Shown: one piece after another, positions 1-43,396 of the stretch
Position numbering within the stretch: position 1 is the first letter of the stretch
How the letters are laid out: every line of letters begins with the position of its first letter
Source: an uncultured Pseudomonadota bacterium
Lineage (GTDB): Bacteria > Pseudomonadota > Gammaproteobacteria > Burkholderiales > Rhodocyclaceae
Assembly (NCBI GenBank): GCA_903951825.1
Contig: CAJBDJ010000036.1
Span: 1-43,396 of the forward strand
DNA length: 43,396 nucleotides
Reading direction: 5' to 3'
Position numbers and translations under genes: made by a program
The notes under the pieces: model-generated
The model's input: only the letters and a program-made list of their open reading frames with translations
The model's database searches: none
Told to the model about the DNA's origin: nothing

Positions 1-74
1 ACCGAGCAGACACACATCTTGGCCGCCTTGAACCTCACAAAACCACGACTACCGGAGCAGCTAACCTTGCTGTA

Positions 75-257
75 GTGGCAATTTTTAAAACAACTTCTAA
101 TAAATACAGATACTTGCGTCAGCAACTGTTGAACTCGGGTGACCACGGTTGTTCTGCACGAAGACGGTCAATGGTTGTGATTGAGTGTCGGATGAGTGGC
201 GACATGGGCTGCTCGGCACTGCTGAAAGCCGTTGGGGAAAAGCCGATCAGGCATTGA
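75..257 (+). CDS. Possible small protein with a duplicated SGDxGCSA motif
   Basis: This is a 60-codon reading frame with a GTG start and no recognised family. It contains SGDHGCSA and, about 20 residues later, SGDMGCSA. The two copies use different synonymous codons (tcg/agt, ggt/ggc, tgt/tgc, tct/tcg), so the peptide repeat is not a simple DNA duplication. That is mild evidence for selection on protein sequence. There is no convincing ribosome binding site before the GTG, and an in-frame ATG lies at 171. The 3' end overlaps the end of ptsI by 11 nt on the opposite strand. It may equally be a chance frame in the region downstream of ptsI. Confidence 0.25.
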   Translation: MAIFKTTSNKYRYLRQQLLNSGDHGCSARRRSMVVIECRMSGDMGCSALLKAVGEKPIRH

Positions 258-1989
258 GTTTATCGAGCGCCTCGCGCAGTTTGCCCGGTTCGTCGAGGCG
301 CAACATGCGCCGGACGTTGGGCGCCAGTTCGCTGACGTTTGCTTTAAGAACCTTGCTCTTGACTTCGAGGATTTGCGATGGGTGCATCGAAAAAATCCGC
401 AACCCCATGCCGAGCAGCAAGCGTGTCAGTTGCGGGTCGCCGGCCAGTTCGCCGCAGACCGAGACCGGGATATTGACTTTTTCAGCCATCGACAGCGTGT
501 GCGCCAGCAGCATCAGTACCGCCGGATGCAGCGGGTCGTAAAGATTGGCTACCTGTTCGTCGGAGCGGTCAATGGCCAATGTGTATTGAATCAGGTCGTT
601 GGTGCCGATCGAGAGGAAGTCCAGGCGCCGCAAGAAAAGTCCGACGGCGAGGGCGGCGGCGGGTATTTCGATCATACCGCCGACTTCGATGTTTTCGTCG
701 AAGACCACTTTTTCGCCACGCAGGCTGGATTTGGCTTGCTCCAGGGCAGCCAGGGTCTGGTCGATTTCGTGGGCATGGGCGAGCATTGGGATCAACAGCT
801 TGATCGGCCCGTATTTTGAGGCGCGCAGGATGGCGCGCAGCTGAACCTGGAACATGCGCGGTTCGGACAATGAGAGGCGGATTGCCCGCCGCCCGAGCGC
901 CGGGTTGGTTTTGACCCGATCCCCGAGATTGCCGCCGGGGTTGATATCTTTGTCGTTGCCGAGGTCAAAGGTACGAATCGTCACCGGCCGCCCGGCCATG
1001 CCCTTGACTACTTTTTTATAGGCTTCGTATTGCTCTTTCTCGGTCGGCATGTCGCCACGATTGAGAAAGAGGAATTCGGTGCGAAAGAGGCCGATGCCCT
1101 CGGCGCCGGACTCAAGCGCCACGGGCACATCGCCCGGCAACTCGATATTGGCAAACAGTTGAACTTCGACCCCGTCAATGGTTTGCGATTTAGAGTTCTT
1201 GAGACGTTTGAGCTTGGTTTTTTCCAGCTCGATCTGGTTTTTGCGGAGCTGATATTCCTCAAGCACGCGCGGATCGGGATTGACGATGACCACGCCCCGC
1301 GTGCCGTCAACGATCAGCAGCTCGCCGTCCTGAATCATCGAACGCGCATTTTCGAGGCCGACGATGCTGGGAATCGCCATGCTGCGCGCCAGAATGGCGG
1401 TGTGCGAGGTGGCTCCGCCAACATCCGTGACAAACGAGGCGAAGTGATGATCTTTGAAGGCGATGACATCGGCCGGCGCCAGATCGTGAGCAATGACGAT
1501 CAGTTGTTCTTCCTTGACGCCCTTGGCCGATTTCATCACGGCGCGTCCGGGATCGCCGAGCAGTTCCTTGATGACTCGCTCGACTACTTGCACGACGTCA
1601 AATTTGCGTTCGCGCAGGTAGATGTCGTCGAATTGGTCGAACTGTGCGACCAGATGCTCCATTTGCTGCACCAGCGCCCATTCGGCGTTGCAGCGACGCT
1701 CACGAATGATGTCGCGCGGCTTGACGACCAGCTCCGGGTCTTCGAGGAACATCGTGTGAATGTCGATAAAGGCCGCCAGCTCGGCCGGCGCATTTTCGGC
1801 CGCTCCCTTGATCGCGGCGAGTTCCTGCTTGACGGTACGAATCGCCAGGTCGAAGCGCTCGAGCTCCTTCTCGACCATGCGCGGGGCTATTGTCAGGTGG
1901 GCGACTTCGAGGGTCGCGTGCGACATCAGCATGGCGCGCCCGATGGCGATGCCGCCGGAAACGCCGAGGCCGTGCAGGGTAAAACTCAT
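247..1989 (-). CDS. ptsI: Phosphoenolpyruvate-protein phosphotransferase (PTS enzyme I)
   Basis: Enzyme I autophosphorylates with PEP and passes the phosphoryl group to HPr in the cytoplasm. The 580-aa protein has the usual family length. The phospho-histidine motif GGATSHTAIL is at residues 191-200 (His196), followed by the PEP-binding TIM-barrel half with GLFRTEFLFL and a C-terminal CGELAGDP motif with the catalytic cysteine. It lies 6 nt downstream of ptsH, with EIIA-Man before that, so the three form one operon. No EIIB or EIIC genes are nearby. In betaproteobacteria this partial PTS is generally thought to be regulatory rather than a sugar importer (family knowledge). Confidence 0.97.
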   Translation of the reverse strand: MSFTLHGLGVSGGIAIGRAMLMSHATLEVAHLTIAPRMVEKELERFDLAIRTVKQELAAIKGAAENAPAELAAFIDIHTMFLEDPELVVKPRDIIRERRCNAEWALVQQMEHLVAQFDQFDDIYLRERKFDVVQVVERVIKELLGDPGRAVMKSAKGVKEEQLIVIAHDLAPADVIAFKDHHFASFVTDVGGATSHTAILARSMAIPSIVGLENARSMIQDGELLIVDGTRGVVIVNPDPRVLEEYQLRKNQIELEKTKLKRLKNSKSQTIDGVEVQLFANIELPGDVPVALESGAEGIGLFRTEFLFLNRGDMPTEKEQYEAYKKVVKGMAGRPVTIRTFDLGNDKDINPGGNLGDRVKTNPALGRRAIRLSLSEPRMFQVQLRAILRASKYGPIKLLIPMLAHAHEIDQTLAALEQAKSSLRGEKVVFDENIEVGGMIEIPAAALAVGLFLRRLDFLSIGTNDLIQYTLAIDRSDEQVANLYDPLHPAVLMLLAHTLSMAEKVNIPVSVCGELAGDPQLTRLLLGMGLRIFSMHPSQILEVKSKVLKANVSELAPNVRRMLRLDEPGKLREALDKLNA

Positions 1990-1995
1990 GGTGCT

Positions 1996-2265
1996 TTATT
2001 CTCCCTCGCCAAAGCAGTCGGCAATCAGGGCAAGCAAGGCCGCCATCGCTGCCGCCTCATCGATACCATCAGTTTCGATGACTACCAGCGACCCTTTGCC
2101 GGCCGCCAGCATCATGACGCCCATGATGCTTTTGGCGTTGATACGGCGGGCTCCCTTGCTCATCCAGACTTCGCAGGTGAATTTGCCGGCCAGCTGAGTC
2201 AGTTTGGCCGAGGCACGTGCATGCAACCCCAGCTTGTTGATGATTTCAGTTTCTTTGGTCAGCAT
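1996..2265 (-). CDS. ptsH: Phosphocarrier protein HPr
   Basis: HPr is the small phosphoryl carrier between enzyme I and EIIA proteins. The 89-aa sequence has the active-site His15 in GLHARAS and Ser46 in NAKSIMGVMMLAA. Ser46 is the site used by HPr kinase in organisms that have that enzyme; whether it is used here cannot be seen in this window. The gene sits 11 nt after the EIIA gene and 6 nt before ptsI, as part of one transcription unit. Confidence 0.97.
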   Translation of the reverse strand: MLTKETEIINKLGLHARASAKLTQLAGKFTCEVWMSKGARRINAKSIMGVMMLAAGKGSLVVIETDGIDEAAAMAALLALIADCFGEGE

Positions 2266-2276
2266 CGCTTGTCCTG

Positions 2277-2666
2277 TTAGTGATCCTGCATGTTGAAAAC
2301 ACCATCGCGCCCCCCGGCCACCGCACGTGTCAGCAGGATTTCCATGCCTTTTTCCCGGTAGGTGAGCGCGCGCAACAGCATGGGTAAATTGACCCCGGCG
2401 ATACCTTCGACGCGCCCCGGTTCGAGCAGCTTGCTTGCCAGGTTGGCCGGGCTGGCACCAAAAATGTCGGTGAGAATCACCGCCCCTTTGCCGTTATCTA
2501 CCAATGTCAGCATTTGCCGCGCCAGAGGCAGTAAATCGAGCGGATCGTCCTGTGCCGCAACGCCTAACTGGTTGAGCTGCACCGGTCGTTTGTTCAGCAC
2601 ATGGCAAGCATTTTGAACCAGCGCCTCGCCATAACTGCCGTGGGTAATCAGAAGTATGCCAATCAT
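2277..2666 (-). CDS. PTS EIIA component, mannose type
   Basis: This 129-aa protein matches the single-domain EIIA-Man (PTS fructose/mannose IIA) fold. The N terminus MIGILLITHGSYG carries the phospho-acceptor His9, and GAVILTDIFGASPANLAS is a characteristic family segment. It would receive phosphate from HPr. No sugar-specific EIIB or EIIC partner is present in the neighbourhood, so a regulatory role is likely (inference from context). It is the first gene of the EIIA-ptsH-ptsI operon, and its start is 75 nt from the end of the upstream EamA gene. Confidence 0.93.
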   Translation of the reverse strand: MIGILLITHGSYGEALVQNACHVLNKRPVQLNQLGVAAQDDPLDLLPLARQMLTLVDNGKGAVILTDIFGASPANLASKLLEPGRVEGIAGVNLPMLLRALTYREKGMEILLTRAVAGGRDGVFNMQDH

Positions 2667-2741
2667 GCGCCCGATTCTAACCTGAGCGGCCTGGCGGAGC
2701 GCGGCCAGGGGAAAAACCGCACGGCTCCGCGGCGGGGGGAT

Positions 2742-3641
2742 TCAGCGGCGACTGACGGTCAGAATTCCGACGACGACCAAGGCCGCACCGGCCATTTGCG
2801 CGAGTGAAATTTGCTCGTTGAGCAACCACCAGCCAAAGCCGATGGTCAGCAACGGGCCGATCATGGTGAAGAGTGAGGAGCGCCCGGCACCCAGGCGGCG
2901 GATCGCCGCCGACTGGGCGAAAACCGGCACGACCGTCGCAAAAACGGCCATCGCCAGACCCCATCCATAAACTGGCAAGGGTTGAATGAAAGCGCGCGGC
3001 GAGTGCGTGCTCAAAAAATGCAGCAAGGTCACTCCTGTCGACATCAAGCTCGTCAGTGCCGCGAAACGCATGGCGCCGATTCGGGCAATCATCGGTGCGC
3101 TGCCTGCCAGATAAATTGCATAGGAAACGCTCGATGCAAACACCAGACCGCCGCCAAGCCAGACGTTGCGTGCATCGCTCAAACCGAGGTCGTGGATGAA
3201 GGCAAAGCCGATACCGCTGTAGCACAGCACCACCGCCACTCCCTCGCGCCGCGCGAACGGTTTGCCTTGAAACAGGACGCCGATCAGGATCGTCAAAGTC
3301 GGGTAGGTAAACAGAATGAGTCGCTCAAGGCCGGCCGAGATGTATTCCAGCCCCCAGAAGTCGAGAATGCTCGCTCCGTAGTAGCCAAAGCAGCTGAGCA
3401 GGAACAGCCGCCCCCAGTCGCTGGAGGCCAGGCGGTTGCCGCTGCGCTGCTCACGCAAACCGACCCATAAAAAGAAGGGTAATGAAAAGCCCATGCGCAA
3501 GGCAAGGAGGGTGATTGCGTCAACCCCGTGAGGGTAAGCCAGCTTGACGAAAATGGCCTTGAGCGAAAAACCAAGGGCGGCGAGCAGTGCCAGCAGGGCT
3601 CCTGTCGCCGCACTCTCCTTCCAGTCATCTGGTTTGATCAA
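2742..3641 (-). CDS. EamA/DMT-family membrane transporter
   Basis: This is a 299-aa integral membrane protein of the drug/metabolite transporter superfamily. It has about ten hydrophobic segments arranged as two EamA repeats; the second ends in a glycine-rich helix (AGAALVVVGILTVSRR). Such proteins export metabolites or amino acids, but the substrate cannot be predicted here. The start is a TTG preceded by GGGAA; no in-frame ATG fits the N terminus better. It lies between the EIIA gene and the DUF3365 gene on the same strand, with no evident functional link. Confidence 0.85.
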   Translation of the reverse strand: MIKPDDWKESAATGALLALLAALGFSLKAIFVKLAYPHGVDAITLLALRMGFSLPFFLWVGLREQRSGNRLASSDWGRLFLLSCFGYYGASILDFWGLEYISAGLERLILFTYPTLTILIGVLFQGKPFARREGVAVVLCYSGIGFAFIHDLGLSDARNVWLGGGLVFASSVSYAIYLAGSAPMIARIGAMRFAALTSLMSTGVTLLHFLSTHSPRAFIQPLPVYGWGLAMAVFATVVPVFAQSAAIRRLGAGRSSLFTMIGPLLTIGFGWWLLNEQISLAQMAGAALVVVGILTVSRR

Positions 3642-3705
3642 GCTTGTTCCCGACGAAGGCGCGTGCCGATTATTGCCTATCGAGCCGCCGCCAAAAATAG
3701 CACCC

Positions 3706-4275
3706 TCAAAGCGAACGCTTGACGGTCAAGGCACCGCGTATTTGACCCTTGCTGTAGCCGGTCGCCTGATCGTGCGGATAACTTTCGGATAACTTGACCT
3801 TCAGCGCCGCATCAAGCCCCTCGCTCGGCCCGTGGCATTTCAGGCAGGTGTCGGCAACCGGCAAGGCTTTCATGTAACGAAAAACCGTTTGGCCGGCGAT
3901 GGTGACAATCTCGCTTTTTTCGATATTTTCGGGCTTCTCGCCGCTGGCGGCACGAATATTGAAATCGGCTAGTTGGCGCGCCTCCCACAAATCCGGCGTC
4001 GCGCGTTCACCGTTGCGCGTTTTCAGGCTGACGCGGCGAATCTCCCAGCCGGTTTCCTGGCGTTTTTGGTTGATCAACGCAGGCGCCTCTTCCTTGCAGA
4101 CCGCAATCGCCCCGGCCACCCCTTTTTCGGCAACGGCTTCCTGCATGGCAGTGACTACCTTGGGAATGACCGGCAGGACGGCTTTTTTGGTTTCGGCAGT
4201 CAGCGCAGAGATGTCCTGCGCCTGAACGGCTGTGGTGATGAGGGCGAGGGTCAGGGTGAGCAGCAGCTTTTTCAT
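3706..4275 (-). CDS. DUF3365 (Tll0287-like) periplasmic single-haem c-type protein
   Basis: The 189-aa protein starts at an ATG preceded by a GGAGG ribosome binding site, with a signal peptide MKKLLLTLTLALITTAVQA. One c-type haem motif, CLKCH, is at residues 144-148, followed by a C-terminal HDQATGYSKGQIRGALTVKR stretch typical of DUF3365/Tll0287-like haem sensors. It is expected to be a periplasmic haem protein in redox sensing or electron transfer; the precise role is unknown. An in-frame upstream extension exists but lacks signal-peptide character, so it was rejected. The gene is 46 nt downstream of the HerA-like gene. Confidence 0.85.
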   Translation of the reverse strand: MKKLLLTLTLALITTAVQAQDISALTAETKKAVLPVIPKVVTAMQEAVAEKGVAGAIAVCKEEAPALINQKRQETGWEIRRVSLKTRNGERATPDLWEARQLADFNIRAASGEKPENIEKSEIVTIAGQTVFRYMKALPVADTCLKCHGPSEGLDAALKVKLSESYPHDQATGYSKGQIRGALTVKRSL

Positions 4276-4321
4276 GATGCCTCCAGATGCGTATTGTTGA
4301 ATGCTTATATTACACGCCGAC

Positions 4322-5932
4322 TCAACGCCGCCCGCCAAGAATCGAGCCGAGCACGCCGCGCAAAAGTTGTTTGCCCACCTCGCGCCCGACGGTTCCGGCC
4401 ATGCCGCGCGTCGCACTCTTGGCGGCCGCTTCAAGAATGCCCTCGCGCCTGCCACCGCGCGGCCCGTTACTGCCGGTGAGTAATTCGCCGAGGCTTCCAA
4501 GCAAACCGCCGGCGCCTGATTCCGCTGCAGCGGGGGGGCTTGGCCGTGGCTGCCGTGCTGTGGTCGACGCCGGGTGGTTGCCCCAGTCGTTGTCATTCAG
4601 CACCCGGTCGCCGCCCGCCGGCGCGGGAATTGCAGCCACTGTCGGCGCCGCCGCGGGTGGCTTGCCGCGCAGGGATTCGTAGGCCGATTGGCGATCGACC
4701 GTCGTGCCGTAGGTGGCGAGCAGGGGCGAAGCTTGAATGATGGCGCGCCGCTCGTCGGCGCTCAACGGCCCCAGACGCGACGCCGGCGGGAAGATGATGC
4801 TGCGCTCAACGATCGCTGGGCGGCCTTTGTCATCGAGAAAAGAAACCAGCGCCTCGCCGACGCCGAGTTCGGTAATCGCCGCTGCTGCATCGAATTTCGG
4901 ATTGGCGCGGATGGTTTGCGCGGCCGCCTGGACGGCTTTTTGATCGCGCGGCGTGAAGGCCCGCAGCGCGTGCTGGACTCGATTGCCCAGTTGGCCGAGA
5001 ATTTTTTCCGGAATGTCGAGCGGGTTCTGTGTGACAAAAAAGACACCGACCCCTTTCGAGCGAATCAGCCGCACCACTTGTTCCACCTTGTCGGTGAGTG
5101 CTGGCGGCGCATCGGCAAACAACAGATGGGCTTCGTCGAAAAAGAAAACCAGCTTGGGCTTGTCGAGGTCGCCGGCTTCGGGGAGTTGCTCAAAGAGCTC
5201 GGAAAGCAGCCAGAGCAGGAAGGTCGAGTAAAGCGCCGGTGCCTGCACCAGCTTCTCGGCGTGCAGGATATTGATCACCCCGCGGCCGTTCTCATCGACT
5301 TTCATGAGGTCGCTGATCGCCAGCATCGGCTCGCCAAAAAACTGTGCGCCGCCCTGCTCGTCGAGCGTCAGCAGGCCGCGCTGGATGGCGCCAATCGATG
5401 CCGCCGAGACATTGCCGTATTCGGTGGTGAACGTTTTGGCGTTTTCGCCGACGTGCTGAACCATCGCCCGCAAATCCTTGAGATCGAGCAGCAACCAGCC
5501 CTGATCGTCGGCAATTCTGAAAACCAGCTGCAGGACGCCGGTTTGCGTGTCGTTCAGATTGAGCAGGCGAGCCAGCAGCAGCGGCCCCATGTCGGATACC
5601 GTGGCGCGCACCGGTATGCCGCCCTGCGCAAAAACATCCCAGAAGGCGACCGGGTTGGCGTAAGGCTGAAAGCCTTCCAGCCCGAGCTCCTTGATCCGCG
5701 CCAATAGCTTTGCCGATGGATTGCCGGCGGCAGCGGCGCCCGATAAATCACCTTTGACATCGGCCATGAACACCGGCACCCCGGCAAACGACAGACGTTC
5801 GGCCATCGATTGCAAGGTCACCGTTTTGCCGGTGCCGGTGGCGCCGGTAATCAGGCCGTGGCGATTGGCCATTTCCGGCAGCAAAGCCGGGTAGCCTTCG
5901 GCGGATTTGGCAAGGTAGAGGGGGTCGGACAT
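4322..5932 (-). CDS. HerA-like ATPase/helicase (DUF853 family)
   Basis: The 536-aa cytoplasmic P-loop ATPase has Walker A GATGTGKT at residues 30-37, Walker B around residue 260 ([13 protein letters not shown]), and a [29 protein letters not shown] segment characteristic of the HerA-like/DUF853 group. The C terminus is low-complexity and Pro/Ala/Gly-rich before a conserved glycine-rich tail. I chose the ATG at 5932 ([10 protein letters not shown]) because the family begins there and GAGGAA precedes it; the upstream in-frame extension is basic and non-conserved. The role is unproven; HerA proteins act in DNA translocation with NurA nucleases, but no nurA is nearby. Confidence 0.88.
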
Positions 5933-6036
5933 GGGCGCGGGTTCCTCGGAAAAGTGTCGCGGCATTTTAGCAATGCGCGCAGGATGCCTTGAGTTTCCTG
6001 CGGCAATTTGTCTGGCGGCGAATCCCCGCGATCCCC

Positions 6037-7569
6037 TTACCCGAGAAACAGCTGGTATCCCGGATTCCGGCTTTCGTCCCAATGCGCGTAACCGAGGTTT
6101 TTGAGAAAGGCCTTGAATTCGCTCATTTCCGCCGCCGGCACCTGCATACCGACCAGCACGCGGCCATAGTCAGCGCCGTGGTTGCGGTAGTGGAAGAGGC
6201 TGATATTCCAGCCGGCACTCATTTGCGTCAGGAAATTCATCAGCGCGCCCGGCCGCTCGGGAAACTCGAAACGGTAGAGCAGTTCGTGCATGCCTTTGTC
6301 GCAAACGGCCGGAGCATGGCCGCCGACGAGATGCCGAAGGTGGTTCTTGGTCATTTCGTCGTCGGTGAGATCGAGCGTCGGGTAGCCGTGTTTTTTCAGC
6401 TGCTCGACCAGCTTTTCCGATTCGTTGCGGTCAACAACCTGAACGCCGACAAAAACATGCGCTTCCTTGGCGGTGTTGTAGCGGTAATTGAATTCGGTGA
6501 CGTTGCGCTTGCCGATCAGGCCAAGAAATTTTTTGTAGGCGCCCGGTTTTTCGGGCAGCGTGACGGCGAGCACAGCTTCGCGCCGCTCGCCGACTTCGGC
6601 ACGCTCGGCAACGAAGCGCAGACGATCGAAATTCATGTTGGCGCCGGAGGAAATGGCGATCAGGTTTTTATCCTTGATCTTGTGCCGGCGGACGTATTCC
6701 TTGGCACCGGCGACGGCCAGTGCGCCGGCCGGTTCGAGAATCGAGCGGGTATCTTCAAAAACGTCCTTGATCGCCGCGCAGATGGCATCGGTATCGACGA
6801 GGATCATCTCGTCAACATACGCCTTGCATAGACGGAAGTTTTCTTCGCCCACCCACTTGACCGCCGCGCCGTCGGCAAACAGCCCTACCTGTTGCAGGCG
6901 AACCCGGTGCCCCTTGGCCAACGATTGCGTCATCGCATCTGCATCCTTGGCTTCGACCCCGATGATCTTGATTTCCGGACGCAAACGCTTGACATAAGCG
7001 GCAATGCCGGAAATCAGCCCGCCGCCGCCGACGCAGCAAAAGATGGCATGAATTGGACCGCTGTGGCGTGAGTGCTGGCGCAGGATTTCCATCGCAATGG
7101 TGCCTTGGCCGGCGATGACTTCCGGATCGTCGAAAGGATGAACGAAAGTCAGTTTTTCAGACTTTTCGAGTTCGAGCGCGTGCGCGTAAGCCTCGTCGTA
7201 GGAGTCGCCGAACAAGACCACTTCGCCGCCGCGCCGCTTGACGGCCTCCACTTTGATCCCCGGCGTCGAGGTCGGCATCACGATGACGGCTCGGCAACCC
7301 ACCTTGGCGGCGGACATCGCCACCCCCTGGGCATGATTGCCGGCCGACGCGCAAATTACGCCGCGTTTGAGCTTTTCTGCCGAGAGGCTGGCGATTTTGT
7401 TGTAAGCGCCGCGAATCTTGAAGGAGAACACCGGCTGCAGATCCTCGCGCTTGAGGATAATCTTGTTGCCAAGGCGTGCGGAAAGATTACCGGCGAGGTC
7501 GAGCGGCGTTTCGATCGCCACATCGTAGACCTGTGCATTGAGAACTTTTTCGAGATAATCCGGGTGCAT
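6037..7569 (-). CDS. ilvA: Threonine ammonia-lyase, biosynthetic
   Basis: IlvA deaminates L-threonine to 2-oxobutanoate with PLP, the first step of isoleucine synthesis. The PLP lysine is in [10 protein letters not shown] (Lys51), the phosphate-binding loop is [11 protein letters not shown], and the C-terminal third carries two ACT-like regulatory repeats (roughly residues 325-505), as in the long isoleucine-inhibited form. The start is taken as ATG at 7569 (MHPDYLEKV); an in-frame TTG three codons upstream is less likely. It is transcribed divergently from the YqaA-like gene, with only 38 nt between starts. Confidence 0.96.
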
Positions 7570-7607
7570 TGGGCGCAACTCATCAAAGCAAAAAGGGGAT
7601 TCTACGG

Positions 7608-8030
7608 GTGGAGTGGCTAAACGTCACGGCTGAAAGCGGCCTTTGGGGACTGCTGGCCGCCAGTTTTCTCTCGGCAACGGTGTTGCCCGGCGGCTCTGAA
7701 GCGCTTTTGTGGGGATTTCTCAAACTCCACCCGCTCGCCTACGCGCCGGCGCTGTTCGTTGCCACCCTCGGCAACACCGCCGGCGGCATGGTGACCTGGG
7801 GATGCGGCCGCTATCTGCCGCGCTGGCAAAAACTCGACACGCTGCCGCACCAAGACCGGCTGCGGCGCTGGGGCAGCCCGCTCCTGCTTCTTGCCTGGAT
7901 GCCGCTGATCGGCGATGGATTCTGCCTCGCCGCTGGCTGGTTGCGTCTGCATTGGCTGCCCAGCTGTGTCTTCATGGCGCTGGGCAAGCTGGCGCGTTAT
8001 TGGCTGGTGGCGCAAGGCGCACTGAACTGA
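7608..8030 (+). CDS. YqaA-family small membrane protein
   Basis: This 140-aa protein has several hydrophobic helices and motifs of the YqaA (COG1238; DedA/VTT-related) family: [12 protein letters not shown] near the N terminus, then [17 protein letters not shown] and [22 protein letters not shown]. Family members are inner-membrane proteins of unknown or transport-related function. The GTG at 7608 is chosen because AGGGG lies about 9 nt upstream; a longer TTG-started frame adds a polar, unconserved tail. It is divergent from ilvA. Confidence 0.8.
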
Positions 8031-8076
8031 ACCATGGCGCTTTTTCGCAGTCCACCGGCGCCGCATGTTGCACTGC

Positions 8077-8090
8077 AATACGCTAAACTA
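8077..8090 (+). promoter_or_regulatory. Putative -10 promoter element, shared with 14170-14183
   Basis: The 14-mer AATACGCTAAACTA occurs here and, identically, at 14170-14183. The copies end 28 and 26 nt before the start codons of the DUF3683 gene and the DUF971 gene. The TAAACT core resembles a sigma-70 -10 hexamer, and the spacing fits a short 5' leader. No good -35 hexamer is visible at the right distance in either copy. Confidence 0.45.
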
Positions 8091-8118
8091 CCTTCTTTAC
8101 GGAATATCGTCTGCTGCC

Positions 8119-11100
8119 ATGACTGCCCGCCTGCGCGAAATACCTTACAACTACACCTCATTCTCTGATCGCGAAATCGTTATCCGCCTGCTTGGCGCCG
8201 ATAACTGGGCGGTGCTCGATGAGCTTCGCGCCGAGCGCGTCACCGGCCGTTCGGCACGTATGCTTTACGAGGTGCTGGGCGATATCTGGGTGGTTCAGCG
8301 CAACCCGTATTTGGAAGACGATCTCCTCGACAATCGCCAACGACGCGAGGCGCTGGTCAATGCCTTGCTGCACCGTTTGTCCGAAGTCGAAAAGCGGCGT
8401 CTCGCAACCGCCGCGGAAGACCCGGAGCGTTCAGTCAAAGTCAAACGACTGGTTGATGCGGCACGCGTTGCGGTGAATAGCTTCGCCGAGCGTTTTTCCG
8501 AAACCCTGGATTTGCGCCGCAAGGTCACGCGCATCCTGAGCAAGCACACGCGCAAGGACAACATCGCTTTTGACGGCCTGGCGCGCGTTTCGCATGTCAC
8601 CGATGCGACAGACTGGCGTGTTGAATACCCCTTCGTCGTGCTCTATCCCGATAGCGAGGACGAAATCGGCCATCTCGTGCGCGGCTGCATCGAAGCCGGC
8701 CTGACCATCATTCCGCGTGGTGGCGGCACCGGCTACACCGGCGGCGCCGTGCCGCTGACCCGCTTTGCGGCGATCATCAATACCGAAAAACTGATCGATA
8801 TCGGCCCGGTGGAGGAGTTGGTTTTGGCCGGCCACGATACCCCGTACGCAACCATACGCACCGGTGCCGGCGTCGTCACCGAGCGCGTGGCCGAAGCCGC
8901 AGCCCTGGCGGGTCGTGTTTTTGCCGTTGACCCGACTTCGGCCTCGGCGTCGTGCATCGGTGGCAATATCGCGATGAATGCTGGCGGCAAGAAGGCCGTG
9001 CTGTGGGGCACTTCGCTCGACAATCTGGCCTGGTGGAAGATGGTCGATCCGGATGGCAACTGGCTCGAAGTCGAGCGCGTCAATCACAACTACGGCAAGA
9101 TTCACGAGCAGGAAAACGTCGAATTCCGTCTCCGGCGCTTTGATTCCGGCGGCAAGAAGCAACTCGGCGAAGAAATCCTCACCCTGCCGGGCGCTGCCTG
9201 CCGCAAGATCGGGCTGGGCAAGGACGTCACCGACAAGTTCCTTGGTGGCATTCCCGGCGTTCAAAAAGAAGGCACCGACGGCATCATCGTCGCCGCCCGC
9301 TGGGTGCTGCACAAAATGCCGCCGGTGATCCGCACTGTTTGCCTCGAATTTTTCGGGCAGGTGCGTGAAGCGGTGCCGGCGATTGTCGAAATTACCGATT
9401 ATTTCAAACCGGGCGGGGCCGGGTTGGCCGCCGGCGTTTCCCTCGCCGGCCTTGAGCACATGGATGAGCGCTACGTCCAGGCGGTTGGCTATTCGACCAA
9501 GGCGAAGCGCCACGGACGGCCGAAAATGGTGCTGGTCGGCGATCTCGTCGGGCATGACGAAAATGCCGTGATGGCTGCCGCTTCCGAAGTCGTTCGCATG
9601 TGCAACCTGCGTTCGGCCGAGGGGTTTATCGCGGTCAATGCCGAAACACGCAAGAAATTCTGGCTTGATCGTTCGCGCACCGCGGCCATTTCGCGCCACA
9701 CCAACGCCTTCAAACTCAATGAAGACGTTGTTATTCCGCTGCCGCGCATGGGCGATTACTGCGACGGTATCGAGCGTATCAATATCGAATTGTCGACCCG
9801 CAACAAGCTGGCGCTGTGCGATGCGCTGAGCCAGTTTATTGCCGGCGATCTGCCGTTGCATCGCGGTGACACCACGCTCGAGGCTGGCGTCCTGATCGGC
9901 GACCGCCGGCAGGCGGCGCTCGACAACATTGCCGCTGTCCGCCTGCGCTGGCAGTGGCTGCTCGACAATCTCGACCTGCCGCTCGCCGAGGCCGAGGCGC
10001 AGTTCGCCGAGTATGGCGTCGAGGCCGGCGAACTGAACAACCGCGCAGAAAATCCGGCGCTCTTCCATCGCCTGCAAGATCATTCGGTACGCGTTTCGTG
10101 GAAGCACGAACTGCAGCCGCGCCTGGCGCAGATTTTTGACGGCGGCGTTTACCGCCCGGTTGTCGAGCGAATCGTCGAGATTCACAAGGAAATCCTGCGC
10201 AGCCGCGTTTTTGTCGCCCTACACATGCACGCCGGTGACGGCAATGTGCACACCAATCTGCCGGTCAATTCAGACAATTACGAGATGCTGCAAACCGCTA
10301 ACCACGCCGTTGAGCGGATCATGCGGCTGGCGCGCTCGCTCGACGGCGTGATTTCCGGCGAACACGGCATTGGCATTACCAAGCTTGAATTTCTAACCGA
10401 TGCCGAACTCGCGCCTTTTCGCGCATACAAGCAAAAAGTCGATCCGCAGGGGCGTTTCAACAAGGGCAAGCTGATGCCCGGTGGCGCCATGGACAACGCG
10501 TACACTCCGTCGTTTTCCTTGCTCGGCACCGAGTCACTGATCATGGAACAATCCGAAATCGGCAAAATTTCGGCGATGATCAAGGACTGTCTGCGTTGCG
10601 GCAAATGCAAGCCGGTTTGCTCGACGCACGTACCGCGCGCCAATCTGCTCTATTCGCCGCGCAACAAGATCCTGGCTACATCGTTGCTGATCGAGGCGTT
10701 TCTCTACGAGGAACAGACCCGGCGCGGCATTTCGCTCAAGCATTTCGACGAATTCAACGATGTTGCCGACCATTGCACGGTCTGCCATCGTTGCGTCAAA
10801 CCTTGCCCGGTCGACATTGATTTTGGCGATGTTTCGGTGGCGATGCGCAATTTCCTGCGCAAACAGGAGAAAAAACGTTTCAGCCCCGGCACCTGGGCGG
10901 CAATCACGTATTTGAATCTGAAAGATCCGGCAACCATCAAGCTGATGCGTTTTGGCATGATGGATTTTGGCTTCAAGGCGCAACGTCTTGCCCACAAGGC
11001 GGCCAAGGCGCTCGGACTGATTCAGGACAGCCGCGCCCATCCGCCGGCATCGCTGGGGGCGCCGAGCGTCAAGACGCAGATCATCCATTTTCTTAACCGG

Positions 11101-12006
11101 CCGATGCCGGGCAATCTGCCCAAGCGCACTTCGCGTGCGCTACTGGATATTGAAGACGACAAGGTGATTCCGGTCATCCGCAATCCGCGCAAGACAACCG
11201 AGGATTCGGATGCCGTTTTCTACTTCCCCGGTTGCGGTTCGGAGCGCCTCTTTTCCCAGGTTGGCCTGGCGACGCAGGCGATGCTTTACGACATCGGCAC
11301 GACCACCGTTCTGCCGCCCGGCTATCTTTGCTGCGGCTACCCACAAACCTCCGCCGGGGATGAGGACAAGGGTCAAAAAATCATCACCGATAATCGCGTG
11401 CTCTTCCATCGTGTCGCCAACACGCTCAATTATCTCGACATCAAGACGGTCATCGTTTCCTGCGGCACCTGCATGGATCAATTGCAAAAATACCAGTTCG
11501 AGAAAATATTTCCCGGCTGCCGCCTGCTCGACATCCACGAATATCTCATGGAGAAGGGAGTCAAGCTGGAGAATGAAAACGGCTCAATTCAGGGTACCCG
11601 CTACATGTACCACGACCCCTGTCATTCACCGATGAAGGCTTACGCACCGTTGAGCGTGACCAAAACACTGATGAGCCAGGAGGTTCCGCTGAGTGATCGT
11701 TGCTGCGGCGATGCCGGCTCTTTTGCCTACGCGCGCCCGGATATTGCCACCCAGGTCAAATTCCGCAAGCAGGAAGAGATCGAATCGGGCGCCGGCAAGT
11801 TGCGCGCCGATGGATTCCAGGGCGAAATCAAGATTCTGACCTCCTGCCCGGCGTGCCTTCAAGGCCTCTCGCGTTTCGAAGATGATGCCGGCACGACGTC
11901 TGACTACATCGTCGTCGAATTGGCCAAACACCTGCTAGGCGATAACTGGATAGCCGACTATGTCGACCACGCAAATCATGGCGGAATCGAGCGGGTGTTG
12001 CTCTAA
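8119..12006 (+). CDS. Giant FAD-linked and Fe-S oxidoreductase (DUF3683, D-lactate/glycolate dehydrogenase type)
   Basis: This 1295-aa protein combines what are often separate subunits. In order it has an N-terminal DUF3683-like region, a PCMH-type FAD-binding domain ([14 protein letters not shown] near 201), an FAD-oxidase C-terminal domain ([11 protein letters not shown] and GEHGIGITK), two 4Fe-4S motifs ([11 protein letters not shown] near 824, [12 protein letters not shown] near 887), and two cysteine-rich CCG domains (CCGYP near 1072, CCGDAGSF near 1195). The architecture suggests oxidation of a 2-hydroxyacid such as D-lactate or glycolate, passing electrons to the quinone pool; the substrate is inferred. 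The start at 8119 ([11 protein letters not shown]) is preferred over an in-frame ATG 18 codons upstream. Confidence 0.9.
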
Positions 12007-12104
12007 ACTTGGACGTTTAATGAAATGCTTTCCGCTTCGCTCAGGATGGTTCACGGCAACGCTTGGCAATCCTGGCTGCGGGTGCATCATCAAGGGCTGA
12101 AAGA

Positions 12105-12545
12105 TTGGTTAACAACGGACTGACATGCGAACTTTGTCGGGATACCGGAGGCAGGGTTCTCTGGGCGTCGCCGAATTGTCGTGTCGTGCGTGTTGCCGAT
12201 GCCGACTATCCGGGTTTCTGCCGCGTTATCTGGACGGCTCACGTGCGCGAGATGAGCGATCTCGCTGTCGCCGAGCGGCAGTTGTTGATGGATATTGTGT
12301 TCACGGTTGAACAGGTCATCCGCGCACTGTTTTCGCCGGACAAGATTAATCTCGCCAGTTTTGGCAACCTGACGCCCCATATTCACTGGCATGTCATCCC
12401 CCGCTGGCATGACGACCGGCATTTTCCGGAGCCGATCTGGGGTCGCATCCATCAAACGTCGCCCGTTCTGCGCCCAGCGGTCTCTGACGAGGCGCTGATG
12501 GGGGCGCTTTCACATCAATTGTCTGCCGGAGTGGCTAGTGACTGA
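12105..12545 (+). CDS. HIT-family nucleotide-binding hydrolase
   Basis: This is a histidine-triad protein of about 146 aa with the active-site motif HIHWHVIPRW, an N-terminal CELC pair, and the YPGFCRVIW core typical of proteobacterial HIT proteins. Members hydrolyse or transfer nucleotidyl groups from small nucleotide conjugates. No ATG fits: the frame opens at 12063, and I chose a TTG at 12105 because AAGGG lies about 8 nt upstream and known members begin just before CELC. The stop overlaps the start of the next gene by 8 nt, so the two are translationally coupled. Confidence 0.85.
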   Translation: MVNNGLTCELCRDTGGRVLWASPNCRVVRVADADYPGFCRVIWTAHVREMSDLAVAERQLLMDIVFTVEQVIRALFSPDKINLASFGNLTPHIHWHVIPRWHDDRHFPEPIWGRIHQTSPVLRPAVSDEALMGALSHQLSAGVASD

Positions 12546-14145
12546 ATCACAACTTTCCCAGGATCGGCTGTATTTTGCGGATATTCCGAGCGGCGCTGAG
12601 TATCTGTCGCGCTTGCCCCTGGCCAATCCGCCGGCCGCTGAGCAACAGTTGTCGCTGTTTCTCGATTCCTTGCTCTCGCATCCGCCAGCGCCCGATACCC
12701 TCTTGTCGCTGCTCGAACAGGTTCGTTTACCGTTGGCCTCGGTCGAAGAGGAGTTGGCGCGGCGCTATCTCAACAAGGCGCTTCCGCTTGGTGAAGAAGA
12801 GCGCGCACAATTCGCGCGGGTAATTTCCGTCTGGGAGCGGATGCGCAGAGCTTACGAGCGTTGCGCCGACATGGCCGAGCCAATGGCGAGAAATCCCCAG
12901 TTTTCCGCCTTGGCAGCGACGGTGTTGCAGCGCTGCATTTACTATGAAGGCATGATCATCATCGAGCATTATCGAGCTCGGCGAGAATTGCCGGCCGGTT
13001 GCTGGGTCAGGCTCCATGGTTATTACGCCAAGGCCGAGGATTGGGGGGTGGTCAACACACCTATTGAAGATCGGCTGGAGAGCACCGCTCAGATTACCCA
13101 TTGTTGCGCTGCCTACGTTACCCTGCTTTTGATTGAAATCGCCAATCCCTACAGTAGCTCCGTTCGCAATCTCAATTTGATACGCCGGTGGGCGGGAATG
13201 TGGGCGCACTTGGTTCACGTGCAGCCGATAATCGACGATCTCGAGATGCCTGCCTACCTGATCGAACTCGACAAGGATACCCCGCTGCACGTCATCGACA
13301 ACAGCGAAGCCCTGGGGCTGGATGCGCGAAGTTTCGACACATCGAGCCTCGGTCTACAAGTCAGCCAGATGCTCACGCAGTTGCGCCAACGTGTCACGCC
13401 GTCGCAACTGGGTCTTGGCGATGAAATCTCCGGGTACGTCGTTGCACTGCTCGAGCGATTGGCGCGTCCGTGGACATTGACGGCCTCACCGCGCCGCTTT
13501 CGACGCTTCTCTGCGGCCGGCAAGGCTCGGCTCGCCGTTGGCTTTGAAAAAATGCATTTCTATGTTTCGGGCGCCGATTTTGTTGAATTTGATGCTGGGG
13601 CAACCTATTCGCGGGATAGTTTTGACAAGTTGTTCACTTTTCGTGACAGCGCCAACCTCATTGCCTCCCTTGGTCTGCGCCCCGATCTTGAGTATCCGAT
13701 TGACGAATGGGCTGTCGTCAATCACTCAGCAAATGGCTTTCGTCTGGCTCGCGCCGCCGCTGGGGAGAAAATTGCACTCAGCCAATTGTTGAGCGTTTGT
13801 CCTCACGATGGCGACTCGTTTCTTCTCGCGCAAGCAAGTTGGCTTATGGAAGAGAGCGGCGGCGGTTTGCTGCTCGGCGTTGCCATTTTACCCGGCTCAC
13901 CAAAGGGTGTTGCCGTGCGCCGTCTCGGCTCGGGAGATGGCAAACGTAGCAGTTATCTACGCGCATTTTTGCTCTCTCCCACACAGGTGATCGAAGAGAG
14001 GACATCGCTGGTTTTACCAAAAAGTATCTATCAGGCCAGTCTGCTCATGGAGCTTCGATCGGATAAAAAGACGCTCAATATTCGCCTCAAACACATCCGG
14101 CAACGCGGCATCGACTTTGATCGGGTGAGCTTCGAGATACTTTGA
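12538..14145 (+). CDS. Uncharacterised 535-aa protein with PilZ-like C terminus
   Basis: I do not recognise the full family. The N-terminal 300 residues are helical and leucine-rich without signal peptide or membrane segments. Near residue 320 there is an arginine cluster SPRRFRRF giving an RxxxR pattern, and near 395 NHSANGFRL fits the D/N-x-S-x-x-G pattern. Together these are the two sequence elements by which PilZ domains bind cyclic di-GMP, but here they are separated by about 75 residues, longer than usual. A cyclic-di-GMP effector role is therefore an inference. The GTG start overlaps the end of the HIT gene. Confidence 0.7.
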   Translation: MTESQLSQDRLYFADIPSGAEYLSRLPLANPPAAEQQLSLFLDSLLSHPPAPDTLLSLLEQVRLPLASVEEELARRYLNKALPLGEEERAQFARVISVWERMRRAYERCADMAEPMARNPQFSALAATVLQRCIYYEGMIIIEHYRARRELPAGCWVRLHGYYAKAEDWGVVNTPIEDRLESTAQITHCCAAYVTLLLIEIANPYSSSVRNLNLIRRWAGMWAHLVHVQPIIDDLEMPAYLIELDKDTPLHVIDNSEALGLDARSFDTSSLGLQVSQMLTQLRQRVTPSQLGLGDEISGYVVALLERLARPWTLTASPRRFRRFSAAGKARLAVGFEKMHFYVSGADFVEFDAGATYSRDSFDKLFTFRDSANLIASLGLRPDLEYPIDEWAVVNHSANGFRLARAAAGEKIALSQLLSVCPHDGDSFLLAQASWLMEESGGGLLLGVAILPGSPKGVAVRRLGSGDGKRSSYLRAFLLSPTQVIEERTSLVLPKSIYQASLLMELRSDKKTLNIRLKHIRQRGIDFDRVSFEIL

Positions 14146-14169
14146 CGGATGGTGGTTTGCCGTTAATCG

Positions 14170-14183
14170 AATACGCTAAACTA
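14170..14183 (+). promoter_or_regulatory. Putative -10 promoter element, second copy
   Basis: This is an exact repeat of the 14-mer at 8077-8090, ending 26 nt before the DUF971 start codon. It lies in the short intergenic region after the 535-aa protein gene, so it would start the DUF971-ubiE-ubiJ transcript. Confidence 0.45.
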
Positions 14184-14209
14184 AAGTTTTACCCTATGGA
14201 GTGCCTCTA

Positions 14210-14632
14210 ATGGCTGGGATTAACAAAGATACGCCGGTTCCCATCGAGATCAAATTGCATAAAGTTTCGAACAAGCTCGAGTTAGCCTACGCTTCTGGCG
14301 AACGTCATGAATTAAGTGCCGAGTTTCTGCGTGTTTTTACCCCATCTGCCGAGGCACGCGGGCATGGTCCAGGACAGGAAACCCTGCAGACTGGCAAGCG
14401 CACTGTTGAAATCTCACGCATTGAGCCGGTCGGCACATACGCTATCTGCATTCATTTTTCTGATGGCCATAATAGCGGCCTGTATTCTTGGGATTTGCTC
14501 CACAATTTTGGCCTGCATCACGATGAGTTGTGGGCCGAATATCTCAAGCAACTCACTGCCGAGGGTGGCTCACGCGATTTTGATACCACTGCCAAGTTCA
14601 ATAGCGGCGGTAACTGCGGCCAACGTCACTGA
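14210..14632 (+). CDS. DUF971 (GBBH-like N-terminal domain) protein
   Basis: The 140-aa protein matches the DUF971 domain, related to the N-terminal domain of gamma-butyrobetaine hydroxylase. Segments such as LELAYASGERHELSAEFLRVFTPSAE, GTYAICIHFSDGHNSGLYSWDLL and HHDELWAEYL are characteristic. The molecular role is unknown; the domain also occurs with Fe-S cluster proteins. ATG at 14210 has GGAG 8 nt upstream; an earlier in-frame GTG is less likely. It is 3 nt upstream of ubiE and probably co-transcribed with it. Confidence 0.88.
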   Translation: MAGINKDTPVPIEIKLHKVSNKLELAYASGERHELSAEFLRVFTPSAEARGHGPGQETLQTGKRTVEISRIEPVGTYAICIHFSDGHNSGLYSWDLLHNFGLHHDELWAEYLKQLTAEGGSRDFDTTAKFNSGGNCGQRH

Positions 14633-14635
14633 CTC

Positions 14636-15373
14636 ATGGAAAAAAACACGACCCATTTCGGCTTTGAGACAGTTTCAGAGCTTGAAAAAGCCAGGCGGGT
14701 AGCCGATGTGTTCGACTCGGTCGCCCAACGTTATGATCTAATGAACGACCTGATGTCCTGCGGAATGCACCGTTTATGGAAGGCGTTTACCATTGAGCGT
14801 AGCGGTGTGCGCGAAGGCGCTCGGATTCTTGATGTAGCCGGTGGCACGGGAGACCTTTCACTGGCGTTCGCAAAACAAGTGGGAAAATCCGGTCAAGTCT
14901 GGCTCACTGACATCAATAATGCGATGTTGGCTCGTGGGCGCGACCGCCTGCTCGACAAAGGATACATGCTGCCGGTATCCCAGTGCGATGCCGAGAAGCT
15001 GCCCTTTCCCGATGACTGGTTTGATATCGTCACTGTTGCTTTCGGGTTGCGCAACATGACCCACAAGGACGTCGGGCTCGCCGAAATGCGCCGCGTACTG
15101 AAGCCTGGGGGGCGTCTTCTGGTGCTTGAGTTTTCTAAAATATGGAAACCACTGGCACCAATTTACGATTTTTATTCTTTTCATGTCATTCCCCGAGTTG
15201 GTCAATTAGTTACCAAGGATGCGGAGAGCTATCGTTATCTGTCTGAGTCAATCAGAGTCCATCCCGATCAAAACGAACTCACCGCACTGATGCAGGCGGC
15301 GGGTCTTGAGCAGGTTGAGTTTTTCAATATGGCGCTTGGGGTGGTCGCCCTTCATCGCGGCTTCAAGTTCTAG
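14636..15373 (+). CDS. ubiE: Ubiquinone/menaquinone C-methyltransferase
   Basis: UbiE is the SAM-dependent C-methyltransferase of ubiquinone (and menaquinone) biosynthesis. The 245-aa protein has the N-terminal [25 protein letters not shown] signature, the SAM-binding motif [15 protein letters not shown], and [35 protein letters not shown]. It is followed 12 nt later by ubiJ, the usual partner in proteobacteria. It is cytoplasmic and probably part of the Ubi complex. Confidence 0.97.
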
Positions 15374-15385
15374 AAAGCGCATTGA

Positions 15386-15967
15386 ATGTCTGCCGACACG
15401 CTCTCCTCTGCCATATTCATTCGTGCTGTCAATCACCTGCTCTCCAGCGAATCATGGGCAAGGGAGCGTCTGGCGAAATTTCCCCAGAAGGTTGCCTACA
15501 TCAACGCAGTGCCAATTGAGTTTCTTTTTGTTGTAGATCAGGATGGACTACTTGAGACTCTGGAGATTTCAGAAAGCCCTGACGTATCGATTGCCCTCTC
15601 TGGAGATTGGCTCATGAAAGCCATTTCTGGGCAGGCGGGCGCCGTTCTGGCATCAGCAAAAATATCCGGGTCAGCTGATTTTGCCGAAGCGCTATCTTTC
15701 GTTTTCAAAAACCTTCGCTGGGACGCCGAGGCCGATCTCTCGGCATGGATTGGTGATATCCCTGCACGGCGAGGATTACAGACACTCCGCCAGTGTCTGG
15801 CTTGGCAGCGAGATGCGTCAGTTAGCTTTATTGAGAATGTGAAGGAGTTTCTCGTCGAAGAATCGCGGCAGTTAATTGGTAAAAATGAAGTCAATGAATT
15901 CGGTCGCGCCGTATCCATTCTGCGAGATGATCTTGCTCGGCTTGAGCAGCGGGTAAGTAGGACATAA
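15386..15967 (+). CDS. ubiJ: Ubiquinone biosynthesis accessory factor UbiJ (SCP2 domain)
   Basis: The 193-aa protein has an N-terminal SCP2 sterol-carrier-like domain and a C-terminal helical, coiled-coil-like segment (LIGKNEVNEFGRAVSILRDDLARLEQRV) typical of UbiJ. UbiJ binds ubiquinone intermediates and scaffolds the Ubi complex with UbiK (family knowledge). Its position directly after ubiE supports the call. Transcription should stop at the hairpin that begins 8 nt after the stop codon. Confidence 0.9.
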   Translation: MSADTLSSAIFIRAVNHLLSSESWARERLAKFPQKVAYINAVPIEFLFVVDQDGLLETLEISESPDVSIALSGDWLMKAISGQAGAVLASAKISGSADFAEALSFVFKNLRWDAEADLSAWIGDIPARRGLQTLRQCLAWQRDASVSFIENVKEFLVEESRQLIGKNEVNEFGRAVSILRDDLARLEQRVSRT

Positions 15968-15989
15968 AAAAGCAGACATAAAAAAAGCA
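15961..15989. repeat. Tandem copy of GACATAAAAAAGCA
   Basis: GACATAAAAAAGCA at 15961-15974 is followed directly by GACATAAAAAAAGCA at 15975-15989, one A longer. The first copy contains the ubiJ stop codon and the second forms most of the left arm of the terminator hairpin. It looks like a local slippage duplication. Confidence 0.7.
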
Positions 15990-16011
15990 GCCGAGGCTGC
16001 TTTTTTTATGT
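15976..16011. terminator. Bidirectional rho-independent terminator between ubiJ and atpC
   Basis: The arms ACATAAAAAAAGCAGC (15976-15991) and GCTGCTTTTTTTATGT (15996-16011) are perfectly complementary over 16 bp, with the 4-nt loop CGAG. Seven Ts follow the GC core on either strand, so it can end both ubiJ (plus) and the ATP synthase operon (minus). Confidence 0.93.
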
Positions 16012-16020
16012 GGCGAAAAA

Positions 16021-16446
16021 TCAATGGATATTTTTCTTTAGTCGGGCAATTGCATGCAACTGGGCAACAGCCTGCGCCAACTCGGCTTCAGCGGCAGCAT
16101 AATCCATTTCCGAGTTCCGGTTGGACAGCGCCTCCTCAGCACGTTTTTTGGCTTCCAATGCTTTGGCTTCATCGAGATCATGAGCACGGATGGCTGTATC
16201 AGCCAAAACGGTGATCATGTCAGGCTGAACTTCCAGCATGCCACCAGAAACGTAAACCAATTCATAATCGGCTTGGCCAAGCACCTTTAAACGAATGGTG
16301 CCAGGCTTGATTCGAGTGATTAGCGGGGTGTGGCGCGGCAAAATGCCGAGTTCTCCCGATTCGCCTGGGAAAACAGCAAATTCAACCACGCCCGAGAAGA
16401 TCGACTCTTCCGCGCTGACGACATCACAATGAACAGAAATTGCCAT
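16021..16446 (-). CDS. atpC: ATP synthase F1 epsilon subunit
   Basis: This 141-aa epsilon subunit of the central stalk has the N-terminal beta-sandwich motif [19 protein letters not shown] and a C-terminal helical hairpin ([12 protein letters not shown]) that can inhibit ATP hydrolysis. AGGAG lies 7 nt before the ATG. It is the last gene of the atp operon, 28 nt after atpD and followed by the bidirectional terminator. Confidence 0.97.
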
Positions 16447-16474
16447 GACTGGCTCCTATGCTGGGTACGCTGAC

Positions 16475-17899
<1,425 letters not shown>

Positions 17900-17906
17900 C
17901 TACGTG

Positions 17907-18770
17907 TTACACCGCTGCGGCGCCGCTGACGATTTCCGAAAGTTCCTTGGTAATCGCAGCCTGACGGGCTTTGTTGTAAACCAGCTTCAAGTCACCAATA
18001 ACGGTCTTGGCGTTGTCCGAAGCAGACTTCATGGCAACCATCCGGGCGGATTGCTCAGAAGCCATGTTCTCAGCCACCGCCTGGTAGATCATGGCTTCTA
18101 CATAACGAATCAACAGATCGTCAATAACTGCTTTGGCGTCCGGTTCATACACATAATCCCACTTGGTCTTGGTCGAGCCAACGGCATCGCCGGCAAGTGG
18201 CAGAAGTTGCTCGATAACGGCTTCCTGCTTCATCGTGTTGATGAATCGTGTATAGCCGATATACAGGGCATCTATTTCACCCTTCATGTACGAATCAAGC
18301 TGAACCTTGACAGGCCCGATCAATTTCTCAAGATGCGGGGTGTCTCCCAAGCCGATGACGTGCGAGACAACCTTGCCGCCGGCGCGCTGCATGAAACCAA
18401 AACCTTTGTTACCGATGCAGGTTGCCTGGTATTTTCTGCCACTGGCGTCGAGCTCTTTCATCTTGCCCACGACGAGGCGCAGGATGTTTGAGTTCAAACC
18501 ACCGCACAGCCCCTTATCGGAAGTAATAAGGATCAGACCGACTGACTGAATAGGTTCCCGTTTGATGAGGAACGGATGTTTGTACTCAGTCAAGGCATGG
18601 GACAGGTTACCCGCGACACGCCGGATCTTCTCGCCATAAGGACGGGCAGCACGCATCCGATCTTGCGCTTTGCGCATTTTGGATGCGGCCACCATCTCCA
18701 TGGCCTTGGTGATCTTGCGCGTATTTTCAACGCTCTTGATCTTGTTGCGAATTTCCTTGCCGCTAGCCAT
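17907..18770 (-). CDS. atpG: ATP synthase F1 gamma subunit
   Basis: The 287-aa rotor shaft subunit begins [36 protein letters not shown], the invariant N-terminal helix, and ends with the matching C-terminal helix [38 protein letters not shown]. The central [13 protein letters not shown] motif is present. It follows atpA by 17 nt in the operon. Confidence 0.98.
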
Positions 18771-18787
18771 GTAATTCTCCTAGCTAA

Positions 18788-20326
18788 TCAGGCCCAGCTG
18801 TTCTTGAAGGCAACGATACCGGCGGCGAGTAGCTTTTCTGAATCGGCGCTCAGATCAGCAGTCTTCTCCATCGTGTTCATCAGCTCAGCACAGTTAGACT
18901 TGAGATAACCGATCATGGCTTTTTCGCATTCCAGCGCGCGCTTGACTTCAACATCATCGAAGTAGCCTTTATCAGCTGCATAAAGCGTGACGGCCATTTC
19001 AGAGATGCTCATCGGAGCGTACTGCGGCTGCTTCATCAGCTCGGTGACCAGACGGCCACGCTCCAATTGCTTGCGGGTTGCTTCGTCAAGATCTGAAGCA
19101 AACTGGGCAAAGGCAGCCAATTCACGGTACTGAGCGAGCGCCAGACGAACACCGCCACCAAGCTTTTTGATCAGTTTGGTTTGGGCTGCACCACCAACGC
19201 GGGAAACAGAAATACCGGCGTTAATGGCCGGACGAATACCAGCGTTAAAGAGGTCAGTTTCAAGGAAAATCTGGCCATCAGTGATCGAAATCACGTTGGT
19301 TGGAACGAAAGCGGAAACATCGCCAGCTTGCGTTTCAATCACCGGCAAAGCGGTCAACGAACCGGTTTTGCCGGTGATCGAACCGTTGCTGAGCTTTTCG
19401 ACCCAGGCGGCAGAAACGCGAGCGGCACGTTCTAGCAGACGCGAATGGAGGTAAAAAACGTCGCCGGGATAAGCCTCACGACCCGGTGGTCGGCGAAGCA
19501 ACAGGGAAACCTGACGATAACCCCACGCTTGCTTGGTCAAGTCATCATAAATAATGAGTGCGTCTTCACCGATGTCACGGAAGTATTCGCCCATCGTACA
19601 TCCGGCGTATGGCGCCAGATATTGAAGTGCCGCAGATTCGGAGGCAGATGCAGCAACGACGATGGTGTATTCCATGGCGCCGTGCTCTTCAAGTTTACGA
19701 ACTACGTTGGCGATGGTAGAGGCCTTCTGCCCGATCGCAACATAAACACAGAAAAGATTTTTCCCCTTCTGGTTGATGATGGCATCAACTGCAACAGCGG
19801 TCTTTCCTGTCTGACGGTCTCCAATGATTAGCTCACGTTGACCACGCCCGACCGGAACCATGGCGTCTACACATTTCAGTCCGGTCTGCACTGGCTGGGA
19901 AACTGATTGACGCCAAATGACGCCCGGCGCCACTTTTTCGAGCTTGTCAGTCTGCTTCGCATTGACTGGACCCTTGCCATCAATTGGCTGCCCCAGCGTG
20001 TTAACAACACGACCCAGCAATTCTTTCCCTACAGGAACCTCCAGAATTCGACCCGTCGTTTTGACGATATCGCCTTCGGAGATGTGCTCATAAGGGCCAA
20101 GAACCACGGCACCAACGGAATCACGCTCAAGATTCAGCGCCATACCAAAAGTGTTGCCGGGGAATTCAAGCATTTCGCCTTGCATGACATCCTGCAGGCC
20201 GTGCACTCGACAGATACCGTCAGTAACGGATACCACAGTGCCCTGCGTGCGCACTTCCGATGCGCTTTGCAGGTTTTGGATCTTGCTCTTGATCAGTTCA
20301 GAAATTTCGGAAGGATTCAACTGCAT
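18788..20326 (-). CDS. atpA: ATP synthase F1 alpha subunit
   Basis: The 512-aa non-catalytic nucleotide-binding subunit has Walker A GDRQTGKT, the segment [29 protein letters not shown], and [28 protein letters not shown]. Length and termini are normal. It is 9 nt downstream of atpH and upstream of atpG. Confidence 0.98.
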
Positions 20327-20335
20327 GAAATTCTC

Positions 20336-20872
20336 CTAGTTGTTCAGCGCCGTAGCCATGGCGTCGAGCTTGCCGCGTACTGAAGCATCCAGCATCCGGT
20401 CGCCGACAATCACCTTGATTCCACCAATCAGTGCCGAATCAACGGACACCGACGGTTCGAGTTTCGTATTGAAAACTAATTCGAGCGGCGGAACTAAAGC
20501 TTTAACTTGGCTATCATCGATCGGAAAGGCCGAAACAATCTCAGCCTGCTTGGTACCTTCTTCGTCGCGCTTGTAACTTTCGAACAAGCTGGCGATTTCG
20601 GGCAAGAGTGCGAGTCGGTCGTTTTTTGATAGCAGCTGGATAAAATTCGACATTTCGTCATCTGCCGCTGAACCGCAGGCAGCGCGAAAAAAATCAACAA
20701 GCTGCGAGGCCGCCACATTGGGGTCGCCAATGGCCGAACGGACATCAGCATTGGCAGCCGCCTGTCCAAGCACAGGAACTTGCTCAGACCACTTGGCTAG
20801 ATTGCCGCTCTCTTTCGCTACCCGAAACAGAGCTTCGGCGTAAGGACGGGCGATAGTGACGGATTCGGCCAT
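20336..20872 (-). CDS. atpH: ATP synthase F1 delta subunit
   Basis: The 178-aa peripheral-stalk subunit starts MAESVTIARPYAEALFRVAKESG and carries the C-terminal VDSALIGGIKVIVGDRMLDASVRGKLDAM motif typical of delta/OSCP. It connects the b-subunit dimer to the top of F1. It begins 3 nt after the atpF stop, consistent with coupled translation. Confidence 0.97.
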   Translation of the reverse strand: MAESVTIARPYAEALFRVAKESGNLAKWSEQVPVLGQAAANADVRSAIGDPNVAASQLVDFFRAACGSAADDEMSNFIQLLSKNDRLALLPEIASLFESYKRDEEGTKQAEIVSAFPIDDSQVKALVPPLELVFNTKLEPSVSVDSALIGGIKVIVGDRMLDASVRGKLDAMATALNN

Positions 20873-20875
20873 TGC

Positions 20876-21346
20876 TCACAGATCCTGTTTCAGGGCAATC
20901 AACATGTCGGCATGGGCAGATGCGTTGATTTCTTTGCGCAGTATCTTTTCGGCACCCGCGACAGCCAGTTCAGAGACACGCTCACGCAGTTGCTGCTTGG
21001 CGCGTTCAACCTCTTGGTCAATCTCTGCCTTGGCACCAGCCACTACCTTGTCAGCCTCAAGCTTGGCGGCACCCTTGGCTTCCTCGACTATTTGTTGTGC
21101 ACGCCTTTCGGCTTGCGCAACGAGATCTGCGGATTTCTCTTTGGCTTCACGCAGCGCATCGGCAGCACGCTTGGCAGCAAGCTCTTGCTCGTGCTTGCCA
21201 CGCTCGGCTGCAGCCAGACCATCAGCAATCAGAACTTGGCGATCAGCCATCGCTTTTTGCAGCGGAGGCCAAACATACTTCATCGTGATCCAGATGAAGA
21301 GACCAAACCATATTGCTTGGCCAATCAGTGTAGCGTTGATATTCAC
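20876..21346 (-). CDS. atpF: ATP synthase F0 b subunit
   Basis: The 156-aa stator subunit has one N-terminal membrane helix ([23 protein letters not shown]) followed by a long charged coiled coil rich in Ala, Glu, Lys and Gln. Only one b-type gene is present, so the stalk would be a homodimer. It lies between atpE and atpH. Confidence 0.97.
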
Positions 21347-21384
21347 GCTAACCTCCTGGTGATAAGGGTTTCAGGGGCGCGGGA

Positions 21385-21654
<270 letters not shown>

Positions 21655-21717
21655 TCAGTAAGGTTGGTTTGTTGCAAAGATAAAATAAAACTACGGAAAA
21701 CAGGTGGCACAGAGTTT

Positions 21718-22897
<1,180 letters not shown>

Positions 22898-22923
22898 AAC
22901 ATGCCTCAATCAAAAGCCGCACG

Positions 22924-22952
22924 AGTGTACCCAACTACTAAAGCGTAGTCAA
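22924..22952 (-). promoter_or_regulatory. Sigma-70-type promoter of the atp operon
   Basis: On the minus strand, TTGACT (22952-22947) and TACACT (22929-22924) are separated by exactly 17 nt. Transcription would start near 22917, about 20 nt before the preferred atpI start codon. This is the best promoter match in the interval between parB and atpI. Confidence 0.7.
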
Positions 22953-23016
22953 ATGCGGCGGCGCACAAAACAAGGGTTTTCCCGAATCTTTTTTTACAAT
23001 TGTCGTCGCGCATTGT

Positions 23017-23871
23017 TTAGACCCGCAAGCGGAAAATCAGTCCATCGAGTTGATCAAGACCGTCAAATTCGATGGTCAATTTGCCGGCTCCCTTTTTATT
23101 GGTGCGAATGGATACGTTAGTACCCAAACTATCGGAAAGCTCTTCCTGCAATCGCAGCAAGTCGCGATCCACTATTTTCTCGGGGTTTTTGAGCGGCGGG
23201 ATGAGCTGTTGCTGAACCAGACGTTCGGTTTCTCGAACCGACAAACCTTTTTGCACGATGCGCTGCGCCAGACCCAATTGTTGCCCGGCGTCTAACGGTA
23301 GCAGGGCGCGTGCATGTCCCATGTCCAACTGGCCGGTCATCAATAACTCCTGAACCGGCGCGACCAATTGTAATAAACGAAGCAAATTTGAGGCGGCGGG
23401 ACGCGAGCGACCGACCGCATCGGCGGCCTCCTGATGGGTCAGGCCGAATTCGTCAATCAGACGTTGCAAGCCTTGGGCCTCTTCGAGGGGATTGAGATTT
23501 TCACGCTGAATGTTTTCAATGAGCGCCATCGCTAGCGCCTGTTCGTCCGGGATGTTCCGGACAAGTACGGGTACTTCGCCCAGACCGGCCAGTTGTGCCG
23601 CTCGCCAGCGGCGTTCGCCGGCAACGATTTCGTAGCGCTCGGCGCCCGGAGTGGGGTCAACGGCGCGCACCAGAATCGGCTGCATTACCCCTTGCGAGCG
23701 GATCGAGGCAGCCAATTCCATTAGTGCGCCTTCTTCCATGTGGGTGCGCGGCTGGTACTTGCCGGGGCGCAGACGTTCAACCGGCAGATTGCGCTGCTCG
23801 TCGCCTTGCGGCCTGTCCTTGCCGGCAAGCAGCGCGTCGAGACCGCGGCCGAGTCCTTTCATCTTGATCAT
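23017..23871 (-). CDS. parB: Chromosome partitioning protein ParB
   Basis: The 284-aa centromere-binding CTPase begins [17 protein letters not shown], has the ParB/Noc N-terminal domain (VAGERRWRAAQLAGL, ALIENIQRENLNPLEEAQG), and the helix-turn-helix LTHQEAADAVGRSRPAASNLLRLL. The start overlaps the parA stop by ATGA. No parS palindrome was spotted in the window. Together with mnmG and rsmG it suggests proximity to the origin. Confidence 0.97.
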   Translation of the reverse strand: MIKMKGLGRGLDALLAGKDRPQGDEQRNLPVERLRPGKYQPRTHMEEGALMELAASIRSQGVMQPILVRAVDPTPGAERYEIVAGERRWRAAQLAGLGEVPVLVRNIPDEQALAMALIENIQRENLNPLEEAQGLQRLIDEFGLTHQEAADAVGRSRPAASNLLRLLQLVAPVQELLMTGQLDMGHARALLPLDAGQQLGLAQRIVQKGLSVRETERLVQQQLIPPLKNPEKIVDRDLLRLQEELSDSLGTNVSIRTNKKGAGKLTIEFDGLDQLDGLIFRLRV

Positions 23872-24629
23872 TGGGCGACCCTTTCAAGAATTTCCCGGGC
23901 GAGTGCGGAGTAGGCTTGCGCGCCCTTGGAGTTTTTGTCGAAGGCGATGACCGGCTTGCCATAAGAAGGCGCTTCGGCCAATCGGACATTGCGTGGCACG
24001 ATGGTTTGATACACCTTGTTGCCGAAATGACTTTCGAGTTCGTTGGAGACTTGCTGGGTCAGGGTACTCTGACCGTTGTACATGGTGCGTAGCAGACCCT
24101 CGATTTCGAGGCGTGAATTGAGATGGTGGCGCACCTTGCGCAGCGTTTCGACAAGGTCGGAGAGCCCTTCCAGGGCGTAATACTCGCATTGCATCGGAAT
24201 CAATACGGAATCGGCAGCAACCAGCGCGTTGACCGTCAGCATGTTCAGGGCGGGCGGACAGTCGATCAAAACAAAGTCGTAAGTTGCGTGGTTTTGCTGG
24301 AGCGCCTTTTTCAGGCGGTATTCGCGTTGATCGAGTTCGATCAATTCAACCTCGGCGCCGGCCAGTTCCCGGTTGGCGGGCAGAATATCGAAGTCGAATT
24401 CGGTTCTGATGCAGACTTCGAGCAGGCTTGCGGCGCCGATCAGCAATTGATAGACAGTGGGCAACGCCTCTTTTTTGGTAATTCCTGATCCGGTGGTGGC
24501 GTTCCCCTGCGGATCCATGTCGATGAGCAGGACGCGCTTGCCTTCGACGGCAAGCGATGCCGCCAGATTGACGGCGGTGGTCGTTTTGCCGACGCCGCCT
24601 TTCTGGTTGGTAATGGCGAGTACTTTCAT
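23868..24629 (-). CDS. parA: Chromosome partitioning ATPase ParA
   Basis: The 253-aa Walker-type ATPase has the deviant Walker A motif KGGVGKTT in [17 protein letters not shown] and the conserved [11 protein letters not shown] and [12 protein letters not shown] motifs. With ParB it segregates the chromosome origin. The ATG at 24629 is chosen: the frame is open upstream, but that part is Arg/Cys-rich and unlike the family. It overlaps rsmG upstream and parB downstream by 4 nt each. Confidence 0.97.
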
Positions 24630-25243
24630 GACCCGGCTTTCAAAATGATCAAATGTCGTTCGGCATCCAGCCCCGGAACGGCGAGCGGAATGATCGCTGC
24701 AACCGTGACATCGGCTGGCAACGCGTTTAGTTCGGCGGTCGGCAGGACACCTTTCATCGCCAGCCACTGACCGTTGGGAGCCAGAAGGTGGCGGGTCAGA
24801 TTGACCAGAACAGCCAGTTCGGCGAAGGCGCGCGAACTGATTTGTCGGTATTGTCCGCGCATCTCCTCGATTCGTGCGTGGTGCACCGTCACATTTCTGA
24901 GTTCCAGTTCGATTCCTGCTTGTTGCAAGAAACTGGTTTTTTTCTGCACGCTATCAACCATGCTGACGGCCAGATCGGGTCGGGCAATTGCCAGCGGGAT
25001 GCCGGGCAGGCCGCCGCCGCTGCCGACATCAAGCAGATCACCGGCGCCGAGGTGCGGAAGGATGCTCAGTGAATCGAGCAGATGATACGCGATGGCCTGC
25101 GCTGGATCGCGCAAGGCAGTCAGGTTATAGGTTTTGTTCCATTTGAGCAGCAGGTCGCGGAAGGCAAGCAGCTTGAGTTGTGCCGCAGCGGGCAAGGTGA
25201 TGTCGAGCGCGGCGATGCCGTTGGCAAGAGAAGCCTGAGTCAT
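24626..25243 (-). CDS. rsmG: 16S rRNA (guanine-527-N7)-methyltransferase
   Basis: The 205-aa SAM-dependent methyltransferase (formerly GidB) modifies G527 of 16S rRNA. Motifs include [25 protein letters not shown] and the SAM site [17 protein letters not shown]. It overlaps mnmG and parA by 4-nt ATGA junctions, so mnmG, rsmG, parA and parB are translationally coupled. Confidence 0.97.
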
Positions 25244-27144
25244 GCGGCGGGTGAAAAGTGGTGGCGCTTCAAGTGGATCAGCAGCAGCGAGATGGCGGCC
25301 GGGGTGACGCCCTGAACCCGTGAGGCCTGGCCAATCGTCTGCGGCCTGTGTTGTGCCAGTTTCTGCCTGACCTCGTTGGATAAGCCGGCGACCGCGCTGT
25401 AGTCGAGCGCCGACGGCAGAACGGTGTTTTCGTAGCTGGCCGATCGGGCAACTTCTTCGGCCTGACGGTCGATGTAGCCCTGGTATTTAGCAGCGATTTC
25501 GAGTTGCTCGACGACCGCTGTAGACATGTCAATTCTCGCCGGAATTTGGGCTTGACCGTCGATTGGCAGGGTCAGCAATGCCCGGTAGCTGACTTCCGGG
25601 CGGCGCAGCAGTTCGAGCAGGTTGTACTCGTGTTCGATCGTCTGGCCGAGAACGCGAAGGCAATCTTCCGGCGTTGTCAGGCGGGGGTTGATCCAGGTTG
25701 ATTTCAATCGCTCCTGTTCGCCGGCAATCGCCTCGCGCTTCTCGCAGAAAGCCGTCCAGCGTGTCTCGTCAACTAGCCCCAGGGCACGACCTTGTTCGGT
25801 CAAACGCAGGTCGGCGTTATCTTCGCGCAGACTCAGGCGATACTCGGCACGGCTGGTGAACATCCGATAGGGGTCGGAAACGCCGCGCGTGATCAGGTCG
25901 TCAACCAGTACGCCGAGATAAGCTTCATGGCGCTGCGGACACCAGCCGGCTTCCTCGCGCACAAACCGCGCTGCGTTGATGCCGGCGAGCAGGCCCTGGG
26001 CGGCGGCCTCTTCGTAGCCGGTTGTGCCGTTGATCTGGCCAGCAAAAAACAAGCCGTGGATGGCCTTGGTTTCGAGGGTATTCTTGAGGCCGCGCGGATC
26101 GTAGAAGTCGTATTCGATGGCGTAGCCGGGGCGCAGAATGTGGCAGTTTTCCAGGCCGCGAATCGAGCGGATCAGTGCCAGCTGGATATCGAAAGGCAGG
26201 CTGGTCGACACGCCGTTCGGGTAAATCTCATGCGTTGCCAGGCCTTCCGGCTCAAGGAAGACATGGTGTTGATCCTTGTCGGCAAAGCGGTGGATCTTGT
26301 CTTCAATCGACGGGCAATAGCGCGGGCCGACACCCTCGATGACCCCCGTGTACATCGGCGAACGGTCGAGTCCGCTGCGAATGATGGCGTGCGTTTTTTC
26401 GTTGGTTTCGGTGATCCAGCATGGCAGTTGGCGTGGGTGTTGCGCCGCGTTGCCAAGAAAAGAAAAAACCGGCAGCGGAGTGTCGGAGTATTGCGCTTGC
26501 ATCACCGAAAAATCGATGGTCTTGCCATCCAGGCGCGGCGGCGTCCCGGTTTTCAGGCGTCCTTGCGGCAACTGCAGCTCTTTCAGGCGGGCAGCTAGCG
26601 AATTGGCCGGCGGATCGCCCATGCGGCCAGCGCTGTAGTTTTCCAGCCCGACGTGAATTTTGCCGTTGAGGAAGGTGCCCGCGGTCAACACCACGGATTG
26701 GCCTGAAAAACGAATGCCGAGTTGGGTTACGGCGCCGGTGACGCGCTCGCCCTCAATGATCAAATCATCACAAGCGTCGGCGAAAATCGTCAAATTGGGT
26801 TGGTTTTCGAGGCGCCCGCGGATCGCCTGCTTGTACAAAAGACGGTCAGCCTGAACGCGGGTGGCGCGCACAGCCGGCCCTTTCGAGGCATTGAGGATGC
26901 GGAATTGAATGCCCGCCTCGTCGCTGGCGGCCGCCATCGCCCCGCCCAAGGCATCGATCTCCCGCACCAGGTGTCCTTTGCCGATCCCGCCAATCGACGG
27001 ATTGCAACTCATCGCCCCCAGCGTGTCGAGATTGTGAGTCAGCAACAACGTGTTCGCACCCGTCCGCGCTGCGGCAAGCGCAGCTTCGCTGCCGGCATGG
27101 CCGCCGCCGACCACAATGACGTCGAAACGGTTCGGGTAAAGCAT
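25240..27144 (-). CDS. mnmG: tRNA uridine 5-carboxymethylaminomethyl modification enzyme MnmG
   Basis: The 634-aa FAD enzyme (GidA) works with MnmE to modify U34 of certain tRNAs. It has the FAD-binding [19 protein letters not shown], the [24 protein letters not shown] signature, and the ETNEKTH and [17 protein letters not shown] motifs. ATG at 27144 ([12 protein letters not shown]) matches the family start; a TTG nine codons earlier is possible. It is the first gene of the mnmG-rsmG-parA-parB unit and diverges from the response regulator gene. Confidence 0.97.
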
Positions 27145-27236
27145 GGATTCAGGTTTGTTGCAAGATGCCAAGGGAGGCGAATTTTACGTCAGGGGGCTGA
27201 AAAATCACAGTTTTTCAAGGATGCCTTGCCGCCACC

Positions 27237-27258
27237 GGCGAACTCAAGTAAGTTCGCC
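27237..27258. repeat. 8-bp inverted repeat in the mnmG/response-regulator intergenic region
   Basis: GGCGAACT and AGTTCGCC are perfect complements separated by CAAGTA. There is no T-tract on either side, so it is not a typical terminator. It ends 26 nt before the response regulator start codon and could be an operator or a leader hairpin. Confidence 0.5.
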
Positions 27259-27284
27259 TGACCGAGAACAATCCACTGACATGC

Positions 27285-28967
27285 ATGGCTAGCCCCGATA
27301 ACGAAGACATGTTGTATGCACTGCGGCAGTCACTTAGCCAAAAACGCGTACTCATCGTCGACCGCCACGCGCCGGCGCGCGACTCACTCAGGCAATTGCT
27401 CGCCGCCCTCGGCGTCACTTCGGTGCACGGCGCCGGCAACTCGGCGGAGGTCATTCGCCAAGTCAAGAGTAATCGCTTCGATATCATTCTCTCGGATTTC
27501 GTGCTTGACGACGGGCGCGATGGGCAGCAGTTGCTGGAAGAGCTCCGGCACGCGCAACTGATTTCGCTATCGGCGGTGTATATGATCATCACCAGCGAGC
27601 GCGGCTACACCAATGTTGTTTCGCTTGCCGAACTGGTGCCTGACGATTACCTGATCAAGCCATTTACTTCGGAGCAGTTGCAGGCACGTTTAATCAAGGC
27701 AATCTACAAAAAGCATGTCTTGAGCAAAATTTATGATGGGATCGAGCGTGGTGCGCTGAACGAAGCGGTCATTGCTTGCGACCGCGTGATCGAGCAACAG
27801 CCCAGCTATTTTTATGACGCCCTGCGCTTTAAAGGCGATTTGCTCAACTTGCAAGGGAGAACGCGGGAGGCCGAAGAGGTTTTTCGCTTGGTTCTGCAGA
27901 GTCGATTCGTGCCCTGGGCAAAAATGGGGCTGGCAACCGCTTTGCGTGACCGTGGCGCACTCGATGAAGCGGAACAACTGGCCGAACAGGTGACCAGCGA
28001 GGCACCTGATTACCTCTCGGCTTATGATTTTCTGGCCTCAGTCCACGAGGCTCAAGGCCGCCTCGCTGACGCCCAACGCTCGCTGCAGCGCGGTGCAGAT
28101 GCGTCGCCGCACAACACGGTTCGCCAACGCATGGTCGGCGACGTTGCGACCCGCAACAAAGATTTTCTGGCCGCTGAAAAGGCCTATGGGCGCGTCATGC
28201 AGCGTAATCGCGGTAGCAGCCTGCGCAATGTGGATGACTTTGCCAATCTCTCGCGTGTGCTGGTTGAACGCGGCGATGTCGCCGCCTCACGGCGGATTGC
28301 CGCCGAAATGAAACGCGAATGGCGCGGCGACAGGCAGGCGGAGCTCGCCGCCCTGATCACAGAAAGCCTGTGCCTGAACGCCGATGGTTTGCCCGAGAAG
28401 GCCAAGGCACTGGTTGATCAGGCGCTCGAATTGCAAAACGAAGTGGCGGCGAATGCGTTAGAGCAGGGCAAGGCGCTTTCTCACCGACTGGTGGTCGATC
28501 TGGCACATGCCTGCTTCGCCACCGGCAAGGAGGCAGAGGCCACTCAGTTGATGCGGCAAGTCGCTACAGAAAACAACGAAGACGTGCATTTGATCGAGCA
28601 GATCAACAATGTGTTTGAAAAAACCGGTTTCGCCGATGCGGGCAAAGCCCTCCTCGACGAGGTCGGTGCCGAGATCGTCGAACTCAACAACCGAGGAGTT
28701 CTTGCGGCGCGCAGCGGTGATTTTGAGGGAGCTGTGCAGTTGTTGATCCAGGCCGCCGAGAAGGCGCCCAATTTGCAGTTTTTGGTTAACGCATCCAAAG
28801 CGATCTTTACCTTGCTCGACCAGCGTGGCTGGGATCATGAACTGGCGACCAAGGGCTGCGAATACATCGAACGCGCCCAGCGCAAGGATCGCAAAAGCAG
28901 CAAAGTCGCATCGGCTCGTGAAATGTATAGAGCGGTTGCAAAAAAATACGGCGTTTCGATTCTCTGA
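27285..28967 (+). CDS. Response regulator receiver protein with TPR repeats
   Basis: The 560-aa protein has an N-terminal REC domain (about 20-140) with Asp26, the likely phospho-acceptor Asp71 in DIILSDFVLDDG, Ser104 and Lys125 in YLIKPF. The acidic pocket shows one Asp (IVDR) instead of the usual pair. The rest is helical repeats of TPR type, with motifs such as A-x-x-x-Y-x-R-V and L-x-x-x-G-D-V-A. There is no DNA-binding or enzymatic output domain, so it likely signals by protein-protein contact. No histidine kinase is adjacent. It is convergent with livF, 15 nt away. Confidence 0.88.
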   Translation: MASPDNEDMLYALRQSLSQKRVLIVDRHAPARDSLRQLLAALGVTSVHGAGNSAEVIRQVKSNRFDIILSDFVLDDGRDGQQLLEELRHAQLISLSAVYMIITSERGYTNVVSLAELVPDDYLIKPFTSEQLQARLIKAIYKKHVLSKIYDGIERGALNEAVIACDRVIEQQPSYFYDALRFKGDLLNLQGRTREAEEVFRLVLQSRFVPWAKMGLATALRDRGALDEAEQLAEQVTSEAPDYLSAYDFLASVHEAQGRLADAQRSLQRGADASPHNTVRQRMVGDVATRNKDFLAAEKAYGRVMQRNRGSSLRNVDDFANLSRVLVERGDVAASRRIAAEMKREWRGDRQAELAALITESLCLNADGLPEKAKALVDQALELQNEVAANALEQGKALSHRLVVDLAHACFATGKEAEATQLMRQVATENNEDVHLIEQINNVFEKTGFADAGKALLDEVGAEIVELNNRGVLAARSGDFEGAVQLLIQAAEKAPNLQFLVNASKAIFTLLDQRGWDHELATKGCEYIERAQRKDRKSSKVASAREMYRAVAKKYGVSIL

Positions 28968-28982
28968 ACGGCGGGTTCGATC

Positions 28983-29735
28983 TCAGTTTTTGTGAGCGAG
29001 TCCGAGGTAAGCGTCAATCACCCGCCGATCCGCCGCCAGTTCCTTGCTGGGCCCGGCCAATGAAATTTCGCCGGTTTCCAGGACATAGCCGTAATCGGCA
29101 ATTTGCAATGCGGCGCGGGCGTTTTGTTCGACAAGCAGAATGGCTACTCCACTCTCCTTCAGCGCGCTGATGATGCGGAAAATTTCCTTGATGATCAGCG
29201 GCGCCAGGCCAAGGCTGGGTTCGTCAAGCATCAGCAACTTCGGCTTGGCCATCAGCGCACGACCCATGGCCAGCATTTGGCGCTCGCCGCCGGAGAGCGT
29301 CCCGGCCAACTGGCTGCGCCGCTCGTCGAGACGCGGAAACAGCTCGAAAACCTCGTCCATGGTTTCGATCTGATCGCGATGGCCGGTGCGATAGCGATCG
29401 AAGGCGCCCAACAAAAGGTTGTCTTCGACGCTCATTTCGGCGAACAATTCGCGTTTCTCCGGTACCAGCGTCATGCCGTGCCGAACCAGATACTCGACTT
29501 CGCGCTCGCGGCCTTGAACGTGACCCAAATAGACGATTTCTCCAGCAACCGGCAGCAGACCCATCAAAGCGGCCAGCAAGGTGCTCTTGCCGGCACCGTT
29601 GGGGCCGATGACGGTGACAATTTCGCCGCGCCGGAGGGTCAGGCTGACCTGGTGCAAGGCTTCGACCTTGCCATAGGCAACCGTCAGGTCACGCACCTCG
29701 AGAATGACTGAATGGTCGTGATGCGTTTTCATCAA
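28983..29735 (-). CDS. livF: Branched-chain amino acid-type ABC transporter ATPase (LivF)
   Basis: The 250-aa ATPase has Walker A GPNGAGKST, the signature LSGGERQMLAMGRALM, Walker B LLMLDEPSLGLAP and the LivF-type C terminus with GYVLETGEISLAGPSKEL. It overlaps the livMG fusion gene by 4 nt. It is the last gene of the liv operon. The substrate may be branched-chain amino acids or another small amide or acid, since the family is broad. Confidence 0.94.
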   Translation of the reverse strand: MMKTHHDHSVILEVRDLTVAYGKVEALHQVSLTLRRGEIVTVIGPNGAGKSTLLAALMGLLPVAGEIVYLGHVQGREREVEYLVRHGMTLVPEKRELFAEMSVEDNLLLGAFDRYRTGHRDQIETMDEVFELFPRLDERRSQLAGTLSGGERQMLAMGRALMAKPKLLMLDEPSLGLAPLIIKEIFRIISALKESGVAILLVEQNARAALQIADYGYVLETGEISLAGPSKELAADRRVIDAYLGLAHKN

Positions 29736-31489
29736 TCGACTCCCCCGAGATAGGCTTCAAGCACCCGCGGGTCGCGCTGCACGCTTTCCGGCACACCTTC
29801 GGCAATCTTTTCACCGAACTCCATCACCACCACACGATCGGCCAGACCCATGACGAAATCCATGTCGTGCTCAACGAGCAAAATGCCCATCCCCTCGTTG
29901 CGCAGCTTGCCGAGTAATTCGGCGAGATCCTGCTTCTCGCGATAGCGCAGCCCGGCGGCCGGTTCGTCGAGCAGCAGCAGGCAGGGGTCTGAGCACAGGG
30001 CGCGGGCGATTTCGACGATGCGCTGCTTGCCAAGTGCCAGACTGCCGGCGGCATCGAACATGTGTTCGCCAAGTCCAACCCGCTCAATCTGTCGCGCCGC
30101 TTCGGCCAGCAAGCCTCGTTCTTCCGCCCGGTCGAGACGCAAAGCGGCCGGCAGCACACCTTGCGTGCCGCGCAAATGAGCGCCAATCGCGACATTTTCG
30201 AGTACCGACATTTGCCCGAGCAAACGAACATGCTGAAAGGTGCGACTCATGCCACGGCGGGCGATGTCGCGCGACGGCATCCGTTCTATGCGTTCGCCGA
30301 TGAAGCGAATTTCGCCGTCAGTTGCCGGTGCAACGCCGGAAATGCAGTTGAAGAGGGTGCTTTTTCCCGCCCCGTTGGGGCCGATCAGCGCCATCACTTC
30401 ACCGGCCGCGACGCGCAGGGAAAGCCGGTTGTTGGCAACCAGCCCCCCAAAATTTTTGCTCACCTCATGCACTTCGAGCAGTACGCTGTTGGCGGCGGCC
30501 AAGGGTCTTTTGGGCAGAATTTCCGCCGTTGCCACCTGACGTTTTTCATGGCGCGCCGGGAGTTGTTTCAGGATCACCGGCCACAAGCCATCGCGCGCCC
30601 GTTGCAGGATCAGCACCATGGCGATCCCGAAAACAATCATCTCGAAATTGCCGCTTTGCCCGAGCAGTTGCGGCAACCAGTCCTGCAGCCACTGCTTGAG
30701 CAAGGTAATCAACCCGGCTCCCAAAACGGCGCCCCAAACATGGCCGATGCCGCCGACCACCGCCATGAACAGATATTCGATTCCCTGCGTCAACGCAAAT
30801 GGCGTCGGATTGACGAAGCGCTGCAGATGGGCGTAAAGCCAGCCGGAAACGCTGGCCAGCAAAGCGGCGATGAGAAAAGCGACAATTTTGGCGTGTGGGG
30901 TGTTGACGCCCATCGCCTCGGCCATCACCGTTCCCCCCTTGAGCGCACGCAGCGAACGGCCGACGCGCGAATCGAGCAAATTGCTGATTGCGGCAATCGC
31001 CAAAAGGACGACAAGCCAGATCAGGTAGTAAAAATCACGCCCGGACTTGAGCTCCCAGCCAAAGAGGGTAACTGGCGGAACGCCGCTAATGCCGGTATGC
31101 CCGCCCAAAAATTCGAGATTGCCAAAAAGAAAGTAGAGGCTGATGCCCCAGGCGATCGTCCCCAGCGGCAAGTAGTGGCCGCCCATGCGCAAAGTGATGA
31201 AGCCGAGAAAAAAAGCGATCATGGCAGTGAGCGCGAGTCCGACCAAAAGCGTCAACCAGGGCGACCAACCCCAGGTTGTCGTCAACCACGCCGTCGTGTA
31301 GGCGCCTATCCCGACAAACGCCGCCTGGCCGAAAGAAGTCAGGCCGGCGACGCCGGTGAGGAGAACGAGGCCGACGGCAACGATGGCGTAGAGGCCAATG
31401 TAATTGAGCAGGGTAATGGTGAATTCCGGCAGCAGCAGGGGAGCTACCGCGAGCAAGGCTGCCAGAGCCGGGAGCGGAAGACGGCACAT
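29732..31489 (-). CDS. Fused ABC permease-ATPase (LivM-LivG)
   Basis: This 585-aa protein joins a LivM-type permease (about residues 1-325: multiple membrane helices, LTSFGQAAFVGIGAYT and GGIGHVWGAVLGAGLI) to a LivG-type ATPase (about 345-585: Walker A GPNGAGKST, LALGKQRIVEIARAL, LLLLDEPAAGL, LLVEHDMDFVMGLADRVVVMEFG). The frame is continuous with no stop or new start between the domains. The start at 31489 overlaps the livH stop by 1 nt; the longer open frame upstream is livH in another frame and was rejected. Such fusions occur in this transporter family. Confidence 0.93.
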   Translation of the reverse strand: MCRLPLPALAALLAVAPLLLPEFTITLLNYIGLYAIVAVGLVLLTGVAGLTSFGQAAFVGIGAYTTAWLTTTWGWSPWLTLLVGLALTAMIAFFLGFITLRMGGHYLPLGTIAWGISLYFLFGNLEFLGGHTGISGVPPVTLFGWELKSGRDFYYLIWLVVLLAIAAISNLLDSRVGRSLRALKGGTVMAEAMGVNTPHAKIVAFLIAALLASVSGWLYAHLQRFVNPTPFALTQGIEYLFMAVVGGIGHVWGAVLGAGLITLLKQWLQDWLPQLLGQSGNFEMIVFGIAMVLILQRARDGLWPVILKQLPARHEKRQVATAEILPKRPLAAANSVLLEVHEVSKNFGGLVANNRLSLRVAAGEVMALIGPNGAGKSTLFNCISGVAPATDGEIRFIGERIERMPSRDIARRGMSRTFQHVRLLGQMSVLENVAIGAHLRGTQGVLPAALRLDRAEERGLLAEAARQIERVGLGEHMFDAAGSLALGKQRIVEIARALCSDPCLLLLDEPAAGLRYREKQDLAELLGKLRNEGMGILLVEHDMDFVMGLADRVVVMEFGEKIAEGVPESVQRDPRVLEAYLGGVD

Positions 31490-32529
31490 CACTCTTCCTC
31501 CTCCTCGACGTGACGCGCGCTTAACGAGCGCCAGAGCAGCACCGGAATGATCAGGGTAAACACGATCACCTCCTTGAAGGCACTGGCATAAAAGGAGGCA
31601 TACGACTCGAGCAAGCCGACCAAAATCGCTCCCAGCGCCGCCAGCGGATAAGAGGCGAGACCGCCGATGATGGCGCCGACAAAGCCCTTGAGGCCGATCA
31701 GGAATCCGGAGTCGTAGTAAATCGTCGTAATCGGCGCGATCAGGATGCCGGAAAAAGCGCCAATCGCCGCCGCCAGCGTAAAACACAGTTTGCCAGCCAA
31801 GGCCGGTGGAATACCCATCAGCCGGGCGCCGGTGCGGTTCATCGCGGTAGCGCGCAAGGCCTTGCCGTAGAGGGTACGTTCAAAGAAAAAGTACAAGCCG
31901 ATGATGAGCAGGGCGGAAGCAACCACAACCAGTATCGTCTGCCCCTGCAGCGGCGCCCCGGCCAGCTCGAAGCTGAGCTCGGTGAAGGCCGGCGTGCGCG
32001 AACCCTCGGCGCCGAAAAAAAGGAGGCCAAGGCCGATCAGCGCGACATGAACGGCAACCGAGACAATCAGCAAAACGAGCACCGAAGCACCGGCCAGCGG
32101 CTGGAAGGCGACGCGATAAATCATCGGCCCGAGCGGGACGACGAGGAGCATGGCGATCAGCACCTGCAGCGCCAGCGGCAACTGCGCCGGCGGCATGGCA
32201 AAAAGGCCGGCTGCGGCAATCAAGGGCACCCCGATATTGGCGATCAGCAACGGGGGCAATTTGGCATAACGCCTCTCGCGCAGCAGTTTGGCACCGTCGA
32301 GGAGAGCGACGATGATACCGAGTCCGAGCAACAACCAGACGGTTCCCGGTACTTTGTCGGTCTGCAGGCTGGCCAGTGTCAGTGCCCCATAGGCAACAAA
32401 TTCTCCCTGCGGGATAAAGATGACCCGGGTAACGGTGAAAACCAGCACCAAAGCAAGCGCCAGAAGCGCGTAAATGGCGCCGTTGGTAATCCCGTCCTGA
32501 CCGAGCAGGAGAAGTATTTGGAGATCCAT
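31489..32529 (-). CDS. livH: Branched-chain amino acid-type ABC permease (LivH)
   Basis: This 346-aa membrane protein shows the LivH hallmarks GITNGAIYALLALALVLVFTVTRVIFIPQGEFVAYGAL, KALRATAMNRTGARLMGI and LKGFVGAIIGGLASYPLAALGAILVGLLESYAS. It is about 50 residues longer than many LivH proteins because of extra hydrophobic segments in the middle. ATG at 32529 (MDLQILLLLGQDG) is the family-like start. It is the partner of the LivM half of the fusion. Confidence 0.93.
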   Translation of the reverse strand: MDLQILLLLGQDGITNGAIYALLALALVLVFTVTRVIFIPQGEFVAYGALTLASLQTDKVPGTVWLLLGLGIIVALLDGAKLLRERRYAKLPPLLIANIGVPLIAAAGLFAMPPAQLPLALQVLIAMLLVVPLGPMIYRVAFQPLAGASVLVLLIVSVAVHVALIGLGLLFFGAEGSRTPAFTELSFELAGAPLQGQTILVVVASALLIIGLYFFFERTLYGKALRATAMNRTGARLMGIPPALAGKLCFTLAAAIGAFSGILIAPITTIYYDSGFLIGLKGFVGAIIGGLASYPLAALGAILVGLLESYASFYASAFKEVIVFTLIIPVLLWRSLSARHVEEEEE

Positions 32530-32639
32530 GCGACCCGTTGCTGAAGAGGCTGCGCTCCGCAATACGAAAGCAGCCGGGGTTGGTTGAATGATTCGCCCGG
32601 TTTCAAGAGGGTGAATGCGACGTGGGCAAGCGAGGCTCT

Positions 32640-32692
32640 GTCGCGATCAAGCTGCCGTCGGTCGTAACTGCCCGGCGACGTTTGATCGCGAC
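32640..32692 (-). repeat. Long-stem inverted repeat between the binding-protein gene and livH
   Basis: GTCGCGATCAA (32640-32650) and TTGATCGCGAC (32682-32692) are perfect 11-bp complements around a 31-nt loop that has its own CGTCG/CGACG pairing. It lies 11 nt after the substrate-binding protein stop codon. A hairpin here could protect the upstream message or attenuate transcription into livH, giving excess binding protein over permease. Confidence 0.55.
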
Positions 32693-32703
32693 TCACTCGA
32701 CGA

Positions 32704-33843
32704 CTACTTGATAAAAGTCCAGGCGCCCTGCTTGACCGTCACCAGGACGCGGGCACGCTGATCAAAACCGAGATGATCCTGTGCGCTCATGTTGAAAACG
32801 CCGTGTGCGGCGGAGAGGTTTTTGGTCTGCTCCAGCGACTCGCGCAGCGCCGCCCGGAACTCCCGGGTGCCGGGCTGTCCCTTCTTGAGCGCCCCCGGTA
32901 CGGCATTGGCGAGCAGCAAGCCGGCATCCCAGGCGTGGGCGCCAAAGGTGCTGACGCTGCCTTTGCCGTGCGCCGCCTCATATTTGCTGACGTACTCCTG
33001 CGCCGATTTCTTGACCGGGTTGTCGGCTGGCAATTGAGCCACCACCAACACCGGGCCCGACGGCAGGACGGTGCCTTCGCAGTCCTTGCCGCAAACACGC
33101 AGGAAATCATTATTGGCAACGCCATGAGTTTGATAAATCACGCCCTTGTAGCCTTTTTCCTTCAGCGATTTTTGCGGCAACGCAGCCGGTGTCCCGGCTC
33201 CGCCAATCAGGACGGCATCCGGTTTGGCCGAGAGTATTTTGAGAATCTGACCGGTCACCGTGGTGTCGGCTCGGTTGAAGCGCTCGTTGGCGACCAGCGT
33301 CAGTTTGCGCGCCTGGGCAATCTTCGCAAACTCGTTCCACCACCCCTCGCCGTAGGCATCCGAAAAGCCGATGTAGGCAACGGTCTTGATATTGTTGCTG
33401 GTCATGTGCTCGACCAGGGCTGTGGACATTTGCGCGTCGTTTTGCGGTGTCTTGAAGACCCACTTTCTCTTTTCGTCCATCGGCTCGACAATGCGTGCCG
33501 CCGCCGCCATCGAAATCATCGGCGTTTCACCCTCGGCGACGACATCGATCATCGCCAGAGAATTGGGCGAGGTGGTCGAGCCGATCACCACATCCACCTT
33601 GTGCTCGCTGATCAATTTCTTGGTGTTCTTGACTGCCGTGGTGGTGTCGGAGGCATCGTCGAGAACGATGTAATTTACCTTCTGCCCGGCAATCATTTTC
33701 GGCATCAGGTCGATAGTATTTTTCTCCGGGATACCCAGCGAGGCGGCCGGGCCGGTCGCCGACAGCGTTACCCCAACATTGATTTCCGCCTGAGCGCCGG
33801 CAGCCATTGCCGTCAACAGGGCGGCAAGTAAGGTTTTCTTCAT
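32704..33843 (-). CDS. Periplasmic substrate-binding protein of the liv-type ABC transporter
   Basis: The 379-aa protein has a signal peptide (MKKTLLAALLTAMAAGAQA, cleavage before EINVGVTLS) and a type-I periplasmic binding fold (Peripla_BP_6): GVTLSATGPAASLGIPEKN, VDVVIGSTTSPNSLAM, AYIGFSDAYGEGWWNEF. It captures the ligand for the LivH/LivMG/LivF transporter encoded downstream. GGAGGAG stands about 6 nt before the ATG. The ligand is not certain; the family binds branched-chain amino acids, amides, urea or aromatic acids. Confidence 0.94.
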   Translation of the reverse strand: MKKTLLAALLTAMAAGAQAEINVGVTLSATGPAASLGIPEKNTIDLMPKMIAGQKVNYIVLDDASDTTTAVKNTKKLISEHKVDVVIGSTTSPNSLAMIDVVAEGETPMISMAAAARIVEPMDEKRKWVFKTPQNDAQMSTALVEHMTSNNIKTVAYIGFSDAYGEGWWNEFAKIAQARKLTLVANERFNRADTTVTGQILKILSAKPDAVLIGGAGTPAALPQKSLKEKGYKGVIYQTHGVANNDFLRVCGKDCEGTVLPSGPVLVVAQLPADNPVKKSAQEYVSKYEAAHGKGSVSTFGAHAWDAGLLLANAVPGALKKGQPGTREFRAALRESLEQTKNLSAAHGVFNMSAQDHLGFDQRARVLVTVKQGAWTFIK

Positions 33844-34076
33844 TTTTGTCTCCTCCAGTCAATCGCTTGCGAAAAGGGGAAACCCTATTACTAACATTGC
33901 TTTCACGCAACTGGCAGACGCTCGCCCCGATCAATTTTTCCACGAGTTCCGGCGGCCGGCTTGAGGCCGGGAGACGGAAGGCCGGGGGGAATTGCGCCTG
34001 CCATGTTGCGACCCGCCCGGATTTTTCATCAAGAGCGTGGTTACTCAATCCTCTCGGAGTGATCACTGACGTCCCC

Positions 34077-34116
34077 AAAAACAAAAACGGGTCAGGTGAA
34101 AATCACCTAACCCGTT
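34077..34116 (-). terminator. Rho-independent terminator downstream of the tRNA fragment
   Basis: Read on the minus strand, AACGGGTTAGGTG pairs with CACCTGACCCGTT around a 5-nt loop with one mismatch, followed by TTTTTGTTTTT. It begins 7 nt after the CCA end of the tRNA-like fragment on the same strand, the arrangement expected for a native tRNA gene terminator. Confidence 0.85.
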
Positions 34117-34123
34117 AAATATT

Positions 34124-34151
34124 TGGTGCGCCCGACTGAATTCGAATCAGT
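34124..34151 (-). pseudogene. tRNA-Arg-like 3' end fragment, probable attachment site
   Basis: On the minus strand the 28 nt read as T-stem ACTGA, T-loop TTCGAAT, T-stem TCAGT, acceptor strand CGGGCGC, discriminator A and CCA. Every length is canonical (5-7-5-7-1-3). The acceptor strand is the complement of GCGCCCG, the 5' end of bacterial tRNA-Arg genes such as E. coli argX. The usual G53-C61 pair is A-U here. No anticodon arm, D arm or GCGCCCG lies upstream, so this is not a functional tRNA. It fits the displaced 3' end left when an integrase-driven element inserts into a tRNA gene. Confidence 0.75.
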
Positions 34152-34216
34152 GGATCGCTTCTGTCGAGACTAGATTCAACTCCTCCTATGGACGGAAATA
34201 TCCAAGCAAAATCCTC

Positions 34217-34245
34217 TTGACAATCATGCCTATATAAACAATAAT
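34217..34245 (+). promoter_or_regulatory. Promoter of the ArsR-led biosynthetic operon
   Basis: A perfect -35 TTGACA (34217-34222) is followed 17 nt later by AATAAT (34240-34245), 5 of 6 bases matching the -10 consensus. Transcription would start near 34252, at the ATG of the ArsR gene, so its message may be leaderless. Confidence 0.7.
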
Positions 34246-34249
34246 ATAG
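34230..34249. promoter_or_regulatory. Candidate ArsR operator overlapping the -10
   Basis: CTATAT and ATATAG are perfect 6-bp inverted repeats with an 8-nt spacer that spans the -10 element. Dimeric ArsR-type regulators typically bind AT-rich palindromes over their own promoters, so this is the likely autoregulatory site (inference). Confidence 0.5.
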
Positions 34250-34251
34250 TT

Positions 34252-34563
34252 ATGATATCTAGTTACCTACACAAATTGCCTGATGAGTGGCTCGACGGCT
34301 CAGAGCTATTCGTTGCTCTTGGGGATGCTCACCGTCAGCGCATATTGCTTTCATTCGAAGCCGGGGAGCGTCTAAATGTTGGACAAATCGTTTCCAATAG
34401 TACGTTGAGTCGCACGGCGATTTCGCACCATCTTCAAGTTCTGAAACGGGCGGGCGTGCTTGAAAGCGAGAAAGTTGGGAAAGAAGTGTATTTCTGGATT
34501 AACAAACAGCACATCACTTCAATTTTGCAGCGTGTCCTAACCTACGTTGAGGATATGACCTGA
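34252..34563 (+). CDS. ArsR-type winged-helix transcriptional regulator
   Basis: The 103-aa regulator has the winged helix-turn-helix LSRTAISHHLQVLKRAGVLESEKVGKEVYFW. It contains no cysteine, so it lacks the thiol metal-binding motif (ELCVC) of metal-sensing ArsR/SmtB proteins and probably senses an organic ligand or another signal. No Shine-Dalgarno sequence precedes the ATG. Its stop overlaps the KASIII start (TGATG), placing it as the first gene of the eight-gene operon, which it probably represses. Confidence 0.88.
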   Translation: MISSYLHKLPDEWLDGSELFVALGDAHRQRILLSFEAGERLNVGQIVSNSTLSRTAISHHLQVLKRAGVLESEKVGKEVYFWINKQHITSILQRVLTYVEDMT

Positions 34564-35543
34564 TGCTTAGTCTTAGAGTATTAGCTACCGGAAAGGCAAA
34601 TCCTGCGATTGAAGTAAGTTCTGCGGAGTTGGACAAAAAACTCAATCGGGGGTCGGGTTTTACCCAAAAAAAATCAGGTGTCGTTATCCGACGTTTCTCC
34701 GCTCCAAATGAATCGCAAAGTGAATTGGCAGCGCGTGCATTGACAGATGCGGTAAGAAATGCGGGGATTCCATCAAGCTCAATCGATTTACTCATATCAG
34801 CCTGCGGGGTCCAAGAACAAGCTTTGCCGTCGACAGCCTGTGCGATCGGAGCTCATGCAAACTTATCGGAAGGGGTGCCCGCGTTCGATATCAACGCGAG
34901 TTGCCTAGGTTTTATGATGGCGCTCAAAGTCGCGGCATCATTACTCAGCACAGGAACTTATAGACGGATTGCGGTAGTGTCTGCTGACCAGCCTTCACGC
35001 GGTCTCGATTGGGATGAGCCGGAGGCTTCGTTGATTTTTGGCGATGGTGCTGCCGCTGTGGTTTTGGAAAAGGGTAATGATCAACAAGGAATACGATCAT
35101 TCCTTTTCAAAACCTATGTTGAAGGCAGGCAGTTCTGCGAAATACGTGCCGGGGGAACAAAGTGCAATCCCTCTAAAGGGGCTGTCGATAAAGACTACTT
35201 GTTCAGAATGAATGGCAAGCAGGTATTGAAACTAGTCTCGCTCAAAATGCCTGATTTTATGAATGAGTTAATGGATCAACGTGGCATTCTACTGGATAGC
35301 GTGGATTTGGTCGTGCCACATCAGGCCAGCCATCTGGGTATGGCGCATATGATCAAACGTATCGGCTTGGATCCCGGGCGAGTGGTCAATATTTATGAGA
35401 CTCACGGCAATCAGGTGGCCGCGTCCATTCCAACTGCGTTGCATGAGGCATTTGCAACAGGCAGGCTGCGTGCCGGCACCCGCGCGCTTATGCTGGGGAC
35501 GGCAGCCGGGGTCAGCATCGGCGGACTAGTCCTGGATATTTAA
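34563..35543 (+). CDS. KASIII-like ketoacyl synthase (FabH/OleA superfamily)
   Basis: This 326-aa thiolase-fold enzyme has Cys114 in DINASCLGFMMAL, His253 in VVPHQASHLGM and Asn283 in THGNQVAASIP, the full Cys-His-Asn triad of FabH-type condensing enzymes. Such enzymes condense an acyl-CoA with malonyl-ACP, join two acyl-CoAs head to head (OleA), or transfer acyl groups (CerJ type); the sequence does not decide between these. The setting in a cluster with an NRPS, away from fatty acid synthesis genes, points to secondary metabolism. It abuts the SDR gene with no gap. Confidence 0.9.
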   Translation: MLSLRVLATGKANPAIEVSSAELDKKLNRGSGFTQKKSGVVIRRFSAPNESQSELAARALTDAVRNAGIPSSSIDLLISACGVQEQALPSTACAIGAHANLSEGVPAFDINASCLGFMMALKVAASLLSTGTYRRIAVVSADQPSRGLDWDEPEASLIFGDGAAAVVLEKGNDQQGIRSFLFKTYVEGRQFCEIRAGGTKCNPSKGAVDKDYLFRMNGKQVLKLVSLKMPDFMNELMDQRGILLDSVDLVVPHQASHLGMAHMIKRIGLDPGRVVNIYETHGNQVAASIPTALHEAFATGRLRAGTRALMLGTAAGVSIGGLVLDI

Positions 35544-36545
35544 ATGCGAATTCTGGTAACTGGCGCAACAGGTGGACTGGGACGCAATGCTGTCGAATAT
35601 TTACACGCGCACGGCATTGAAATACAAGCCACGGGCCGAAAAGTTACCACTGGACAGTTTTTTTCAAATCTATGCATCCCCTTTACCGCAATCGATCTTG
35701 CTCATGCCACCGATGAGGAATTATCCAGACTGCTTGATGGGGTAGATGTCGTATGGCACTGCGCAGCGTTGTCGTCTCCCTGGGGGACACGCCAGCTTTT
35801 CGAAAACAGCAATGTTCTTGCAACACGAAATTTGCTTGAAGCCTCTGGCAAAGCGGGAGTAAGGCGTTTTATACACATCTCAACTCCAGCGATTTACTTC
35901 GATTTCACCCATCGCTACAACATTGTCGAATCATTTCGAGCCTCGACACCCGCGAATGAGTACGCTCGCACTAAGCTGTTGGGCGAGGCAGAAGTGGAAG
36001 CTATCAACACAAGATTTCCGAAATTGCGGACGTCGATCTTGCGCCCTAGAGCGATCTTTGGACCTTACGACCAAGTATTGATCCCTCGTTTGGCGCATAT
36101 GCTGTCTGTCAAGAATGGGCGCTTGCCGCTACCGCGCGGGGGGCAAGCCATCATCGACATGACATTCGTGGAAAACGTTGTGCACGCTATGTGGCTGGCA
36201 ACCACCAAAGATGATCTGCCCTCCGGATTGGCTTTCAATATCACGAACGACAAACCAGAGCGGATTGCGGTGGTGCTTGAAAAACTGTTTGTGGACAAGC
36301 TCGAGCAACGTATGAAAATCCTGAACATTCCCTATCCAGCGGTAGCGCTTGGCGCGAGGGTCATGGAATGCATTTCCGCGGTCACGAACAAGGAGCCACG
36401 GCTCACTCGATATAGTGCCGGAGTGTTGGCGTACGACATGACCTTGAATATCGCACATGCAAACAATGTGCTTGGGTACGTCCCGCCCGTGACACTGGAT
36501 GAAGGCATTCATCGCACTGCAGTCTGGCTGAGGACACATGGCTAG
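35544..36545 (+). CDS. Extended SDR, NAD(P)-dependent epimerase/dehydratase or 3-beta-HSD-like reductase
   Basis: This is a 333-aa Rossmann-fold protein with the nucleotide-binding motif GATGGLG (residues 7-13) and the catalytic YARTK (Tyr140-Lys144). It resembles the extended SDR group that includes 3-beta-hydroxysteroid dehydrogenases and OleD, which reduces the beta-keto acid made by OleA. Being directly downstream of a KASIII-like gene, reduction of a beta-keto acyl product is a natural hypothesis. Its end overlaps the MBL gene by 8 nt. Confidence 0.88.
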   Translation: MRILVTGATGGLGRNAVEYLHAHGIEIQATGRKVTTGQFFSNLCIPFTAIDLAHATDEELSRLLDGVDVVWHCAALSSPWGTRQLFENSNVLATRNLLEASGKAGVRRFIHISTPAIYFDFTHRYNIVESFRASTPANEYARTKLLGEAEVEAINTRFPKLRTSILRPRAIFGPYDQVLIPRLAHMLSVKNGRLPLPRGGQAIIDMTFVENVVHAMWLATTKDDLPSGLAFNITNDKPERIAVVLEKLFVDKLEQRMKILNIPYPAVALGARVMECISAVTNKEPRLTRYSAGVLAYDMTLNIAHANNVLGYVPPVTLDEGIHRTAVWLRTHG

Positions 36546-37350
36546 CATTACAGCTTTTGATGTCGGCTACTGCTCGCATCCGGGGTGTATGGCCCTAAAA
36601 GGGGCGGGCTTAAAGAACCGCTGCTTTCCCTCTCGCGCCTACCTGATCCAGACTTCGCGCGGCTTGCATCTATGGGATACCGGTTATTCCGAGCATTTTA
36701 TGGATGCCGCACATGGAATCTATCGTCTCTATCCGCTCGTAACCCCGATTCACCTGAATGCTCAAGCTCCCATCGTCCTGCAGCTCAAACGCATGGGGAT
36801 ACACGCCGCGGACTTGCGTAATATCGTTGTTTCGCATTTTCATGCCGACCACATTGCCGGCTTACTGGACTTCCCAGGGGTACGCATCGTCTGTGCTGCA
36901 GAAGGGTGGCAAAGCATTCAAGGCTTAAAAGGCCTGTCTGCACTGCGTCGAGCATTCCTACCTGGACTGGTTCCACTGGACATGCCGGAACGAACCACCT
37001 TCCTGCACGAACTACCACAGATGAAATTGCCACCCAACCTTATCCCATTCGAGAGCGCGAGGGATATCGATGGAAGCGGTGAGGTCTATCTGATCGAATT
37101 GCCTGGGCATGCGATCGGCCATCTCGGAGCATTTGTTCATACTGAAAGTGGATGGACTTTGCTCGCCTCGGATGCGGCCTGGGCTCCGGAAAACTATACC
37201 GAATTACGTGGGCCGTCGGAGCTTTCGTTTCTTGTTCAAGACAACCGCTCAAACTATTACGACACCTTAAGAAAAATGCAGCGCTTGCATCAAAATGGAA
37301 TCGAAATCTTGCTGACCCATCAGCAAGCATCCGAAAGCAACTCATGTTGA
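36538..37350 (+). CDS. MBL-fold metallo-hydrolase
   Basis: The 270-aa metallo-beta-lactamase-fold hydrolase has the zinc motif HFHADH (residues 100-105), a further His in LPGHAIGHLG, an Asp in LLASDAAW and a C-terminal His in LLTHQQ, matching the lactonase-like group that includes AHL lactonases. No signal peptide is visible, so it is probably cytoplasmic. In this cluster it could hydrolyse a lactone or release a thioester-bound product, since the NRPS has no thioesterase domain; this is inference. It overlaps the next gene by 7 nt. Confidence 0.88.
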   Translation: MASITAFDVGYCSHPGCMALKGAGLKNRCFPSRAYLIQTSRGLHLWDTGYSEHFMDAAHGIYRLYPLVTPIHLNAQAPIVLQLKRMGIHAADLRNIVVSHFHADHIAGLLDFPGVRIVCAAEGWQSIQGLKGLSALRRAFLPGLVPLDMPERTTFLHELPQMKLPPNLIPFESARDIDGSGEVYLIELPGHAIGHLGAFVHTESGWTLLASDAAWAPENYTELRGPSELSFLVQDNRSNYYDTLRKMQRLHQNGIEILLTHQQASESNSC

Positions 37351-38636
37351 GGCTGCTACGCGTCTTGCTGGCTTACTACCGGGCAAGGTGCTTGGTATTC
37401 GACTCGCGGGAAGCGCTCGAACGCCACCAGCAGGAAAAACTCGATGCTTTTCGCGCGACACTGATCGCACGCAGTCGCCACTACGCTCGCTATGCAGCCA
37501 TCCCGATAAGTATGTGGCCCGAATTGGATAAGGCTGGGATGCTGGCCAACTTCGACACGATGAATACGGCTGGACTGAAATTTCAGAAGGTCTTTGATAC
37601 AGCCTTGGCCTGCGAACATTCCAGGGATTTCAAACCCAAGCTGGGCAAGATCAATGTCGGCCTTTCTTCAGGCACATCGGGACAACGTGGCGTGTTTGCG
37701 ATTAGCGATCAGGAGGCCGCAAAATGGGCGGGAATCATGCTCGCAAAAATGCTCCCAGAAGGTCTATTCGCCGGCGAGAGGGTTGCCCTTTTTTTGCGCG
37801 CCAATAGCAATGTGTATGAGACTGTTCAGTCACGCTGGCTGACATTCCATTTCTTTGATTTGTTCGACTCATTTGAAAGCAATATCGCCGCACTAAAGCG
37901 CTACCAGGCGACCATCATCGTAGCGCCTGCGCAGGTTCTACGAGAGCTCGCGCTGAAAGTAATTGTCGGCGAAACGTTGATTCGTCCAAAAAAAGTCATT
38001 TCCGTGGCCGAGGTACTTGAGCCCCTGGACCGTCAATTGATCGAACAGGCATTTCACCAAGTACACGAGGTCTATCAGGCGACAGAAGGTTTCTTGGCCA
38101 GCACATGCGAACATGGGACTTTACATCTGAATGAGGAATATCTACATATCGAGCCATGTTGGCTGGATAACGAGCAACGACGTTTCATGCCAATCATCAC
38201 AGATTTTACAAGGCTCACTCAACCTTTCGTTCGCTACCGACTGAACGACGTTCTGATCGCAAGCCAGGCACCGTGCCCGTGTGGGCGCGTCACCCGCACG
38301 ATTGAGGCGATTGAAGGGCGCTGTGACGACGCTTTGGTACTGCCGGGAAAAGCGCGGGAAACCATCACCGTTTTTGCGGATGTCCTGTCACGCGTTTTCG
38401 TTAGACATCTTCCACGGGAAGCGGACTATCGATTAATCCAGACGGCGGAAACGACTCTGCGGCTACACGCCAGTGTGGACGAACCCAAACTCGCAACACT
38501 CAAAGAACATCTGGGAGTGACATTCGAGCAACTCGGGGTCGAGTCTAGGCTTATTGGATGGGAGTTGCATACGACCATCCCCACCCTGGATTCCGGAATC
38601 AAACGCAGGCGCATCGTCCGTAATTACCATGCGTGA
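37344..38636 (+). CDS. PaaK/F390-synthetase-like adenylate-forming enzyme
   Basis: The 430-aa stand-alone ligase has the ATP-binding motif LSSGTSGQRG (SSGTSG at 108-113), YQATEG (244-249), RYRLND (297-302), a CPCG pair (311-314), and a C-terminal basic SGIKRRRI segment that may provide the catalytic lysine. It belongs to the phenylacetate-CoA ligase/coenzyme F390 synthetase group and should activate a carboxylic acid as an acyl-AMP. I set the start at ATG 37344, overlapping the MBL stop; a longer frame upstream lies inside the MBL gene. The acceptor could be CoA, the NRPS carrier domain or an amine. Confidence 0.85.
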   Translation: MLRLLRVLLAYYRARCLVFDSREALERHQQEKLDAFRATLIARSRHYARYAAIPISMWPELDKAGMLANFDTMNTAGLKFQKVFDTALACEHSRDFKPKLGKINVGLSSGTSGQRGVFAISDQEAAKWAGIMLAKMLPEGLFAGERVALFLRANSNVYETVQSRWLTFHFFDLFDSFESNIAALKRYQATIIVAPAQVLRELALKVIVGETLIRPKKVISVAEVLEPLDRQLIEQAFHQVHEVYQATEGFLASTCEHGTLHLNEEYLHIEPCWLDNEQRRFMPIITDFTRLTQPFVRYRLNDVLIASQAPCPCGRVTRTIEAIEGRCDDALVLPGKARETITVFADVLSRVFVRHLPREADYRLIQTAETTLRLHASVDEPKLATLKEHLGVTFEQLGVESRLIGWELHTTIPTLDSGIKRRRIVRNYHA

Positions 38637-41600
38637 AACCTTGCTTAAGACACTGCCGAAATACCGAAAGATTTCCCCTTTTGAATGGATCTATTTATCC
38701 GCCACCTCGTCCTTTCCACCTTTTGCGATTCAACTCAAGATCGAGGTTATCACCCTCCCGCCACTGGAGGATATGGAGAACGCCCTTGCTGCTGCGGCAA
38801 GCGCCCATCCCGCCGCCAGGCTGACTGTAGCCGGCACTTGGTGGGCAGATAGTGGGAAAACGCCACCTATCCGCATCATTCCTGCCACGGAAACATTGTC
38901 CCTCGCCCATCCGTGTTTTCACCAGCCGTTTTCAATCACGGCATCGCCACCCATTGAAGTGCTTTATTGGCAGGGTGCCGGTTTGGTTTTTCGTTGCTCG
39001 CATGCCCTGATGGATGCCGGTGGATTGCTTTTTTTTGCACGAGAGACTTTTCGTGTACTTCGCGGAGAAGCTTTACTTGGTACGGCTGAAAATATCTCTG
39101 ACTACGAGTATCTAAAAAGTTGGAAGCATCCCACACACAGAACTGCGCTCTGGCCAGACAAACATTCGCCACTTGGGCCACCTGCTGCTGATAAAACCGG
39201 ATTTGTTTGGGAACATCGCTTTATCCCTGGGCAGGTGGCAGCGGTGGGAGCGCGGCTCGCGGGCGCACTGGGCGCCATGGCCGAGAAAGCACATCCAGGT
39301 GAAAGCAGCCGGATCATGCTACCCATCGATCTTCGTCATATAGATGCTTCGTTGCGTTCCACAGTTAATCTCAGCAACGCCCTATTTTTGCAAAAAGCGC
39401 TCACTGTCGGATGGACTGAATATTATCGGGATATCCTAGATGCACTGAGGCGAAACGAAGAGCGGGCCATTTCCGGGTGGGATGCCCTGTTTCCTAAAGT
39501 CCCGAGGTTTGTTCTACAAAGGCTCTTCCGTTGGCTACACGCGTTTCAGGTGCGGAACGATCGCTATCTGTTTTCCGCAACGATCTCTCATGTTTCGCCC
39601 ATTGCGTTGCGTGAATTTTCGGTGTCGGGCTGTGTACCGAAATCGGTGGCATTGCTCCCTTTTGATGCGCCAGGATCAGCGATTACTTTGATTACGACCC
39701 AGCACGATCACGGGTTGGAGATCGCGGCCTCCGCTCCGGCTGCTGCCGGTGAAGAGGGGCGTCTGGCAAAGTTACTCGACAATCTTTGTGCAGAACTAAG
39801 GCCGTGTGAATTGTCAATCCCCGCCTCAATTCTGGCGCAAATGGACGATAAAACACTCAAAGGTCCCCAAGGTATTTGTCCAGAGATAAGGCTCTACGAA
39901 CTATTTGCCCTGCAGGCCAAGGTTTACCCGGAGCGAATTGCCTTGAGCGAAGAGGGGCGCCAACTGGCGTACCGGAAGCTGGAACGCCTTGCTGCTTCGT
40001 GCGCCCATCGATTGCAGCAATACGGCGTCGCGCCAGGTGACAAGGTGGCGATTCTTGGGGGTCGCCACCTTGAGTCCGTTATCGCAGTACTCGGTATTCT
40101 GCATGTCGGTGCCAGCTTCGTTCCGATGGATCCAGACTGGCCTCGTGAGCGGATTCGGTTTGTTTTGAATGACTGCTCCCCAGTTTGTCTGCTCACGGAT
40201 GAAATGCATGCCGATCTTGCCGGCTTTTCCCAACACTTGCTTCTGTCTGAATTGCTGGAAGAGACTGCCGGCACAGATGATGTACGTTGCGAGTTCACTG
40301 CGAAAACCCCTGCCTATGTCCTCTACACCTCAGGCTCTACCGGCCATCCTAAAGGGGTCGTGGTTGGCCAGACCAGTATTGTTAACTATCTCTTGTGGGC
40401 CAAGGAAAGCTATTTGTCGGACATGGTTGATCGAGCGGTATTTCCCTTTTTTACTTCGCCTGCCTTCGATCTGACGCTGACCTCAATATTCCTGCCGCTC
40501 GTCAGCGGCGGTGAAATCCGTGTCTTTCCGCAGCGCGATGCGCTTCTCACGATTTCCGCCATCCTCGCCGATCCAGAAGTCAACGCAGTCAAGCTAACAC
40601 CCTCACACCTCCGGCTTTTTGAAGGACTGGGGATTGGGAAGAGCAATTTGCGGAGGTTCATTGTTGGCGGCGAAGCGCTGCCGACCCAACTGGCCAGAGT
40701 AATTTACCGTCAATCCGGGGAATGTGCAGAAATATTCAATGAATATGGCCCGACGGAAGCGACAGTGGGATGTGTGATGCATCGCTTCAACGCAGATCGC
40801 GATGTTGATGCCTTCGTGCCCATTGGGTATCCCATCGCGAATACCGAAGCCTTACTACTCGATGAAGATGCCATCCCTGTTGCTGACGGCGAAGCAGGTG
40901 AAATCTACCTTGCCGGTTCTTGCCTAGCGGAGGGATATCTGGCTCGCCCGGACGAGAGCGTCCGATTTACCACTCACCCTTTCCGTGCGGGGGCGCGCGC
41001 TTACCGTACTGGTGATCGTGCCCGACGCCTTCCAAATGGCGCGCTCGATTTTTTGGGCCGCACCGACCAGCAAGTGAAGATATTGGGGTACCGCATCGAA
41101 CCGGGAGAGATTGATGCAGCCATTGCGGCGAGTCATTTGTGCCGCGAATTTGCAGTGCTCCCAGAAAGGTCTGCCAATGGTATTCGGCTGACCGCTTTTG
41201 TGACTTTGATTTCCGGCGCGAGCGAGACCCTCTTGCGCCAAGTGCTCGTTGAATCATTGCCCGCCTATATGATTCCATCACGCATCGTCGCGCTCGACGA
41301 CATGCCGCTCAATACAAATGGGAAAATTGATAGAACGCGCCTACCAGTTGAAAGTCCGGTGCATCAGGAGGACAGCGAAGCCGCCCACGATGACATGCTC
41401 GATGCAATGCGCAATATCGTTAAGGATCTCACTGAAAACACTCGCACTAGGGTACCCCATGACCAATCTTTGCTCGATTTCGGTCTCGATTCTCTACAAA
41501 TGATGATGTTGCTGACGCTGTCCGCGAAACGCTTCCTGCCTGAAATGGAACATGACCTCCTGTTTTCTGGTCTGGAGGATTTCATTCGCAAACCAACATT

Positions 41601-41667
41601 GCAAACATTGGTTGCACACTTCCGAAAGCTGGTATGCGGTGACGCAAGGATTAGCCAAAGTGAATAA
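38629..41667 (+). CDS. Single-module NRPS (condensation/acyltransferase-A-T), predicted to load asparagine
   Basis: The 1012-aa protein has three parts. Residues 1-430 are a condensation-fold acyltransferase with HALMDAGG (His125-xxx-Asp129), in which the first His of HHxxxDG is Ser. Residues 440-920 are an adenylation domain with YTSGSTGHPKG near 565, NEYGPTE near 705, YRTGD and NGKIDR. Residues 925-1005 are a carrier domain with FGLDSL (phosphopantetheine Ser955). The ten specificity positions read D-L-T-K-I-G-E-V-G-K, an asparagine code. There is no thioesterase or reductase domain. The start ATG 38629 overlaps the ligase gene by 8 nt. It likely forms an N-acyl-asparaginyl thioester. Confidence 0.92.
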   Translation: MRETLLKTLPKYRKISPFEWIYLSATSSFPPFAIQLKIEVITLPPLEDMENALAAAASAHPAARLTVAGTWWADSGKTPPIRIIPATETLSLAHPCFHQPFSITASPPIEVLYWQGAGLVFRCSHALMDAGGLLFFARETFRVLRGEALLGTAENISDYEYLKSWKHPTHRTALWPDKHSPLGPPAADKTGFVWEHRFIPGQVAAVGARLAGALGAMAEKAHPGESSRIMLPIDLRHIDASLRSTVNLSNALFLQKALTVGWTEYYRDILDALRRNEERAISGWDALFPKVPRFVLQRLFRWLHAFQVRNDRYLFSATISHVSPIALREFSVSGCVPKSVALLPFDAPGSAITLITTQHDHGLEIAASAPAAAGEEGRLAKLLDNLCAELRPCELSIPASILAQMDDKTLKGPQGICPEIRLYELFALQAKVYPERIALSEEGRQLAYRKLERLAASCAHRLQQYGVAPGDKVAILGGRHLESVIAVLGILHVGASFVPMDPDWPRERIRFVLNDCSPVCLLTDEMHADLAGFSQHLLLSELLEETAGTDDVRCEFTAKTPAYVLYTSGSTGHPKGVVVGQTSIVNYLLWAKESYLSDMVDRAVFPFFTSPAFDLTLTSIFLPLVSGGEIRVFPQRDALLTISAILADPEVNAVKLTPSHLRLFEGLGIGKSNLRRFIVGGEALPTQLARVIYRQSGECAEIFNEYGPTEATVGCVMHRFNADRDVDAFVPIGYPIANTEALLLDEDAIPVADGEAGEIYLAGSCLAEGYLARPDESVRFTTHPFRAGARAYRTGDRARRLPNGALDFLGRTDQQVKILGYRIEPGEIDAAIAASHLCREFAVLPERSANGIRLTAFVTLISGASETLLRQVLVESLPAYMIPSRIVALDDMPLNTNGKIDRTRLPVESPVHQEDSEAAHDDMLDAMRNIVKDLTENTRTRVPHDQSLLDFGLDSLQMMMLLTLSAKRFLPEMEHDLLFSGLEDFIRKPTLQTLVAHFRKLVCGDARISQSE

Positions 41668-42499
41668 TTCGCGTGACTGGCAGAGCTTGGCCTACCTTCT
41701 TGGCTTGCCAGCTTTAGTAGCGTGGTCGTGGATGCAGGCATCCTTCGATGTGAAGGCATATGTCGGCATTCTGGTGCTCGTCATCGGTGTCTGCTGTATC
41801 AGTCACAATCATGCGCATGTTCCGATCTGGCGAGCATCATGGCTCAACCGGCTAACGGACATGTGGATCGGAATCCTTCAAGGACAGCCAGTCTTTCTGT
41901 TCCAGCCGGCCCACGTTGCCAGCCATCATCGTTTTAATCAGGGAGCGGAGGATTTGACCCGAGTTGCGCGATATTCAGCTGAGAACACTCTCATCGGTTA
42001 TCTCGTTTTCCCTTTTCAAGTGCTGCCCGCGCTGCAGGAACTCAGGAAAAAGCATCTTGCCAGTTTGTGGCGCGAGAAACGCGATGAGTTCTGGTGGGTG
42101 GTCGCATTGCATGTTCCGCTTCTAACGCTCTGGATAACTGTATTTTGGCTCGACCCTATCAAGGCCACCATATACGTTCTGATCCCGCAGCTCGTGGGCC
42201 TGCATTTTCTTCTCGCCTCGAACTACCTCCAACACGCTCATGCCGTTGCCGGCTCACGCTACAACCACTCTCGGAACTTCGTCGGATTGATCAACGTCAT
42301 CTGGTTCAATGTCGGCTACCACACAGCACATCATGAAAACGAAAAACTGCACTGGACCTTGCTCCCAGAGGCGCATCGGGACATTGCAAGCAGAATTAAT
42401 CCTGCTTTGGTTGAGTTCAGTTTACTCGTTTATACATTCCGTACGCTATTGCTGGGATTGATTTTGCCGCATCTGCGCTCCATACAACTAAAGGACTGA
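41660..42499 (+). CDS. Membrane fatty acid desaturase/hydroxylase
   Basis: This 279-aa di-iron membrane enzyme has the three histidine boxes HNHAH (49-53), HVASHH (85-90) and HTAHH (221-225), between hydrophobic segments. The family introduces double bonds (or hydroxyl groups) into acyl chains. The GTG at 41660 overlaps the NRPS stop by 8 nt and has AGGA 9 nt upstream; a longer frame inside the NRPS gene was rejected. Acyl substrates could be free lipids, carrier-bound acyl chains or the NRPS product. Confidence 0.88.
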   Translation: MNNSRDWQSLAYLLGLPALVAWSWMQASFDVKAYVGILVLVIGVCCISHNHAHVPIWRASWLNRLTDMWIGILQGQPVFLFQPAHVASHHRFNQGAEDLTRVARYSAENTLIGYLVFPFQVLPALQELRKKHLASLWREKRDEFWWVVALHVPLLTLWITVFWLDPIKATIYVLIPQLVGLHFLLASNYLQHAHAVAGSRYNHSRNFVGLINVIWFNVGYHTAHHENEKLHWTLLPEAHRDIASRINPALVEFSLLVYTFRTLLLGLILPHLRSIQLKD

Positions 42500-43155
42500 T
42501 GGAAACACCGATGACGACTCACGCCGATTCCTTAATGGATATCTGGAAGACCTATTCTCGCTGGGTTTTTTATATCAGCTTGGCTTTTTTCCCCACGTAC
42601 CCGCTATGCAACTGGATTACCGCGCAACGGACGGATACTTTGGGTCTCTACTGCAATGCCGAGTTAAAGATTCCTTTTGTCCCAGAGTTCATTTGGGTCT
42701 ACTTTTCCATGTACCTCTTATTTCTTGCACCACCTCTTTTTCTGAATGTCATTCAACTTCAGGCCTTAGGAAAGCGACTTCTGATTGGGACGCTATTGTC
42801 GAGCCTCGCATTTCTAGTGATTCCTTCTCATCTTGGATTCGGCCGAGTAATCCCAGAGGACCCCCTTTACCAGTCAATCTTTTCTGGACTCTTTGTTGTA
42901 GATCAGCCTCACAACATGGTTCCATCCCTGCACATTGTATTTAGCTCCTTGATACTTTTCGCGTTCTTGAATGCTTCGGCGAAGCAGTTGTCAAAATTCA
43001 TTTGGTTGCTTTGGCTGATTTCTATCATGGCTTCCACCTTGTTCGTGCATCAGCATCACCTCACTGACATCGTAAGCGGCCTAGTGGTGGCTATTGGGAT
43101 ACATCTTGGAATTAAAACTGAATTGCCCAAATTTTCCTCGGCGAGCGCTCTTTAA
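42499..43155 (+). CDS. PAP2-superfamily membrane phosphatase/transferase
   Basis: This 218-aa protein with about six membrane helices has PSLH (142-145) and the SxxxxxxHxxxD motif (Ser179, His186, Asp190) of type-2 phosphatidic acid phosphatases, but not the KxxxxxxRP motif. That pattern is closer to the Aur1/inositol-phosphotransferase-like branch (PAP2_3) than to simple phosphatases. It may dephosphorylate a lipid or transfer a phosphorylated headgroup. The start overlaps the desaturase stop (TGATG); a second ATG at 42511 is possible. It is the last gene of the operon. Confidence 0.85.
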   Translation: METPMTTHADSLMDIWKTYSRWVFYISLAFFPTYPLCNWITAQRTDTLGLYCNAELKIPFVPEFIWVYFSMYLLFLAPPLFLNVIQLQALGKRLLIGTLLSSLAFLVIPSHLGFGRVIPEDPLYQSIFSGLFVVDQPHNMVPSLHIVFSSLILFAFLNASAKQLSKFIWLLWLISIMASTLFVHQHHLTDIVSGLVVAIGIHLGIKTELPKFSSASAL

Positions 43156-43396
43156 CAAGCCGTTGAAAAACCCCGTAAATTTCATGCATATGGTATAATT
43201 TACCTCATTTTGCCAAGTCCGCCACCACTCAAAACACAAGGGCTAAAACTGGGCTCCCGGGTTCGACAGTTCGCATCTTAAAATCCCCATTTTTCACCCC
43301 AGTCCCCCAGTGTTTGCGCGGGTTTCAGGGCGATTTTTTGAAAATAAATGTAATGGCACGAATTTAATTTTCAAGATGATTAGTAGCATTATTTGA
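43156..43396 (+). other. Non-coding end of window, possible insertion-sequence edge
   Basis: No gene is visible. GCCGTTGAAAAACCCCGT (43160-43177) resembles the terminal sequences of some insertion sequences (IS1182-like, from memory), and an extended -10 TGGTATAAT follows at 43191-43199 without a matching -35. The transposase, if any, would lie beyond the window. The sequence CCCGGGTTCGACAGTTC near 43258 looks tRNA-like but does not pair. Confidence 0.35.

Follow-up and report, generated by a model that had tools for sequence, protein, structure and literature searches.

An eight-gene operon that joins a widespread four-gene core to an asparagine-type NRPS, and a tentative lipstatin-like reading of its product

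Gene content and surroundings of the operon

The window, that is, the whole 43,396-nt stretch of DNA analyzed here, carries eight ORFs at 34252-43155, all on the plus strand. Pfam or NCBIfam models matched the eight gene families that an earlier note had named from the sequence, except for the C of the C-A-T arrangement that it proposed for the NRPS. The operon and the features upstream of it are:

34086-34152, minus strand: tRNA-Arg 3' end (34124-34152) followed by a terminator-like hairpin (34116-34086), a possible integration-site remnant
34217-34249, plus strand: promoter-like TTGACA-17-AATAAT (34217-34245) overlapped by the inverted repeat CTATAT-N8-ATATAG (34230-34249)
34252-34563, plus strand: ArsR/SmtB-type regulator without cysteine (PF01022)
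34563-35543, plus strand: KASIII-type condensing enzyme, Cys-His-Asn present (PF08541, PF08545)
35544-36545, plus strand: extended SDR reductase (PF01370, PF01073), nearest NCBIfam model OleD
36538-37350, plus strand: MBL-fold hydrolase, AHL-lactonase-like, metal ligands present (PF00753)
37344-38636, plus strand: F390 synthetase-related (PaaK-like) adenylate-forming enzyme (TIGR02304; no Pfam match)
38629-41667, plus strand: NRPS with a condensation-like domain (38629-39900), a predicted Asn-type A domain and a PCP (41404-41565)
41660-42499, plus strand: membrane fatty-acid desaturase/hydroxylase family protein (FADS), GTG start (PF00487)
42499-43155, plus strand: PAP2-fold membrane protein, predicted fold nearest sphingomyelin/IPC synthases (PF01569)

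The starts chosen for F390 (ATG 37344), NRPS (ATG 38629) and FADS (GTG 41660) all have longer in-frame alternatives. Under these starts, neighboring genes overlap by 1 nt (ArsR/KASIII, FADS/PAP2), 7 nt (MBL/F390) or 8 nt (SDR/MBL, F390/NRPS, NRPS/FADS), while KASIII and SDR abut with 0 nt between them. Overlaps of 1-8 nt at six of the seven junctions thus bear out the earlier proposal of one coupled unit, which is single-copy in its own genome.

GC3 is 0.48-0.59 in the operon genes versus 0.66-0.75 in five other genes of the window. The 29-nt tRNA-Arg fragment lies directly upstream of the operon and is identical to G000:C52:212-240, on a different contig of the same genome, where an intact tRNA-Arg(ccg) spans G000:C52:212-288. 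Low GC3 and the upstream tRNA fragment together indicate that the operon was probably acquired from elsewhere. The contig ends 241 bases past the operon, within sequence repeated in the genome: bases 43156-43205 recur at four sites (88-98% identity) and bases 43256-43396 at three (99-100% identity), which likewise points to acquisition. A simple genomic island with an empty site in relatives was considered but stays unconfirmed, as no empty site turned up in three same-genus genomes; ARAGORN detected no tRNA-Arg in the ~9.5 kb around their homologous transporter gene. One of these three regions contains a tmRNA.

The ArsR protein would control the operon, with the inverted repeat at 34230-34249 as its possible operator, judging by sequence. 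It contains zero cysteines, which makes a thiol-bound metal unlikely. Promoter-like sites are not in excess across the region (6 found vs 8.2 +/- 3.2 in shuffles).

A widespread enzyme core and its tails

The KASIII Cys-His-Asn residues are invariant across 77 aligned rows; the nearest structures and models are 4v2p and CorB, NF005541 scoring below its cut-off. Similarly, the SDR Ser/Tyr/Lys residues are invariant in the alignment, and the nearest model of this protein is OleD (157 bits, below the cut-off of 580). Metal ligands of the MBL protein, nearest to AHL lactonases among models and structures, and the motifs of the F390 protein, nearest to PaaK-like ligases, are conserved with few exceptions. 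The F390 protein scores 504.5 bits against TIGR02304, above the cut-off of 251.9. Together with the NRPS A domain it makes up the two adenylating enzymes announced by the earlier note.

Of 199 genomes sampled across the family, 3 had a TIGR02304 match above cut-off, and a phylum-wide sample of 398 genomes included 8 with F390 protein matches (E up to 1e-40). Scanning genome contigs with a 10-sequence F390 alignment yielded at least 590 pattern matches, at least 569 of them confirmed, from which 80 loci were kept (L074/L151 are apparently one record, and likewise L032/L107). All four genes, KASIII-SDR-MBL-F390, were found in 76 of these loci; KASIII went unmatched in L098, L106 and L112, and the contig of L111 is short. 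By sequence comparison, these four genes are therefore a widespread core, common in Proteobacteria, on which we found no study in the literature searched. TIGR02304 core operons such as those of Escherichia coli NRG 857C (NRG857_RS06425-RS06455), Janthinobacterium and Pectobacterium carry the core in the same order as the window, with PAP2 and FADS-type genes downstream, as in the window. Among 5426 complete E. coli genomes, 671 carry >=80% of a related seven-gene stretch.

The usual tail of these operons, scored over 87 loci (the 80 kept plus 7 others), consists of PAP2, a fatty-acid hydroxylase and one or two other FADS genes, without NRPS, and was found in 57 of the 80 core loci; two short contigs, L111 and L153, fell outside the coordinate filter despite tblastn PAP2 matches. 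In contrast, the window tail is NRPS(Asn)-FADS-PAP2, with another FADS, a divergent PAP2 and an ArsR gene, and without the hydroxylase. By these alignments, the operon belongs to the TIGR02304 core family, and its tail is unusual.

This NRPS tail is rare: in 78 of the 80 core loci kept, the condensation domain of the NRPS had no match. Full synteny was found in Noviherbaspirillum humi U15 (L080, NZ_FZOT01000003.1), which has all seven enzyme genes in the same order, at identities to the window of 70% (KASIII), 57% (SDR), 65% (MBL), 64% (F390), 50% (NRPS C), 52% (NRPS A), 58% (FADS) and 60% (PAP2). The gene order of the operon is therefore not a matter of chance. A homologue with all the enzymes together thus exists, and the case that the earlier note named as refuting its reading, homologous clusters that always lack a gene, does not arise for the enzymes, although no ArsR match was found in the L080 locus. 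In Pelomonas sp. BJYL3 (L081) the core is accompanied by a separate condensation-domain protein and a FADS, without A-PCP. A 77-row tree built on the four core proteins joined the window, L080 and L081 in one clade with support 1.0, adjoining the usual-tail operons of Janthinobacterium, Massilia, Chromobacterium and Aquitalea. This placement beside usual-tail operons suggests a probable single replacement of the usual tail by the NRPS-type one.

As to the two membrane proteins, the FADS had one chance-level match among PDB sequences. In the PAP2-fold protein, H145, H186 and D190 are invariant in 30 rows, a His-His-Asp set that is common to PAP2 phosphatases and is thus not decisive for a transferase. 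PF14378 matched in 30 of 30 PAP2 members. The fold of the predicted model appears nearest to sphingomyelin/IPC synthases, with phosphatase folds not far behind, so the protein resembles, at the level of a model, these head-group transferases at least as well as phosphatases. The "lipid-phosphate enzyme" of the earlier note stands as regards the PAP2 fold, with likeness to head-group transferases at least equal to that to phosphatases. These features bring up the alternative that the operon makes a membrane lipid finished by a phospho-head-group transfer by this sphingomyelin/IPC-synthase-like protein, the NRPS being a lineage-specific side addition. The tail of the 57 core loci, which recalls sphingolipid tailoring, argues for it, as do the transferase-like fold, PF14378 and the hydroxylase of L074 (the sole one scanned), nearest to the ornithine-lipid hydroxylase OlsE (67.6 bits, cut-off 475). 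However, the hydroxylase is missing from the window, the window PAP2 is ~17-24% identical to that of other core loci, L080 (58% in this comparison) excepted, and the phosphatase folds come close behind, so that we hold this alternative to be unlikely.

The core itself recalls the Ole olefin pathway, OleABCD, in pairing a condensing and an adenylating enzyme with an OleD-like reductase and a hydrolase. One core operon (L073) adjoins a LuxI-like ORF, which we take to be ExpI. An Ole-like hydrocarbon or signal pathway, in which the core would make an alkene or lactone and the tail genes would modify it for signaling, is in line with the OleD-like SDR, the AHL-lactonase-like MBL protein and that LuxI-like neighbor. 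Yet the operon has no OleB- or OleC-type protein and adds an NRPS and membrane proteins, and alkene formation has no role for an NRPS that loads Asn; we consider this pathway improbable.

The NRPS and its actinobacterial relatives

The A domain scored 361.5 bits against TIGR01733 (cut-off 317.4) and the PCP 24.7 bits against PF00550 (cut-off 20.8). A-domain code positions were set by eye from the motifs and read off the alignment; the window code is DLTKIGEVGK, and L080 and the Legionella-like L072 share DLTKVGEVGK. One paper printing the window code was found, whereas the L080/L072 code was not found in the literature searched. Passages of PMC12283262 treat DLTKIGEVGK under Asp/Asn and also give it as compatible with beta-cyano-alanine. 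Read from this code, the window A domain is Asn-type, as the earlier note had it. The genome of the window contains one PF01648 match.

The first domain is far less typical. Neither PF00668 nor any other Pfam model matched the condensation region of the NRPS, and the genome of the window encodes no PF00668 protein. Aligned by hhalign with 11 "canonical" C domains, picked from NRPS loci by the HHxxxDG motif alone, the condensation-domain alignment nevertheless gave a probability of 62 (E 7.6e-5, 337 columns), compared with 0.0-0.1 when the columns were shuffled (five times) and 0.4 when the F390 alignment was used instead. The motif SHALMDA keeps the catalytic His and Asp. The predicted structure had a pLDDT of 36.5, and a PDB sequence search returned one chance-level match. 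By profile comparison, the domain is a distant relative of condensation domains; of the C-A-T architecture first proposed, A and T hold, while the C rests on this distant homology.

Among 399 genomes sampled from the order, the C domain was matched in the window's own genome only. The whole NRPS matched in 21 of 60 genomes sampled from the genus, where all listed matches other than that of the window start at or beyond residue 373 and thus leave the C domain unmatched. As a single query against genome contigs, the NRPS gave 20 pattern matches and 0 confirmed ones; L080 and L081 came to light through F390, so this search missed real relatives. In plasmid records, on the other hand, the C domain had 23 matches (21 Streptomyces, 2 Rhodococcus), and the window NRPS aligned nearly end to end with three actinobacterial NRPSs from them. 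A C-domain tree (13 sequences vs the 11 canonical ones) grouped the window with actinobacterial NRPSs at support 1.0; L072 also fell within this group, its placement having support 0.37.

Nine of these plasmid regions were examined, out of ten listed among the 23, leaving out H35 and the 13 unlisted ones. Seven of the nine showed KAS, a second KAS-like or unnamed protein, FadD, SDR, NRPS and formyltransferase, with a small extra gene interposed in four; the remaining two had another layout. We take the order KAS-KAS-FadD-OleD-like-NRPS-formyltransferase to be the lipstatin (lst) layout. In two such operons, the closest models for FadD and SDR were olefin beta-lactone synthetase and OleD, respectively, with scores below the cut-offs; the SDRs of L197 and L198 scored 209 and 232 bits against OleD (cut-off 580). 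The earlier note could name no pathway for this mix of genes; this gives way to a widespread four-gene core and an NRPS whose C-domain group stands in lipstatin-like gene order in seven of nine regions.

The operons of Rhodococcus sp. H-CA8f (NZ_CP023721.1) and Streptomyces sp. NBC_01343 (NZ_CP108363.1), which we assume to be lipstatin-like (the records give enzyme classes only), have NRPSs with the same unusual C domain, and these are flanked, as in the window, by genes for a KAS, for an enzyme that forms adenylates and for an SDR whose nearest model is OleD. In contrast to the window, each operon has a second KAS-like gene, a FadD resembling OleC and a formyltransferase, with MBL, F390, FADS and PAP2 missing from the annotated stretch; the A-domain codes are DMALIGSIVK and DIFALGGVVK. 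Among the eight operon proteins of the window, only the NRPS matches PF00501, the class of OleC-type synthetases, F390 being PaaK-like, and a search of the eight genes for a second KAS (one KASIII is present) and a formyltransferase found neither. Lacking these three, the operon is not a member of the lipstatin-like family.

A possible asparagine-bearing lipid

What we observe directly in the sequence comprises gene content and order, the core active-site residues, the Asn-type code, the C-domain group and the foreign composition; among the sequence-level observations we also count the fold likeness of the last protein in its predicted model. The reaction at each step, the type of linkage and the product are what we infer from these. 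By analogy with lipstatin and esterastin, we tentatively favor, as a possibility short of an even chance, that this probably horizontally acquired operon makes an Asn-bearing long-chain lipid with the Asn ester-bound. KASIII would join acyl chains, the OleD-like SDR would reduce the 3-oxo product to a 3-hydroxy acid, and the PaaK-like F390-related enzyme would adenylate the latter, in the place of the OleC-type enzyme of the Ole and lipstatin pathways. The MBL hydrolase would open or release a lactone or thioester. The NRPS would charge its PCP with Asn, which the condensation domain, one of the group seen in lipstatin-like operons, would then pass to a hydroxyl of the lipid, giving an ester as in lipstatin and esterastin. 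Finally, FADS would hydroxylate or desaturate a chain and the PAP2-fold protein would add or trim a phospho-head-group.

The amino acid linkage in lipstatin is an ester, and esterastin is a lipstatin-type beta-lactone with an N-acetyl-asparagine ester. Asn on a long-chain lipid would be the same idea as proposed here. Should the lipstatin parallel be correct, a hydroxyl would carry Asn as an ester, in place of the amide of the earlier note. That amide nonetheless leads to an N-acyl-asparagine amino-lipid, for which a starter condensation domain would amidate the amine of PCP-bound Asn with the acyl chain made by the core, followed by release by MBL or water and tailoring by FADS and PAP2. The C-A-T order fits such a starter domain, and the Asn-type code, the catalytic His and Asp of SHALMDA and the missing formyltransferase are in keeping with it; however, the nearest C-domain relatives sit mostly in lipstatin-like operons, with their ester linkage, and Pelomonas retains the C domain without A-PCP. 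On balance, we regard the amide as rather doubtful. Thailandene, tried as a known match, gave none in the review passages on it, which name orgA-M and a PKS.

The ester reading may be taken further, to a Gram-negative counterpart of lipstatin/esterastin with PaaK-like and MBL proteins replacing OleC and OleB, an Asn NRPS and a sphingomyelin-synthase-like head-group step, which in this complete form we judge unlikely. If true, the core would make an unexplored lipid class across Proteobacteria, including the E. coli genomes counted above. Since beta-lactones of the lipstatin type inhibit serine hydrolases, a source among Gram-negative bacteria would be useful. The Asn-type NRPS with its lipstatin-like relatives suggests a long hydroxy- or lactone-type chain as the core product, and asparagine could serve as a label for finding it.

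The KASIII-SDR-MBL-F390 core in E. coli

A complete relative of the four-gene core (KASIII, SDR, MBL and a PaaK-like, F390 synthetase-related gene), accompanied by PAP2, sterol desaturase and acyl-CoA desaturase genes, was evident in E. coli NRG 857C (locus L199, NC_017634.1, ~1305029-1311910), where it is flanked by narI and the tyrT tRNA genes. Searching with this 7-kb locus as the query revealed at least 80% of its length in 671 of the 5426 complete E. coli genomes. As for the F390 gene, the table of transposon mutants from a kiwifruit-canker Pseudomonas includes one in a "coenzyme F390 synthetase" gene (row IYO_RS29540; PMC9823363), which may belong to the same family.

Irregular core loci and their neighbours

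The core-gene search of the relative loci yielded no KASIII match in L106 and L112, and in both a FADS-type match (~7143) occupies the KASIII place upstream of SDR-MBL-F390. In another locus, L133, the MBL match is split in two (9184 and 9525); this gene may be broken or, alternatively, the split may reflect an assembly error. Two ORFs of L073 (~3245-6184), one LuxI-like and the other pectinesterase-like, lie upstream of the core operon. One kind of ATP-grasp gene, which either replaces the NRPS role or stands beside it, was found near the core in six loci (L032, L033, L076, L077, L078 and L138); downstream of it in L032 come a GNAT-like gene and PAP2.

Other NRPS relatives

At positions 7325-11594 of L072, a locus from a genome that is Legionella-like as judged from gene content, a C-A-T NRPS like the window's, also with an Asn-type code, adjoins an ATP-grasp gene of the kind seen near core loci. 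No match to the KASIII core was detected within the 20-kb L072 region. The condensation-domain group of the window NRPS, whose examined actinobacterial members mostly reside in lipstatin-like operons, further includes an NRPS of Streptomyces atratus (L200, NZ_CP109382.1) with the Asn-type code DLTKVGEIGK. Gene order at this locus is not lipstatin-like, and a TauD-type dioxygenase gene precedes the NRPS.
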